Below are positions 1-64,000 of a DNA stretch of 64,000 nucleotides, piece by piece; positions within the stretch are counted from its first letter, which is position 1; every line of letters starts with the position of its first letter. Origin of the DNA: Alphaproteobacteria bacterium (lineage in GTDB: Bacteria; Pseudomonadota; Alphaproteobacteria; Caulobacterales; Hyphomonadaceae); the NCBI GenBank assembly GCA_018830285.1, contig JAHJSB010000063.1, forward strand, positions 124,001-188,000, given 5' to 3'. Made by a program: the position numbers and the translations under genes. Under the pieces are notes generated by a model, which had not been told where the DNA came from, made no database searches, and saw only the letters and a program-made list of their open reading frames with translations.

Positions 1-145
1 TGTGGGTGCGCAGCCCGGCCGGGCGGTCACGGGCCTCCCGGTCTATGCCTATGACAAGACCCAGGCCGCACGCCACCAGCAAGCGCAGCAGGATCACCGC
101 AAGCGGGAGGTGTGTATCAAAGGACGTGGCAAGAATCTCATGCAT
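1..145 (-). CDS. MgtC/SapB family protein, N-terminal fragment (runs off left edge)
   Basis: Reverse-strand reading from ATG at 145: MHEILATSFDTHLPLAVILLRLLVACGLGLVIGIDREARDRPAGLRTH; matches the LLRLLVA..LG..IG..RE...RPAGLRTH N-terminus of MgtC proteins. Not in the ORF track because it is open at the edge. Confidence 0.85.
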   Translation of the reverse strand, partial: MHEILATSFDTHLPLAVILLRLLVACGLGLVIGIDREARDRPAGLRTH

Positions 146-249
146 TGTGCGCCTTCCAATACGGGCACTCTATGCAACGCGCCAGGAGCGCAGGGGTTTC
201 GCGCCGGCGCGGGTTCAGGCCGCGCGCGGTTGGCGGCAGGCAGGGACCG

Positions 250-1977
250 TCAGGCTGAGAGGGCGCGGCTCGGGATCTGCCCGCCATCGCGCAACCAGCT
301 CGGCCTGCCAATGAAGTATCCCTGCGCCTGGTCGCAGCCGAGATCGGCCACAAGGGCCAGGTCGTCGGCTGTTTCGATCCCTTCTGTGCAACTTGTTATG
401 CCGACCTCCCGACAGAGTGCGATTGTGGCCTGGAGAACCTTGCCGCGCACAAAACTCTGCCCACGCCCGCGGACGAACGACTGATCGATCTTGATCTTGC
501 TGAAAGGCAACTGGTCAATCAGCGAGAGCGAGGAATAACCTGTCCCGAAATCGTCGAGCGCCAATGAAACGCCGAGCTGCCGGACAGGTTTCAGCACGGC
601 CAGGCTGCGTTCAAGATTGCCGAAAAAGACATGTTCGGTGACTTCCAGTTCGATCCGGGCCGGATCCACGCCGTAACGGTTCAGCAGTTTCTCAAGCCGC
701 GTTGCAAAATGATCAGACGTCAACTGGGACGGCGAAATGTTCATCGCCAAAAAATGGTCGTCTTTTCCGAGAGAACTGATTGCCTTGTCCGCCAATGTCC
801 AGAACAGCGGATCGATCAGGCCGAGCCGTTCTGCGATCGGGATGAACTGGCCGGGTGAAGGATCTGAACTTAGTCCGCTGTCTGGCCAGCGTGCGAGCAT
901 CTCGTATCCGACGATTCTCGATGCCCGCACATCCCAGATGGGCTGGAAAGCCGGTTGAAGCCGTCCGGTCGCAATAGCCGCACTGAGCGCGAGTTCGATA
1001 GCACGCCCGTCTTCGCCTGTCGCATCCAGAGCCGGATCGAATCGGGAAACTCCGCCACCCTGCGATTTGACGCGCAACATGGCCTTGTCGGCAGCATGCA
1101 GCATCGCTGAACTTTCATTCGCGTCGACCAGGTGGACCGAATAACCAATCGAAGCGCCGACAAAGACACGCCCGACGGAAGTGTCTATTCCGTCCATCAG
1201 ATCCGCATGCACAGACTCGATGAATTCAGCAAGCGCGGCCGCATTGATTGCCTGACAGATGACGAAGGCAAACTCGTCGCCGCCGAGGCGCGCTGCATCA
1301 CTGATTTCTGGATGTCTGGTCAGCCGCCGCGCAACCACGCGAAGAACTTCGTCACCGACAGCATGGCCATACCGGTCGTTGAGCTGCTTGAAACGATCGA
1401 GGTCGATAAAGGCGCAGGCAAATGGCAAGCGCGCCAGGATGTGCTGGTTGACCTCGCGGACAAAGGCACGCCGATTCAGGATGTCAGTCAAGGGATCGGA
1501 ATCAGCCAGCCGCTTGATTTTGCCTTCGGCTTCCTTGCGTTCGGCGACCTCCCGCGTGAGACTGGCCAGCATGTCCGCATGCAGAGCGTTCATCGTGCGG
1601 AATACGCACAGCCCGCTCATCGTCCCGACATAGCGCCCCGCATCGTCGACAACGACCAGTCCGTCCCTCAGGATGGCCTCATTATCGTGAAGCTGGCCAA
1701 GCGCCTCGGAGACTTTCTCACGCATATTCACGACGATGAAGCCGGGCTGCATGAGTGCGTCGGCCAGCTTCTTCTGGTGCAGGGAAAAGCCGAAAGGCGA
1801 CGCAAGAAGGTTCTTGAATTCGGCAGCAGACACGCAACCGAGCGGCCGCATCCCAGCATCGACGATTGCGCACAATGTGGCGTCTTTGTGTTGCCGGAAA
1901 TAGTCCGCAACGTCGCCGAATCGATCGGTAGACTGAAGCGCTGGCGTGCACATGATCGAGGCAGATTCAAAACGCAT
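250..1977 (-). CDS. CBS-like N-terminus + GGDEF + EAL cyclic-di-GMP turnover protein
   Basis: RLGGDEFAF motif; EAL-domain motifs EMLARW, MNISPSQL, DDFGTGYSSL, EGIET, GCDQAQGYFIGRP. Start taken at MRFESAS. Confidence 0.9.
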   Translation of the reverse strand: MRFESASIMCTPALQSTDRFGDVADYFRQHKDATLCAIVDAGMRPLGCVSAAEFKNLLASPFGFSLHQKKLADALMQPGFIVVNMREKVSEALGQLHDNEAILRDGLVVVDDAGRYVGTMSGLCVFRTMNALHADMLASLTREVAERKEAEGKIKRLADSDPLTDILNRRAFVREVNQHILARLPFACAFIDLDRFKQLNDRYGHAVGDEVLRVVARRLTRHPEISDAARLGGDEFAFVICQAINAAALAEFIESVHADLMDGIDTSVGRVFVGASIGYSVHLVDANESSAMLHAADKAMLRVKSQGGGVSRFDPALDATGEDGRAIELALSAAIATGRLQPAFQPIWDVRASRIVGYEMLARWPDSGLSSDPSPGQFIPIAERLGLIDPLFWTLADKAISSLGKDDHFLAMNISPSQLTSDHFATRLEKLLNRYGVDPARIELEVTEHVFFGNLERSLAVLKPVRQLGVSLALDDFGTGYSSLSLIDQLPFSKIKIDQSFVRGRGQSFVRGKVLQATIALCREVGITSCTEGIETADDLALVADLGCDQAQGYFIGRPSWLRDGGQIPSRALSA

Positions 1978-2275
1978 GGCAAACCCTGTTCCTTTTGTGG
2001 GTCGTAACACATCACACGTTGGCGAAAGCTGAACTGCAAAGGCGAATATAGGTGGGAAGCTTAATGCCGGAGCCGATTTTCGCGACGATTACGCCGCGCT
2101 GTTTTATCATCGTCACAAAGATGATTTCCATGATCCGGCTTCGCGGATGCAACCTGTAATCGCCGTGTAGGCAGGAATGCCGGCGTCCTCCTCATCAATC
2201 TTCATGAGTCCTCCCTATTCCTGCCTTATTTGCGAGCGATGATTCACAGAACTGGGGAAATGACGGAGACTTCCT

Positions 2276-2836
2276 ATGGGCGTGAGGCGGAATGCCATAC
2301 TCGGACTTTTGACCATTGCGGCCTTTGTCGGCTGTGGCCTGCTGGCCAGCGCCGAGGCGCAGGAAACACCCGAGGCGCAGATCGACTATAATGGTTTTCT
2401 TGGCCTGAGCGGGGAGGTCGCCGCCTATCGCCAGTCGCGTCTTGTCGACCTTGAGACCTTCAATGCGATGAAAGCCGAACCCGGCACGATCCTGCTGGAT
2501 ACGCGCAGTTCCGAGGCGTTCCACATGGGCCATATCGAAGGCGCGGTTAACCTCAACTTCTCTGACTTCACGGACGACAAGCTGGCCAAGGTGCTGGGGG
2601 ACGCGGACACGCGCATCCTGATCTATTGCAACAATAATTTCAGCGACAATGTCGCCCCGGTGATGCTGAAACGCGTGCAGCTGGCGCTGAATGTGCCGAC
2701 CTTCATCAATCTCTACGGCTATGGATACGAGAATATCTATGAGCTGAAAGACGCCCATTCGATCAGGGATGCCGACATTCACTGGGTGTCGGACTGGCCC
2801 GAAATGGCGGCCTCTTCGACCGTTCAGGAAAACTAA
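2276..2836 (+). CDS. Secreted rhodanese-like domain protein
   Basis: Signal peptide; LLDTRSSEAFHMGHIEGAVNLNFSDF and LIYCNNNFSDN rhodanese motifs. Confidence 0.8.
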   Translation: MGVRRNAILGLLTIAAFVGCGLLASAEAQETPEAQIDYNGFLGLSGEVAAYRQSRLVDLETFNAMKAEPGTILLDTRSSEAFHMGHIEGAVNLNFSDFTDDKLAKVLGDADTRILIYCNNNFSDNVAPVMLKRVQLALNVPTFINLYGYGYENIYELKDAHSIRDADIHWVSDWPEMAASSTVQEN

Positions 2837-2925
2837 ACTGCCCATCTGCTACCTTGCTTTTGCGGGTGCGAGGCTTCATTTGCGGCGCTGTACCTGAATA
2901 GCAGACCCCGTGAAGAGGCCCGCCC

Positions 2926-3747
2926 ATGACCGCCAATGCATCCGCAGCTGCTGCTGCCGCGCCGAAAGTGAACCCGAACGCACCGACCGAGGAAACCGTC
3001 CTCAGCGTCGAGCATTATACAGACCGGCTGTTCCGCTTCCGCATCACGCGCCCGCAGAGCTTTCGGTTCCGCACTGGCGAATTCGTGATGATCGGCCTGC
3101 CCCGGGAAGACGGCAAGCCGCTGCTGCGCGCCTATTCCATCGCGTCGCCGGCCTGGGACGAGGAACTGGAGTTCTATTCGATCAAGGTGCCCGACGGCCC
3201 GCTGACATCGCGCCTGCAATCGATCCAACCCGGCGACAAGGTGCTGCTGGGCAAGAAGCCGACCGGCACGCTGGTGCTGGATGCGCTGACCCCTGGCAAG
3301 CGGCTCTACATGTTCTCGACCGGCACGGGCTTTGCGCCGTTCGCCAGCCTGGTGCGCGACCCTGAGACCTATGAGCGCTATGACGAGGTGATCGTCACGC
3401 ATACGTGCCGCGACGTGGCTGAACTGACCTATTCGAAGAACCTTGTGAATGACCTGGTCAACGACCCGCTGGTCGGCGAAATGGTCGAGGGCAAGTTGCG
3501 CCTGTATACGAGCACGACGCGCGAGACATCTGACTACATGGGCCGCATCACCACGCTGATCGAGAACGGCAAGCTGTTTGCCGATCTGGGCGTGCCGAAA
3601 CTCGACCCCGCGACCGACCGGGCGATGATTTGCGGTTCAATGGAGATGATCCAGGACGTCAAGGCCCTGATGATTGCCAACGGCCTGACCGAAGGCTCGA
3701 ACGCGGCGCCGGCCGAGTTCGTGATCGAGAAGGCCTTCGCAGGCTGA
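2926..3747 (+). CDS. fpr: Ferredoxin--NADP reductase
   Basis: FRTGEFVMIGLP, LLRAYSIASP, FSTGTGFAPFASLVRDPE, MICGSMEMIQDVK motifs of the bacterial Fpr family. Confidence 0.92.
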   Translation: MTANASAAAAAAPKVNPNAPTEETVLSVEHYTDRLFRFRITRPQSFRFRTGEFVMIGLPREDGKPLLRAYSIASPAWDEELEFYSIKVPDGPLTSRLQSIQPGDKVLLGKKPTGTLVLDALTPGKRLYMFSTGTGFAPFASLVRDPETYERYDEVIVTHTCRDVAELTYSKNLVNDLVNDPLVGEMVEGKLRLYTSTTRETSDYMGRITTLIENGKLFADLGVPKLDPATDRAMICGSMEMIQDVKALMIANGLTEGSNAAPAEFVIEKAFAG

Positions 3748-3830
3748 TACAAGGCGACAATCGCCGTTGCCCGGTTGCTCCGGTGGGTGCACACTCGTCT
3801 TAGGCTTGAACTGCCAGCGGGAACGTTTCG

Positions 3831-4568
3831 ATGGCCAATCTGGAAGCACTGACAGGTCTGGGCATGGGCGATCTCGCGACGATTGCGATTTCTGCGGTCG
3901 CCCTGATTGCGGCTGTGATCGCGAACGTTTCCGCATCCGCTTCCAAGGCCAATGACAACAAGGCCCAGGCCCGCAATACCGTGAACGGCCTTTGCGTCAG
4001 GATCGCCGAACTCAGCACCCAGATACAGGTGTTCCGCGTCGAGCAGCAAGGCACGTCAAACCTTGCTTTGTTCAATACGAAGATCAATGCGACGGTGCGT
4101 CAGGTCGTGGCGCTGGCAACGCTGGCAAGGGATGTTCTGGCCAAATCCGGAATCAAGGCGGCTGCGGTGGAGTATGCCCTGATTGCCGATGCGATCGCGA
4201 TGAGCGGCGACCCAAGCGCCGACGCACTGTGGGCACAAGCAGTGGACACTGCGCGCACGCGCCATGACCGAATCGACCTAATGCAGCGTTTTGCCGAATA
4301 TCTCTATTCTGCGGGCAAGGCGGCACGCGGTGCCGTTGCCTATGGCGAAGCACGTGCGGCCATGGGCGCCGAGGCGACTCCCTTCGAGATCGGCCGGAAC
4401 CTTCAAATGGAAGCGACCGCGAGCGCCAACGCAGGCCATACGGATTCGGCCCGGGCGCTGTTCGACGAGGCGCGCGAATATTACGCACAGATGGCGGAAG
4501 GGACGACTCGGACCTATGCGCTCAATTCGCTGACAAGCGCGCGCAAGGGCGCGGTCGGCGAAACCTGA
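3831..4568 (+). CDS. Hypothetical membrane-anchored protein, helical/TPR-like C-terminus
   Basis: Full ORF with N-terminal TM segment (LATIAISAVALIAAVIANV) and repeated helical pattern; no family recognised. Confidence 0.65.
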   Translation: MANLEALTGLGMGDLATIAISAVALIAAVIANVSASASKANDNKAQARNTVNGLCVRIAELSTQIQVFRVEQQGTSNLALFNTKINATVRQVVALATLARDVLAKSGIKAAAVEYALIADAIAMSGDPSADALWAQAVDTARTRHDRIDLMQRFAEYLYSAGKAARGAVAYGEARAAMGAEATPFEIGRNLQMEATASANAGHTDSARALFDEAREYYAQMAEGTTRTYALNSLTSARKGAVGET

Positions 4569-4638
4569 CTCCAACGTCACGTATTGACATCGCCCGCCTG
4601 CCCCGTGTCCACTCCCTGTCAAAACGAGGGGAGACGGT

Positions 4639-6069
4639 ATGGCGGTTTCACGCAGGACGATGCTGCTGGCAGGCGGCGCGGTTGTGGCGGGCGGCGTGGC
4701 AATCCCGACCGGACGACACCTGACCTGGGGCGGACGCGACTTTACGCGCCCTGACTACAATCCCGACTATCCCGACGCGCCTGCGGGCGAGGAAAGCTGG
4801 ATGAACTGGTCCGGCGTGGAGCGCGCGACGCCCGAGGCCATCAACCTGCCGGTCAGCGAGGATGAGCTCAGCGCCCTGATTGCCGGAACGAATGGGCGCG
4901 TGCGCCCGTTCGGCAGCGGGCATTCCTTTTCCGGCCTTGTGCCGAGCGAAGGCATTATGGTGGATGTCAGCCGCCTGACCGGATTGAAGTCAATCGATGC
5001 GGAGACCGGCGTGGCCGTGTTCGGCGCGGGCACCCGCCTGTTCCAGATGGCGACCGAACTGGCCGGGGCCGGCCGGGCGCTGCCGAACCTGCCGGACATC
5101 GACGTCCAGACACTGGCCGGATCCTTCTCCACGGCGACACATGGCACCGGCGAGACGCTGACGGCGCTGCATGACCATATCCTGGGCTTCCGGATAGTGA
5201 CGGCGAGTGGCGAGATTCTGGACGTGACGCCCGAGAGCCATCCTGACCTGTTCGCAGCGGGGCGCGTGTCGCTCGGCGCGCTGGGCGTGATGACTCAATA
5301 CACGCTGCGCACGGTGCCCGCGTTCAACCTGCACCGCACGGTCTGGGTCGAGCGGATCGAGACGCTGATGGAGCGGGCCGAGGAACTGGCACACCAGCAC
5401 CGCAATTTCGAATTCTACTATTTCCCGCACACCGGCTATGCCGCCGGGATCAGCCACGACCTGCACGAGGGCCCGATTACCGGCAAGGGCGGGACCGAGG
5501 ATGATTCCACGCTGGAAGAGCTGAAAGCCTTGCGCGACTCTATGGGTTGGTCGCCGTGGCTGCGGCGCAAGATCATCGGCGCGGCCCTGCCCAAGGGCGT
5601 GGTCGAGGATGTCAGCGACAATTCCTACAAGCTGCTGGCGACGACGCGGCCGATCAAGTTCAACGAGATGGAATACCACCTGCCCCGCGCGAACGGGCTG
5701 AAGGGCCTGAAGGAAGTGATCGCGAAACTCGAGCAGCGCAAGGACGTGTTCTTCCCGATGGAAGTGCGCTTCATCGCGCCGGACGATGCGTGGCTGAGCC
5801 CGTTCAATGACGGTCCGCGCATGTCGATTGCGATCCACGCGGCGGTGGACGAACCGTATGACTATTTCTTCTCCGATATCGAACCGCTGCACCGCGCCAA
5901 TGGCGGGCGCCCGCACTGGGGCAAGCATCATTCGCTGGGCAAGGACGACCTGATGGCGCTGTATCCGAAATTCGGGGATTTCATGGCCCTACGCCGCGAG
6001 ATGGACCCGGCGGGCAAGTTCCTGAACCCGCACCTTGCCAAACTGTTCGGGGAGCCGTTCGATGCTTGA
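4639..6069 (+). CDS. Tat-exported FAD-linked oxidase, D-arabinono-1,4-lactone oxidase / sugar-lactone oxidase-like
   Basis: Tat signal SRRTMLLAGGAVVAGG; FAD-binding RPFGSGHSFSGL, GAGTRLFQMATEL, GSFSTATHGTG; C-terminal GGRPHWGKHH ALO motif. Confidence 0.88.
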   Translation: MAVSRRTMLLAGGAVVAGGVAIPTGRHLTWGGRDFTRPDYNPDYPDAPAGEESWMNWSGVERATPEAINLPVSEDELSALIAGTNGRVRPFGSGHSFSGLVPSEGIMVDVSRLTGLKSIDAETGVAVFGAGTRLFQMATELAGAGRALPNLPDIDVQTLAGSFSTATHGTGETLTALHDHILGFRIVTASGEILDVTPESHPDLFAAGRVSLGALGVMTQYTLRTVPAFNLHRTVWVERIETLMERAEELAHQHRNFEFYYFPHTGYAAGISHDLHEGPITGKGGTEDDSTLEELKALRDSMGWSPWLRRKIIGAALPKGVVEDVSDNSYKLLATTRPIKFNEMEYHLPRANGLKGLKEVIAKLEQRKDVFFPMEVRFIAPDDAWLSPFNDGPRMSIAIHAAVDEPYDYFFSDIEPLHRANGGRPHWGKHHSLGKDDLMALYPKFGDFMALRREMDPAGKFLNPHLAKLFGEPFDA

Positions 6070-7342
6070 ACTTTCCCGCCGCAACCTGATCCTGGGCGGC
6101 GCCGCCCTAGCTGGAGTAACCGCGCTGATGATGAAACCCGGAGACAAGAGCGGGCCGCGCGATGCCTATTTCCTCGACGTGCAGAAGGCGCTGGTCGCCG
6201 CCGGTATCGCGATGCCGACCATGGTGGTGGACCGGGCGCGGCTGAATGGGAATATCGACACGCTGAAAGGCTTCCTGCCGCCGGGCATGGGCTATCGGAT
6301 CGTCGCCAAGTCCCTACCCTCGCTGGGGCTGATCGACCATATCCGCAAGCGGACGGGCACCGACCGGCTGATGACATTCAACCTGCCCATGCTGCTGGAG
6401 ATTTCGCAGGCGATGCCGGAGGCGAGCCAGCTGCTCGGCAAGCCCCTGCCGGTTCAGGCGGCGCGCCAGTATTTCGAACAGCTGCCGCTCGAGGTTTCCG
6501 GCGCAGCAGAGAACATCCAGTGGCTGGTCGATACGCCCGAGCGCGTGGCGCAATATGCGGCGCTGGCAGATGAGTTCGGGCGGGACCTGGCGCTGAACGT
6601 GGAGCTGGACGTGGGCCTGCACCGGGGCGGCGTGGTGCCGGGCGAAGTTCTGGGCACGATGCTGGCGGCGATTCTGGCGCACCCGCGCCTCCGCTTTGCC
6701 GGCTTCATGGGATATGATCCGCATATCCCGTCGCTGCCCACCGCGATGGGCTGGCGCGACCGGGCGGCGAAGGGTGTGCGCAAGACCTATGCCGACGCAC
6801 TGGTTCAGGCGGGCGACGTGTTCGGCGGCGACGTTATGGCGGGCATCACGCGCAATGCGGCGGGCAGCCCGACCTACCGGACCTATCAGGACACGGAGAT
6901 TGCCAGTGAGGTGTCGGCGGGCTCGTGCCTGGTCAAGCCGACGCATTTCGACACCGAGCTGCTGGAACCGCACGTTCCGGCAAGCTTCATCGCGACGCCA
7001 GTGATCAAGTCGCTGCCTGTGACGCACATGCCGGGCCTCGAATTTGCCGACCGGGCGACGCGGGCGTGGAACCCGAACGCGTCGAAGACCGTGTTCATCT
7101 ATGGCGGCAACTGGCTGGCCGATCCGGTCGACCCGCCGGGCCTCGAATACAACAAGACCTTCGGGCGCTCATCCAATCAGGAAATGCTGAATGGCGGACC
7201 GGAGCTGGAAATCCGCCCGGATGAATTCGTATTCCTACGCCCGCACCAGAGCGAGGCGGTATTCCTGCAATTCGGCGACATTGCGGTGTACGAGGACGGC
7301 GCCATCGTCGAGCGCTGGCCCGTGTTTGATTACTCGGCGTAG
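6062..7342 (+). CDS. Tat-exported PLP-dependent alanine racemase/D-threonine aldolase-like protein
   Basis: Tat signal SRRNLILGGAALAG; MPTMVVDRARLNGNI and YRIVAKSLPS PLP-lysine region; C-terminal metal-site-like RPHQSEAVFLQFGD. Overlaps the upstream CDS by 8 nt. Confidence 0.8.
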   Translation: MLELSRRNLILGGAALAGVTALMMKPGDKSGPRDAYFLDVQKALVAAGIAMPTMVVDRARLNGNIDTLKGFLPPGMGYRIVAKSLPSLGLIDHIRKRTGTDRLMTFNLPMLLEISQAMPEASQLLGKPLPVQAARQYFEQLPLEVSGAAENIQWLVDTPERVAQYAALADEFGRDLALNVELDVGLHRGGVVPGEVLGTMLAAILAHPRLRFAGFMGYDPHIPSLPTAMGWRDRAAKGVRKTYADALVQAGDVFGGDVMAGITRNAAGSPTYRTYQDTEIASEVSAGSCLVKPTHFDTELLEPHVPASFIATPVIKSLPVTHMPGLEFADRATRAWNPNASKTVFIYGGNWLADPVDPPGLEYNKTFGRSSNQEMLNGGPELEIRPDEFVFLRPHQSEAVFLQFGDIAVYEDGAIVERWPVFDYSA

Positions 7343-7560
7343 CGAGCCTGCAGGGGCGCGTGGTCTCATCGCGCTCAGCGCACCGCGCAAGCATCATCGC
7401 ATAGTATAGCAAAGCTTCGCTCTTGCTAGCATTACAAAAAATTGTACCGGATTTGGCCCTGTTGCGGCTGATTCCTGCAGTAGTCGCCTCGACAATTGGG
7501 TGGGGATGGGGTGATCTGATCGTCATTGTACAGGTATTGTAAAACAACGGAGGCCCCTCC

Positions 7561-8040
7561 ATGAAAGTGGGCAGTAGAGTGTTTTCAGCAGCGGTCTTCC
7601 TCGCGCTTGGCGCCTGCGTCAGTGCACCGCCTGACCTCAGGGACAACCAGATCGTGCCCGGCCAGCGTGTTAGCAATGTGGAGCTGGGCATGACATTGTC
7701 CAGCCTGCTGTCGCTGCAGGGAAAGCCGAGCCGGACCATCCCGATCGCGCATACGAACGCCACATCCTACACATTTGACGGGCTGACGGTAGCGGCTGAC
7801 GACAAGGTCTACTGGATCATCGCGCACGATCCCCGGTTTTTCACCGACAGGGGCGTATCGATGGGCTCAGAGCAGATCTTTGCCCGCGGGACCTATGGCA
7901 AACCGAAATGCGTCGTGACCCGCGCCAGTGTCACCGTCTATGACTACGGGAATATCTATTTCGAGGTGGACAATTCCACGGGCAAGGTCGGCCAGATCGG
8001 CATCCAGAACAGAACACAGACCTGCGACGGCGCATCATGA
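7561..8040 (+). CDS. Hypothetical lipoprotein
   Basis: Lipobox-like LALGACVSAPP; full ORF behind CGGAGG SD. Confidence 0.7.
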   Translation: MKVGSRVFSAAVFLALGACVSAPPDLRDNQIVPGQRVSNVELGMTLSSLLSLQGKPSRTIPIAHTNATSYTFDGLTVAADDKVYWIIAHDPRFFTDRGVSMGSEQIFARGTYGKPKCVVTRASVTVYDYGNIYFEVDNSTGKVGQIGIQNRTQTCDGAS

Positions 8041-8209
8041 CAATGCGGTATGCTTGCAGTTCGCAGTGATTCAGGCGGACGAAACCGACGTTTGGCTTCG
8101 CTGCATGAAAATGCATACCTTCCTGCAAGTTTTCACCCCCAGACGGGCGGTAGGCGCGCTGGTTAATTTGTGTTAGCTTTTTATACACAAGAAGAAATGG
8201 GAGGACTCA

Positions 8210-8707
8210 ATGCACTTTATCAATTCACTGAAGATTGTCGGACTTACGGCATCAATTGTTCTGGCCGGATGCGCCACACCTGCAATGGCTCAAGAGCCAG
8301 CCGCAACACCGGCTGCAGCAACGGCGACGGACGACGGATACCCGATGGTAAGCGGAGATTTCTGGGAAGTCACCGGAATTGACATCAAACCTGGTGGCGG
8401 CCTGTACTACGCAAACCATCTTGCCGATAAATGGAGAGCGTCACAGGAATTTGCCAAGTCAAAAGGCTGGATCAAGGGCTACAAGGTTCTGTCGAATTAT
8501 CACAATCGCTCCGGCGAGCCGGACCTTTACCTGATCACAATCATGGAAGGCGTGCCAAACGGTGCCGAAGCTGAGGTGCGTGACGAAGCCTACCGTACCT
8601 GGGCTGAGGCATCGACATCACAACTGGTATCGGAGAATCTCGACCGCGCCGAGTTCCGCGAAGTCATGGGCACGAGCCTGATGCAGGAGCTGAAGTTCAA
8701 AGACTAA
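8210..8707 (+). CDS. Hypothetical lipoprotein/secreted protein
   Basis: Signal/lipobox ASIVLAGCATPAMAQ; GGGAGGA SD; followed by a hairpin terminator. Confidence 0.75.
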   Translation: MHFINSLKIVGLTASIVLAGCATPAMAQEPAATPAAATATDDGYPMVSGDFWEVTGIDIKPGGGLYYANHLADKWRASQEFAKSKGWIKGYKVLSNYHNRSGEPDLYLITIMEGVPNGAEAEVRDEAYRTWAEASTSQLVSENLDRAEFREVMGTSLMQELKFKD

Positions 8708-8728
8708 GCACCATAAGGGATTGCGAAC

Positions 8729-8757
8729 GAAAGCCGCCGGTTTGCCCGGCGGCTTTC
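8729..8757. terminator. Rho-independent-type terminator hairpin
   Basis: GAAAGCCGCCGG-TTTGC-CCGGCGGCTTTC followed by ACTTTTTC between convergent genes. Confidence 0.85.
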
Positions 8758-8763
8758 ACTTTT

Positions 8764-9744
8764 TCAGACACTGCGGTGCGGGTCTGAGTGATCCCATTCG
8801 GCGAGCAGGGTGCGCAGGGCCGAGACGAAGGCGAGCGGCTGGTCGAGCATGACATGGTGGCGCGCATGCGGGATCGAGATGAACGGCACCTGATGGCCGA
8901 GCAGCTTGCGCATGTACTCGCCGACATCGTCCGGCATCAGGTCACTTTCCTCGCCGCGGATGATGGCGATGCGGCATTTGGCGGCCTTCAGCATATCGCC
9001 GGGCGCGGCGTTCGGTTCGAAATGGGTCCAGATCGACGGATCGAATTTCCACGTCCAGCCATCGTCCTGCTTCTTGAGGCTCCAGCGGGCGATATAGTCC
9101 ATGGCGTAGTGGTTCTCGCAGAGCTGCGGCGGCGCAAGACGGAACCGGCCGAGGGCGCTGGCGAGGTCGTCGTAGACGCGGTTCGGACGGCCTGACCGGG
9201 GCGGGCCCTGGTGCGGACGCTCGGGCGGGTTCACGGGACTGTCGACAATGACCATGCCGGTGAAGCGGTCGCCATGTTCAGCGCCGGTGACGAGCGTGAC
9301 GAAGCCGCCAAAGGAATGGGCGACTATGATCGGCTTCACATCGGCGTCGAACAGGCCGGCATCTTCGGCCACGGCAATTTCCTCAGCCGAGAACGTGGCC
9401 ATGTCATAGGTCTCTCGCCAGTCGCTTTCGCCCATGCCGGAAAAGGTGAGCGCGGCGACATTGTAGTGCTCGGCGAAATAGGGCGCGATGAAATCCCACC
9501 AATGCGCATGCGCGCCGTTGCCGTGGACGAGGAGGAGGCCGGGCTTGCCGCGCTGGCCCCAGCGCTGGTAGCGGACCTGCGCGCCCTTTACCTCGACGGA
9601 GCAGGATTCGTAAGGGGTTGCGACCGCGTCCCGGAACCAGGCGGGCGCAGGCGGCACGGCGCCCCTGTATTCCAGCAGCGGGCCACCCTCGGATGGCATT
9701 TCCATCGGCTGGTCGCGCACGATTCCTTCGGGGCCTGAACTCAT
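8764..9744 (-). CDS. Alpha/beta hydrolase
   Basis: LLLVHGNGAHAHWWDFIAPYF; VAHSFGGFVTLV nucleophile elbow; HARHHVMLDQP catalytic His region. Confidence 0.9.
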   Translation of the reverse strand: MSSGPEGIVRDQPMEMPSEGGPLLEYRGAVPPAPAWFRDAVATPYESCSVEVKGAQVRYQRWGQRGKPGLLLVHGNGAHAHWWDFIAPYFAEHYNVAALTFSGMGESDWRETYDMATFSAEEIAVAEDAGLFDADVKPIIVAHSFGGFVTLVTGAEHGDRFTGMVIVDSPVNPPERPHQGPPRSGRPNRVYDDLASALGRFRLAPPQLCENHYAMDYIARWSLKKQDDGWTWKFDPSIWTHFEPNAAPGDMLKAAKCRIAIIRGEESDLMPDDVGEYMRKLLGHQVPFISIPHARHHVMLDQPLAFVSALRTLLAEWDHSDPHRSV

Positions 9745-9902
9745 GGCGGATCCTCTTTACCTGACGCCCCTGTCATAAATGCGGGACCGGTTAAGACAAG
9801 CCTGACGCTGGGGATGGATGGGGCGTTGGGTTCGCCGCGCCTGCCTTCTCTTAGGACATGGGGGATTGGGTGCCGGGCGGAAATCCCTTTGACCCCCTCT
9901 AG

Positions 9903-9973
9903 CTCCCCCCCTTGCAGGGGGGAGAACAGTCCGGGCCACGGGAAAGACAGCTCCTCCCCCTGGAAGGACGAGC
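9903..9973. repeat. Two adjacent GC-rich hairpins, REP-like element candidate
   Basis: CTCCCCCC-CTTGCA-GGGGGGAG (9903-9924) and near-palindrome GCTCCTCC...GGACGAGC (9950-9973). Confidence 0.5.
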
Positions 9974-10004
9974 GCTTGGGACAACGGGGCATAGAGTCAG
10001 CGGC

Positions 10005-10652
10005 CTATTCGTATTTCACCGAGCAGCCATAGGGTTGGGAGCTGGGTACGGCGACAGCTTCGCCGGCGGCGACGCTGTCGAGGGCGGCGCGGACATAATT
10101 GGTGGCGTCGGCGATGTCATCAACGCGCGCGGATGGCGCGGAATCGATGGCGCCCTCATAGGCGAGCGTGCCGTCAGGCCCGATGACATACATGTGCGGC
10201 GTGGTCTTGGCGCCGTAGAGGTGGCCGATCTCTCCCGTCGGATCGAGCAGGACGTGGGTGGGCATGGCATCGCGGATGGTGGTCAACGCGCTGGCTTCGT
10301 CGCCGGTGACGTGGCCCTGCTTTCCGGGGGCGGAGGAAATCACCGAGAGCCAGACGACATCATCGGCGCCAGCATAGGATTGCAGGGCCTGCATGTTGGC
10401 GGGCGGGGTCGCATAGTGCTTCTGGACGAAGGGGCAGCCGTCATTGGTCCATTCGAGAACCACCGTCCGGCCCGAGAAATCGGATAGCGAGACGGTGTCT
10501 CCATGCGAATTGGTACCGGTGAAACCAGGAACGGGCTGGCCGGGCGTGACGAGGGGGCTGGCATCGGCGGTGGAGGCAATCAGCGCGCCGGCTGTCAGGG
10601 CGACAGCGGCGGCCATGCCGGCGGCGAGTGAAAGGTTACGGCGGCTGAACAT
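10005..10652 (-). CDS. Thioredoxin-fold/redoxin family protein with signal peptide
   Basis: SRRNLSLAAG signal; VLEWTNDGCPFVQKHY, LLDPTGEIGHLYGAKTTPHMYVI. Confidence 0.85.
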   Translation of the reverse strand: MFSRRNLSLAAGMAAAVALTAGALIASTADASPLVTPGQPVPGFTGTNSHGDTVSLSDFSGRTVVLEWTNDGCPFVQKHYATPPANMQALQSYAGADDVVWLSVISSAPGKQGHVTGDEASALTTIRDAMPTHVLLDPTGEIGHLYGAKTTPHMYVIGPDGTLAYEGAIDSAPSARVDDIADATNYVRAALDSVAAGEAVAVPSSQPYGCSVKYE

Positions 10653-10693
10653 GTGCAGTCTCCTATCGTGTTTCCCCCTGCCCGGCATTCAAC

Positions 10694-12784
10694 TCAAGAC
10701 GCGTCCAGAAGTCCAATCACAAGGTCTTTAGACAGGATTTCGGGCAGGATATCCGGCTCGGTCGCGCCTGCCGGATACCAGAGATACATCGGCACGCCGG
10801 CGCGTTCGCGCAGCTTCAGTTCGGCAGCAATGACCGGATCCTTGCGGGTGAAATCGGCGACAAGGAAGGCCGCACCGGCATCGGCAAAAGCCGCGTGCAC
10901 AGCCGTGGTCTTGAGCGTGCTGAGCTTGTTGAGCTGGCAGGTGGCGCACCATGTGGCGGTGAAGTCGACAAAGACCGGGCGGCCTTCGGCGGTGAGTTCG
11001 GCGACGCGTTCGGGGCTCCAGGCCTCGGTCTCGTATTTGGCGGCATAGGCCGTGGGTGTGCCTTCCGTGCCGCCGGGAACCGTGGCGCGCAGGGCAGGCC
11101 ATGCAAAGCCGGCCACGAGGACGAGCGCAGCAGCGGCACGGGCTGGCGTCCCCCCACGTTTGCCGAGCCAGATGGCGAAGGCGATGCCGGTGGCACCGGC
11201 GACTGTCCAGGCGACCGCGCCATGACCGGCCAGCGCGCCGAGCACCGAGAGCAGCCATGCCGCAGTGAGGAACATCGGGAAGGCGAAGAATTGTTTCAGC
11301 GTTTCCATCCACCTGCCGGGCTTGGGCAGGAGACGCTGCAGGCCGGGCACGAAACTGAGCAGGAGGAATGGCAGCGCGAGGCCGAAGCCCATGGCGAGGA
11401 AGACGGCCAGGACGGCGGGGGCTGGCTGGGTCATGACCGCACCCAGCGCAACGCCAAGGAAGGGACCGACGCAGGGCGCGCCGACGACAGCCGCGAGAAT
11501 GCCCGTGAAGAAAGCCCCGGCAGCGCCGTTGCGGCTGGCAAGGGTGCTGCCTGTGTTCTGGATCGAGGTGCCAAGCTCGAACAGGCCCATAAGCCAGAGT
11601 CCGATGACGAACATGATGAGGGCGAGGATGGCGACGGTCGGCGCGTTCTGGAGCTGGAAGCCGAGCGTGGCCGTGCCGGTGGCGGCGCGTATGGCAATGA
11701 TGACGGCGGCGAGCGCCGCGAAGGAGACGAGGACGCCGCCTGTGTACCAGAGGCCGTGGCTTCGCAGCTCTTTCGCGTGGCCGCTGGCGGCAGCCGAGAC
11801 CATGCCCATGGCCTTGATCGAGAGGACCGGCAGGACGCAGGGCATCAGGTTGAGGATGAGACCGCCGATGAAGGCGAAGAGGGCGAGCGTGAGAAGGCCT
11901 GTCGTGCTGCCCCCTCCGGACCGGGCGGCGGCGAGGCCGGACGTATTGTCGAAGACCGGCCCCTGCGCGGCCGAGAGTTCGTAGCCGACACGGGCACCAT
12001 CTGGCTGCTCGATCACGAGGACACCGCCCAGCGGGCCGTCTGGCGCATCCGGGCTGGCGGGCATGAGGGTGAGCGTCGCGCCGTCAGCGCCGAAACTGGC
12101 GGGTTGGCCTGCCGGGTGGCTGATCTCGTGGGCGAAGGGGAAGAAGCGGAGGGCCGCGTCACGCGTGAGACCGGGTGCGCCGCGCAGGCTGAGTTTCCAC
12201 GGGCTGGCGGACGTGTCGAGACGGGCCTCACCGGCAAAACCGGTTGGCACCCTGGCGATCCAGTCGGAGATCATCGTGCCATGGGCCGGGTCGGGCGTGG
12301 CATCCCCGACATCCAGCACGAGGGAGACGTCGGCATATTCCGGTACGCAGATGTCTTCGCAGATCAGATAATCAGCGATGACGTCGAGCCGGACCGTACC
12401 GCTGGCCGAGGCGGGGATCATCAGCGAGAAGGGCAGGATGACCTGGTCGCTGTAGCCATAGTCCATGATTTCGCCAACGACGACGGGCAGGAGAGACGGA
12501 ATCGGCCAGAGAAAATCACCAATGGCGCCGGCAGGAATGTTGCTTGTATCGCGGTGGACAAGCTGTGGCGGCAGGCCCGCATCGCCGGCATTGCGCCAGT
12601 AGACGTGCCAGTCGGGGTCGAGATCCATCTTCAGCGCGGCCTGGATGGTTTCTCCGGGCAGGACGGAGGTGCGCTCCGCGATCAGTTCGACGCGGGCATG
12701 GCCGCCATCAACCGGGGCGGCCAGCGCGGGCGCCATGGCGCCAAGGAAAATCGCGGCAAGCAGGCTGCAAAGGATACGGGTCAT
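10694..12784 (-). CDS. DsbD-like thiol:disulfide interchange protein
   Basis: N-terminal DsbD-like periplasmic domain, LMPCVLPVLSIKAMG membrane cysteine motif, GAPCVGPFLG, C-terminal FVDFTATWCATCQLNK thioredoxin site. Confidence 0.93.
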   Translation of the reverse strand: MTRILCSLLAAIFLGAMAPALAAPVDGGHARVELIAERTSVLPGETIQAALKMDLDPDWHVYWRNAGDAGLPPQLVHRDTSNIPAGAIGDFLWPIPSLLPVVVGEIMDYGYSDQVILPFSLMIPASASGTVRLDVIADYLICEDICVPEYADVSLVLDVGDATPDPAHGTMISDWIARVPTGFAGEARLDTSASPWKLSLRGAPGLTRDAALRFFPFAHEISHPAGQPASFGADGATLTLMPASPDAPDGPLGGVLVIEQPDGARVGYELSAAQGPVFDNTSGLAAARSGGGSTTGLLTLALFAFIGGLILNLMPCVLPVLSIKAMGMVSAAASGHAKELRSHGLWYTGGVLVSFAALAAVIIAIRAATGTATLGFQLQNAPTVAILALIMFVIGLWLMGLFELGTSIQNTGSTLASRNGAAGAFFTGILAAVVGAPCVGPFLGVALGAVMTQPAPAVLAVFLAMGFGLALPFLLLSFVPGLQRLLPKPGRWMETLKQFFAFPMFLTAAWLLSVLGALAGHGAVAWTVAGATGIAFAIWLGKRGGTPARAAAALVLVAGFAWPALRATVPGGTEGTPTAYAAKYETEAWSPERVAELTAEGRPVFVDFTATWCATCQLNKLSTLKTTAVHAAFADAGAAFLVADFTRKDPVIAAELKLRERAGVPMYLWYPAGATEPDILPEILSKDLVIGLLDAS

Positions 12785-12891
12785 GAAGGCACTCTCATCG
12801 GGTCAATTGCCCATATGCCTGTGATTGGCCGCAGAATGAAGGCCCTCGCTCATTCGTGAACGGTGCGCGAGCGGATGCGCTGCCGAACGAA

Positions 12892-12919
12892 AAAGGCGGC
12901 CCCGCAAGGAGCCGCCTTT
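12892..12919 (-). terminator. Terminator of the SapC-family gene
   Basis: AAAGGCGGC-cccgcaagga-GCCGCCTTT; on the minus strand followed by TTTTTCG. Confidence 0.85.
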
Positions 12920-12940
12920 GAAATCACGTTGTCAGACGGA

Positions 12941-13747
12941 TCAGACGGCTGCCTGAACTTCCGTGGCCTGCGTGCGCACGGCACGCTGGATGATCTTCGG
13001 CCAGTTGAGCAGCGAGACGAGATGGGCATAACAGGCGCCCACGGCGCCATTGTTGCGCAGCTCGAGGTATTTCGAATCCGGCAGCTTGTTCAGGCGCTCT
13101 TCGGAAATGGCGTAATAGTCAGCGATCTTCTGCTGCTCGCCGGCCGGGTTGCCTTGCGCGTCACGCGGCTGGAAGGCGACGGTCTTCTGTTCCATCAGGT
13201 CCAGGTCGATGAGCATTTTCACGAATTCCGCCGTGGCGCGGCGCTGACGCTCGAATTCCTTGCAGAATTCGACCGCGTCATTGGTGAATTTCGTCGGCTG
13301 GCCATTTTCGAAGAAAGGCACTTCCGGCTGATTCGTCACCATGGGCGCGGCGCGGTCGACGCAGAGGACGAGGCGGTCAGACGCATCATCAGCGGCAAAT
13401 ACGAAGGGGTAACGGCGCACAAAGGCCGGCACATAATGGTCATCCGAGACACGGCCCTGCGCGTCAACGAACAGGTTCTGGCCCTGGCGAACACCCATGA
13501 CGGCGACAGGGGTGCGGTCATTGCCGACGAAAATGATCGGATAGGACGCGGCCGCGAGGCCGAATTCAGTGACGGTGACCGGCACGGCATGCGCCTGGCG
13601 CAGGAATCCGAACGGCTCGGCAATCTGTTTGACACCGAGGCCACCGTGATCTTCCGGCGACAAGGGCTGGGGCTGTTGGTAGAAGAGAACTTGGCCTGTG
13701 AGTGGCGGGACGCCACCGGTGGGCGGTGTTGCAGGGGGGTTGTTCAC
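12941..13747 (-). CDS. SapC family protein
   Basis: Pattern typical of SapC: FAAASYPIIFVGND..PVAVMGVRQGQNLFVD, VPAFVRRYPFVF, LPDSKYLELRNNGAVGACYAHLVSLLNWPKI. Confidence 0.85.
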   Translation of the reverse strand: MNNPPATPPTGGVPPLTGQVLFYQQPQPLSPEDHGGLGVKQIAEPFGFLRQAHAVPVTVTEFGLAAASYPIIFVGNDRTPVAVMGVRQGQNLFVDAQGRVSDDHYVPAFVRRYPFVFAADDASDRLVLCVDRAAPMVTNQPEVPFFENGQPTKFTNDAVEFCKEFERQRRATAEFVKMLIDLDLMEQKTVAFQPRDAQGNPAGEQQKIADYYAISEERLNKLPDSKYLELRNNGAVGACYAHLVSLLNWPKIIQRAVRTQATEVQAAV

Positions 13748-13851
13748 GTGTCTGCTCCTGAATTGTTGGCGGGAGCGTTAGCGGAAATAGGGACTGGCCA
13801 CAACACCCGAACCGGCTTGAATTACACTAAAAACAAGGTGAAAAAAACGTC

Positions 13852-15738
13852 ATGTTCATCCAAAGGCTGATCTGCTCCCATCGCCGCCAGCCGGCACGGC
13901 TTGCGGCGATAGCGATGGCCGTGTGCCTGACAAGCTGTTCGCCATCGGTCGATGATGCCGGAACGCCGCGTCGCATCGCCCGCCAGGTCGACCAGCTGAT
14001 GACCACGCTGGCACAGACCGAACTGGCGCGCGACCCGGAACTGGCCACCCAGCTGGGCCTTACGGAAAAGACCGTGGGCTATGAGTTCAACCGCTACCTG
14101 ACCGACCGGTCGCAGGCGACCTACGAGCGGGTGCGCGTGTCGCGGCTGGAAATGCTGCAGGCGCTGGCCGAGGCGCCGAAGCCGGCCGCTGGCAGTGCAC
14201 AGGCGCGCCACATGGAAACCCTGATCAAGGCCTATGAGACGGCCGAGAGCCTGTTCGTGGCCGGTCATGGACAGACCGGGCTGGGCATAGCCTATCCCTA
14301 TGTCGCCGACCAGATGCGCGGCGCCTATCTGGACGTGCCGGACCTGATGACCCGGTCGCACCCCGTTCGGACAGCGCAGGACGCGCGCAATTACGTCACA
14401 CGCCTGGCGGCTTTTCCGGATGCAATCGACGACGAGCGCCGCCGCCTGAACGCCGATGCGGCGGCGGGCGTGATTGCGCCTGACTTCATCCTGCGCCGCA
14501 TGGCCGTGCTGGCAACCGAAATGGGCGCCGGCCGGGCCGAGGACCATATCCTCGTGACGACTCTGGACAGCCTGCTCGGCGGCCCGGAGGACCTCAGCGC
14601 CGAGGAACGCGACGCCCTGGCGGTCCGTACCCGGGAGCTGGTCGCGACAGGCATCCTGCCGGCCTATGAGCGCTTTGCCAACGACCTGATCCTGCTGGCC
14701 GCAAGGGCGCCATCCGAGCCCGGCGTCTGGCAATTGCCGGAAGGCAATGCCTATTACGACGCGGCGCTGGCCGCCTATACGTATGACGGCGTCAGTGCGG
14801 TCGAGCTGCACGCGCTGGGCCAGCGCGAAGTGATTGCACTCACTGACCAGCTGGACGCGGCATTGACGGAAGCCGGTTTTATCGAGGGCAGTGTTGCCGA
14901 ACGGTTGCAGGCGCTGGCCGCCCTGCCCGATCAGACCTATGCAGACGATGAGGTGGGCCGCGAAGCCTTGCTGGAACGGATGCGCCAGCTGGAGCAAAAG
15001 GCCGAGGCCGCACTGGGAAATGAGATTCCGAGCCTGCCGAAGACGCGGGTGGCGATCCGGGCTGTCCCGGATTTCCTTGAAGCATCGTCGCCGTCGGCCT
15101 TCTACAGCGCCGCCCCGGCCAATGGGTCAGCGCCCGGCCTGTTTGCGATCAACCTGTCGGACATGAGCGCATGGCCGGACTTCACGCTGGCAACGCTGGT
15201 CTATCATGAGACCCTGCCCGGCCATCACCTGGAGAGCGCGGTTGCCGCTGAGCGGGCGAACCTGCCGCTGGCCCGCCAGATGATCTGGAATGTGGCTTAT
15301 GGCGAGGGCTGGGGCGCCTATGCCGAGACGCTGGCCGACGATATGGGCCTCTACACGGACGATCCGCTGGGACGGATCGGCTACCTGCAATCCATGCTGT
15401 TCCGGGCAGCACGGGTCGTGACCGATACCGGCATCCACCGGATGAAGTGGAGCCGCCAGCAGGCCGTGGACTATCTCACCAGCATCACAGGCCAGCCGGA
15501 AGCGGCGATGGCGGCGGAAGTCGACCGCTATGCGGTCTGGCCGGGGCAGGCTGCTGCCTATTGGGTTGGGCGCGAGCGCATCCTGGACTTGCGCGAGCGG
15601 GCCCAGCGGGTCCTGGGGCCGAAATTCAACCGGGCAACCTTCCATGAAGTGGTGCTGACGGGCGGCCCGCGCCCGCTCGATATTCTCGAAACAGACGTCG
15701 AGCAATGGTATGGCGCGCAGGTCGACCGGAACGAATAA
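13852..15738 (+). CDS. DUF885 family lipoprotein (putative peptidase)
   Basis: Lipobox LTSCSPS; YHETLPGHHLES and EGWGAYAETLADDMGLY motifs of DUF885. Confidence 0.88.
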   Translation: MFIQRLICSHRRQPARLAAIAMAVCLTSCSPSVDDAGTPRRIARQVDQLMTTLAQTELARDPELATQLGLTEKTVGYEFNRYLTDRSQATYERVRVSRLEMLQALAEAPKPAAGSAQARHMETLIKAYETAESLFVAGHGQTGLGIAYPYVADQMRGAYLDVPDLMTRSHPVRTAQDARNYVTRLAAFPDAIDDERRRLNADAAAGVIAPDFILRRMAVLATEMGAGRAEDHILVTTLDSLLGGPEDLSAEERDALAVRTRELVATGILPAYERFANDLILLAARAPSEPGVWQLPEGNAYYDAALAAYTYDGVSAVELHALGQREVIALTDQLDAALTEAGFIEGSVAERLQALAALPDQTYADDEVGREALLERMRQLEQKAEAALGNEIPSLPKTRVAIRAVPDFLEASSPSAFYSAAPANGSAPGLFAINLSDMSAWPDFTLATLVYHETLPGHHLESAVAAERANLPLARQMIWNVAYGEGWGAYAETLADDMGLYTDDPLGRIGYLQSMLFRAARVVTDTGIHRMKWSRQQAVDYLTSITGQPEAAMAAEVDRYAVWPGQAAAYWVGRERILDLRERAQRVLGPKFNRATFHEVVLTGGPRPLDILETDVEQWYGAQVDRNE

Positions 15739-15833
15739 GGCCGGGAAATCCCAAAACAATCCGAAGTCTGCCCTAATCCCGCCATGTCGCCTGCGCCATT
15801 CTGTCGGCAAGGACGCTTATCGGAGGGACGACC

Positions 15834-17549
15834 ATGAGACTTCGCGGATTGATACTGGCCAGTGTGGCCGCAACAGCCCTGATCGCAGGGTGCACGACGG
15901 ACACCGGCGCGGCGGACGGAACCGTCGCTGACGCCAAGCCGGCAACATCGTCTGCGCCACCACCCCCTCCGCCGCCACCCATGGCCGAATCGGACCAGGC
16001 GCTTCAGGGCATTGTCGTGACGGGGAGCGGCAAGGACAGCCGCCAGGAGATGGGGCGCATGATTCCGTCACCCGTCATCATGGCCCCGCCCGAGCCTGAG
16101 TTCCGAGACCAGTATGAGGATGTCGAGTCGAACCCGGTCAAGCTGACCCGCGAAGAACCGGTCTCGACCTTCTCGATCGATGTCGACACGGCGTCCTACG
16201 CCAATGTCCGCCGCTTCCTGAAAGGCGGCACCTTGCCGCCCAAGGACGCCGTGCGGATCGAGGAACTGATCAATTATTTCGACTATGCCTATCCGCAACC
16301 GAAAGCGGGCAGTGACCCCTTCTCGACGCAGGTGGCAATGATGCCCTCGCCCTTCAATGCGGGGCGCGAGCTGATCCAGATCGGCATCCAGGGCCGCCAC
16401 ATTGACCGCGACGCCCGCCCGCCAATCAATTTGACGCTGCTGGTGGACGTGTCGGGCTCGATGCATTCGGAAGACAAGCTGCCGCTGGCGCGCCAGGCGA
16501 TGAAACTGATGTTGGAAGAGATGGAGCCGACCGATACGGTGGCGATCGTGGTCTATGCCGGCGCGGCCGGTGAAGTGCTGGCGCCGACGCCGGTGAGCGA
16601 CAAACGTAAGATCGTCGCGGCGCTTGAAAACCTGCGGGCCGGTGGCTCGACAGCTGGCGGCGAAGGCCTGCGGCTGGCCTATTCGCTGGCTGAGCAGGGC
16701 CTGAAGAAGGATGCGGTCAATCGCGTGATGCTGCTGACCGATGGCGATTTCAATGTCGGCATCTCCGACCCCGAACAGCTGGAAGACTTTGTCTCGCGCA
16801 AGCGGGAAACCGGCATCTATCTCTCTGTGCTCGGCTTCGGGCGCGGCAATTACAATGACGCGATGATGCAGAAGATCGCCCAGACCGGGAATGGCACGGC
16901 AGCCTACATCGATACGCTGAGCGAGGCGCGCAAAGTGCTGTCAGACGACCTGGCGGGCAATATTTTCCCGATTGCGGATGATGTGAAGATCCAGGTGGAG
17001 TTCAACCCGGCACGGATCGCGGAATACCGGCTGATCGGCTACGAGACGCGGATGCTGGACCGGGAAGACTTCAACAACGACAAGGTGGATGCCGGCGACA
17101 TTGGCGCAGGCACCAGCGTGACGGCGATCTATGAGGTCACGCCAACGGGCTCTGACGCGGCGCAGATTGACCCGCTGCGCTATGGCGAGGCGGCCAAGGC
17201 TGGCAGCGCAACGGGCGAGTATGCGTTCGTGAAGCTGCGCTACAAGGCGCCGGGCGCGGACACGTCAAAGCTGCTGACCTATCCCGTAACCGACACGAAC
17301 CGCGTGGCGAGCATCGACAAGGCCCCGGAATGGGCGCGCTTTGCGACCGCCGTGGCGGGCTTCGGCGAAATGCTGAAGGGTGGAGAAGCCCTTGGCACAG
17401 GCTTCGGCTGGGAGGCTATCCGAGAACTGGGGTCTGGCGCCAAGGGCAAGGATGAATTCGGCTATCGCGCCGAATTCATCGAACTGACCCGTCTGGCCGA
17501 GACGGCTGATGCGCAAGCGACGCTCAACCGGCCCAGCCAGGAAGAATAG
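15834..17549 (+). CDS. VWA-domain lipoprotein (YfbK-like, DUF3520-type C-terminus)
   Basis: Lipobox LIAGCTTD; SIDVDTASYANVRRFL; MIDAS LLVDVSGSMHSEDKLPLARQ; LLTDGDFNVGISDP. Confidence 0.92.
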   Translation: MRLRGLILASVAATALIAGCTTDTGAADGTVADAKPATSSAPPPPPPPPMAESDQALQGIVVTGSGKDSRQEMGRMIPSPVIMAPPEPEFRDQYEDVESNPVKLTREEPVSTFSIDVDTASYANVRRFLKGGTLPPKDAVRIEELINYFDYAYPQPKAGSDPFSTQVAMMPSPFNAGRELIQIGIQGRHIDRDARPPINLTLLVDVSGSMHSEDKLPLARQAMKLMLEEMEPTDTVAIVVYAGAAGEVLAPTPVSDKRKIVAALENLRAGGSTAGGEGLRLAYSLAEQGLKKDAVNRVMLLTDGDFNVGISDPEQLEDFVSRKRETGIYLSVLGFGRGNYNDAMMQKIAQTGNGTAAYIDTLSEARKVLSDDLAGNIFPIADDVKIQVEFNPARIAEYRLIGYETRMLDREDFNNDKVDAGDIGAGTSVTAIYEVTPTGSDAAQIDPLRYGEAAKAGSATGEYAFVKLRYKAPGADTSKLLTYPVTDTNRVASIDKAPEWARFATAVAGFGEMLKGGEALGTGFGWEAIRELGSGAKGKDEFGYRAEFIELTRLAETADAQATLNRPSQEE

Positions 17550-17552
17550 GCC

Positions 17553-17888
17553 TCAAGCGGCAATCTTGCGGGAGTGATCGGTGAAACAGACGGTCGAGAA
17601 GCCTTCCTCGATATCGTTCACCATCAGTTTGCGCGCCGCAGCGTCGAATTCGTGGGCGAGGAAGACGGCATTGGCGCCGTAACGCTCGGCCTCTGCCAGG
17701 GCCCAGATGGGCTGGAGGTCGTGCGGCCGACCCGACAGTTCGACGACCCGGATGAGGCGCCATCCATAGGCGTCCGGCGCGGCGAAGATGGCCACGCCCG
17801 GGCAACGTGCCCACGGGCCGTCCGGTGCCACGCGATTGAATTCCCAAGCCTTGCCAGACCGTCCCCGAAAACTAACTGTGATACCCAT
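17553..17888 (-). CDS. Conserved-looking protein of unknown function; candidate SOS/cell-cycle-regulated gene
   Basis: 111-aa ORF starting MGITVSFRGRSGKAWEF with AGGA SD; promoter carries two LexA-type boxes and a CtrA motif. Confidence 0.75.
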   Translation of the reverse strand: MGITVSFRGRSGKAWEFNRVAPDGPWARCPGVAIFAAPDAYGWRLIRVVELSGRPHDLQPIWALAEAERYGANAVFLAHEFDAAARKLMVNDIEEGFSTVCFTDHSRKIAA

Positions 17889-17903
17889 GTTCCTGCTCCG
17901 TTC
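17889..17903. promoter_or_regulatory. LexA-type box, proximal: GTTCctgctccGTTC
   Basis: Exact GTTC-N7-GTTC, the alphaproteobacterial LexA direct repeat; overlaps the SD. Confidence 0.75.
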
Positions 17904-17912
17904 TCTTGTCCT

Positions 17913-17927
17913 GTTCCTAATATGTTC
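17913..17927. promoter_or_regulatory. LexA-type box, distal: GTTCctaatatGTTC
   Basis: Exact GTTC-N7-GTTC; overlaps the probable -10 (TATTAG) on the minus strand. Confidence 0.8.
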
Positions 17928-17953
17928 CAAAAGAACGTGCAAGAATTTTTTAG

Positions 17954-17968
17954 TTAACAGCGGGTTAA
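17954..17968. promoter_or_regulatory. CtrA-type box TTAAcagcgggTTAA(CCAT)
   Basis: Exact TTAA-N7-TTAA with a TTAACCAT half. Confidence 0.65.
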
Positions 17969-17992
17969 CCATTCGGATCGGATTGCGTGGAT

Positions 17993-18328
17993 CTATTTAA
18001 CGACCGTGAAACGGCGCGTGTCGAAGACGCGAAGGACCTGTTTCAATTCGCGGCCCCGGCGCAGGATCTGGCCCGCGGAGCCATAGACGGCATATTGGCC
18101 CTGCCTGTTGGCGAGCGCCGGTTCCTTCTCGATCCGCCAGGTCGGGTTCTCGGCATGCCGACGGAAGATCGCGAAGATGGCGACATCCTTTTCCATGCCG
18201 ATGGCATAGTCGCGGGCCTCTCCGGAGATGACGAGCCGGCCATACACATCGAGGATGGGCTGCATCTCGGCCTTCTGGAAAGCGACCCGCGGTTCAGGCG
18301 CCAGCTTGCGCGGAAACGTGTCCGTCAT
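17993..18328 (-). CDS. DUF2794 family protein
   Basis: VAIFAIFRRHAENPTWRIEKEPALANRQGQYAVYGSAGQILRRGRELKQVLRVFD is characteristic of DUF2794. Confidence 0.85.
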   Translation of the reverse strand: MTDTFPRKLAPEPRVAFQKAEMQPILDVYGRLVISGEARDYAIGMEKDVAIFAIFRRHAENPTWRIEKEPALANRQGQYAVYGSAGQILRRGRELKQVLRVFDTRRFTVVK

Positions 18329-18456
18329 GTTGTCCTTTCAGATTCGCGCGTGGGGCGAACCGGCAAATCTGCAGTCGCCTAAACGCATTGTAATTCAAAT
18401 GGGGCGAAATCACCGCAATTTGGCCTTGCGTGCGCCACCGGTGCTCGCCATCTTCT

Positions 18457-18546
18457 AGGTGTCGGGCGGAGGTGTATACCAAGCACCCCGGACCCATCAG
18501 CCCCCCCAGCCCCCTGGGGCGCTTGATCAACTTTCGTCCGACACCT
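18457..18546 (+). other. Rod-like inverted repeat; candidate structured RNA or unusual terminator
   Basis: Outer 17-bp helix 18457-18473/18530-18546 with several G-U pairs, inner 12-bp helix 18480-18491/18514-18525 with one mismatch, about 22-nt loop. Confidence 0.5.
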
Positions 18547-18558
18547 TCCCCCCTCAAA

Positions 18559-19209
18559 TCAATGCCCCTGTCCGCGTCCGGACGGATTCGCATCCGGCCT
18601 CAGCGCCTTGATGAAGTCGAGCACAGGCGCCACGACCCGCCCGGCATTCCTGCCCAGGCCAGAGGCCTGCTGCAGCCGTCGGGAGATATAGGCATCAAGA
18701 TCAGACTCGTCCGGGGCGTCGAGCCAGTACATGACAATGCCGGGAATCACCGCCGCCAGCAGGCCGCGCTTGGAATAGCGATTGTAATCGGTGGCCGTAT
18801 CGCCCGCTGCGGTCCAGACCATGTCGGCGACCGACCAGGCCCGCTGGACGGCCGGACCGGCGCTCCAGGGCAGGAAACCGCGCGCGGCGGCGCGGCGCAC
18901 GACCTCGCGGTTCGGGGCGAGCGCATCGAGCCAGGCGAGGACGCCGCGCTTCACCTTGTCCGGCACACGCAGGGCGGTGAGGTCCTCCGAAGCGAGAACC
19001 GCCGCCGCCTCGGTCTCTGCGGCGGCAAAAAAGGCCTCGATCAGGTCGATCACACCATTCGGGGCCGCAAGCGCCTGTTCACCTTCGCTGAGCCCGGCCT
19101 GATTGGCGGCAAGGCCGGCAGCGGCATCTGTCCAGCCGTCAAAGGCGACATGGGGCAGGAGGGCTTCCAGCCACCTGGAACGCAAGACATCGGATGGCGT
19201 ATGTGTCAT
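18559..19209 (-). CDS. coq9: COQ9 family ubiquinone biosynthesis protein
   Basis: DLIEAFFAAAETEAAAVL, VLAWLDALAPNREVVRRAAA, VADMVWTAAGDTATDYNRYSKRGLLAAV; COQ9-type C-terminus. Confidence 0.92.
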   Translation of the reverse strand: MTHTPSDVLRSRWLEALLPHVAFDGWTDAAAGLAANQAGLSEGEQALAAPNGVIDLIEAFFAAAETEAAAVLASEDLTALRVPDKVKRGVLAWLDALAPNREVVRRAAARGFLPWSAGPAVQRAWSVADMVWTAAGDTATDYNRYSKRGLLAAVIPGIVMYWLDAPDESDLDAYISRRLQQASGLGRNAGRVVAPVLDFIKALRPDANPSGRGQGH

Positions 19210-19336
19210 AATACTTCTTTGCATCATTTAAGGGGCTTGGCCAAATCGCTTCTTGCGTGATATAGGCCCCCTTCACGGCTTAACAGGCCTCAAAGAATTC
19301 GTCGGGGCGACGCCCCTAACCCAATGGAGAAGACCC

Positions 19337-19546
19337 ATCGTACAGATCGTCGTCCGCGATAACAATGTCGAGCAAGCCCTGCGAGCGTTGAAGAAAAAAA
19401 TGCAGCGTGAAGGTCTCTTCCGCGAAATGAAGGCCCGTCAGGCTTTCGAAAAGCCATCCGAGAAAAAAGCACGCCAGCACGCCGAAGCCATTCGCCGCGC
19501 CCGCAAGCTGGCTCGCAAGCGCGCCCAGCGCGAAGGCATCGTGTAG
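19337..19546 (+). CDS. rpsU: 30S ribosomal protein S21 (apparent ATC start)
   Basis: (I)[68 protein letters not shown]. Conserved N-terminus coincides with ATC at 19337 after SD GGAGAAG (19326-19332); the only upstream in-frame canonical start is TTG 19253. Confidence 0.9.
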
Positions 19547-19567
19547 GCTTTACGGTCTTACGAACTG

Positions 19568-19603
19568 AAAAAGCCCCGTCAGAGTGATCTGGCGGGGCTT
19601 TTT
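19568..19603 (+). terminator. Strong rpsU terminator
   Basis: AAAAAGCCCCGTCAGA-GTGA-TCTGGCGGGGCTTTTT. Confidence 0.95.
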
Positions 19604-19701
19604 CTTTGGGGCAAACTTGGATTCGCCCACCCTGCCTTCGCAGGGGTCGGCGTGCGCGCCGCATCCTTCGAGTTCGCTCGGGCTGAGCCCCCTCTTCGGG
19701 C

Positions 19702-21090
19702 TCAGCGCTTACGTCTGAACATGCGCTTGAAAACGCCGCCAAGGTCACCGATGCCTGCGCCGTGGACGGCGCCGGCCCGGTAGACCTTGGTAGCGAGCCA
19801 GAGGATGGCCAGGGCGGTGAGCGCCATGATCAGCATCTGAGCCACAATTTCCCACAGCGGCGGATCGTGCGGCATGCGCAGGATCAAGAGGAAGGGCGTA
19901 AAGACCGGAATCCATGACGCAATGTCGATAATCGGCGAGCCGGGATCCTGGAAGGCGATAAAAATGGCGAACATGGGCAGCATCAGCAGGATCATCATCG
20001 GGCTGAGCAGGGTCTGGGCTTCCTGGATCGTGTCGCAGAGCGAGCCCAGCGCCATAAAGATCATGCCGTACATGACATAGCCGAGCAGGAAGCTGATCAG
20101 GCCCGGAATGATGATGGCCGGATTGGCGAAGGCCGCGAGGAAGGGCGACAGGAGGCTGGCGCCGCCCGGGATCTGGCTGGTCGCGAACAGGGAGGCCCCG
20201 AACGCGAACAGGCCCCAGGACAGCATCATCGTGGACGTGACCGCGAACACGGCAAGCAGCTTGCCGGCGAGCAGCTCGGTCAGCTTCACCGAGGTAAGCA
20301 GCGTGTCGAAAATCTTGTTCGAGCGTTCCTCGATCGTGCCCATCAGCAGGTATTGGATGATCGAGAAGATCATCAGCCAGAGGAAATAGGCGAGACCGCC
20401 CGCGACGAAGACCGGCGCCCGGTCGGCCATGGTGACCTCCGAGCCGGTCGTGGTCTGGTCAGCAACGGTCCGGATACGGTGGGCGGACACCTGCAGGGCA
20501 CTGGCGTCGACCCTGTCGAGGAAATCCGAGCCGAGGCCAGCCTCGGAGAGGGCCTGCTGGCGCGCAAGGCGGCGCATGGCATTGGCCGCTGTGGCACGCA
20601 GGGCGCCGACATTGACGTCGTCGCTCCAGTATTCGAGATCCTTGCCGTCAGCCGACGGAATGAAGACGGCGAAAAGCGGCTTGTCGCCGAGCGGGCCGGA
20701 GACGAGGCGGTGGCCCATCAGGTAGGGGCGCAGGTCGTCGATGGAATCGGCTGGGGCCGGTACGCGGATGAACTTGCGCGGCGGTGCGGCATTGCCGGCC
20801 TGGAGCGCTGCGTGCTGCTCGGGCGACAGGTCCATATTGGCGGCAAGGTCACGTGCCTGCTGGCTGGCGTCCTCGTCATTCAGCGCGAACTCGCCCTCGA
20901 TGGCGTCGGCATACACGGCGGCGGGCTCGACGACAGCGTAATAGCGCACGGGCGAGGACTTGGCGGCGAACAGGGCAAAGGTGCCGCCGATGATCATGAA
21001 CAGCGGCACGGCGGCGAGGCTGAGCCAGAAACCCCAAGCCCGGACATAGCCGAGATAGTCACGGCGGAAGATCAGAAAGGTATTGCGCAT
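19702..21090 (-). CDS. ABC transporter permease (NatB-like ABC-2 type)
   Basis: N-terminal TM, large extracytoplasmic domain, IEERSNKIFDTLLTSVKLTELLAGKLL motif, multiple TMs. Confidence 0.9.
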   Translation of the reverse strand: MRNTFLIFRRDYLGYVRAWGFWLSLAAVPLFMIIGGTFALFAAKSSPVRYYAVVEPAAVYADAIEGEFALNDEDASQQARDLAANMDLSPEQHAALQAGNAAPPRKFIRVPAPADSIDDLRPYLMGHRLVSGPLGDKPLFAVFIPSADGKDLEYWSDDVNVGALRATAANAMRRLARQQALSEAGLGSDFLDRVDASALQVSAHRIRTVADQTTTGSEVTMADRAPVFVAGGLAYFLWLMIFSIIQYLLMGTIEERSNKIFDTLLTSVKLTELLAGKLLAVFAVTSTMMLSWGLFAFGASLFATSQIPGGASLLSPFLAAFANPAIIIPGLISFLLGYVMYGMIFMALGSLCDTIQEAQTLLSPMMILLMLPMFAIFIAFQDPGSPIIDIASWIPVFTPFLLILRMPHDPPLWEIVAQMLIMALTALAILWLATKVYRAGAVHGAGIGDLGGVFKRMFRRKR

Positions 21091-22052
21091 CAGGCCGCCT
21101 CCCCCGCTTCGGATTCGACCAGGGCGGCGGCATCTGCCTCACCGACCAGCGACACGAAGACATCGCGCAGGCGCGCCTCCTCCGGCGCGAAGCCGACGAT
21201 CGGCGCGCCCGCCTCAATGGCCGCGCGCAGCGCATCCTGGGCGCCGGTGCCGCGCGGCAGGAGGATGCGCCAGGCATCGCCCTGGCCCGCGTCAGGCGCG
21301 CGGTGCGCCTCGAAGCCCCTGGGTTCGAGCGCGGCGGCAAGGTCGAAGCCCTCCGTCACGCCGATACGGGCCCCCCGGCCGAGCGAACCGAAAGCATCGT
21401 CCAGCGTACCGTCAAAAACCTTCCGCCCACGCGCCATCATGACGATGCGGTCGCAGAGGCGTTCGGCATGTTCCATGACATGGGTAGAGAAGAGGATTGT
21501 GGCGCCGCGCGCATGCTCGGCGCGGATCAAGTCTTCGAGGACCTGCTGGTTGACCGGGTCGAGGCCGGAGAAAGGCTCGTCGAGGATCAGGAAGTCCGGC
21601 TGGTGGGCGAGGGTCGAGAGGATCTGCACCTTCTGCGCCATACCCTTGGACAGTTTGGAAATGCGCGTGGACTTGAAGTCGCCGAGACCTGCCGTATCGA
21701 GCAGTTCGTTGGCGCGCGCGCGCGCCGCCTGGGCAGAGAGGCCCTTCAGGCGGGCAAAATGTTCGATCGAGCTGCGCGGGGTCATTTTCTTGTAGAGGCC
21801 ACGCTCTTCGGGAAGGAAGCCGACGCGCTTGAGCGTGGCGATCTCCGGTGGCTTGCCGAACAGGCTGACACTACCGGAATCCGGCTGCATCACACCGAGC
21901 GCCATGCGCAGGCTGGTCGACTTGCCCGCGCCGTTCGGCCCGAGGAATCCGATGATCGCGCCTTCAGGCACTTCGAGCGACAGGTCGCTGACGGCCGTGA
22001 AGGCGCCAAAGCGCTTGGTCACCTGCGTCATCACAAGGGGCGGCGTGCGCAT
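21090..22052 (-). CDS. ABC transporter ATP-binding protein
   Basis: Walker A GPNGAGKST, signature LSKGMAQKVQ, Walker B FLILDEPFSGLDPVN; 1-nt TGATG overlap with permease. Confidence 0.95.
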   Translation of the reverse strand: MRTPPLVMTQVTKRFGAFTAVSDLSLEVPEGAIIGFLGPNGAGKSTSLRMALGVMQPDSGSVSLFGKPPEIATLKRVGFLPEERGLYKKMTPRSSIEHFARLKGLSAQAARARANELLDTAGLGDFKSTRISKLSKGMAQKVQILSTLAHQPDFLILDEPFSGLDPVNQQVLEDLIRAEHARGATILFSTHVMEHAERLCDRIVMMARGRKVFDGTLDDAFGSLGRGARIGVTEGFDLAAALEPRGFEAHRAPDAGQGDAWRILLPRGTGAQDALRAAIEAGAPIVGFAPEEARLRDVFVSLVGEADAAALVESEAGEAA

Positions 22053-22165
22053 GAAAGCCTCCTCGGCGTCAGGGAACGCCTCGATCGTAGCGATTCCCGA
22101 TAAGAAGCGGTCTGTTTGGCCCGGAACGCCTTGCCAAGCCCTTAAAGCGGACGCAGCATGATATC

Positions 22166-22453
22166 ATGAAAACGGATACTGCCCCTGCTATGCGAGGCTG
22201 CCTCCACCTGACCCGGAAGGATATTGTGAGCGAGCGACGGCATGTGCTGCTCGAACGCAACCGCCTGCTGGCCCGTATCGAGGCGGCGCTGGCACGGATG
22301 GAGGAAGGCCGTTTCGGCTATTGCACGCAATGCAGCGGGAAAATCCCGATGGACTGCCTCGAAACCGACCCCGCGATGGCGCGGTGTCCGGAATGTCGAG
22401 AAACCGGCCAGGCCGCCGGGTGCGCTAGAGCGCGGCTCCGAAGAGCCAGATGA
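22166..22453 (+). CDS. TraR/DksA-type C4 zinc-finger protein
   Basis: ALARMEEGRFGYCTQCSGKIP...DPAMARCPEC. Confidence 0.85.
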   Translation: MKTDTAPAMRGCLHLTRKDIVSERRHVLLERNRLLARIEAALARMEEGRFGYCTQCSGKIPMDCLETDPAMARCPECRETGQAAGCARARLRRAR

Positions 22454-22727
22454 ACGCCTGCACAATGAGTGCGAGGATGACCAGCAGGACCATCGTGGCC
22501 ATCCAGCGGCCACCCATGTTGAGGAAGAGGCCGGCTGCAAAGCCGAGCACCGTCATCAGGCCGAGCGAGATCATCCAGTTCATGCCGATGGCAATTGCGA
22601 GCACCGCATAGCCGATGGAGAGGACGGTCAACAGGCCGCCCCATGTGCTGCCAGTGATGAAGCCGCGCCAAGTGTCTTCCTGCGCCTTGATGTCCATTTC
22701 GCCGTGATGGTATTCGCTGGTCGCCAT
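22425..22727 (-). CDS. aa3-type cytochrome c oxidase subunit IV-like protein
   Basis: HHGEMDIKAQEDTWRGFITGSTWGG N-terminus typical of this alphaproteobacterial family, followed by TM segments. Confidence 0.85.
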   Translation of the reverse strand: MATSEYHHGEMDIKAQEDTWRGFITGSTWGGLLTVLSIGYAVLAIAIGMNWMISLGLMTVLGFAAGLFLNMGGRWMATMVLLVILALIVQAFIWLFGAAL

Positions 22728-22808
22728 GAGGCCTCTCCGTGACTCGTATCTGCAAGCCGTATTATCGAAGGCACCGCAAGGGTCAAGCGCGGCAAAGCGC
22801 GCGCCTGT

Positions 22809-23258
22809 TCAGTTGACGTCGCGCTTTGGCCTGGCCCGTTTCGGTGGCTTGGGCGTGAAAGCGCGCGGCAGCGGGGCAGCGGGCACGCCCTCTTCGGCCA
22901 AAGCCGCTGATTCCTCTGGAGTTGTCGCCCCCCATATCGGGCGATCTTCGGTCTCGCCATAATACATGGCGCGCGCTTCGTCGGCGAAATCATCGCCGAC
23001 ATAGTCGAAATTCTTCGCGACATGGTCGCGGGCCTTGTCGGCGAATTCCGCGACCAGCCGCTCGGCATCGGACCGGGCGGTCGCCTTTTTCGGCGACTTC
23101 ACCGAGGGGGCCATGATCTGCTTGGCGACACGTCCGCCGCCGCAGTCCGGGCAGGTCACCAACCGCTTCTCAGACTGGGCGTCGAACGCTGCAGACGAGG
23201 CAAACCAGGCCTCGAAATCGTGTTCGCATTCACCACAGACGAGCGCGTACCGGATCAT
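22809..23258 (-). CDS. DUF1178 family protein
   Basis: MIRYALVCGECEHDFEAWFASSAAFDAQ...LVTCPDCGG..VAKQIMAP. Confidence 0.92.
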   Translation of the reverse strand: MIRYALVCGECEHDFEAWFASSAAFDAQSEKRLVTCPDCGGGRVAKQIMAPSVKSPKKATARSDAERLVAEFADKARDHVAKNFDYVGDDFADEARAMYYGETEDRPIWGATTPEESAALAEEGVPAAPLPRAFTPKPPKRARPKRDVN

Positions 23259-23264
23259 GTGGTC

Positions 23265-23522
23265 TCAGGCCGCCAGCAGGGCGTCGAGCTTGCCTGCGCG
23301 CTCCAGGGCCATCATCTCGTCGCAACCGCCGATATGCGTGTCGCCGATGAAAATCTGGGGGAACGTGCGTCCGCCGCCTGAACGTTCGATCATTTCGGCC
23401 TTCTTGGCGGCATCCATGCCGGCGTCGATTTCGGTCAGGTCGACCTTCTTGCCCTTCAGGAGGGTGAGGGCGCGTGTGCAGTACGGGCAGAACGCGCGGG
23501 TGTAGATGGTGACCTTGGGCAT
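23265..23522 (-). CDS. grxC: Glutaredoxin 3
   Basis: YTRAFCPYCTRALTLL, TFPQIFIGDTHIGGCDEMMALERAGKLDALL. Confidence 0.95.
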   Translation of the reverse strand: MPKVTIYTRAFCPYCTRALTLLKGKKVDLTEIDAGMDAAKKAEMIERSGGGRTFPQIFIGDTHIGGCDEMMALERAGKLDALLAA

Positions 23523-23557
23523 AGAGGCAGGCTCCTTAAAGCGATGAGTTCTGTTGC

Positions 23558-24328
23558 TTATATGGTAACATCCATTTCCCGGACAACGCGCGCTAACACA
23601 AGTACATCCACATTCGCTGCAACTGCCTGTTTCAGCGCACGCGTGCAGGCAGACAGTGTCGCGCCAGTCGTTAACACATCGTCGACAAGCAGCACCCGGC
23701 GGCCCGAAATCCGCGTGGCGGCGGGCTTTGATATGGTAAACGCGCCGGCGACATTGCGCCGCCGGGCGCGGGCCGAGAGGCCAGCCTGGCTAGGTGTACG
23801 CCACGTACGCTTTATCGCATCCACCAGCATGGGTGTGCCAGACTGGCCCGAAATCGCCCCGGCAAGCCAGGCCGACTGGTTGAGCCCCCTGCGAACAAGC
23901 CGGGCATAGCGGAGCGGAACCGGCACGATGAAATCGGCCTCATCGACGCGCGAGCGCCCCGATTGCAGCGTCCAGCCCGCCAGTATTTCGAGCCCGTCGC
24001 GGCGTCCGGAACGCTTGAGGTCGAGCACGGGGCGCCGGGAGGCGGCATCATAGACCATGGCCGCGCGGGCGCGCGTCCAACGCGGCGGGCGGGCGATGCA
24101 GGGCGAACAGGTGGCGCCGGGGCCAAGGTCGAAGCCGAGCGGTCTGCCGCAGGTGTCGCAAACGGGACCCGTGAGGAAGTGGATCTGGCCGAATTCCTCC
24201 GGCGCGAGCGGGCCTTTGCCGACGCCGCGCTGGCCGGAAACCAGTGATCGCGGGGGCCAGAGAAAGTCTGCAACCGCCCGCAGAAAGCCCTTTGCGCGGG
24301 CCGGACGCCGGTCCATATCGCCTTGCAT
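23558..24328 (-). CDS. ComF family phosphoribosyltransferase-like protein
   Basis: Zinc ribbon CDTCGRPLG...CSPC; VLLVDDVLTTGATLSACTRAL PRPP-binding motif. Confidence 0.92.
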   Translation of the reverse strand: MQGDMDRRPARAKGFLRAVADFLWPPRSLVSGQRGVGKGPLAPEEFGQIHFLTGPVCDTCGRPLGFDLGPGATCSPCIARPPRWTRARAAMVYDAASRRPVLDLKRSGRRDGLEILAGWTLQSGRSRVDEADFIVPVPLRYARLVRRGLNQSAWLAGAISGQSGTPMLVDAIKRTWRTPSQAGLSARARRRNVAGAFTISKPAATRISGRRVLLVDDVLTTGATLSACTRALKQAVAANVDVLVLARVVREMDVTI

Positions 24329-25241
24329 GAGCCCTCCTGCCCCTCCCAAAGCCCCGCCGCGCCTGTTCGACCGCGACCTGCTGGTGCGCCGCCGTGACAC
24401 CGCAGCGCCGCGCTTCGCGGATTATTCCTTCCTGAAGGCGCGCGTGTCGAGAGACCTGGTCGACCGGCTGGACGACACATCGCACACCTTCCGGGCGGGA
24501 CTGGAACTGGGCGGGCATGACGGGGGGGTGGCCAGCCTGTTGCAAGGGGGTGGCAAGGTGGCGGTGATGCGGACGACCGACCCGTCGCCGGGCATGGTGG
24601 CGCAGGCGCGAGCGCGCGGCCTGGACGCCGAGGTCGCCGACGAGGAGGCCCTGCCCTATGACCCCGCCAGTTTCGACCTGGTCATATCGGCGCTGTCACT
24701 TCACTGGGTCAACGACCTGCCGGGCGCACTGGTGCAGGTGCGCCGTGTGCTGGAGCCGGATGGCCTGTTCCTGGGGGCGCTGTTTGGCGCCGGGACGCTG
24801 GCGGAGCTGCGGACATGCCTGACCGAGGCCGAGAGCGAGCTTGTGGACGGACTGGCGCCGCGCCTGTCACCGCTGCCGGCCCTGTCGGACATGGCTGCGC
24901 TGATGCAACGGGCGGGCTTTGCCCTGCCTGTTGTCGACCGGGACAGTGTGACAGTGCGCTATGACAGCGTGTTCGGCCTGCTGGCAGACCTCAAGGGCAT
25001 GGGCGAGCGGGCCGCGTTTACACGGGGCATGGGCCAACCCCTGCCCCGGCGCGTGCTGATGCGGATGGCCGAATTGTATGCCGAGCGGTTCAGCGATCCG
25101 GACGGGCGCATACGGGCGACGTTCGAAATCGTCTTCCTGTCAGGCTGGGCGCCAGCGCCAAGCCAGCCTAAACCGCTGAAACCGGGCAGCGCGAAGATCA
25201 GCCTCGCGGACGCGGTCCGACGGCAGAGCGGGCAAAACTAA
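24327..25241 (+). CDS. SAM-dependent methyltransferase (BioC/NDUFAF5-like)
   Basis: LFDRDLLVRRRDTAAPRFADYSFLK; LPYDPASFDLVISALSLHWVNDLPGAL. Confidence 0.9.
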   Translation: MSPPAPPKAPPRLFDRDLLVRRRDTAAPRFADYSFLKARVSRDLVDRLDDTSHTFRAGLELGGHDGGVASLLQGGGKVAVMRTTDPSPGMVAQARARGLDAEVADEEALPYDPASFDLVISALSLHWVNDLPGALVQVRRVLEPDGLFLGALFGAGTLAELRTCLTEAESELVDGLAPRLSPLPALSDMAALMQRAGFALPVVDRDSVTVRYDSVFGLLADLKGMGERAAFTRGMGQPLPRRVLMRMAELYAERFSDPDGRIRATFEIVFLSGWAPAPSQPKPLKPGSAKISLADAVRRQSGQN

Positions 25242-25257
25242 ATGGTGGCTGGCCGGA

Positions 25258-25443
25258 TCAGGAGCCTTTGGCCGTTTCCAGAGCCGCCGACGAATCCTCG
25301 AAAGAACCCGACGTAGCGGCACCGACAGCCCCAATGCCCCCAATGATGGCCAGAGCCATCACACCGAGAATCAATCCGTATTCGAGCGCCGTGGCCCCGC
25401 GCTGATCAGCAGCGAAACGAACAAGCAGAGTCTTCAGTCCCAT
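25258..25443 (-). CDS. Flp/Fap-type IVb pilin
   Basis: MGLKTLLVRFAADQRGATALEYGLILGVMALAIIGGIGAVG; class IVb pilin with G|ATALEYG. Confidence 0.92.
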   Translation of the reverse strand: MGLKTLLVRFAADQRGATALEYGLILGVMALAIIGGIGAVGAATSGSFEDSSAALETAKGS

Positions 25444-25459
25444 CCCAGACCCTCCCAGG

Positions 25460-25861
25460 TCACATTCCCGAAAGCGCATCGAACAGAGGAACATCTGCCG
25501 CTGGCGCCGGATAGTCGTGCAGGGCAGATGGCGCGACCCATTTGAAGGATTGCCCCTCCCTCGGATTCACGTCGCCTGTCCAAACAAGACACCTGAACAA
25601 TGGCATAAGTAGGTGAAAATTCGGATAATCGTGACTGGCAAATGTGAGCGGTTCGAGATGGGACTCTTCAACCATGATCGACAGTTCCTCATGCAGTTCG
25701 CGCACGAGTGCCCGTTCCGGCGTTTCGCCGGTTTCGACCTTGCCGCCGGGAAATTCCCAGAGGCCCGCCATGGATTTGCCTTCCGGGCGCTGGGCGAGCA
25801 GGATTTCGCCCTTGTCATTGTAGAGCGCTGCGGCAACGACCAGCACGAGCGGGCGCGTCAT
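25460..25861 (-). CDS. mutT: (Deoxy)nucleoside triphosphate pyrophosphohydrolase, MutT/Nudix
   Basis: LAQRPEGKSMAGLWEFPGGKVETGETPERALVRELHEEL Nudix box. Confidence 0.92.
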   Translation of the reverse strand: MTRPLVLVVAAALYNDKGEILLAQRPEGKSMAGLWEFPGGKVETGETPERALVRELHEELSIMVEESHLEPLTFASHDYPNFHLLMPLFRCLVWTGDVNPREGQSFKWVAPSALHDYPAPAADVPLFDALSGM

Positions 25862-27108
25862 GTCCGGTAGGCACCATTGATGTCGACATAGCCGTGCGTG
25901 AGGTCGCAGGTCCAGACAGTGGCCGAGAACGCGTCAACGCCGAGGTCGACGCGAATGGTGAATTCCGGCCGGGCAAAGACAGCACTCGCCGCCGCTTCGT
26001 CATAGTCAGGCGCACGGGCTCCGCCCTTTGCGACCTGGACATCATCGAACCAGATTGCGAGCTTTTCCATGACGATCGGTTCGAGCGACTTGCCCACCGC
26101 CATCACGACTCGCCCCCAATTGGCATCGCCTGCCGCCATCGCCGTCTTGATCAGCGGGGAATTGGCAATCTCGCAGGCCACGATCTTGGCAGACAGTGGC
26201 GATTGGGCGCCTTCGACACGGACCGTAACGAACTTGCTGGCCCCTTCGCCGTCCTTGACGACCTGCAGGGCGAGGTCGAGGCAGGTGGCGTGAAGCGCGG
26301 CTGCGAAGGCCGGGAAGCGTTCATCCTCACGCGTTTCGATGACGGGCTCGCCCGTGGCGCCCGTAGCGAAGACCATCAGCGTGTCGGATGTCGACGTATC
26401 GCCATCCACCGTAATTGAATTGAAGGTTTCGTCGGCTATGTCTTCGAGCAGGTCCTGCAACAGGTCTGCATCGATTGCGGCATCGGTGAAGACATAGGAC
26501 AGCATGGTCGCCATGTTCGGCGCGATCATGCCGGAGCCCTTGGCAATGCCGGCAAAGGCTGTTGGCACGCCGGCGAGATCGACCGTGCGGCCGGACGCCT
26601 TGGGATAGGTGTCGGTGGTCATGAAGGCACGAGCGCAGGCCTGCCAGTCGGGTGTCGCCAGACGGCTTGCCAGATCAGGCACGAAGGACCCGACATAGTT
26701 CGGGTCTGCCAGCGGCTCACCGATCACGCCGGTTGCGGCAATGAAACACGCATTTCGGTCAATGCCGAGGGTGCCGGTCAGCGCCTTCAGGGTCGCCTCG
26801 TTCTTCTCCACGCCCTTTGGCCCGGTGAACGCATTGGAGTTGCCGGAATTGGCGATCAGGGCCCGGGCAGCGCCGCCACCTTCGCCCAGCGCCTCGCGGC
26901 ACCAGAGCACATCGGCCGACGCGGTGTGCGACACGGTATAGACGCCAGCGCAGGTGGTGCCTGCGTCAAACGCGAACAGGAACACATCATCGCGGGTGAT
27001 GCCGCGCCGGGCATAGAAACCGCGCGAGCCGGTGGCGGCGCGCACGCCCTTGACCACTGGCAGGACCGGAAAGCTTGCGGGGGCAAACGGGGACGGCTTC
27101 ATGTTCAC
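25858..27108 (-). CDS. argJ: Bifunctional glutamate N-acetyltransferase/amino-acid acetyltransferase
   Basis: ALIANSGNSNAFTG, MIAPNMATMLSYVFTDA autocleavage-site Thr region, NSITVDGDTSTSDT. Confidence 0.96.
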   Translation of the reverse strand: MNMKPSPFAPASFPVLPVVKGVRAATGSRGFYARRGITRDDVFLFAFDAGTTCAGVYTVSHTASADVLWCREALGEGGGAARALIANSGNSNAFTGPKGVEKNEATLKALTGTLGIDRNACFIAATGVIGEPLADPNYVGSFVPDLASRLATPDWQACARAFMTTDTYPKASGRTVDLAGVPTAFAGIAKGSGMIAPNMATMLSYVFTDAAIDADLLQDLLEDIADETFNSITVDGDTSTSDTLMVFATGATGEPVIETREDERFPAFAAALHATCLDLALQVVKDGEGASKFVTVRVEGAQSPLSAKIVACEIANSPLIKTAMAAGDANWGRVVMAVGKSLEPIVMEKLAIWFDDVQVAKGGARAPDYDEAAASAVFARPEFTIRVDLGVDAFSATVWTCDLTHGYVDINGAYRT

Positions 27109-28055
27109 AATTCATTTCCTTCAGGGGAATCGGAGGCAGTGCCTTCGGGCGGGGCGGCATCCTCACCCAGCGAAAGCGGCGTGGCGGGCGGACTGGCCGT
27201 GCCCGGGCCGCCTTCCTGGATGACAGCCTGTGTGCGCAATTCGCGCAGGATCTTGCTGATCTGGTTCAATGTCAGGAAGGTGACGATTTCAGGCCGCATC
27301 TCGTCGCGCGTCTTGGGCGCACGGGTGCGGCGGTCTTTGACCTTGAGAATGTGCCAGCCATCGGCGCTGAGGAAGGGTTTGGATATACCGCCTTCCGGCG
27401 TGTCGGCAATCATCGCCGGGAACGGGTCCATCTGGTCGTTGGGCGAGACATAGCCGAGGCTGCCATTTTCCATGCGCGTGGCGGAATCCTTCGAATGTGC
27501 GCGTGCCATGCTCTCGAAGCTCGCGCCGTCCTGGATCTCGTCATAGACCGCCCGGGCTTCTTCTTCCGAGGCGAAAAGGATGTGCGCGATCGAGACTTCG
27601 TCGTTCGACTGCTGCAGGCTGACCTGTTCGGCATACATCCTGTCGATCCGGGCGTCGGTGACCTCACGGGCGACCAGGTCCTCGACGAGGAGATTGCCGA
27701 GAATGCGTTCGCGCGCCACGTGGAGGCGACGTTTGGCGGCTGAATCCTGGTCGATTCCGCGCCGAACCGCCTCCTGCGCCATCAGTTTCTGGTCGACCAG
27801 CTGGTCGAGCACGGTCTTGTATTCCTGGCTCTTTTGGTCAAGCGCCTGGCCGGCAGGGATCAGGCCCCGCGCGACGGCCTCGAGCTCCACGTCGCTGACA
27901 TAGATTTTCTCGCCATTGACGGACGCCGCAGCGGCGCCATCGACCTGGACCGGCACCTCGGCTTCGTCGCCATTGCCGCAGGCGCACAGCACAAGTAGCG
28001 CCGCGCCGCAGGCCAGACGCGCGAGGGCGACCGTATTTGCCTTGAAAAACAGCAC
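27105..28055 (-). CDS. Parvulin-type peptidyl-prolyl isomerase lipoprotein
   Basis: Lipobox [49 protein letters not shown] start with GGGAG SD (ORF open to 28094). Confidence 0.9.
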
Positions 28056-28124
28056 CGTTATCTCCCGTGATCGCTGAGGGCGTCGCATTGACACCCCTTG
28101 GCCGCGTTCTTAAGTCTGACCCTC

Positions 28125-28152
28125 ACACTGGTCGAGACCTTCTGACCAGTGT
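28125..28152. promoter_or_regulatory. Perfect 9-bp inverted repeat in the secA leader
   Basis: ACACTGGTC-gagaccttct-GACCAGTGT. Confidence 0.55.
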
Positions 28153-28243
28153 AAGCGCTGCGGAAGACCCCGCAAATGTCCTGCCATACGTCGCTGACAG
28201 GATTAAGTGTTTTGTTCGCCCAGATCGATTGGTGCCGCCTGAT

Positions 28244-30976
<2,733 letters not shown>

Positions 30977-31053
30977 TGCCACCGCTCAACTGATTGCGGA
31001 ACAAGGCCGGCCCCGCCGCGTAGGGTTAATTCCACACGCTTAAGGGGCTGAAG

Positions 31054-31284
31054 ATGCGAAAAAATATTATCACGTCCGTCCTGGCATTCGTCAGCATCGT
31101 TTTCCTCGTGGCGCTTGGCATTTTCTATATCCAGGAAGGCTCATTCAAGGGCGCCGGTGCGCGGATGGATTCGGTCCTGACAGACCTGCCCGAAAATGCC
31201 GCCCGGGCCGCCGATGAAACGGCCGAAACAGCCAATGACGTGATCGAAGACATTGCCGACGGGCCGGACGACAAACCGGGCTGA
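31054..31284 (+). CDS. Small single-TM hypothetical protein
   Basis: MRKNIITSVLAFVSIVFLVALGIFYIQEG; followed by bidirectional terminator. Confidence 0.65.
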   Translation: MRKNIITSVLAFVSIVFLVALGIFYIQEGSFKGAGARMDSVLTDLPENAARAADETAETANDVIEDIADGPDDKPG

Positions 31285-31306
31285 ACCCGCATAATTCGGT
31301 CCTGCT

Positions 31307-31342
31307 GAAAGGCCCGGCTTCCTCGCGGAGGTCGGGCCTTTC
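31307..31342. terminator. Bidirectional terminator between convergent genes
   Basis: GAAAGGCCCG-gcttcctcgcggaggt-CGGGCCTTTC. Confidence 0.8.
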
Positions 31343-31346
31343 ACGA

Positions 31347-31730
31347 TCAGGCATAGGACAGGACTTCGTATTCGACATTGTCATAGTCGTGGAAATAGAA
31401 GCGGCTGCCCGGATCATAGGTCTGGTGGGAATGGGTGACAAAGCCCGCATCGAGGATGCGGCGCTCGGCGGCGGCAAGATCGTCGACAATCACGCCGACA
31501 TGGTTGAGGCCGCCCTGAACATTGTAGGACACCTGGTCCGGCTCATCCGTTTCACCGGGTGAGTAGAGGGCAATATAGGCCGTGTCGGTGCCGACATGGA
31601 CGGTCTGGCCATTGTTGATCGACGGTCCCTTCCAGCGCACATGCCAGCCGAAGATACGCTCCAGCATGCGGGCGGTGCGATCGACATCGCTGACGGTGAT
31701 ATTGACGTGTTCAAGGGTTGCGGTGGTCAT
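31347..31730 (-). CDS. VOC/glyoxalase-family protein
   Basis: LEHVNITVSDVDRTARMLERIFGWHVRWKG..NHVGVIVDDL..RFYFHDYDNVEYEVLSY. Confidence 0.9.
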   Translation of the reverse strand: MTTATLEHVNITVSDVDRTARMLERIFGWHVRWKGPSINNGQTVHVGTDTAYIALYSPGETDEPDQVSYNVQGGLNHVGVIVDDLAAAERRILDAGFVTHSHQTYDPGSRFYFHDYDNVEYEVLSYA

Positions 31731-31786
31731 GGGTCTGGTCCTTTTTCAGGGGCGGACATTGTCCGCCCGCTTGGTGATGGACCCTC

Positions 31787-31817
31787 TTGATAATTCCTCA
31801 ACCTTAGTTGAGGTCAA
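31787..31817 (-). promoter_or_regulatory. SoxR box within a 19-bp-spacer promoter
   Basis: CCTCAACCTTAGTTGAGG (31796-31813) against SoxR consensus CCTCAAGTTAACTTGAGG; minus-strand TTGACC-N19-TATCAA. Confidence 0.85.
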
Positions 31818-31843
31818 GCAATTTCTTTGCTATGCGGCAGCGC

Positions 31844-32314
31844 ATGAAAACAACAGATCTCATCCCCATCGGGCAGCTGGCATCGCGCACGGGCGTGTCG
31901 GTGTCAGCGATCCGGTTCTACGAGGACAAGGGCCTGATCCGGGCGATCCGCAATGCCGGTGGGCAGCGCCGATTCCTGCGCTCGGACGTGCGGCGCCTGT
32001 CCTTCGTGATGATTGCACAGCAGCTTGGCTTCTCGATCAGCGAGATTGGCGACCTGCTGTCAGGCCTGCCGCAGGAGCGGACGCCGACCAAGGGCGACTG
32101 GTCGAAGATCAGCGCCCAGTTCCGCGAGCGGCTGGATGCGCAGATCGAGACACTGGAACTGATGCGAGACCGGCTGGACGTGTGTATCGGCTGCGGGTGC
32201 CTGTCGCTGTCGAACTGCGCGCTCTACAACCCGGATGACCGGGCCGCGCGGCTCGGGCCCGGCCCGCGCTTCCTTATGGAACGGGACGGGGCGGCGAAGG
32301 CGGCCGAAGCCTAG
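31844..32314 (+). CDS. soxR: Redox-sensitive transcriptional activator SoxR
   Basis: MerR HTH (LIPIGQLASRTGVSVSAIRFYEDKGLI) plus 2Fe-2S motif CIGCGCLSLSNC. Confidence 0.96.
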   Translation: MKTTDLIPIGQLASRTGVSVSAIRFYEDKGLIRAIRNAGGQRRFLRSDVRRLSFVMIAQQLGFSISEIGDLLSGLPQERTPTKGDWSKISAQFRERLDAQIETLELMRDRLDVCIGCGCLSLSNCALYNPDDRAARLGPGPRFLMERDGAAKAAEA

Positions 32315-32559
32315 CCCCGGCCCTTGCGCTTGTTGCAGACGGCGTGGGCAAGCTGGAGGTTGGTCTCATCATCCGGTCCGCCGCGCGCGAGTGCGTGGAT
32401 ATGATCGAATGTCGGCCGCTGCTTTTTCCAGACCGTGGCATGGCCGACCGTGAACCGTGTGGACGGCATGGGCTTGCCGCACAGGGCGCAATTGCCGCCC
32501 TGCGCCTGCCAGAGGCGCTGGAACAATTTAGTGGCAGGTGGCGCGAATTCCTGGCTCAC
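32311..32559 (-). CDS. HNH endonuclease domain protein
   Basis: CALCGKPM...[34 protein letters not shown] start overlapping the folD stop by 4 nt. Confidence 0.8.
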
Positions 32560-33443
32560 AGGCCGTCCGGCACTGGCCAGCCGCGCCGCGCACAGGCGGC
32601 GAGCACCGTGTTGCGCAGGAGGCAGGCAATGGTCATCGGGCCGACACCGCCCGGCACGGGCGTGATATGGGCGGCGACGGGTTCGCAATCGGCGAAGTCG
32701 GCATCGCCGACGAGACGCGTCTTGCCTTCACCCTTTTCGGGGGCCGGCACGCGGTTGATGCCGACATCCACGATCGTGGCGCCGGGCTTGACCCAGCCGG
32801 CCTTGACCATGTTCGGACGCCCGACGGCGGGCACGAGAATGTCCGCTGTCCGGCAGACAGCCGGCAGGTCGGCGGTGCGGCTGTGGGCGATGGTGACGGT
32901 GCAGTTCTCGGCGAGGAAGAGGAGCGCGGCCGGTTTGCCGACGAGAATCGAGCGGCCGATCACGACAACATGCTTGCCGGAGAGATCGTCGCCCAGCGCG
33001 CTTTTCGCGAGGATGACGCAGCCGACCGGCGTGCAGGAGCGCAGGCCCGGCTTGCCGAGCACGAGGCGGCCGGCGGACACTTCCGTGAGGCCGTCGACAT
33101 CCTTGTCCGGGTCGATGCACTCGATGGCGCGGTGCTCGTCGAGGCCCTTGGGCAAGGGCAGCTGCAGCAGGATGCCGTCGATGCTGGCGTCGGCATTGAG
33201 GCGGGCGATCAGGTCTTCGATCTCGGCCTGCGTGGCCGTGGCGGGCAGCTGGTGATGGACCGAGACCATGCCTGCCTCTTCTGTCAGGCGGACCTTGGAG
33301 CGGACATAGACCTGGCTGGCGGGGTCTTCACCGACAAGCACAACCGCAAGAGAAGGCTGGCCCGGCAAGGCCGCGACTGCGACAGCGACCTTCGCCCGCA
33401 CCTCTGCGGCCACACTCGTTCCGTCGATCCGTTTCGCACTCAT
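32556..33443 (-). CDS. folD: Methylenetetrahydrofolate dehydrogenase/cyclohydrolase
   Basis: [70 protein letters not shown]. Confidence 0.97.
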
Positions 33444-33721
33444 TCCCGCATCATCCCTGCCAAGACGCCCGCCAAATCCGACGGTCCGTCAATTTCAAGG
33501 CCTTTTAACCGGTTCTTGCCGCCCGTCACCACCCTGACGGCAGACTTTGGTATGCCGAGATGCTTTGCGATGAGTTTTTCGACCGCTGCATTGGCCTTGC
33601 CATCTTCCGGCACAGCGCGAACGCGCACTTTCAGGTAGCGGCGCCCGGCGGCATCCGTTTCGGGGCCTTCAATCCGGTCGGCCGATGCGTTCGGCTGCAC
33701 GCGGACCGTGAGCCGGTGCAT
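33440..33721 (-). CDS. DUF167/YggU family protein
   Basis: [16 protein letters not shown]...[44 protein letters not shown]. Confidence 0.93.
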
Positions 33722-33725
33722 GCCG

Positions 33726-34019
33726 TTAGAATGGCGCGATCGTGTAGCCGTAGCGGACGATCAGGCGCTGCAGGAAGAAAATGAGGAGGAGCACGGCCAT
33801 CGGCGTCAGGTCGAGTCCGCCGAGGGGCGGAATGATCCGGCGGATCGGCGCATAGACCGGCTCGGTGACGCGTTCGAGGCCACCCCAGATGCTGCGCACG
33901 GTCGGGTTCTGGATGGACAGGACCTTGAAGGCCACCAGCCAGGACATTACGGCCTGCACGATGATGATCCAGGTAGCGATGTTCAGGAGAAACAGGATGA
34001 CGTCCAGTATCGCGCGCAT
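33726..34019 (-). CDS. YggT family membrane protein
   Basis: WIIIVQAVMSWLVAF...LERVTEPVYAPIRRIIPPLGGLDLTPMAVLLLIFFLQRL. Confidence 0.93.
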   Translation of the reverse strand: MRAILDVILFLLNIATWIIIVQAVMSWLVAFKVLSIQNPTVRSIWGGLERVTEPVYAPIRRIIPPLGGLDLTPMAVLLLIFFLQRLIVRYGYTIAPF

Positions 34020-34176
34020 TGAAAACTCTCCGGAAACAAGGTGACTACAAAGTGTCACTTAGGATGTGTTGGCAAGGGGATGCAAGGTCAGCGCTGTCGC
34101 TTTACCCTGCGACATGGTTTGCATCAGGCCAGTGCCGGATTAGCTCTGGAGGATGCCATGGGGAGGGCGCACGGGC

Positions 34177-35418
34177 ATGACAGAGATTGAAACACCCCTT
34201 CGCCCACTGACCCGCCTGCAACAGAGCATGATCGCACTGGCCATGGTCGCCATGGGCGCCGGCATGACGATCAATTTCGTTGTCGTGGCGCCGCTGGCCC
34301 GCAAGGCCGGGCTTACCGAAATCCAGGTGGCGGGCATCCTGACGCTTTCGACCGTTATCTACACGATCATGATCCCGATCTGGGGCCGGATCGCGGACCG
34401 GGTGGGCCGCAAGCGCGTGATGGTCTTTTCACTGTTCGCCATGGGCCTGACCAACATGGCCTTCCTGTTCGCATTGAGCGCTGCGCTGGCCGGCGTCGTG
34501 ACGGGGATGACGACGTTCTTCTTGCTCGTCTTCGTCAGGGTATGGTTCGGCCTGCTTTCGCCGGGCCTGCAGCCTGCCTCGATGGCCGCGATGACGGACG
34601 CGACGACGACAATGACCCGCGCAGGCGGGCTTGGCATGCTGGGCGCGGCGATGAGTGTCGGCTCGATCCTCGGCCCGGCCGGCGCGGCGGTGCTGGCCCC
34701 GTTTGGCGCGCTGGTGCCACTCTGGGGCACGATCATCCTCAACCTCGTCGTCGGTGTCATCCTGGCGTTCGTCCTGCCGCGCAGCCGCGACCGGGTGCGC
34801 GAGAGCCACCGGCCGAAACCGCTCGCCTTCACCGATGCCCGCGTGCGGCCGCACCTGATGTTCCTGTTCATTTATTTCGTGGCCATCGGGATGATCCAGC
34901 AGACCGTTGGCTGGTTCATTGAAGACCGCTACGAATTCGTCGACACGGCCGCGCGTACGGCCGGTGAAATGGCGGTCCTCTTCACCGGCATCATCTTCTC
35001 CTGCCTCGCCTTCTCGATGATCGTCGTGCAATTCGGCTATATCACGCCCCGCAAGCCCGATCCGCGCCGTATCCTGCCCATCGGGCTCGGCCTTGTGACC
35101 ATCGGCTATGTCTGCGCTGACACGTTCCAACCCTTCTGGGCGATGTGCCTGAGCTTCCTTGTCGTGGGTGTCGGCGCCGCGCTGGCCGTGCCATCCGCCA
35201 ACGCGCTCGGCAGCCTGTCGGTTTCACGCGAGGAACAGGGCTCGGCCGCTGCGCTTCTGGCAGCGGCACCGCCTGCAGGGTTCATCTTCGGGCCGCTGAT
35301 CGGCGCCACGCTGTATTCGATCATGCCAAGCCTGCCGCTCGTGGCATCCGCAAGCGTTGTCGGCATACTGGCCGTCTACGCCTTCGTCGTCACGGCGCGC
35401 CGCCCGATCAGCCCATGA
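34177..35418 (+). CDS. MFS transporter
   Basis: About 12 TM segments; IWGRIADRVGRKRVMVFSL loop motif. Confidence 0.9.
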   Translation: MTEIETPLRPLTRLQQSMIALAMVAMGAGMTINFVVVAPLARKAGLTEIQVAGILTLSTVIYTIMIPIWGRIADRVGRKRVMVFSLFAMGLTNMAFLFALSAALAGVVTGMTTFFLLVFVRVWFGLLSPGLQPASMAAMTDATTTMTRAGGLGMLGAAMSVGSILGPAGAAVLAPFGALVPLWGTIILNLVVGVILAFVLPRSRDRVRESHRPKPLAFTDARVRPHLMFLFIYFVAIGMIQQTVGWFIEDRYEFVDTAARTAGEMAVLFTGIIFSCLAFSMIVVQFGYITPRKPDPRRILPIGLGLVTIGYVCADTFQPFWAMCLSFLVVGVGAALAVPSANALGSLSVSREEQGSAAALLAAAPPAGFIFGPLIGATLYSIMPSLPLVASASVVGILAVYAFVVTARRPISP

Positions 35419-35779
35419 TGAAGGCGTTGAGCTTGTTGCCGTCCGGATCGCGGAAATAGGCGGCATAGAAACCGCTATCGCCGCGCGGCCCGGGCGGGCC
35501 TTCATCCGTGCCGCCATGCGCCATGGCGATCTTGTAGAGGCGGTGGACCTGGTCCTCGTCCTTCGCCTGCAAGGCCACCATCGTGCCGTTGCCGACTGTC
35601 GCCGGCTGGCCGTCAAAAGGCAGCGTTGCAGCGATTCCGGCCGGGCCGTCCGGCGTACCCCAGGCGATGAACGTGTCGAATTCCATCATCCGCGGCGTGC
35701 CCATTTCAGCGGCAATCGCATCGTAGAATTCGGCGGCACGGGCGAGGTCGCTCACCCCTAAAGTTACGTATCCAATCAT
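35408..35779 (-). CDS. VOC/glyoxalase-family protein
   Basis: MIGYVTLGVSDLARAAEFYDAIAAEMG...SGFYAAYFRDPDGNKLNAFIM. Confidence 0.9.
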   Translation of the reverse strand: MIGYVTLGVSDLARAAEFYDAIAAEMGTPRMMEFDTFIAWGTPDGPAGIAATLPFDGQPATVGNGTMVALQAKDEDQVHRLYKIAMAHGGTDEGPPGPRGDSGFYAAYFRDPDGNKLNAFIMG

Positions 35780-35838
35780 GTCCTTCTCCCCAGTTGAGGA
35801 AAAGAACATATCATGAACACATATTTTAGAGCAAGTCC

Positions 35839-36612
35839 CTATTGGGCGGATATGCCTCCGTCGACCAAGAGTTCGGCGCCGGTCACCAGCTTGCTCTCGT
35901 CGGAGGCAAGGTAGAGCACCGCATAGGCGATATCGTCTGGCTCGCCGACCTTGCCGAGCGGGATCTGGCGGCCGAGCTTGGCGAGCGCCTTCTCCTCGCC
36001 GAACATTTCCTTGGTGCGGTCGAGGATCGGCGTGTTGATGAAGACGGGGTGGACCGAGTTGGAGCGGATCTGGCCGCCGGTCTTGGCGCAATGCAGGGCG
36101 ATAGATTTCGACAGGTGGCGCACCGCAGCCTTGGCCGTGTTGTAGGCGACATAATTGCCGCTCGCGATGATGCCGGCGATCGACGAGATATTGACGATCG
36201 ATCCGAGGCCATGCTCGCGCATCAGGGGGATCGCATACTTGCAGCCGAGGAAGATGGAATCGACGTCGACCGTCTGGACCTTCTTGAACATGTCATAGGT
36301 CTCGTCCTCGACCGAGCCGAGCGAGCCGATGCCGGCATTGTTGACGAGCACGTTGAGCCCGCCCATCGCCGCATGCGCGGCTTTCAGCACGTCCTGCCAC
36401 TGGGCCTCGTCTGTGACGTCGTGCTGGAAGGCGAAGGCCGTGCCGGCGCCATGCGCGGCATTGATCTCGGCGGCGACCTTTTCGGCGCCTGCGCCGTTCA
36501 CATCCGTCAGCGTGACCTTGGCGCCTTCCTTGGCGAGCATCTTGCCGATCGCTTCACCGAGGCCCTGTGCGCCGCCGGTGACAAGTGCCATTTTTCCCTG
36601 AACCCTGCCCAT
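35839..36612 (-). CDS. SDR family oxidoreductase
   Basis: ALVTGGAQGLGEAIGKMLAKEGA; LVNNAGIGS; YVAYNTAKAAVRHLSKS. Confidence 0.95.
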   Translation of the reverse strand: MGRVQGKMALVTGGAQGLGEAIGKMLAKEGAKVTLTDVNGAGAEKVAAEINAAHGAGTAFAFQHDVTDEAQWQDVLKAAHAAMGGLNVLVNNAGIGSLGSVEDETYDMFKKVQTVDVDSIFLGCKYAIPLMREHGLGSIVNISSIAGIIASGNYVAYNTAKAAVRHLSKSIALHCAKTGGQIRSNSVHPVFINTPILDRTKEMFGEEKALAKLGRQIPLGKVGEPDDIAYAVLYLASDESKLVTGAELLVDGGISAQ

Positions 36613-36662
36613 ACCTGTTTCCTCTCAACTTTTTTCTGTGGCCTTCTCCCTAGCAGGCGAAA

Positions 36663-37313
36663 GTGATGGGGGCCAAACCCATTCTTTCCGGAATCCGCTT
36701 GATGCCCGAGCCATTCGGAGTGATCCTGCCAGACATGACACAGGGCGCCGATCCTGATCGGGCAGAAGCCCATTTTCACTTGTTCGATACGGCCATTGGT
36801 CCGTGCGGCCTGGCGTGGAATTCCGCTGGCCTCGTCCAGGTGCAGCTGCCCGAGGCCAGCGAGGCGGCCACCGAGACACGGCTCGGCCGGGGCGCCTCGG
36901 CGAGATGGTCCGACACGCTGCCCCGGTGGATCCAGAATTGCGCGGGGCGCATGCGCGCCTATTTCGACGGCGAGGCCATCGACTTTTCCGATGTCGCCCT
37001 CGACATGGGCCGGGCGAGTGCCTTCAACGCAAAGGTCTATACCGCCCTGCGCAAGGTCGGCTGGGGGCAGACGACCACATATGGCGCACTGGCGAGGACG
37101 CTTGGCGACCCGCACGCCGCGCGGGCCATTGGCGCCGCGATGGGCAAGAATCCCTGGCCTCTGATCGTGCCCTGCCACCGGGTGCTGGCCGCGTCTGGAA
37201 AGATCGGCGGATTCTCGGCCTATGGCGGGCGGGCGACCAAGCGGCACATGCTGCAGCTGGAACGCGCCGATGCCGACGGGGCGGCGCCGATGTTGCCGGG
37301 CCTGTTCGACTGA
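36663..37313 (+). CDS. ogt: Methylated-DNA--protein-cysteine S-methyltransferase
   Basis: AARAIGAAMGKNPWPLIVPCHRVLAASGKIGGFSAYGG (PCHRV active site). Confidence 0.95.
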   Translation: MMGAKPILSGIRLMPEPFGVILPDMTQGADPDRAEAHFHLFDTAIGPCGLAWNSAGLVQVQLPEASEAATETRLGRGASARWSDTLPRWIQNCAGRMRAYFDGEAIDFSDVALDMGRASAFNAKVYTALRKVGWGQTTTYGALARTLGDPHAARAIGAAMGKNPWPLIVPCHRVLAASGKIGGFSAYGGRATKRHMLQLERADADGAAPMLPGLFD

Positions 37314-37315
37314 CT

Positions 37316-38008
37316 TCAATCCTTGCCGTGCATTTCCCGCCGTTGCGCTTCCCAGTTGCGGCGCAGCGTGGTGATGCGTTCCGGAAAACGGCCCAGTGCT
37401 TCGGCCCGGCGGACACGGTCGGTCCGGAAGTGGCGGAAATCCTGGCGCAATTCGCACCATGCTCCGATCAGTCGGACCTGATCCCAATAGGCGAGCAGGA
37501 AGGGCCAGATGACGCGGCGGGTGACATTGCCCGTCTCGTCGGCATAGTCGATAGCCATTTTCGTCTGCCTACGGATTGACATGCGAACCAGCGCGACGTC
37601 GAAATTGTCTTTCGGACGCTGGCGGTAGCTGACCGGCACGAGGCCCGAGTCGACAATCACCGGCTGCAGTTCGCGCGGCACGGCAACCGTGAGCTTGGCG
37701 ATCAGGTCGCGCGCGCCGCGCGACAAGGCCTCATCCCCGCGCGCGGCGACCCATTGCGCACCAAGGACGGCGGCCTCCAGTTCGTCCGCCGTCAGCATCA
37801 GCGGCGGCATGTCGTAGCCGTCTTCCAGCACATAGCCGGTGCCCGCCTCACCCCGGATCGGGACGCGTTGGGCGATCAGCTCGGCCATGTCGCGATAGAG
37901 CGTGCGCAGTGAGACTTCCAATTCTTCGGCCAACGCCCGTCCGGTCACCGGCGCGCGGTGGCGGCGCAGGACCTGGATGATCTGGAACAGGCGTTCGGTG
38001 CGTCTCAT
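37316..38008 (-). CDS. YafY-like HTH + WYL domain transcriptional regulator
   Basis: MRRTERLFQIIQVLRRHRAPVTGRALAEELEVSLRTLYRDM; WPFLLAYWDQVRLIGAWCELRQDFRHFR. Confidence 0.93.
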   Translation of the reverse strand: MRRTERLFQIIQVLRRHRAPVTGRALAEELEVSLRTLYRDMAELIAQRVPIRGEAGTGYVLEDGYDMPPLMLTADELEAAVLGAQWVAARGDEALSRGARDLIAKLTVAVPRELQPVIVDSGLVPVSYRQRPKDNFDVALVRMSIRRQTKMAIDYADETGNVTRRVIWPFLLAYWDQVRLIGAWCELRQDFRHFRTDRVRRAEALGRFPERITTLRRNWEAQRREMHGKD

Positions 38009-38091
38009 GATTTTTTGATCCTACTGCCACGCTGCTGACAGCATGCCTCACGTATCAAGCCCTTACCGCAACCACGATATGGAGACTGACA

Positions 38092-38817
38092 ATGATAACG
38101 CTTTACGGATGGGGGCCCATGTTCGACTGCCCGTCGCCCAGCAATTATGTGATGAAATCGGACATCCAGCTGCAGATGCTGGGCCTCGACTTCGATCGCG
38201 CCATCGCCGACCTCGACTCGGTGTCCAAGCACAAGGCCCCCTATGTGACGGACGGGGACCTGCTGGTCCAGGACAGCAACTTCATCCGGGCCCATTTCGA
38301 ACAGAAGCTCGGGCGGTCGCTCGCCTCCGGTCTCAGCGACGAGGACAGCGTGACCAGCTGGGCGCTTGAACGCATGGCCGAGGATCACCTTGCCACCATC
38401 ATGGCGATGGAGCGCTGGCTGAAGGACGGAAATTTCTTCAAGGGGCCTGCCCTGTTCTTTAGCGACGTGCCGGACGAGGCCCGCGAAAATATCATGCAGG
38501 AGGTTCGCGACGGGATCGCCGCGAGCCAGTTTGCCCGCGGCATGGGCCGGCATTCCGAAGCCGAGCGCATGCATCTAGCGGCGTGGGACCTGCAGGCCAT
38601 CGCCATCCAGCTGGCAGGCCAGGACTATTTGTTCGGCGATACGCCGACGGTGGCAGATGCCAGCGTGTCGGCCGTGCTGATCTCCTGTGCGACCGAATAT
38701 TTCGACACGCCGCTGACGGGCCTCGTGCGCGGGCACACGAACCTGGTCGGATACATGGACCGGATGAAAGACCGCTATTTCGCGAAGAATCGCTGGCCCG
38801 TTCGGGAAATGGCCTGA
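38092..38817 (+). CDS. Glutathione S-transferase family protein
   Basis: ITLYGWGPMFDCPSPS.., DGDLLVQDSNFI, YLFGDTPTVADASVSA. Confidence 0.85.
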   Translation: MITLYGWGPMFDCPSPSNYVMKSDIQLQMLGLDFDRAIADLDSVSKHKAPYVTDGDLLVQDSNFIRAHFEQKLGRSLASGLSDEDSVTSWALERMAEDHLATIMAMERWLKDGNFFKGPALFFSDVPDEARENIMQEVRDGIAASQFARGMGRHSEAERMHLAAWDLQAIAIQLAGQDYLFGDTPTVADASVSAVLISCATEYFDTPLTGLVRGHTNLVGYMDRMKDRYFAKNRWPVREMA

Positions 38818-38935
38818 GCACAGCATCCAGCAGGGGGGACGCCGGAGCCTCCTCCCTGCGTTTGCGCCCGCGATCGATCAAATTCGCAATATCCTGTTCA
38901 GCCGGCATATACCGCCGCTGTGTTAACCCTGTCGG

Positions 38936-39583
38936 ATGCTCCGCAAGCTCATTGCCTCGCTGATCGCCCTCTATGCCATCGCCTTCGCGTTTGGCGCGCT
39001 GTCGGCTGTGCGCTGGCCGTCGATCATGATGCTGGTCAGCTGGATGGTGCGGGACGATATCGCGAGCGGCCTTGATGCCGTTGACTGGCGGGCGCTCGGC
39101 ATCGCCTATGGCGCGCCCTACCTGCTTGCCGCGCTGTGTTTCTATTGCTCAGCCGTGCTGATTTCCGGCCGCCGCGGCGGCGGTGTGCTCTGGTATGTCA
39201 TGGGCCTCTGCGCCGGATTCCCGACGGTCTATCTTGTCAGTTTCGAAAATGGCTGGTGGCAGGACCCGAGCATCGCTGAAGGCGCCGTGGCCGGCGCCGC
39301 CATCGGCGCTGTCCTGTTGCTGAGCGCCGTCTATGAACTTCGCAAACGGGCGCCGGTCCGCTTGGCGCGACCCGAGGCTGTTGCCCCGGCCGCTGCCGCG
39401 CCCGAGCCTGTTCCCGCCACCCCCTTGCCCGAGCCTGCTGTCGCCATCATCCGCCCCCGCGCCACTCCGCCGAAACCCGTGTTCGTGCCTGCGGCCATTG
39501 CGCGCCAGCGTGCGAGTTTCGCCGCGCATGGCCGCCGCATGAACGCAAAACGCAATGAGACACGCAGCATCCGCCTGTTCTGA
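38936..39583 (+). CDS. Hypothetical membrane protein with Pro/Ala-rich C-terminus
   Basis: Four predicted TMs then PEAVAPAAAAPEPVPATPLPEP tail. Confidence 0.7.
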   Translation: MLRKLIASLIALYAIAFAFGALSAVRWPSIMMLVSWMVRDDIASGLDAVDWRALGIAYGAPYLLAALCFYCSAVLISGRRGGGVLWYVMGLCAGFPTVYLVSFENGWWQDPSIAEGAVAGAAIGAVLLLSAVYELRKRAPVRLARPEAVAPAAAAPEPVPATPLPEPAVAIIRPRATPPKPVFVPAAIARQRASFAAHGRRMNAKRNETRSIRLF

Positions 39584-39648
39584 TTAGTGATTGCTGATAC
39601 TCTCGCTTCGGCCTAGCTTTAGGCAGAGGCCATGGGAGGCACGTCCAA

Positions 39649-40020
39649 ATGAATGCAAGAATGTTCGCCGCCGCCGCGCTGACGGTGCTGTCTGCCTGGC
39701 TATTGTGGCAGGGCCTGTCGGCCGTGATCATGATCACCGGCCGGGGCAGTCCGCTGGGCGACGCCCTGCTGCAACCCCCGACCAGCCTGATTCGGATCCT
39801 CGGCGCGTCGATCATCCTGATTGGCGCCCTCCTCGCCCTGGCGCAGCGCGCGGGCGGCGCACTGCTCGCTGCTGTCGGTACAGTCCTGTTCCTGCTGCTG
39901 CCGGTCCTGATGGCCGCATCCGGCGCGGATTCGGCCATGTGGATGGACGAGGCGATTTTCTCGGCGCTCCTGATCGCCCTCACGATTGCTCTTTTTGTGA
40001 TCAAGCGGCGGAAAGCCTGA
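39649..40020 (+). CDS. Hypothetical membrane protein
   Basis: Four hydrophobic segments; full ORF. Confidence 0.7.
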   Translation: MNARMFAAAALTVLSAWLLWQGLSAVIMITGRGSPLGDALLQPPTSLIRILGASIILIGALLALAQRAGGALLAAVGTVLFLLLPVLMAASGADSAMWMDEAIFSALLIALTIALFVIKRRKA

Positions 40021-40112
40021 AAGCGCATCAGCCGCCGCATTGATTTCGCACCCAAAATGCCTAGGTTGCAGGCACTCGCCCTAGAGGCTCCTTCAGCAAG
40101 GCAGAAAATCCC

Positions 40113-41519
40113 ATGTCAGAGACCTATGATGTCGTCATTATCGGTGGCGGCCCCGGCGGCTACAATTGCGCCATTCGCGCCGGTCAACTCGGCCTCAAGA
40201 CCGCCTGTATCGAGATGCACAGCAAGCTGGGCGGCACCTGCCTGAACGTCGGCTGCATCCCGTCCAAGGCCCTGCTGCATGCATCGCAGATGTATGCGTC
40301 GGCGCAGAACGACTTTGCCGGCATGGGCATCAAGGTCGGCAAGCTGGAACTCGACCTGCCAACGATGATGGCCCAGAAGGAAGAGGCCGTGGACGGCCTG
40401 ACCAAAGGCGTCGAATTCCTGCTCAAGAAGAACAAGGTCGATCGCATCCACGGCAAGGGCACGATTGTCGGCAAGGGCAAGGTGGAAGTCACCGGCGCTG
40501 ACGGCAAGAAAACCCTTCTGGAAACAAAGAATATCGTGATTGCCACGGGCTCTGAGCCGACCAACCTGCCCGGCATCGAGATCGACGAAGAGCGTGTTGT
40601 CACCAATACGGGCGCATTGTCACTGACCTCCGTGCCGAAGCGGCTGGTGCTGATCGGTGCTGGCGTGATTGGGCTCGAGATGGGCTCGGTCTGGGCGCGC
40701 CTCGGTTCCGAAGTGACGGTGGTTGAATATCTCGACCGCATCCTGCCGCCTGCTGACGCGGAAGTGGCGAAGGAAGCCCAGAAGGCGTTCAAGAAACAAG
40801 GCCTCGACTTCCGCCTTGGCATGAAAGTCACCGGCGTCGAAAAACTGAAAAGCAAGCTGAAGCTCAGCATGGAGCCTGCCAAGGGCGGCGACAGCGAGAC
40901 GATCGATGCCGATGTCGTGATCGTTGCTGTCGGACGGCGCCCGTATACGGAAGGCCTCGGCCTCGAGAGCATTGGCGTCAGCCCCGACAAGCGCGGCGTG
41001 ATCCAGCCCGTAGAAGGCCAGTTCAAAGTGGCGGACGGTGTCTGGGCCGTGGGCGACTGCATCCCCGGACCGATGCTGGCGCACAAGGCCGAGGATGACG
41101 GCAGCGCCGTCGCCGAGCTGATCGCCGGCAAGGCCGGTCATGTCGATTACAATCTCGTGCCGAGCGTTGTTTACACCAATCCGGAAATCGCCTGGGTCGG
41201 CAAGAACGAAGAAGAACTGAAGGCTGCTGGCGTCGACTATGTCAAAGGCAAGTTCCCCTTCATGGCCAATTCGCGCGCGCGCACCAATCACGAGACCGCT
41301 GGCTTCGTGAAGATCCTTGCCGAGAAAGGCACTGACAGGATTCTGGGCGCGCATATGATCGGCGTCGGCGTGGGTGAATTGATTGCCGAAATCTGCGTCG
41401 CGATGGAATTCGGCGCCGCGTCTGAAGACGTTGCCCGCACCAGCCATGCCCACCCGACACTCTCCGAAGCCGTCCGTCAGGCAGCGATGGGTGTCGAAGG
41501 CTGGACGATGCAGATGTAG
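40113..41519 (+). CDS. lpdA: Dihydrolipoyl dehydrogenase
   Basis: GGGPGGYNCAIRAGQLGLKTACIE, GGTCLNVGCIPSKALLH, GAGVIGLEMGSVWARLG, TSHAHPTLSEAVRQAA. Confidence 0.97.
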   Translation: MSETYDVVIIGGGPGGYNCAIRAGQLGLKTACIEMHSKLGGTCLNVGCIPSKALLHASQMYASAQNDFAGMGIKVGKLELDLPTMMAQKEEAVDGLTKGVEFLLKKNKVDRIHGKGTIVGKGKVEVTGADGKKTLLETKNIVIATGSEPTNLPGIEIDEERVVTNTGALSLTSVPKRLVLIGAGVIGLEMGSVWARLGSEVTVVEYLDRILPPADAEVAKEAQKAFKKQGLDFRLGMKVTGVEKLKSKLKLSMEPAKGGDSETIDADVVIVAVGRRPYTEGLGLESIGVSPDKRGVIQPVEGQFKVADGVWAVGDCIPGPMLAHKAEDDGSAVAELIAGKAGHVDYNLVPSVVYTNPEIAWVGKNEEELKAAGVDYVKGKFPFMANSRARTNHETAGFVKILAEKGTDRILGAHMIGVGVGELIAEICVAMEFGAASEDVARTSHAHPTLSEAVRQAAMGVEGWTMQM

Positions 41520-41537
41520 TCGGACTATGCTCCCGGC

Positions 41538-41984
41538 ATGTACACGCATGCCGGAGCCGGTTGGAGCATCAGGCCGTTCGTCAGGAGCGACCGCGTGCAG
41601 TGCCTGCGCATCTTCCGGGACTGTCTGCGTGCCTTTCCCTGGCGCGGTGAATGGCAGGCCTTTTTGCCAGCCCTGCAAAACGCCTTCGCCAGCGCCCGCG
41701 TTCTGGTCGCTGTCGAGCCTTCGGCGGGCGTCATCGGGTTCCTGACCTTGAATGTCTCGACCGGCTATGTGGACCACCTGTTCGTGCAAGAGGACTGGCG
41801 CCTGTGCGGGGTCGGGCGCGGCCTGCTTGATGTGGCCCAGAGCGAAGCGGGGCAGTCGCTGACTCTTGACGTCGATACGCAGAACCTGGCGGCGCGTCAT
41901 GCCTATGAGAAAATGGGCTGGCGTGTCATGGCTGATGCGAAGCCTTTGCGCTCCGGTGCGCAAGTTCGCCTCATCAGCCCTTGA
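41538..41984 (+). CDS. GNAT family N-acetyltransferase
   Basis: VDHLFVQEDWRLCGVGRGLLDVAQ...ARHAYEKMGWRV. Confidence 0.85.
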   Translation: MYTHAGAGWSIRPFVRSDRVQCLRIFRDCLRAFPWRGEWQAFLPALQNAFASARVLVAVEPSAGVIGFLTLNVSTGYVDHLFVQEDWRLCGVGRGLLDVAQSEAGQSLTLDVDTQNLAARHAYEKMGWRVMADAKPLRSGAQVRLISP

Positions 41985-41995
41985 GCCAGGGCCGC

Positions 41996-42307
41996 CTATT
42001 CGGCCGCGCGCATGAGCGAGGCCATTCGGTCGAGCCATCTGACCCATGCCACCCTTCCCTCGTCGGTGAGGAATACCCGTGTCTGCGGTCGCTTGCCGAC
42101 AAAGCGCTTTTCGATGCGGACATAACCCGCCTCTTCCAGCTTGCGCAGGTGGGTCGACAGGTTGCCGTCAGTGGCACCGACCTTGGCTTTCAGCTCGCCG
42201 AAGACTGCGGGGCTGACCGAAGACAAGTAGGCCATGATGCCGAGCCTGAGACGCCCGTGGATAACATCGTCGATGTCATTATGGTCAAAGGGATTATCGC
42301 TGCTCAT
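41996..42307 (-). CDS. Winged-helix transcriptional regulator (HTH_34-like)
   Basis: GRLRLGIMAYLSSVSPAVFGELKAKVGATDGNLSTHLRKLEEAGYVRIEKRFVGKRPQT. Confidence 0.9.
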   Translation of the reverse strand: MSSDNPFDHNDIDDVIHGRLRLGIMAYLSSVSPAVFGELKAKVGATDGNLSTHLRKLEEAGYVRIEKRFVGKRPQTRVFLTDEGRVAWVRWLDRMASLMRAAE

Positions 42308-42313
42308 GGCGAA

Positions 42314-42937
42314 TCAGACCGTTTCCGACGGTTCGCCGCGCAGGAGCACGACCCCCGGCAAGAATACGGTCAGGAATGCAACAGCGGCGCCGAGCAACCA
42401 GAGGAGGTTGGAGCCCATGAGGAAGACGGCGGCAGCGACACTGGCAATGGCGCCCCAGCCAGCCAGTGTCAGCACCTTGTTGCCCGCGATGAGGCCCGAG
42501 GTGAGCTGGGACAGGCCGTAGACGCCCAGGACCAGCGGGACGGACCAGACAAAGGCGTCACTCGCCATCCCGTCGGCAAGCGAGCGCAATACCGCTCCCG
42601 CAAAGAAGGCGAACAGCGTCATGCCAGCGCCCATCCAGACAAGTCCGGACACTTTGTTGCCTGTCGAGGCGGCACCGGGCTTGCTCGCGGGGAACGTCAT
42701 CTGGAGCAGCTTGAACCCGCCGAAACCGAGGGCCGCATATCCGCTCCACATCCACGCAAAGGCAATCGGCTGGAGCCCCATCAGGCCTTCGATGATCGCA
42801 TAGTGGCCGATATAAGCCAGCGTGGTCAGGCCGCCCCACCAAGCGAGGAAGCGGCCGCCAGGCAGCGGCGCTTTCCGGCCCGCCTCAGCCATGTCCCGCA
42901 AATAGGAAAGGTCGTCGGTCAGGGATTGATGGCTCAT
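42314..42937 (-). CDS. Hypothetical membrane protein co-transcribed with the wHTH regulator
   Basis: Multiple TM segments; SYLRDMAEAGRKAPLPGGRFLAWWGGLTTLAYIGHYA; 6-nt gap to the regulator. Confidence 0.75.
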   Translation of the reverse strand: MSHQSLTDDLSYLRDMAEAGRKAPLPGGRFLAWWGGLTTLAYIGHYAIIEGLMGLQPIAFAWMWSGYAALGFGGFKLLQMTFPASKPGAASTGNKVSGLVWMGAGMTLFAFFAGAVLRSLADGMASDAFVWSVPLVLGVYGLSQLTSGLIAGNKVLTLAGWGAIASVAAAVFLMGSNLLWLLGAAVAFLTVFLPGVVLLRGEPSETV

Positions 42938-42956
42938 TGTCTCATGTCCTTATCTA

Positions 42957-42973
42957 ACTTTGTATTACAAAGT
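42957..42973. promoter_or_regulatory. Palindromic operator ACTTTGT-ATT-ACAAAGT
   Basis: Perfect 7-3-7 inverted repeat 20 nt upstream of the membrane-protein start. Confidence 0.7.
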
Positions 42974-43062
42974 ACTTTTCCGATATGGGCCCGTCAAGCC
43001 GCGGAATGCATGCCCGGCTGCCCAACCCTCGCCTTCCGGGAAAAACCCCGTTAAGCGGGGAC

Positions 43063-44409
43063 ATGACCGAGCCGCCTGCTGCAGATCCCGAAACCCTTTA
43101 TGCCGCGCCCGCCAAATGGGTCGCCACCGGCGCCGGGGCGCAGGGCAACCTGTTCCTCACCGGGCGGGCCGGCACCGGCAAGACCACGATGCTGCGCAAG
43201 TTCCTTGCGGAAGCAGGTGAAAAGGCCGTCGTCCTTGCGCCGACAGGTGTCGCGGCGATGAATGCTGGCGGTCAGACGATCCATTCCTTCTTCAAGCTGC
43301 CCCCGCGCCTGGTCGAACCGACTGATATCAAACGGCTGCGCTCGACCCGCCTGATCAAGGCCGTGGAAACGGTGATCATCGACGAGATTTCGATGGTGCG
43401 GTCGGACATGCTGGACGCGATTGACCGCAGCCTGAAACTCAACCGCATGTCGAAGCGCCCGTTCGGTGGTGTACGGATGATCCTGTCCGGCGACCTGCAC
43501 CAGTTGCCCCCGGTCGTTTCCAACAGTGAGGCGCCGATCCTGCAACAACGCTATGGTGGCAGCTATTTCTTCAATGCGCCAGCGTTCAAGGAAGCCGAGT
43601 TTGCCTTGCTGGCGCTGAAACACGTGTTCCGGCAAGAAGACCCGCGGTTTCTCGCCTTGCTGGGCGCGTTGCGGACGGGACGGGTCACGCCGATGGACGA
43701 GGCCGTGTTGCGCAGCGTCGTGTCGTCACGCAGCGCCGTCGATGCCTCGGAGACGCATGTCGTGCTGACGCCGAACAATGCCAATGCGAACCGCATCAAT
43801 GCCGCGCGGCTTGCCGGGCTGACATCCTCGCCAAAAATATTCAATGCCGACGTCCAGGGCCAGTTCGACGAAAAATCATTCCCGACCGAGGCCGACCTGG
43901 AACTGAAGGAAGGCGCGCGGGTCATGCTGATCCGCAACGATCCTGAAGGGCGATGGGTCAACGGATCGCTGGCGACGGTCGAAGGCTTTTCAGGACGAAC
44001 GGTGATCGTGTCGATCGAAGGCCGGGTCTATGAGATCGAGCCGTCGGCATGGGAAAAATACCGTTACGAACTCGACCCGGAAACCAAGAAGGTGAAGCGC
44101 GAAGTGGTCGGCACGTTCAAGCAGGTGCCATTGCGTCTCGCCTATGCCGTGACGATCCACAAGGCGCAGGGCCTGACCCTGGACAAGGTGTTCATTGATT
44201 TCGACAGCGGCATGTTCGCCCATGGGCAGGCCTATGTCGCCTTCTCGCGCGCCCGCACGCTGGAGGGACTGGAAATCAGCCGCGACCTGCGACCGCGTGA
44301 CCTCGTGCTCGACCGCGAGGCCTTCGCATTCGGAAAACTCGAAACAATCGAAGATACCGACGCCTATCTCCTGGCCAGGTTTGCCAAGGAAGACAGTGCT
44401 CTCATCTAG
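43063..44409 (+). CDS. PIF1-like/AAA helicase
   Basis: GRAGTGKTTMLRKFL, VLAPTGVAAMNAGGQTIHSFFKLP, IIDEISMVRSDMLDAID, LSGDLHQLPPVV, AYVAFSRARTLEGLEI. Confidence 0.92.
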   Translation: MTEPPAADPETLYAAPAKWVATGAGAQGNLFLTGRAGTGKTTMLRKFLAEAGEKAVVLAPTGVAAMNAGGQTIHSFFKLPPRLVEPTDIKRLRSTRLIKAVETVIIDEISMVRSDMLDAIDRSLKLNRMSKRPFGGVRMILSGDLHQLPPVVSNSEAPILQQRYGGSYFFNAPAFKEAEFALLALKHVFRQEDPRFLALLGALRTGRVTPMDEAVLRSVVSSRSAVDASETHVVLTPNNANANRINAARLAGLTSSPKIFNADVQGQFDEKSFPTEADLELKEGARVMLIRNDPEGRWVNGSLATVEGFSGRTVIVSIEGRVYEIEPSAWEKYRYELDPETKKVKREVVGTFKQVPLRLAYAVTIHKAQGLTLDKVFIDFDSGMFAHGQAYVAFSRARTLEGLEISRDLRPRDLVLDREAFAFGKLETIEDTDAYLLARFAKEDSALI

Positions 44410-44434
44410 GCGATCGCGCCAAATGACCTCCGGA

Positions 44435-44695
44435 TCAGCCGGACACCGAGGATTTTCCGAACCAGCGCGCTATGACCCGGCTGACGAAATCGGCTTGGCC
44501 GGCTGACGCGTCAGTGGGCTGGAGCGTCGTTGGGGGCATGGGAAAGGCAGATGCGTCGGCTTTTTCCTGGCGCATACTGAGCTCGGCCTCGAGGAAAGCC
44601 TGGGCTTCAGGGGAGAGGTGTCCCGACGGGTGCGCAGGCGTCCCGAAAACGCCCGCCGACGCGCTGTGTGCTTTTTTCTTCCCAAAAGTCGCCAT
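44435..44695 (-). CDS. Hypothetical protein
   Basis: 86-aa ORF MATFGKKKAHSAS..., plausible codon use; no family recognised. Confidence 0.5.
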   Translation of the reverse strand: MATFGKKKAHSASAGVFGTPAHPSGHLSPEAQAFLEAELSMRQEKADASAFPMPPTTLQPTDASAGQADFVSRVIARWFGKSSVSG

Positions 44696-44792
44696 CCGGT
44701 GTCCCTCCGTTCGGCATATTCCCTACAGGCAATATTTTAGTATCCGGTGGACCACGATGGGACAATTTTTCCAACACCGTTAACGGAATCGA

Positions 44793-45023
44793 TCAGGCTA
44801 GCTTGCGGATTTCCTCGGCGAGCTGACGATCATTGTCGGTGACGATCTTCTCGAGCACGTGAACCCGTTCTTTCAAGCGGTCTATATCGGCCTGCATGCG
44901 CACGACATCCTTTTCCGATGCCGCGTCTGCCTGCTGGTTCTGCTTCATCTTGAAATAATTCTTCAGGACCCCCGCGCCGACGGAAATCAGCACGATGATC
45001 ACGACCATCTGAAATGGATCCAT
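44793..45023 (-). CDS. PspB-like small membrane/coiled-coil protein
   Basis: MDPFQMVVIIVLISVGAGVLKNYFKMK...DIDRLKERVHVLEKIVTDND resembles PspB; strong SD GGAGGTG. Confidence 0.7.
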   Translation of the reverse strand: MDPFQMVVIIVLISVGAGVLKNYFKMKQNQQADAASEKDVVRMQADIDRLKERVHVLEKIVTDNDRQLAEEIRKLA

Positions 45024-45042
45024 TTGTAGCACCTCCAGGCAT

Positions 45043-45057
45043 TATCGATATTCGATA
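45043..45057. promoter_or_regulatory. Inverted repeat TATCGA-TAT-TCGATA upstream of pspB-like gene
   Basis: Perfect 6-3-6 inverted repeat 20 nt upstream of the start. Confidence 0.5.
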
Positions 45058-45089
45058 TATGGGCAGAATACCGCTCGTTGCAATGCCTA

Positions 45090-45545
45090 TTATTGTCCGG
45101 TCGATCCGAAACCGCCAGCCCCCCGGTCGGTTTCATCCAGGCCGTCGACCTGTTTCCAGCCGAGTTGCGTGACCGGCGCCAGCACCAGCTGGGCAATCCG
45201 TTCGCCGCGCGCAATAGTAAAGGGCGCTTCGCCGAGATTGATCAGGATGACCTTGATCTCGCCGCGATAGTCGCTATCGATCGTGCCCGGCGTATTGAGG
45301 CAGGTGAGGCCGTGCTTGGCGGCGAGGCCGGAACGCGGGCGCACCTGGATCTCGTAGCCTTCGGGGATCGCCACGCTGAGGCCCGTCGGGACCATCGCCC
45401 GCGCACCCGGCATCAGGACCAGGGCATCGTCGGTCGGTACGGCCGCGCGCACATCCATGCCAGCCGACCCGGAGGTCTCATAGGCGGGCAGGTCGAGCCC
45501 CTCGAAATGGGGCAGCGGACAGATATTCACGGTGACTTTTTTCAT
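45090..45545 (-). CDS. dut: dUTP diphosphatase
   Basis: [63 protein letters not shown]. Confidence 0.97.
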
Positions 45546-45577
45546 AATCGCAGGCGTGTTTGAGTCGCACACCTGAG

Positions 45578-46066
45578 TCAAGCCAGCGGGCGCGCAAGAT
45601 AGACGACTTCCTTTGTATCGTCCGCATAGCTGCGTCGGCCGATTTCCCGGAAGCCAAGGCGATCATGGAATCGCAGCGAACCGGGATTGGGCGGGCGCAG
45701 GTTCACTTCGCAGGTGATCCATGACGTCTTTCCGGCATAAGCGTCAAATGCGGCGGCATAGAGCGCCTCGCCGATCCGCTGCCCGCGTGCCGTCTCGGCA
45801 ATCGCGATCCGGTCAACATAGATGAAATCGTCGCCCCAGGCTTCGAGCCAGCGGAGGTTGGCGCTGGTATATTCCATGGTGCCGGGGGGCAGCAGGTTGA
45901 TGAAACCGAGCAGGCGCCCATCATTGCCCACCGCCACTCTGGCGTCGCTGAGGCCCAGCCATTTTCCGAGAGTCGTTTCCGTCTCATCACCAACGCCGGG
46001 TACACCGGCCTGGTTGATGACGTAAAGTTCGGGCAGGTCAGATGGTTCATAGGCGCGAATGATCAT
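45578..46066 (-). CDS. GNAT family N-acetyltransferase
   Basis: [25 protein letters not shown]...[16 protein letters not shown]. Confidence 0.9.
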
Positions 46067-46110
46067 GGCGGGCGAGTGCGCCAGACGCAGGCGTGAGTCA
46101 AGACACGCGC

Positions 46111-47343
46111 CTATTCCGCCGCGAGACGCACACCGCCATCATCACCGGTCAGCTCCGCAGCGATCCTGCGGGCAAGGCGGCGGGCCACATCGTCCTTGCC
46201 CATGCGGGGCCAGTGCTCCGACGCGTCCTGCGAGATCAGCAAAACTTCATTCTCGGCGCCGCCCATGACATCGCCGGACACGTCATTGGCAACAATCCAG
46301 TCGCAGCCCTTGCGGTCGAGCTTGGCGCGGGCGAAGTCTTCGACATCATGCGTTTCGGCGGCAAAGCCGATGACGAGGCGCGGCCTGTGCTTGCGCTTGT
46401 TCGACAGCGTCTTGAGGATGTCAGGATTCTCGGCGAGTTCCATGGACGGCGCCTCGCTGCCAGCGCCCTTGATCTTGAGCTTCCTGGTGGCAGCCCGGGC
46501 CGGGCGCCAGTCGGCGACAGCGGCAACGGAGACAAACACATCGGCCGGCAAGGCCTCTTCGCAAGCCTTCAGCATCTGTCGGGCGGTCTCGACCTTCACC
46601 AACGTCACGCCGCGCGGCGGCGCCAGCGACACGGGGCCGGACACGAGTGTGACACCGGCGCCCTGCGCGGCGAGCGCGGCAGCAATGGCATAGCCCTGAC
46701 GGCCGGAGGAATGGTTGGAGAGATAGCGCACGGGATCAAGCGGCTCACGTGTCGGGCCAGCCGTGACGAGTGCGTGGAAACCGGACAAGGCCCCCTGCCC
46801 CTGACCTTCAAGCTGGGCTTCAATGGCCGCAACAATAGCGGGCAGTTCAGGCAGGCGACCGGGACCGAACTCACCGCAGGCCATCGCACCTTCATCAGGC
46901 TCCATCACGGTGACGCCATCGGCGCGAAGCTGGGCGACATTGCGGATCGTGGCCGCGTGCTGCCACATGCGCACGTTCATGGCAGGCACCATGAGGACCG
47001 GCTTGTCGGTGGCCAGCAGCATGGTTGAGGCGAGATCATTGGCGAGACCCGCATTGGCCTTGGCCATCAGGTCTGCCGTGGCCGGACAGACAACGACGAG
47101 ATCGGCTGAGCGCGAGAGCTGGATATGGCCCATCTCGGCTTCTTCATCGAGGTCGAAGAGCTCTGTATAGGCCTTGTCGCCGGAGAGGGCTGACACGGAG
47201 AGCGGCGTCACGAATTCCTGGCCTGCCCTGGTCACGATGCAGCGGCTCGCAATACCGCGCCGGCCGAGCTCACGGATCAGCTCAAGGCTTTTGTAGGCGG
47301 CAATGCCGCCGCCGATGACAAGGAGGATGCGCTTCTGTTCCAT
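46111..47343 (-). CDS. coaBC: Bifunctional phosphopantothenoylcysteine decarboxylase/phosphopantothenate--cysteine ligase
   Basis: RILLVIGGGIAAYKSLELIRELGRRG, VPAMNVRMW, VTAGPTREPLDPVRYLSNHSSGRQGYAIA. Confidence 0.97.
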   Translation of the reverse strand: MEQKRILLVIGGGIAAYKSLELIRELGRRGIASRCIVTRAGQEFVTPLSVSALSGDKAYTELFDLDEEAEMGHIQLSRSADLVVVCPATADLMAKANAGLANDLASTMLLATDKPVLMVPAMNVRMWQHAATIRNVAQLRADGVTVMEPDEGAMACGEFGPGRLPELPAIVAAIEAQLEGQGQGALSGFHALVTAGPTREPLDPVRYLSNHSSGRQGYAIAAALAAQGAGVTLVSGPVSLAPPRGVTLVKVETARQMLKACEEALPADVFVSVAAVADWRPARAATRKLKIKGAGSEAPSMELAENPDILKTLSNKRKHRPRLVIGFAAETHDVEDFARAKLDRKGCDWIVANDVSGDVMGGAENEVLLISQDASEHWPRMGKDDVARRLARRIAAELTGDDGGVRLAAE

Positions 47344-47445
47344 GGACCTTCAGATAGGTTGCTGATGCCTTCTTAGCGCAAATTCCTTGCACAAACCCCA
47401 CAAAACCCCGTGAAAGCGTGGAGACTGGTAAAGAATTCGGCCGAT

Positions 47446-47862
47446 TCAGTCAGGATTCCGGCGGGCCCGGACGGCGCGGACCGACTGTGGTGCATAGACG
47501 ATCACGGTCTTGTAGGGATTGCGCGGCGGCTTCTTGAGTCGGATCACGGTCTTTCCGGTAAGTGACGGATCGGCATGGGCGGTGCCTGCCTTGCCGGCCT
47601 GCGTGACCGAACCTCCCCGAAACACGCGCACGCTGCCCGATGACGCTTCGCGCCGGGGCGCGATGGTGATGATCCGGGCCGGGCCGGACCCGGTGGAGGC
47701 TGTGGGGCGCGGTCCGCCCATCAGGTCCGGGGCTGACCAGACGACTGATTGCGGGAACAGGCCGGCGTGTTCTGCTGGCGTACCCACACGGATGAGGTCG
47801 AGGGCCAGCGCCTCTGGAGCCAGCAGGATGAGGCTCGCAGCGGCAAACAGGAATGGCTTCAT
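47446..47862 (-). CDS. Hypothetical secreted protein
   Basis: Signal peptide MKPFLFAAASLILLAPEALA; no family recognised. Confidence 0.65.
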   Translation of the reverse strand: MKPFLFAAASLILLAPEALALDLIRVGTPAEHAGLFPQSVVWSAPDLMGGPRPTASTGSGPARIITIAPRREASSGSVRVFRGGSVTQAGKAGTAHADPSLTGKTVIRLKKPPRNPYKTVIVYAPQSVRAVRARRNPD

Positions 47863-47974
47863 GACGCGTCCCTTCCGACTCGGAAAGGCGAAGCCTACTG
47901 CATTCGTTAACGCGGATTAAGGACTTACACCCTGCGCGGGAGTGGCGCCTGCGCAATACGCCATCGGCGACCTG

Positions 47975-49501
47975 TCAGCCGAGGCTGGCGACACTGGCAT
48001 AGGCGATCAGGGCGAGAATGGTGATGAGACCGAACCATCCCCACCAGGGGGCGAAGCGGTCGCGTGGGGGTGGCAAGGGGGTGGCAGGTCCATCAAGCGA
48101 GGCCTCGAACCGGTCCATGACTTCCGGCAGGCGTTTCAGCCGGTTGGTCACCTCCCGCAGGTTGCCGCTGATCAGGCGCGCCGCGCCCTCCGGCCCGAAA
48201 CTGCGCCGCACCCAGGCGCCGACAACCGGCTCTGACGCGTTCCAGATATTGTGACCCGGATCAATGGCGCGGGCGACGCCCTCGACCTGGACCATTGTCT
48301 TCTGGAGGAGAACGAGTTCCGGCCGCATCGCCATCCCGAACGTGTGCGTGTAGTCGAACAGTTGCAGGAGCACCCGGCCCATGGAGACCTCTTCAGCTGG
48401 CTTGCCATGCACCGGCTCGCCAATCGAGCGCAGGGCCTGCGCGAAATCCCCGACGGACTCGGTCGACGGGACATAGCCTGCTTCGAAATGGACTTCGGCG
48501 ATCCGCGTATAGTCCCGCTTCAGGAAACCCCAGAGAATTTCAGCCAGGAAACGCCGCTCGGTCATGCCGATGCGGCCAATGATTCCGAAATCGACGAGGG
48601 CGACCTTGCCTTCGGGCGTGATGATAATGTTGCCTTCGTGCATGTCGGCATGGAAGACGCCGTGCTCGATGGCGTGGGTCAGGAAGCCGCGGGTGATGTC
48701 ATTGGCAAGGGCTACCCGGTCGATGGCGGGATTTGCCAGCGCGGCCGGATCTGTCAGGGGCGTGCCTTCAACCCAGTCGGTCGTCAGCACACGCCGGCCT
48801 GTGCGATCCCAGTCCACCTTCGGGACCTGGAAATAGCCGCTCTTTTCGCTGAGTTCGCGCATCTCGTCAGCGCCGCCGGCTTCGAGGCGAAGATCTGTTT
48901 CGCGCATCATGGCGGCAGCGATCGTATCGGTGAACGCGACCGGCTTCAGGCGGCGGCTTTCGACGGAAACCCCTTCAATCGTGCGTGCGGCCCGCTTCAT
49001 GGCGGAGAGCTCGCGGGTCAGCTGGCCTTCAATGCCGGGCCGCAGGATCTTCACCGCGCGAGCGCCGCCCGCTGTCTCCATCCGGTGAACCTGCGCGAGC
49101 GAGGCTGCGGCAATGGGCGGCCCGAGATCGGGGAAGAGACGGCTCGCCTCTTCAAGTCCGAATTCCTCGACCAGTGCGGCGCGGGCCAGCTTTCCCGAAA
49201 ATGGCGGCAGCTTGTCCTTCAGGCGGCTGAGATCGGCGGTCACTTCCGAGCCGAACACGTCCGGGCGCGTCGCGAGAAACTGGCCGAGCTTGATGTAGGC
49301 GGGACCGAGTTTCTCGAGGGCGCGGGCGAGGCGCTCGCCGGGTCGTCCCCGTGCACCGCCGCCGAACACGCGCAGCACGCCTCCGGCAATGCGCGCCGGG
49401 ACCGGCAGGCGGGACTGGTAGTCTGCCGGCAGTATGACGTCATGCCGGGCCAGCGACGTGCCCGCCCGCATCAGGCGCAAGTAATCGGATACGGCGCCCA
49501 T
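47975..49501 (-). CDS. ubiB: UbiB family ubiquinone biosynthesis protein
   Basis: LGPAYIKLGQFLATRPDVFG, AAASLAQVHRMET, AVKILRPGIE, HADMHEGNIIIT, VALVDFGIIGRI. Confidence 0.96.
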   Translation of the reverse strand: MGAVSDYLRLMRAGTSLARHDVILPADYQSRLPVPARIAGGVLRVFGGGARGRPGERLARALEKLGPAYIKLGQFLATRPDVFGSEVTADLSRLKDKLPPFSGKLARAALVEEFGLEEASRLFPDLGPPIAAASLAQVHRMETAGGARAVKILRPGIEGQLTRELSAMKRAARTIEGVSVESRRLKPVAFTDTIAAAMMRETDLRLEAGGADEMRELSEKSGYFQVPKVDWDRTGRRVLTTDWVEGTPLTDPAALANPAIDRVALANDITRGFLTHAIEHGVFHADMHEGNIIITPEGKVALVDFGIIGRIGMTERRFLAEILWGFLKRDYTRIAEVHFEAGYVPSTESVGDFAQALRSIGEPVHGKPAEEVSMGRVLLQLFDYTHTFGMAMRPELVLLQKTMVQVEGVARAIDPGHNIWNASEPVVGAWVRRSFGPEGAARLISGNLREVTNRLKRLPEVMDRFEASLDGPATPLPPPRDRFAPWWGWFGLITILALIAYASVASLG

Positions 49502-49581
49502 CAGCGAGCGCTATCCGGACGGGAACCATCCCGGAGACTGGTGCGTTGTTGACCTGATACTAACAAAAGAAGGGGCCTGTC

Positions 49582-49749
49582 ATGGCTGACCCAAACACGA
49601 ATTCCAATGGCTTCCTGTACTTCCTGGTGGGCGCGATGCTCGTGGGCATCGTGGGTTTCGGCGTGTACTATTTCACGCAGGACAACAGCGCCAAGGCCGA
49701 TCTTGAAATCTCTGTCGGCGAAGACGGCATCAAGGTCGATGGCAACTGA
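49582..49749 (+). CDS. 55-aa single-TM membrane protein (absent from the ORF track)
   Basis: MADPNTNSNGFLYFLVGAMLVGIVGFGVYYFTQDNSAKADLEISVGEDGIKVDGN*; SD AAGAAGGGG upstream. Confidence 0.75.
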   Translation: MADPNTNSNGFLYFLVGAMLVGIVGFGVYYFTQDNSAKADLEISVGEDGIKVDGN

Positions 49750-49760
49750 ATAATTCCGCA

Positions 49761-50546
49761 TCAGACCGCCCAGCCAAAGTGCAGGGCGGCGATGCCGCCG
49801 GAAAAATTGGTTACGGAAACGCGGGCGAAGCCCGCGTTTTCCATTTCAGACCGGAAGGTTTCCTGATCCGGGAACTGACGAATGGATTCAACGAGATACT
49901 GGTAACTCTCCTTGTCGCCAGCGACGAGGCTGCCAAGGCGGGGGATCACGTTATAGCTGTAAGTGTCATAAGCGGCCTGAAGCGCCGGCGCGGTCATGTG
50001 GCTGAATTCTAGAATGCCCAGGCGCCCGCCCGGCTTCAGAACGCGGCGGAATTCCTTCAGGCCGGCGACCCTGTCTGCGAAATTGCGGATGCCGAACGAC
50101 ACCGTGACCGCATCGAATGTGCGGTCCGGATAGGGCAGGTTCTGGCCATCGGCGCAGACCCAGTCGAGCCGGCGTTCCCATTTCGCATTGTCAGCGCGCG
50201 CCTTGCCGGCTTCCAGCATCGCATCATTGATATCGCAGACGATGGCTGTCGCCTTGTCGGCGATGCCGCGCCGCTTGCCCGCCTTGTCAGCCAGTTCGAG
50301 GAATGCCCGCGCTAGTTCGCCCGTGCCGCCCGCTACATCAAGGTGGCGTTCGCCCGGCTGGGGGTTCAGCCTGTTCATCGCGTCATGCTTCCAGAGCCGG
50401 TGAACACCTGCGGACATGAGATCGTTCATCAGGTCGTAACGCGAGGCGACCGAGCGGAATACGCCTTTCACCCGGGCGACCTTCTCGGACTCCGTCACCT
50501 CTTCGAACCCGAAAGAGACCTTGCGCTCTGTTTTCGTCTCTGACAT
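49761..50546 (-). CDS. ubiE: UbiE methyltransferase
   Basis: SRYDLMNDLMSAGVHRLWKHDAM, LDVAGGTGELA, VSFGIRNFADRVAGLKEFRRVLKPGGRLGILEFS. Confidence 0.97.
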   Translation of the reverse strand: MSETKTERKVSFGFEEVTESEKVARVKGVFRSVASRYDLMNDLMSAGVHRLWKHDAMNRLNPQPGERHLDVAGGTGELARAFLELADKAGKRRGIADKATAIVCDINDAMLEAGKARADNAKWERRLDWVCADGQNLPYPDRTFDAVTVSFGIRNFADRVAGLKEFRRVLKPGGRLGILEFSHMTAPALQAAYDTYSYNVIPRLGSLVAGDKESYQYLVESIRQFPDQETFRSEMENAGFARVSVTNFSGGIAALHFGWAV

Positions 50547-50594
50547 GCGCGCCACCATAGTTGCCCTGACTGCCATAGGCTATATGCGATAAGA

Positions 50595-51440
50595 ATGCCT
50601 GAATTACCTGAAGTCGAGACAGTTCGCCGCGGACTTGCCCCTGTCATGGAGGGCCGGACGATCCTGTCCCTGCTGCAGAAAAGGCCCAACCTGCGCTTCC
50701 CCTTCCCCGACCGGTTCGCCGAACGTGTCAGCGGCGCGCGGATCGAGCGGCTGGGGCGGCGCGCGAAATTCCTGACGGCCGATCTCTCGACAGGCGAAGT
50801 GCTGGTCATGCACCTTGGCATGACGGGGCGGTTCACCGTGGGCGGCGGCGAGACGGCCGACTTCCACCACCCGACGGGCGGGGATGCACGCCATGACCAT
50901 GTCGTCTTCCACATGGAAGACGGGAACACTGTTACCTATAATGACCCGCGCCGTTTCGGCTTCATGGAACTGTGGCCCGCCGCGACGTTCGATTCTTATC
51001 CGCGACTGATCGCGATGGGACCGGAGCCGCTGTCGAACGGCTTCTCGGCGGACTACCTGGACACGGCGCTCAAGGGCAAGGCAACGCCGATCAAGTCGGC
51101 CCTCCTGGACCAGTCGGTCATTGCGGGACTTGGCAATATCTATGTGTGCGAGGCGCTGTACCGTTCCGGCATATCCCCGAAGCGCAAGGCATCCAGCATT
51201 CCCGGCCAGCGCGCGGCGCGTCTGGCGCCTGCCATCAACCAAGTGATTGCCGAGGCGATTGACGCAGGCGGCTCGTCGATTTCGGACTTTGCCAGCGCCA
51301 GTGGGGAGCTGGGCTATTTCCAGCACCGGTTCGATGTCTACGACCGTGAACACAAGCCCTGCAAGACCTGCGGCGCGAATGTGAAACGGATCGTGCAATC
51401 CGGGCGGTCGAGCTTTTACTGCGGCACCTGCCAGCGCTAA
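50595..51440 (+). CDS. mutM: Formamidopyrimidine-DNA glycosylase
   Basis: MPELPEVETVRRGLAPVMEGR N-terminus; C-terminal zinc finger CKTCGANVKRIVQSGRSSFYCGTCQR. Confidence 0.98.
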   Translation: MPELPEVETVRRGLAPVMEGRTILSLLQKRPNLRFPFPDRFAERVSGARIERLGRRAKFLTADLSTGEVLVMHLGMTGRFTVGGGETADFHHPTGGDARHDHVVFHMEDGNTVTYNDPRRFGFMELWPAATFDSYPRLIAMGPEPLSNGFSADYLDTALKGKATPIKSALLDQSVIAGLGNIYVCEALYRSGISPKRKASSIPGQRAARLAPAINQVIAEAIDAGGSSISDFASASGELGYFQHRFDVYDREHKPCKTCGANVKRIVQSGRSSFYCGTCQR

Positions 51441-52639
51441 CGGCCGGGCTTCAAGCCCATACGCCAGAGCGGTGCGCCGAGGCCGCCTGACACCATGGCC
51501 GCGAGGACCTGCGGGCCCGGCCAGATGCGGCTGACAGGCGCCGCGAGCCAGTCGCGCAGCCAGGGCAGTATAGCCGAGTCCGACTGGTAGACTGGCGTGA
51601 ACAGGAAACTCATCAACTGGAACAGGCGGACATGGCCCGCGCGCATCCTGGCATAATCCGCCAGCGCATCACGGACATCCTGCTTGCGGCCGATAGCGCG
51701 GGCGAGCGCGCAGGCATCGAGCAGCGCCATGTTGGCCCCCTGCCCGAGTTGCGGGCTGGCGGCATGCCAGCTGTCACCGAGATGGACCATGCGGCCTGAT
51801 ACAGCAGGCCAGTGCGTCCGGTGGCTATAGCGGGCAAAGGTGAGGTCGGTGTGGGCCTTGAGGGGGGCAAGGAGGGGTTCGGTCTCCGGCCAGAGCGCGA
51901 GTGCAGCATCGCGCCAATGGGTCAGCGGGGCCGCGCACCAGGCCGCATGCTGGTCGCCGCGAATGGACCAGAAATAGGTGACGGTCCTCCCCATCCCCTC
52001 GGTCAGGCTGCCGGACGGCATGACGCCCGCCATACGGCTGGCGGCCTCGTAGCGCTGTTCGAGCGCGTCTTCGTGGAATGTGCCGGACGCCGGGAAGGGT
52101 AGCGTCGCCCAGAGGGCGCCATAGGGCAGGTCCCGGCGCGGCGATGAGGCCAGCACCGACCGTACGCCGAGCGCGTCGACGAGCAGGCCGAACGGCCCGT
52201 GTACGCCGCCTCCGGAATCGACGAGCGTGGCATCGTTTGGATTGGCGGCCGTGATGCGGGTCGATGGCACGAGGCGCGCACCGGCGGCGAGCGCTGCGCC
52301 GTGGACGAGATTGAACAGGGCCGGGCGCTGGATCGACACGCCCATCAGGGCGGGCCTGAGCGACTCATACCGCACATCCAGCACGGTGCGACCGGACGGG
52401 TTCGACAGGCCATAGAGGCGGCGGATCGGGGCGCCGAGCGCTTCGGCCTCTGTGCGCAGGCCGAGCTCGTTCAGGATCGTGAGCCCGGTCTCCTGCAGGA
52501 TCAGGCCGGAGCCGACCGGGCCAGCCGTTTCGAACTGGTCGAACACGGTGACGCGATGGCCCTCCCGAGCAAGAAAAGCTGCAGCTGCGAGGCCGCCGAT
52601 ACCGGCACCCGCAATACCGATGCTGAACGGCGTCGCCAA
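51437..52639 (-). CDS. FAD-dependent monooxygenase
   Basis: IGIAGAGIGGLAAAAFLAREGHRVTVFDQ; VHLGDSWHAASPQLGQGANMALLDA. Confidence 0.92.
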   Translation of the reverse strand: MATPFSIGIAGAGIGGLAAAAFLAREGHRVTVFDQFETAGPVGSGLILQETGLTILNELGLRTEAEALGAPIRRLYGLSNPSGRTVLDVRYESLRPALMGVSIQRPALFNLVHGAALAAGARLVPSTRITAANPNDATLVDSGGGVHGPFGLLVDALGVRSVLASSPRRDLPYGALWATLPFPASGTFHEDALEQRYEAASRMAGVMPSGSLTEGMGRTVTYFWSIRGDQHAAWCAAPLTHWRDAALALWPETEPLLAPLKAHTDLTFARYSHRTHWPAVSGRMVHLGDSWHAASPQLGQGANMALLDACALARAIGRKQDVRDALADYARMRAGHVRLFQLMSFLFTPVYQSDSAILPWLRDWLAAPVSRIWPGPQVLAAMVSGGLGAPLWRMGLKPGR

Positions 52640-52727
52640 ATCCTATCGCCTCCCTTTAGCGCCGCGCCCTTGGCATCGCCGCCACCCTAGGCGAGGGTTG
52701 CTGGCAGCAGCAAGAGGATGGCAGGTC

Positions 52728-53456
52728 ATGGCAGGTGCAGCACTGATTGTCGGCGCGGGCGATGCAACGGGCGGCGCAATTGCGCGGGCCTTCGCGAAAG
52801 AGGGCCTGACGGCCTGCGTGACGCGGCGGGCGCGGCATCTCGACCAGTTGCAAGACCTGGTGGCGAGCATCGAGGCGGAGGGCGGCAAGGGCCGGGCTTT
52901 TGGCGTCGATGCGCGCGACGAGGACCAGACCGTGGCCCTGTTCGACCAGATCGAGGCCGAGGTCGGCCCGCTGGAAGTCTGCGTGTTCAACATTGGCGCG
53001 AATGTGCGCTTCCCGATCCGCGAGATGACGACGCGCGTCTACCAGAAGGTCTGGGAGATGGCGGCGCTTTCGGGCTTCATCGCCGGGCGTGAGGCAGCGC
53101 GGGTGATGGTGCCGCGCGGACGGGGCACGGTGATCTTTACCGGCGCGACAGCGGGGGTTCGCGGCGGCGCTGGCTTCTCGGCCTTTGCTGGCGCCAAGCA
53201 TGCCTTGCGTGCACTCGGCCAGAGTATGGCCCGCGAACTGGGCCCGCAGGGCGTGCATGTCGCGCATGTTGTGATCGATGGGGCGATCGACAGCCAGTTC
53301 ATTCGCGACAACCTGCCGGATGCGGCTGACCGCAAGGAACGCGACGGCCTGCTGCTGCCGGACGAGATTGCCAAGAACTATGTCTGGCTGCACGGCCAGC
53401 ACCGGTCGGCCTGGACCCATGAAATGGATCTCAGGCCTTGGTGCGAAACGTGGTAG
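52728..53456 (+). CDS. SDR family oxidoreductase
   Basis: ALIVGAGDATGGAIARAFAKEGL; VCVFNIGANV; FSAFAGAKHALRALGQSMARELGPQGVHV. Confidence 0.9.
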   Translation: MAGAALIVGAGDATGGAIARAFAKEGLTACVTRRARHLDQLQDLVASIEAEGGKGRAFGVDARDEDQTVALFDQIEAEVGPLEVCVFNIGANVRFPIREMTTRVYQKVWEMAALSGFIAGREAARVMVPRGRGTVIFTGATAGVRGGAGFSAFAGAKHALRALGQSMARELGPQGVHVAHVVIDGAIDSQFIRDNLPDAADRKERDGLLLPDEIAKNYVWLHGQHRSAWTHEMDLRPWCETW

Positions 53457-53466
53457 CGATAGCGGC

Positions 53467-55263
53467 CTAGAAGACCGCTTTCACCGTGTCCTCTTCCATC
53501 ATCTGCTGGCGCACCAGCGGGATGGGCGGGCCGCCATAGGACAGGAACTCGTCATGGAAGGCTTTCCAGCCTGACCGCGGATCATCCGGGAAGTACATTG
53601 CTGTCCAGTCATTGCGCAGCTTGCGGATCATCAACTTTCCCATTGTATAGTTGAGATAGGCCGGATCATAGGTCCCGCGCGCGGCCTGTTGGGTGGCATT
53701 GCCTGCATCCTGGTAGCATTCATTGCGGAACAGGTCGTAGCTTTCCTCAACCGTCATGCCTTCGGCGTGGAGTCCGATGGCGGAGAGGTAGCGGCAATCG
53801 CGCAGCAGGGCGTTGGAGAGCTGGCCGATATGGGTTTCCAGGTCGCCGTCATGCAGGCCCGCATCATACATCATCTCTTCCGAGTAATGCGCCCAGCCCT
53901 CGGCGAAGGCATAGCCGACGAAAAGCTTGCCGAGCACGGATTCAGACCGGTTCGAATGCAGGAAGTTCAGGAAGTGGCCGGGCCAGACTTCGTGCACGCT
54001 GGTGAAGAGCAGGTCTTCCTTGCCGGGCACATAGGCATTGCGGGTCTCTTCGTCCCATGCCGGGTCTGGCGGCGAGATGTAATAGACCGATGGAAGGCCT
54101 GTTTCGTAAGGCCCTGGAATGTCGATATAGGCCGAGTTCTGCCGGTTATAGGGTGGGGATTCCTCAACCTGGGCCTGCTCGGTTCCCGGGATGGACACGA
54201 TATCGTTGGCGACGAGGAAGGCGCGCAGTTCGGGCAGCTGTTCGCGCGCTTCCTCAACCGGACCGACGGCTGGCTTGTTGGACCCCATCTTCGCCATGCA
54301 GTCGCCGAGCGGCAGACCGGGCGCGTAGGCCGTGCAGGCCTGCTTGAGGGCGTCCTGGTTGCGTTTGAGATCAGCTTCGCCAATGGCTTTCAGCTCGGCG
54401 AGCGGTAGGTCGACCGCTTCGGTCAGGCGCACCATGTCGGAGAACTTCTCGGCGCCGAGGGCGTAGCCGTCCTTGGTCGCGGGGACCGAGCCAATATGAT
54501 CGGACAGCTGCTGCATGGCGACGGACGCGGCGGCGGCTGCGTCATCGAATTCGGCCTGCAGGGCGTCATCCTTCACCTCGGCGAAAGCCGCCTTGGCATC
54601 GCCGGAATAATATTCGGCAAAACCGCCAAAACCGGCCTGACCATACTTGAGATAGGTTTCCGGCAGCGGCAGCTTGAGGTTGGCTTCGATCTGGGCGGCG
54701 GCGGCGGGCACGTTCTTCGCATATTTGATGAAGGCCTTCATCCGCGTTTCGGCGTCGGCATAGGGCCGCGCGATATAGACGTTCGGGTCCAGCGCACCGA
54801 CGTAGAAACCCGGGTTCTTGTGGGGCCAGTCGGCTTCGGTCAGCCAGAACAGTTCGCCCTGCAGGACATGAACCAGATAGTCTCGTTCGAAGGCCTGTTC
54901 CGGGCTGAGACCAGCCGGGTCGAGCGCCTGCGCATCGGCAATCGCCTGCTCGCGCTGATCACGCGCAGCCTTGAGGCCTTCTGGCGACCAGTCCGGCAGC
55001 TGGCCATCCAATTCATGGCGGCCCTGATAGACGGCGAAATTGGGATTGAGCGGGAAATAGCCGTCAAGGAAGGCCGAGAGGAAGCCGCCCCACTCGGTGC
55101 TGGTGTCGATGGCCATCGGATCTGCGGCAGAGGCTTTTTCCGGCAACGGCGGCGGCGTGGCGGCGACCGGCATGGGCAGGACTGTCTCATCGGCTGCGCT
55201 CGTGCACCCGGTGGCCGCTAGTGCGACCAGCGAAACAGCCATCATAAGTCCGTGAATTTTCAT
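53467..55263 (-). CDS. DUF885 family lipoprotein (putative peptidase)
   Basis: Lipobox ALAATGCTSA; VHEVWPGHFLNFLHSN, FAEGWAHYSEEMMYDAGL. Confidence 0.9.
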   Translation of the reverse strand: MKIHGLMMAVSLVALAATGCTSAADETVLPMPVAATPPPLPEKASAADPMAIDTSTEWGGFLSAFLDGYFPLNPNFAVYQGRHELDGQLPDWSPEGLKAARDQREQAIADAQALDPAGLSPEQAFERDYLVHVLQGELFWLTEADWPHKNPGFYVGALDPNVYIARPYADAETRMKAFIKYAKNVPAAAAQIEANLKLPLPETYLKYGQAGFGGFAEYYSGDAKAAFAEVKDDALQAEFDDAAAAASVAMQQLSDHIGSVPATKDGYALGAEKFSDMVRLTEAVDLPLAELKAIGEADLKRNQDALKQACTAYAPGLPLGDCMAKMGSNKPAVGPVEEAREQLPELRAFLVANDIVSIPGTEQAQVEESPPYNRQNSAYIDIPGPYETGLPSVYYISPPDPAWDEETRNAYVPGKEDLLFTSVHEVWPGHFLNFLHSNRSESVLGKLFVGYAFAEGWAHYSEEMMYDAGLHDGDLETHIGQLSNALLRDCRYLSAIGLHAEGMTVEESYDLFRNECYQDAGNATQQAARGTYDPAYLNYTMGKLMIRKLRNDWTAMYFPDDPRSGWKAFHDEFLSYGGPPIPLVRQQMMEEDTVKAVF

Positions 55264-55376
55264 GGGATGTCCTTCATGTCTGGCGGCGCAAGGCGCACGC
55301 ATTTTGTTACATGATTGCATGGCGGGGGCAGGCCCGACCAGTCACAATTTTCCGGTTTTTGCAGTGCGTCGGAGAC

Positions 55377-56546
55377 CTAGACCATGCCACCATCGGTCGG
55401 CAGGCCGAACAGGATGCGACCGGTCAGTTCCCATGTCGATGGCGCCGTCACGATATGCTGCGTGATGGCATGGGCATCGCGGAACCGACGCTGCAGGTCC
55501 GACGCTTCAAACAGCGCCGCGCCGCCGCCGAGATCATAGAGCGTGCGGCAAATGTCGGCGCCCGTCCGCGTCATGTGGGTGCAGGCCATGCGTAGGGCAG
55601 CGCGGCGCTCCATTGGAATCGCGCCTTCTCCCTCTGCCACGCTCCATGTCTTCTCGATCTCGTCGAAGAGATAGGCGCGGGCAGCACGCCACGCGGCCTC
55701 GCATCTGGCGAACTCCGCCTGCATGGTCTGGCGTTCGGCGAGCGTCTTGGACGAGCCCTGCGATTTCTTGGCTGTGGCCAAAGCGGCAAAAGCGTCGAGC
55801 GAGCCGCGCGCATTGCCAAGGGCAACCGCGCAGACGCCCAGCGACAGGAGGCCGAAGGCCGGGAACTTGAACAGCGGGCCCTTTTCATGTGGCTGGTCAG
55901 ACACCAGCGAGACCGACCGCCCCTTTGGCACGCGAATGTCTTTCACTTCGATATCGCCCGAGCCTGTGCCTTTCAGGCCCATGACATGCCACGTGTCGAG
56001 CAGGGTCGCGTCCGACGCCGGGAAGACCATCATGCGCGCATCCGGCGCGCCGGAAGGCAGGCGCTTCATCTCGCCATTCTCCCAGATCGTGCAACCACCG
56101 CAGAGCCAGGTGCAATTGGCCGAGCCGGAACCCCACTGCCAGCGCCCGGAGACGCGGTAATGGTCGCCTTCATCCACCGCCTTGCCCATGGGCGCGAAGA
56201 CGCCACCGGTGATGATGCCCGGATCGGAATAGATCTCGCCTGCCGTGGCAGGGTCCATATAGGCCGCGTTCATCGCCGTCGTGGCCCCGATCATGACGCA
56301 CCAGCCAGCGCTGGCATTGGCGGTCGCCACCGCTTCGACCGTTTCGACAAAGTCGTGTGGCGCCAGTTCCAGACCGCCAAAGCTTTTGGGCGTGATCATG
56401 CGGAACACGCCCGCCTTGGCCAATTTCGCGGCGAGGTCTGCCGGCAGGCGGCGCACCTCTTCCATTTCGGCCGCGCGGGTGGCGAGTTCGGGCGCCAGCG
56501 TGCGGGCATTGGCGAGCGTGTCAGTCGGTTGGAATGTATCGGCCAT
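55377..56546 (-). CDS. Acyl-CoA dehydrogenase-fold protein (flavin monooxygenase/hydroxylase-like)
   Basis: MITPKSFGGLELAPHDFVETVEAVATANASAGWCVMI; WQWGSGSANCTWL; GTGSGDIEVKDIRVP. Confidence 0.88.
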   Translation of the reverse strand: MADTFQPTDTLANARTLAPELATRAAEMEEVRRLPADLAAKLAKAGVFRMITPKSFGGLELAPHDFVETVEAVATANASAGWCVMIGATTAMNAAYMDPATAGEIYSDPGIITGGVFAPMGKAVDEGDHYRVSGRWQWGSGSANCTWLCGGCTIWENGEMKRLPSGAPDARMMVFPASDATLLDTWHVMGLKGTGSGDIEVKDIRVPKGRSVSLVSDQPHEKGPLFKFPAFGLLSLGVCAVALGNARGSLDAFAALATAKKSQGSSKTLAERQTMQAEFARCEAAWRAARAYLFDEIEKTWSVAEGEGAIPMERRAALRMACTHMTRTGADICRTLYDLGGGAALFEASDLQRRFRDAHAITQHIVTAPSTWELTGRILFGLPTDGGMV

Positions 56547-56613
56547 GGACCGAGATTAGACCGGAACGCATGAGGGTCAATGCGCGAGTTCGGGCATGCC
56601 GGTCCGGCGATGC

Positions 56614-57504
56614 CTATCGGTAGACCAGCGGCTTCTTCTTCTGGAAGCGGACGCCGGCGGCGCGGTAGCGTTCGGGCATGCCACTGGCCGAGAGGCCATA
56701 GGTTTTCTCGCGCAGGAATTCCATCAGGCCCTTGCGCTTGCCGGCATCCTTCAGTGCCTCCGGCGTCAGCGTCTCGCCGATGACGACCGGCAGGACCGTG
56801 CCCATGCGGCGTTTCACTTCCCGGAAGACCAGCGCGAGACGCAGTTCGAGAGACATATGGCTCGCGAGCTGGAACAGGCGCGAATTCTGGCCAGCGAAAT
56901 AGACAGGCGTCACCTGCGCGCCGGAATGGGTGATCAGCTTGGCCGTGAAGGGTTTCCATTCGTCGTCAACGGCGGTGCGGTCGAACGGGCGCGGCGTTGT
57001 GGCGACCCCGCCACCAGGGAAGACGATGACACAGCCGCCTGCCTTCACATGGTCGAGCGCTTCCCTGCGCATGGCGACATTGGCCGCGAGCGCCTCTTTC
57101 GTGCCGGAGAAATCGACAGGCAGGATATAGGGCCGCGCCTCGGGCACGCCATCAAGGGCCGAATTGGTGAGGACCTTGAAATCCATGCGGCGCAGACTGG
57201 TGAGCCAGCAGATGACAAGGCCATCGAGCACGCCGAAGGGATGGTTCGCCACAATGACCAGCGGGCCGGCGCGCGGGATCTCGGCGAGGCGGGAGGCCGA
57301 GAACTGCACGTCGAGATCAAGCAGGCGCATGGCGGCCTCGAAGAAGGGCACGTCATGGGCGAGATGATCCCGGTAATGCGCGTAGAGCTGTTTGATCTTC
57401 GGCTGGCCGGACAGGCGCTCGACGGTGCGGATGAGACGCCGCTTCAGCGGATCGTCGAAATAGGACGCGTAGGAGAGTTCGGGGGAGGCCTGGATGTCAA
57501 TCAC
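56614..57504 (-). CDS. Lysophospholipid acyltransferase-like (PlsC-domain) protein
   Basis: LVIVANHPFGVLDGLVICWL (NHPFG variant of HX4D); CVIVFPGGGVATTP. Confidence 0.85.
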   Translation of the reverse strand: MIDIQASPELSYASYFDDPLKRRLIRTVERLSGQPKIKQLYAHYRDHLAHDVPFFEAAMRLLDLDVQFSASRLAEIPRAGPLVIVANHPFGVLDGLVICWLTSLRRMDFKVLTNSALDGVPEARPYILPVDFSGTKEALAANVAMRREALDHVKAGGCVIVFPGGGVATTPRPFDRTAVDDEWKPFTAKLITHSGAQVTPVYFAGQNSRLFQLASHMSLELRLALVFREVKRRMGTVLPVVIGETLTPEALKDAGKRKGLMEFLREKTYGLSASGMPERYRAAGVRFQKKKPLVYR

Positions 57505-57527
57505 ACGGAAGGTCCTATGATCTCGAA

Positions 57528-57619
57528 GCGCTCATCCTGAGCGAAGTCGAAGGAAGAGCGTGGGCGGCATATATCAAGCGCACGCACCTCGTCTTTCGAC
57601 TTCGCTCAGGATGAGGCGC
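57528..57619. repeat. Dispersed-repeat-type inverted repeat (CATCCTGAGCGAAGTCGAA ... TTCGACTTCGCTCAGGATG)
   Basis: Near-perfect arms, about 23 bp each, flanking about 45 nt between convergently read ends. Confidence 0.8.
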
Positions 57620-57649
57620 TGGAAAAAGCTTGTTCTGCCAGTCACGCAT

Positions 57650-58810
57650 TTACAGTCTCAGCATCCGCGCCAGATTGTTCTTCTGGATATCGCTGGAGCC
57701 ACCGACGATGGGCATGCCGAGCAGGTCGCGGACATTGCGTTCGATGTCATAGGCATCCGACAGGCCGTAGGCGCCGATGACCTGCTGGCAGGCGAGGCCG
57801 ATCTCGACGCCCGTGTCAGCGACAAAAAGCTTGGCCATGGCCGTTTCGACGCTGCAGGGCATGTGCTCGCTGGCGAGCCAGGCGGCGTGGTAGAGCATGT
57901 GACGGCAGGCGGCGAGCTTGGTGCGGGCGGTGACGAGCTTGTGGGCGATGGCCTGATGCTTGGAGATCGGCTTGCCGAACTGGGTGCGCTCCTGCGCATA
58001 GGTCCAGGCTTCCTCAAGCGCCGCGCGGGCGATGCCATAGGCGACGGCCGTGATCTCTATCTTCTCGACATCGAGCGCGCGGCCAGCCAGCGCCTCCCAG
58101 CCCTTGTTCCACTTGTCCGGGCCACCGACGATGGCGCTGGCCGGCAGGCGGACATCATCGAGGAAGACATCCATTGAGTCCGTATAACGCAGGTTCGCGT
58201 GTTCGATGGGCTGCATCGAGACGCCGGGTGCATTGGTGGGCACAAGGACGAAGGTGAGGTTACCGTGGCGGTCTTCCGGGCCGCCGGAACGGCAGAGGCA
58301 GTAGATATAATCCGACCAGTCGGCGCCCGTGCACCAGCGCTTGGCACCATTGATGACGATCTCGTCGCCGTCGCGGGTGACACGCGTCTCGACGCTCGGC
58401 AGGTCGCCGCCGACATTGGGCTCAGACAGGCCATAGCAGAGGAACATCTCGCCGCGCGCGAGCTTGGGCAGCAGGGCTTCTTTCTGTTCCTTCGAACCGT
58501 TCTCGGAAATGTTGAGGCCGCCATAGAAGGCGGCATGGATGAACGGGCCGGCCATGCTGACACCGCCCTGGCAGAGCTCCTCGATCACGGCAGCGGCGGC
58601 ATAGATATCCTCGCCCTGCCCGCCATACTCTTCTGGGATGGTGAGGCCTATCAGGCCCATGGCTGCGAGTTCCTTGAACAGGTCGCGGTCCCATGTGTGG
58701 GCCTTGTCCCATTCGCGGCGTTTTTCGCGCGGCATCTTGTCGGCGACCCAGCGGGACAGCTGGCGGCGCAGTTCGGTGACATGGGTCGGTTCGGAGGCGT
58801 AACTGTTCAT
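57650..58810 (-). CDS. Acyl-CoA dehydrogenase
   Basis: LTIPEEYGGQGEDIYAAAAVIEELCQG, CYGLSEPNVGGDLPSVETRV, YGLSDAYDIERNVRDLLGMPIVGGSSDIQKN. Confidence 0.95.
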   Translation of the reverse strand: MNSYASEPTHVTELRRQLSRWVADKMPREKRREWDKAHTWDRDLFKELAAMGLIGLTIPEEYGGQGEDIYAAAAVIEELCQGGVSMAGPFIHAAFYGGLNISENGSKEQKEALLPKLARGEMFLCYGLSEPNVGGDLPSVETRVTRDGDEIVINGAKRWCTGADWSDYIYCLCRSGGPEDRHGNLTFVLVPTNAPGVSMQPIEHANLRYTDSMDVFLDDVRLPASAIVGGPDKWNKGWEALAGRALDVEKIEITAVAYGIARAALEEAWTYAQERTQFGKPISKHQAIAHKLVTARTKLAACRHMLYHAAWLASEHMPCSVETAMAKLFVADTGVEIGLACQQVIGAYGLSDAYDIERNVRDLLGMPIVGGSSDIQKNNLARMLRL

Positions 58811-58851
58811 ATCGGAATCCTAGAATGATTGTCCCGCGCGCGGAAGCCTGC

Positions 58852-59781
58852 TCAGCTTTCGCTATCTGTGCCGATCAGGGCCGCATCGAAGGGCGTGGTC
58901 TGGTAAACCTGGTTGATCCAGTTGCCGAACAGGAGATGCGCGTGGCTGCGCCAGCGATTGAGCGGCTGGGCGCTGGTGTCATCATTGGGGAAATAGCCCT
59001 GCGGGGGGCGAATGGATTTGCCCGAAGCCAGATCCCGCTCGTATTCTTCTTTCAGCGAGGTGGAATCGTACTCGATATGATTGAAGCAATAGAGATTGCG
59101 CTGGGCCGGCTCTGACAGGAGGCAAGGCCCGGTCACGTCTGATTCCATCAGAAGTTTCAGCTCCGGGGCTTTTGCAATGTCCTCGGCGCGCACTTCGGTC
59201 CAGCGGCTGACCGGAATCTGGAAATCGTCCGAAAAACCCGACAGGAAAGGCGAGGTTGGGTCCAGGTTCTGGTGGCGGTACACGCCGAACGCCTTTTCTG
59301 CGAGCACATGCTTGGGCACGCCGTGCAGGTGCCAGGCGGCGGCCATGGCGCCCCAGCAGATGAAGAAGCTGGAATGGACATTGGTGCGCGTCCAGTCGAG
59401 GATCTCCGTCAGCTCATCCCAATAGCCGACCTCTTCAAACGGCAGCGTCTCGATCGGCGCGCCGGTGATGATGAAGCCGTCGAACTTGCGGTCGCGGACA
59501 TCGGCCCAGTCCTGGTAGAAACTGATCAGGTGTTCTTCCGGCGTATTCTTGGGCGTATGGCCGCCAACCATGATCAGGGTCAGCTCCACCTGCAGCGGCG
59601 AGGCGCCGATCAGGCGCGCGATCTGGGCCTCGGTGCGGATCTTGTTCGGCATCAGGTTCAACAGGCCGATCTGCAGCGGGCGAATGTCCTGACGGATGGC
59701 ATCCGTCTCGCTCATGACAGACACACCCTCTCGCACCAGCACATCGCGGGCGGGCAAAGTATCGGGAATCCTGATCGGCAT
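58852..59781 (-). CDS. metA: Homoserine O-succinyltransferase/acetyltransferase
   Basis: [74 protein letters not shown]. Confidence 0.97.
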
Positions 59782-59856
59782 CGCCGTTCTCCAATCCTAC
59801 TCACATCGCATGAAAGGGAGGCGGCGGCAGGAACCTGCTGGCATGTCCGCGCGGCC

Positions 59857-59910
59857 TTTTAGCGACTTGTTTAACGTGGCTGCAAGCCGACCGGCCAAAT
59901 CACCACAGGC
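59857..59910 (-). ncRNA. SAM-II riboswitch (metA motif)
   Basis: Minus-strand GCCTGTGGTGATTTGGCCGGTCGGCTTGCAGCCACGTTAAACAAGTCGCTAAAA; conserved blocks of SAM-II, about 75 nt upstream of metA ATG. Confidence 0.93.
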
Positions 59911-59938
59911 GACCAGATAGCGCCGCCGGGCGCGCGCG

Positions 59939-60412
59939 TCAATTTCCTCCGGCACGCGCCGGGTGCAGCCGGTGCACGAGACGCGGAAGCATGCGCCCTG
60001 AAATGGATGGTGATTCTGCCTCGCCATCGCGTTCAGCGCCCATGCGGAGATAGAAATCCTTCGCGTCCGGGTCGCAATCAATCACGAGGTCCTTTGCCCC
60101 GGCGTCCTGCGCCACCCGGCAAGCCCAGACATACATCATCTGACCCGTGCCCTCCCCCAGGCGCGTGGGCTCGACGAAGAGTTTCTCGAGCCAGGCCGTG
60201 TCACCGTCGACGGCAACCTGCACCACACCGGCAATACCGCGAATATCGTCCGCAACCACGATCACGTCGGTTGCGGCATCCTCTTCGGATACCGTCAGTT
60301 CGGCACGGAATTCCTCAAGCATCTCCGGCGTGTAGCCCCAGACGGCCTTCGACCGCATGCAGAGATCTGTCAGAATGGCGAATTCGTAATGGCTGGGCGA
60401 GCGAAGGCGCAT
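59939..60412 (-). CDS. GNAT family N-acetyltransferase
   Basis: AWLEKLFVEPTRLGEGTGQMMYVWA...DLVIDCDPDAKDFYLRMGAE. Confidence 0.88.
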   Translation of the reverse strand: MRLRSPSHYEFAILTDLCMRSKAVWGYTPEMLEEFRAELTVSEEDAATDVIVVADDIRGIAGVVQVAVDGDTAWLEKLFVEPTRLGEGTGQMMYVWACRVAQDAGAKDLVIDCDPDAKDFYLRMGAERDGEAESPSISGRMLPRLVHRLHPARAGGN

Positions 60413-60413
60413 G

Positions 60414-61226
60414 TCAGTCGCCCGTCAGCTTGGGCGCGCGTTTTTCCTTGAACGCGGCCACGGCTTCGCGCCGGTCATTTGTGTAATTCGACGCGCTTTC
60501 CCAGCCGATGCTGGCATCCATGAGCTGCGCAGCGAGGGCCCGCAGCGGGATATTAGCCGTGGTCTTGGTCCAGCGCACGGCCCATTTCGGATTGGATTGC
60601 AGCTTGCCCACGAGTTCCGCGACCTTTGCGTCGAGCTCGGCAGCCGGCACGGCATAATTGATGAGGCCGAGACGTTCGGCTTCCTTTGCGCTCAGCAGGT
60701 CGCCTGTCATCAACAGTTCCTTGGCCTTGGCGAAACCGATCAGTTGCGGCCAGATCAGCGCGCCGCCATCGCCGGCCACGAGGCCAACCTTCACATGCGG
60801 GTCGCCGATCTTCGCTGTCTCGTCCGCAATGATGATGTCGCAGAGCAGCGCGATCGTGGCGCCGAGACCGGCCGCCGCGCCGTTCAAGCGGCAGAGGATC
60901 GGCTTTTCCATGTTCAGCAGCGTCGTGACGATCTGCTTGGCGTCCCAGCCGATGGCGCGGAAGCGTTCGGGGTGGTTGATCTGTTCCTCGAACCAGTCGA
61001 AATCACCGCCGGCGCAGAAGGCGCGGCCCTTGGCGGTGAGAATGATAATGTCGCTGTCGGTATCGCGCTGCAGGCAGTTGAACACGAGCGCAAGCTCTGT
61101 GTGCATCTGTTCGTCGACGCCATTGACCGGATGGTCTGACGTGATGGACGCAGTCAGGACGCGGCCCTCACGGGAGAAGGTGAAGCGCTCCCATTTTTCA
61201 GATGTGATGTCGTAACGCATGCTCAT
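60414..61226 (-). CDS. Enoyl-CoA hydratase/isomerase family protein
   Basis: ILTAKGRAFCAGGDFDWFEEQ; LCRLNGAAAGLGATIALLCDIIIADETAKIGDPHVKVGLVAGDGG. Confidence 0.93.
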   Translation of the reverse strand: MSMRYDITSEKWERFTFSREGRVLTASITSDHPVNGVDEQMHTELALVFNCLQRDTDSDIIILTAKGRAFCAGGDFDWFEEQINHPERFRAIGWDAKQIVTTLLNMEKPILCRLNGAAAGLGATIALLCDIIIADETAKIGDPHVKVGLVAGDGGALIWPQLIGFAKAKELLMTGDLLSAKEAERLGLINYAVPAAELDAKVAELVGKLQSNPKWAVRWTKTTANIPLRALAAQLMDASIGWESASNYTNDRREAVAAFKEKRAPKLTGD

Positions 61227-62245
61227 GAATCCTCTCCCACTTTCACCACACGGCGCCCGAGATTCTCGCCCCGGAACAGGCCGCAAAAGGCTTCCGGCAT
61301 TTTGTCGATGCCTTCGAAGCGCTCTTCATTGCTCTTGAGCTGTCCTGACGCCAGCATGCCAGCCATCGCCTGCAGCGCTTCAGGGAACTCCCGCGCGAAA
61401 TCGAACACGACAAGGCCCTGCATGTTCACCCGGTGCGTGATAAAGGGCTTGGTGTTGACGATGCCCGGTGTCGCTTCCGGCGTCAGGTTATAGTCGGCAA
61501 CCTGGCCGGAAATGCAGATTCGGCCATTGAGGGCCATCAGCGGCAGAACGCGGTTGACCATCTCGTTGCCGACATTGTCGAACAGGACATCGACGCCCTT
61601 TGGGAATTCCTTGGCGATGGCGGCTGTCAGGTCGGCCGCCGTCTTGTAATTGATCGCGCCATCGAATCCGGCCTCGCCTGTCAGGAAATCGCACTTGGCA
61701 TCGGAGCCTGCTACGCCGACGACTTTCGACGCGCCCCAGGCTTTGGCAAGTTGTCCGGCAGTTGCGCCAACCGGGCCAGCGGCAGACGTGACCAGCACGG
61801 CATCGCCTTCCTTGAATTTCGCGACCGTCTTCAGGCCGAACCAGGCCGTCAGGCCGGGCACGCCGAGGACGCCGATCCAGGCACTCAGCGGCACGGGCGC
61901 TTCCGGCACCTGGCCGATGAAGCCCCGGCCCGACTGGATCGAATGGGTCTTCCAGCCACCGGCGCAGAAGACTTTGGTGCCGACCGGGAACGCCTCGTTC
62001 CGGCTGGCATCCACGATGCCGACGCTGAACCCGTCAATCGGCTTGCCGAGCGGGAGCGCCATGGCATAGGAATCTCCGCCTGACAGGCGAGAGCGCGTAC
62101 CAGGATCGACCGAGCACCAGACATGAGCAACCCGGAACTGGCCCTCCTTCGGCTCGGGCAGCGGTGCTGTTTCAAGCGCGAAGTCGTCCGGCGCCGGCGG
62201 TCCGTCACAATAGCGCGTAAGCACGATTTGCTGCATCTCTGCCAT
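61223..62245 (-). CDS. NADP-dependent oxidoreductase (MDR/prostaglandin reductase-like)
   Basis: MAEMQQIVLTRYCDGPPAPDDF; VLGVPGLTAWFGL, AGPVGATAGQLAKAWG, VDVLFDNVGNEMVNRVLPLM. Confidence 0.93.
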   Translation of the reverse strand: MAEMQQIVLTRYCDGPPAPDDFALETAPLPEPKEGQFRVAHVWCSVDPGTRSRLSGGDSYAMALPLGKPIDGFSVGIVDASRNEAFPVGTKVFCAGGWKTHSIQSGRGFIGQVPEAPVPLSAWIGVLGVPGLTAWFGLKTVAKFKEGDAVLVTSAAGPVGATAGQLAKAWGASKVVGVAGSDAKCDFLTGEAGFDGAINYKTAADLTAAIAKEFPKGVDVLFDNVGNEMVNRVLPLMALNGRICISGQVADYNLTPEATPGIVNTKPFITHRVNMQGLVVFDFAREFPEALQAMAGMLASGQLKSNEERFEGIDKMPEAFCGLFRGENLGRRVVKVGEDS

Positions 62246-62420
62246 TGGCGAAATCTCCTCAACCTTTACGATACAGCATAGGGTGCAAGTGCGCGCTGTC
62301 ACGTCATGACTTCGGGGCAGAGGCATGCCAGAACTGCACAAAGATCCATCGGCGGTGTTGCCGGTTGCGCTGCCCTTGGGGCAGGCCTGCACCAAGACCG
62401 AAACAAGGCAGGAGACGTTC

Positions 62421-63359
62421 ATGACCAGCAAGCCCGTCAAAACCCGCATCACCGAGATGCTCGGCATCGAGAAACCGATCATCCAGGCCGCGATGGGCTG
62501 GATTGCCCGCTCGCATCTTTCCTCGGCCGTCTCCAATGCCGGCGGCATGGGCATTATCGAAACCTCGTCGGGCGAGCTTGATGCGATCCGCGAGGAGATC
62601 ATCAAGATGCGCGACCTCACCGACAAGCCGTTCGGCGTCAACGTGGCGCAGGCCTTCGTGCGCGACCCCAACATCATCGACTTCATCATCAAGCAGGGCA
62701 TCAAGTTCGTCACCACATCAGCCGGCGACCCGATGAAATACACCAGCACGCTGAAGGAGGCGGGCCTCACCGTGTTCCACGTCGTGCCGAGCCTGCAGGG
62801 CGCGCTACGCGCCATCGAAGCGGGCGTTGACGGCCTGATTGTCGAAGGCGGAGAAGGCGGCGGTTTCAAGAACCCGAAGGATGTCGCCTCCATGGTCCTG
62901 ATCCCGCTGGTCTGCGAGAGCGTCAATGTCCCGGTCGTCGCGGCGGGCGGCATTACCGACGGTCGCACCATGGCCGCGGCCTTTGCGCTTGGCGCGGAAG
63001 GCGTGCTGATGGGAACGCGCATCCTGTCATCGACCGAAAGTCCGGTTCACCAGAACTGGAAGGACGCGATTGTGGGCGCCGAGGCGACCGACACGGTCTT
63101 CCTCAACCGATCCGGCCCAGGGCCAGCCCTGCGCGCGCTGCGCACTGAGCGTACGACCCGTCTGGAGACCGAGGGCAGCCCGAACATTTTCGGAGAGTTC
63201 GCCGATACGCAGGCCGTTTACTTCGGCGGCAATCTCGAAGCCGGTATCGCCCTGACGGGCCAGGTTGCCGGGCGTATTAACGCGATCAAACCGGTCGCAA
63301 AGATCTTCGAGGAAACCATCGCGGAATATCACGACACAATTGCCCGCCTGGCCCGCTGA
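62421..63359 (+). CDS. Nitronate monooxygenase family protein
   Basis: TEMLGIEKPIIQAAMGW; VEGGEGGGF; PVVAAGGITDGRTMAAAFALGAEGVLMGTRIL. Confidence 0.93.
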   Translation: MTSKPVKTRITEMLGIEKPIIQAAMGWIARSHLSSAVSNAGGMGIIETSSGELDAIREEIIKMRDLTDKPFGVNVAQAFVRDPNIIDFIIKQGIKFVTTSAGDPMKYTSTLKEAGLTVFHVVPSLQGALRAIEAGVDGLIVEGGEGGGFKNPKDVASMVLIPLVCESVNVPVVAAGGITDGRTMAAAFALGAEGVLMGTRILSSTESPVHQNWKDAIVGAEATDTVFLNRSGPGPALRALRTERTTRLETEGSPNIFGEFADTQAVYFGGNLEAGIALTGQVAGRINAIKPVAKIFEETIAEYHDTIARLAR

Positions 63360-63441
63360 GGACGCCGGGAATGTCGGTCGAAAGCTGGTTTTTGCCCCGT
63401 TTCCACGTTAGACGGGGTTAAATCCAGCCTGAGGACCCTTC

Positions 63442-64000
63442 ATGACCACCAAACATTTCCTGCTCGGCACTGCGGCCGCGCTCGCCCTCACCCTGTCTGC
63501 CTGCGGCAAGAAACCGGCCGATGACGCCGCAAAAGCCGAAGTGACCCAGCCTGCCACGGCTGAACTTCCTGAAATCGTGGTCAGCGATGCAGACCTCGCG
63601 GGCAACCCGTTCCGGGACGACTGGATCGCCGCCTATGGCGTACCGCCCTTCAGCCAGATCACAGACGCGCATTACCTGCCGGCCACAAAGAAGGCCCTGC
63701 TTGAGCTGCGCGAGGAGATTGCCGGCATCGTCAACAATCCTGACGCGCCTACCTTCGACAACACGATTGTTGCGCTCGACCAGGCGGGCGCGTCGCTCAA
63801 CAAGGTGATCCTGACATTCGGCAATATCACCAATACCGACACGAACGACACGCTGAGCGAGCTCGAAGCAGAGATCTACCCGATGCTGACGCGCGAAACC
63901 GACGCGATCAATTTCAATCCCGATCTCTTCAAACGCGTGCAGGCCGTCTATGCTGAGCGTGACCGGCTCGGCCTCGACGAGCAGGATGCGCGGCTGCTGG
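63442..64000 (+). CDS. M3-type (Dcp-like) metallopeptidase lipoprotein, N-terminal fragment (runs off right edge)
   Basis: MTTKHFLLGTAAALALTLSACGKK...NPFRDDWIAAYGVPPFSQITDAHYLPATKKALLELREEIAGIVNNPDAPTFDNTIVALDQAG; typical M3 peptidyl-dipeptidase N-domain. Not in the ORF track because it is open at the edge. Confidence 0.85.
   Translation, partial: MTTKHFLLGTAAALALTLSACGKKPADDAAKAEVTQPATAELPEIVVSDADLAGNPFRDDWIAAYGVPPFSQITDAHYLPATKKALLELREEIAGIVNNPDAPTFDNTIVALDQAGASLNKVILTFGNITNTDTNDTLSELEAEIYPMLTRETDAINFNPDLFKRVQAVYAERDRLGLDEQDARLL

Follow-up and report, generated by a model that had tools for sequence, protein, structure and literature searches.

The minus-strand gene described here encodes a 111-aa protein and lies in a window of 64,000 nt, by which we mean the whole stretch of DNA that was analysed. 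We consider it probably to be a LexA-repressed, rapidly degraded and catalytically dead derivative of the GIY-YIG nucleases. An earlier, sequence-only reading of the window had put the gene forward as a candidate new member of the SOS response, and this proposal is supported by the conservation of both LexA-type boxes in its promoter and by an operator scan that groups the gene with recN and imuA as a predicted LexA target.

The gene and its start codon

The open reading frame picked out by the sequence-only reading is a real gene, and alignment of its orthologs fixes the start codon (Table 1). We did not adopt the 139-aa version that an in-frame ATG at 17972 would give, since the orthologs start directly after the proximal LexA-type box, at the position equivalent to 17888. 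The sole exception is ortholog L052, whose start codon lies 3 nt further on. A gap of 104 nt separates the gene from its upstream neighbor. Close homologs occur in H. oceanitis, H. chukchiensis, H. johnsonii, and H. jannaschiana, and the source genome is therefore assigned to Hyphomonas.

Table 1 Features of the gene, its promoter and its neighbors (window positions).
Feature	Position	Strand	Remarks
VWA/YfbK-type protein	15834..17549	+	Convergent 3' neighbor; synteny marker outside the SOS unit
CDS, 111 aa, probable degenerate GIY-YIG-related protein ending ...KIAA	17553..17888	-	ATG at 17888, stop codon end at 17553; based on homologs, fold and ortholog-aligned start
Terminal Ala-Ala codons (residues 110-111)	17556..17561	-	Putative ssrA-like ClpXP degron
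Predicted proximal LexA operator GAACGGAGCAGGAAC (+ strand: GTTCCTGCTCCGTTC)	17889..17903	-	Exact GTTC-N7-GTTC; adjoins ATG and includes the GGAG Shine-Dalgarno
Predicted distal LexA operator GAACATATTAGGAAC (+ strand: GTTCCTAATATGTTC)	17913..17927	-	Exact GTTC-N7-GTTC; overlaps the likely -10
Likely -10, TATTAG	17917..17922	-	Read from sequence
Likely -35 region, TTCTTGCAC	17937..17945	-	TTCTTGC conserved across Hyphomonas
CtrA-type palindrome TTAAC-N5-GTTAAC (TTAA-N7-TTAAC), TTAACAGCGGGTTAAC	17954..17969	.	Exact; about 80 nt before ATG
DUF2794 protein	17993..18328	-	Upstream neighbor; context only

A conserved pair of LexA-type operators

The two tandem LexA boxes claimed for this promoter are both exact and correctly placed. 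Their arrangement, with the proximal box over the Shine-Dalgarno sequence and the distal box over the likely -10, also agrees with the earlier description. The likely -10 is TATTAG/TATAGG-like in Hyphomonas and TATAA in the other genera. The pair, with its members 24 nt apart, had been judged unlikely to arise by chance, and two boxes indeed appeared in 0/2000 shuffles of the 110-nt upstream region, in which a single box appeared in 0.4% of cases. A lone GTTC-N7-GTTC site is no proof of an operator, since the window contains 3 such sites against 1.55 expected from shuffles. Genome-wide, 124 sites were counted, compared with 89 for the reversed pattern.

Elsewhere in the window (35408-35818, minus strand), a 123-aa VOC/glyoxalase-like gene with its start at 35779 has a candidate exact LexA-type box, GTTCATGATATGTTC, at 35804-35818, 24 nt before its ATG. 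The source genome also contains two overlapping GTTC-N7-GTTC sites with a common half-site (G000:C30:30041-30066, minus strand).

Both boxes recur in orthologous promoters, where the sequence-only reading had suggested looking for them. Among 55 alignable promoters, 40 from Hyphomonas and 15 from other genera of the Hyphomonadaceae, every one (55/55) has the proximal repeat GAACGGAGNNNGAAC, which with few exceptions runs right up to the ATG. An exact distal box is found in 39/40 Hyphomonas promoters, some of which have three consecutive half-sites. In the other genera the distal box takes the form GAAC-N7-GAAT (14/15), and its GAATATA runs into the TATAA -10. Since the protein identity of the orthologs to the window gene drops to about 29%, these promoter bases are maintained far beyond passive conservation, although part of the conservation of the proximal box could be attributable to the Shine-Dalgarno sequence. 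N7 is the dominant GAAC-GAAC spacing, with 101 occurrences; the next, N10 (33 occurrences), lies between neighboring boxes, and outside Hyphomonas only N7 is seen (15/15). Relatives from another family of the same order (hereafter f3) have two exact boxes in 18/18 promoters. These boxes lie 31-37 bp from each other, the second precedes the ATG by 13-50 nt, and the spacer sequences differ. No boxes were found in the promoters of Caulobacter-like relatives (f2) and paralogs (0/20).

Probable membership in the SOS core

The source genome encodes RecA and one LexA, and GAACACATGTAGAAC is present in the lexA promoter. The sequence GAACNWWWNNNGAAC occurs at nine sites genome-wide, including those of imuA, recN, rmuC, and the window gene. 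When seven genomes of other Hyphomonadaceae genera were scanned with GAACAAAANNNGAAYA, 22 matches were obtained, and the reversed control pattern gave 0. Seven matches belong to the ortholog of the window gene (7/7 genomes), five to recN, and five to imuA, which together account for 17/22; the other five are unassigned. The GAACAAAANNNGAAYA operator that the gene shares with recN and imuA is the strongest argument for placing it in the SOS core, and control of the gene by LexA is very likely.

A single LexA box is the rule in Caulobacter, where it is seen at about 97% of SOS promoters (PMC12700426), so the presence of two conserved boxes is unusual. Variants of the second half-site are not unusual in the Hyphomonadaceae, since the corresponding site of recA appears to be GAACAAANNNGGTAC. 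The recA promoters of this family (L198-L227) have GTTC-N4-GAAC followed by GAACAAANNNGGTACA, which replaces the plain GTTC-N7-GTTC. In f3 and in family f4, recA has a plain box ahead of the GTTC-N4-GAAC/GAACAAANNNGGTACA element. A literature search for an SOS study of Hyphomonas found none.

A CtrA-type site in Hyphomonas promoters

The full CtrA site reported at 17954 is an exact match, and the 64 kb contain no second one (chance mean 0.02). Its relaxed form, TTAA-N7-TTWA, is present at a fixed position, 80-81 nt ahead of the ATG, in 40/40 Hyphomonas promoters. The exact form, TTAA-N7-TTAA, is found in 15/40, and 24 of the remaining 25 read TTAA-N7-TTTAC. The relaxed form is present in 3/15 promoters of other genera, and a search of the f3 promoters found no CtrA-type site. 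This site may be a genus-level addition. The sequence-only reading went further and proposed cell-cycle gating by CtrA; the site is real and fixed in Hyphomonas, but since it is exact in the minority and nearly absent elsewhere, such gating is at this stage a guess.

Probable GIY-YIG ancestry and loss of the catalytic residues

The product had been described as belonging to no recognized family. This holds for existing models, as scans of the family against Pfam, NCBIfam, and PHROG gave nothing significant and a profile search of PDB sequences gave no match, but the protein is probably a diverged branch of a lineage related to GIY-YIG. With the family profile, remote homologs could be detected in other parts of the order, and the profile match between f3 and the Hyphomonas family is strong (probability 98.6%, E 6.5e-16). 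The f3 sequences have the GIY-YIG layout (GVYCFARP...LFLSRTGNLxKRLxxHE...REYVEADLxxALRPVMN). An f3 member was modeled with AlphaFold (pLDDT 88), and the nine best PDB matches of this model were without exception UvrC GIY-YIG domains (probability 1.00, TM 0.60-0.68 by target). The model of the Hyphomonas protein (pLDDT 84) is globular and has the same order of strands and helices as the f3 model. A Foldseek search with this model against PDB and viral structures gave no convincing match, and direct hhalign to UvrC-type GIY-YIG sequences found the correct register at both ends with a probability of at most 12%. A GIY-YIG ancestry of the window protein is very likely, and a GIY-YIG fold of the Hyphomonas protein itself is predicted by way of its relatives.

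A class-wide search also revealed a paralog in the source genome (L194; G000:C58:193644-193946, minus strand) in which GIY, YIG, R-x3-H, and E-x11-N are intact. This paralog shares the N-terminal F-G-SG motif and has no LexA box; its best Pfam match is GIY-YIG, below the cut-off. It is probably an active representative of this lineage.

In f3, five of the six catalytic columns are kept in 18/18 sequences (Y32, R56, H60, E89, and N101), and the Tyr and Gly of YIG are changed to Phe and Ser, respectively. The R/H and E/N spacings are the same as those of Eco29kI (R104/H108 and E142/N154) (PMC1952068). In Hyphomonas, the catalytic columns read A/V, R, D, I, V/A/M, and variable, so that none of the six residues is kept (R to D, H to I, and E to V/A/M), and the protein is therefore classed as a GIY-YIG derivative and not as a nuclease. 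Single changes of Eco29kI (Y49A, H108F, or E142A) abolish cleavage, and its Y49, R104, and E142 mutants, which have lost cleavage, still bind DNA robustly (PMC1952068). The Hyphomonas protein could thus still bind DNA despite having lost catalysis.

An invariant Ala-Ala C-terminus

Ala-Ala forms the C-terminus of every one of the 53 distinct sequences from the Hyphomonadaceae (31 LAA and 13 IAA). The tail before these residues varies in length and sequence (proteins of 109-124 aa) and is predicted to be disordered (pLDDT below 50). The same ending is found in 16/18 f3 proteins. There is a single case among about 50 window genes and another among about 28 relatives that lack LexA boxes; with one exception, it is absent from the f2 relatives and paralogs. 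The tmRNA (ssrA) tag of the source genome, ANDNSAEGQLLAA, ends in ...QLLAA. Caulobacter CtrA, a ClpX substrate, has a degron that is likewise Ala-Ala-terminated (...VNAA) (PMC8138137). The tail of the window protein is likely to act as a built-in ClpXP degron.

Proposed mechanism and alternative explanations

We propose that this gene belongs to the core of the Hyphomonadaceae LexA regulon and that LexA would repress it through two operators, the first covering the -10 and the second covering the ribosome-binding site together with the start codon. Upon DNA damage, RecA filaments would induce the self-cleavage of LexA, and the gene would be derepressed. The product would be derived from an SOS-controlled GIY-YIG nuclease, with all catalytic residues gone in the Hyphomonadaceae, and would act on branched or damaged DNA, or on a repair protein, by binding and not by cutting. 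Its ssrA-like Ala-Ala C-terminus would hand it to ClpXP, and the protein would be present only as a short pulse. The operators and their conservation, the operator common to recN and imuA, the catalytic losses, and the invariance of Ala-Ala are read from sequence; LexA binding, induction by damage, and degradation of the product by ClpXP are predictions. Since no catalytic residues are left, the protein most likely acts by binding DNA or a repair protein, and we give a non-catalytic binding role roughly an even chance. Our more specific and tentative suggestion is that an SOS GIY-YIG nuclease present in the ancestor of the order became, in the Hyphomonadaceae, a pulse-expressed pseudo-nuclease that kept the double LexA switch and the degron, possibly as a DNA-damage-specific competitor or adaptor, e.g., of UvrC-type repair or branched DNA.

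An SOS-induced inhibitor of growth or division, following the logic of SidA/SulA, would also suit a tight double operator and a degron-like tail, as expected for a product harmful at the wrong time. ClpXP turnover would then allow recovery, the CtrA-type site of Hyphomonas would suit coupling to the cell cycle, and the GIY-YIG ancestry would be incidental. However, the protein lacks a membrane segment, bears no resemblance to division inhibitors, and has no link to septation, and the f3 relatives retain most of the nuclease active site, so this explanation seems unlikely. The earlier comparison with the logic of the Caulobacter SOS division inhibitors is likewise unsupported, as the protein shows no septation feature and the nearest fold is a GIY-YIG nuclease domain. 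The kinship with nucleases raises the question of whether the protein still cuts DNA, as a minimal UvrC/Cho-type repair endonuclease with a rearranged active site. The f3 proteins would favor this, since they keep five catalytic residues at the Eco29kI spacing (PMC1952068) and their predicted fold matches the UvrC GIY-YIG domain, but the replacement of all six positions in the Hyphomonadaceae, any one of three of which suffices to abolish cleavage when changed in Eco29kI (PMC1952068), makes it quite improbable.

The GAAC repeats themselves might be read as a conserved translation-initiation or other regulatory leader and not as LexA operators, since the proximal repeat overlaps the Shine-Dalgarno sequence and adjoins the ATG in nearly all Hyphomonadaceae. 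Both f3 boxes, however, lie 13-50 nt clear of the start codon with the exact N7 kept, and the distal motif is the same operator as that ahead of imuA and recN. We regard a leader of this kind as highly improbable.

Relation to known systems

The predicted f3 fold aligns over about 80 residues with the N-terminal GIY-YIG domain of UvrC (PDB 1ycz, 1yd2-1yd6; TM 0.60-0.68). There is no Pfam-level similarity to UvrC, and the Hyphomonas protein lacks the catalytic residues as well as the UvrB-binding and RNase H parts and has an extra N-terminal beta hairpin. Cho of E. coli is an SOS-induced, catalytically active UvrC homologue, which is LexA-regulated, GIY-YIG-derived, and encoded outside the uvr operon; SOS-regulated GIY-YIG proteins are thus already known in principle. 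The window gene resembles it in its predicted LexA regulation, its GIY-YIG derivation, and its location outside the uvr operon, whereas Cho is larger and active and the window protein is a degenerate protein of 111 aa with an Ala-Ala tail. SidA and DidA of Caulobacter are membrane peptides that act on the divisome. The window gene is similarly a small gene of unannotated type under predicted DNA damage control, but its product has no membrane segment or family match, and its predicted fold is globular. The LexA regulon of Caulobacter crescentus uses the same GTTC-N7-GTTC operator for the same target class (PMC12700426); single boxes predominate there (PMC12700426), whereas the window gene has two that are conserved across genera.

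A literature search combining GIY-YIG and LexA found no matching system, and among the papers searched, few of them from subscription journals, none described a catalytically dead, degron-tagged GIY-YIG protein controlled by a conserved pair of LexA operators. With this gene, the alphaproteobacterial SOS regulon would gain a lineage-wide member beside recN and imuA that is undescribed by the Pfam, NCBIfam, and PHROGs models. The intact paralog, the near-intact f3 SOS form, and the dead Hyphomonadaceae form seem to represent a natural series in which the change from a repair nuclease to a non-catalytic SOS factor can be studied. The double operator combined with the putative built-in degron makes the gene well suited to testing for SOS outputs that take the form of a pulse.

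Distribution and descent of the gene

The gene is present in 41/42 Hyphomonas genomes searched and in 15/19 genomes of other Hyphomonadaceae. The convergent VWA/YfbK neighbor is found at 23/40 Hyphomonas loci, 7 loci of other genera, and 9/18 f3 loci. Since synteny, operators, and tail are all shared, the Hyphomonadaceae and f3 genes are considered to be vertically descended. Searches for phage relatives with the window protein and for plasmid relatives with an f3 relative found none, and a mobile origin is therefore unsupported. In one genus of the Hyphomonadaceae (g4; G044, G053, G137, G142, G171, G266, and G314), the gene is present in some species only, pointing to repeated loss. Genome G283 of family f5, a family otherwise without the gene, has a strong partial match (C149:1979-2197, E 6.6e-34), which would reflect either transfer or contamination (3% estimated contamination).
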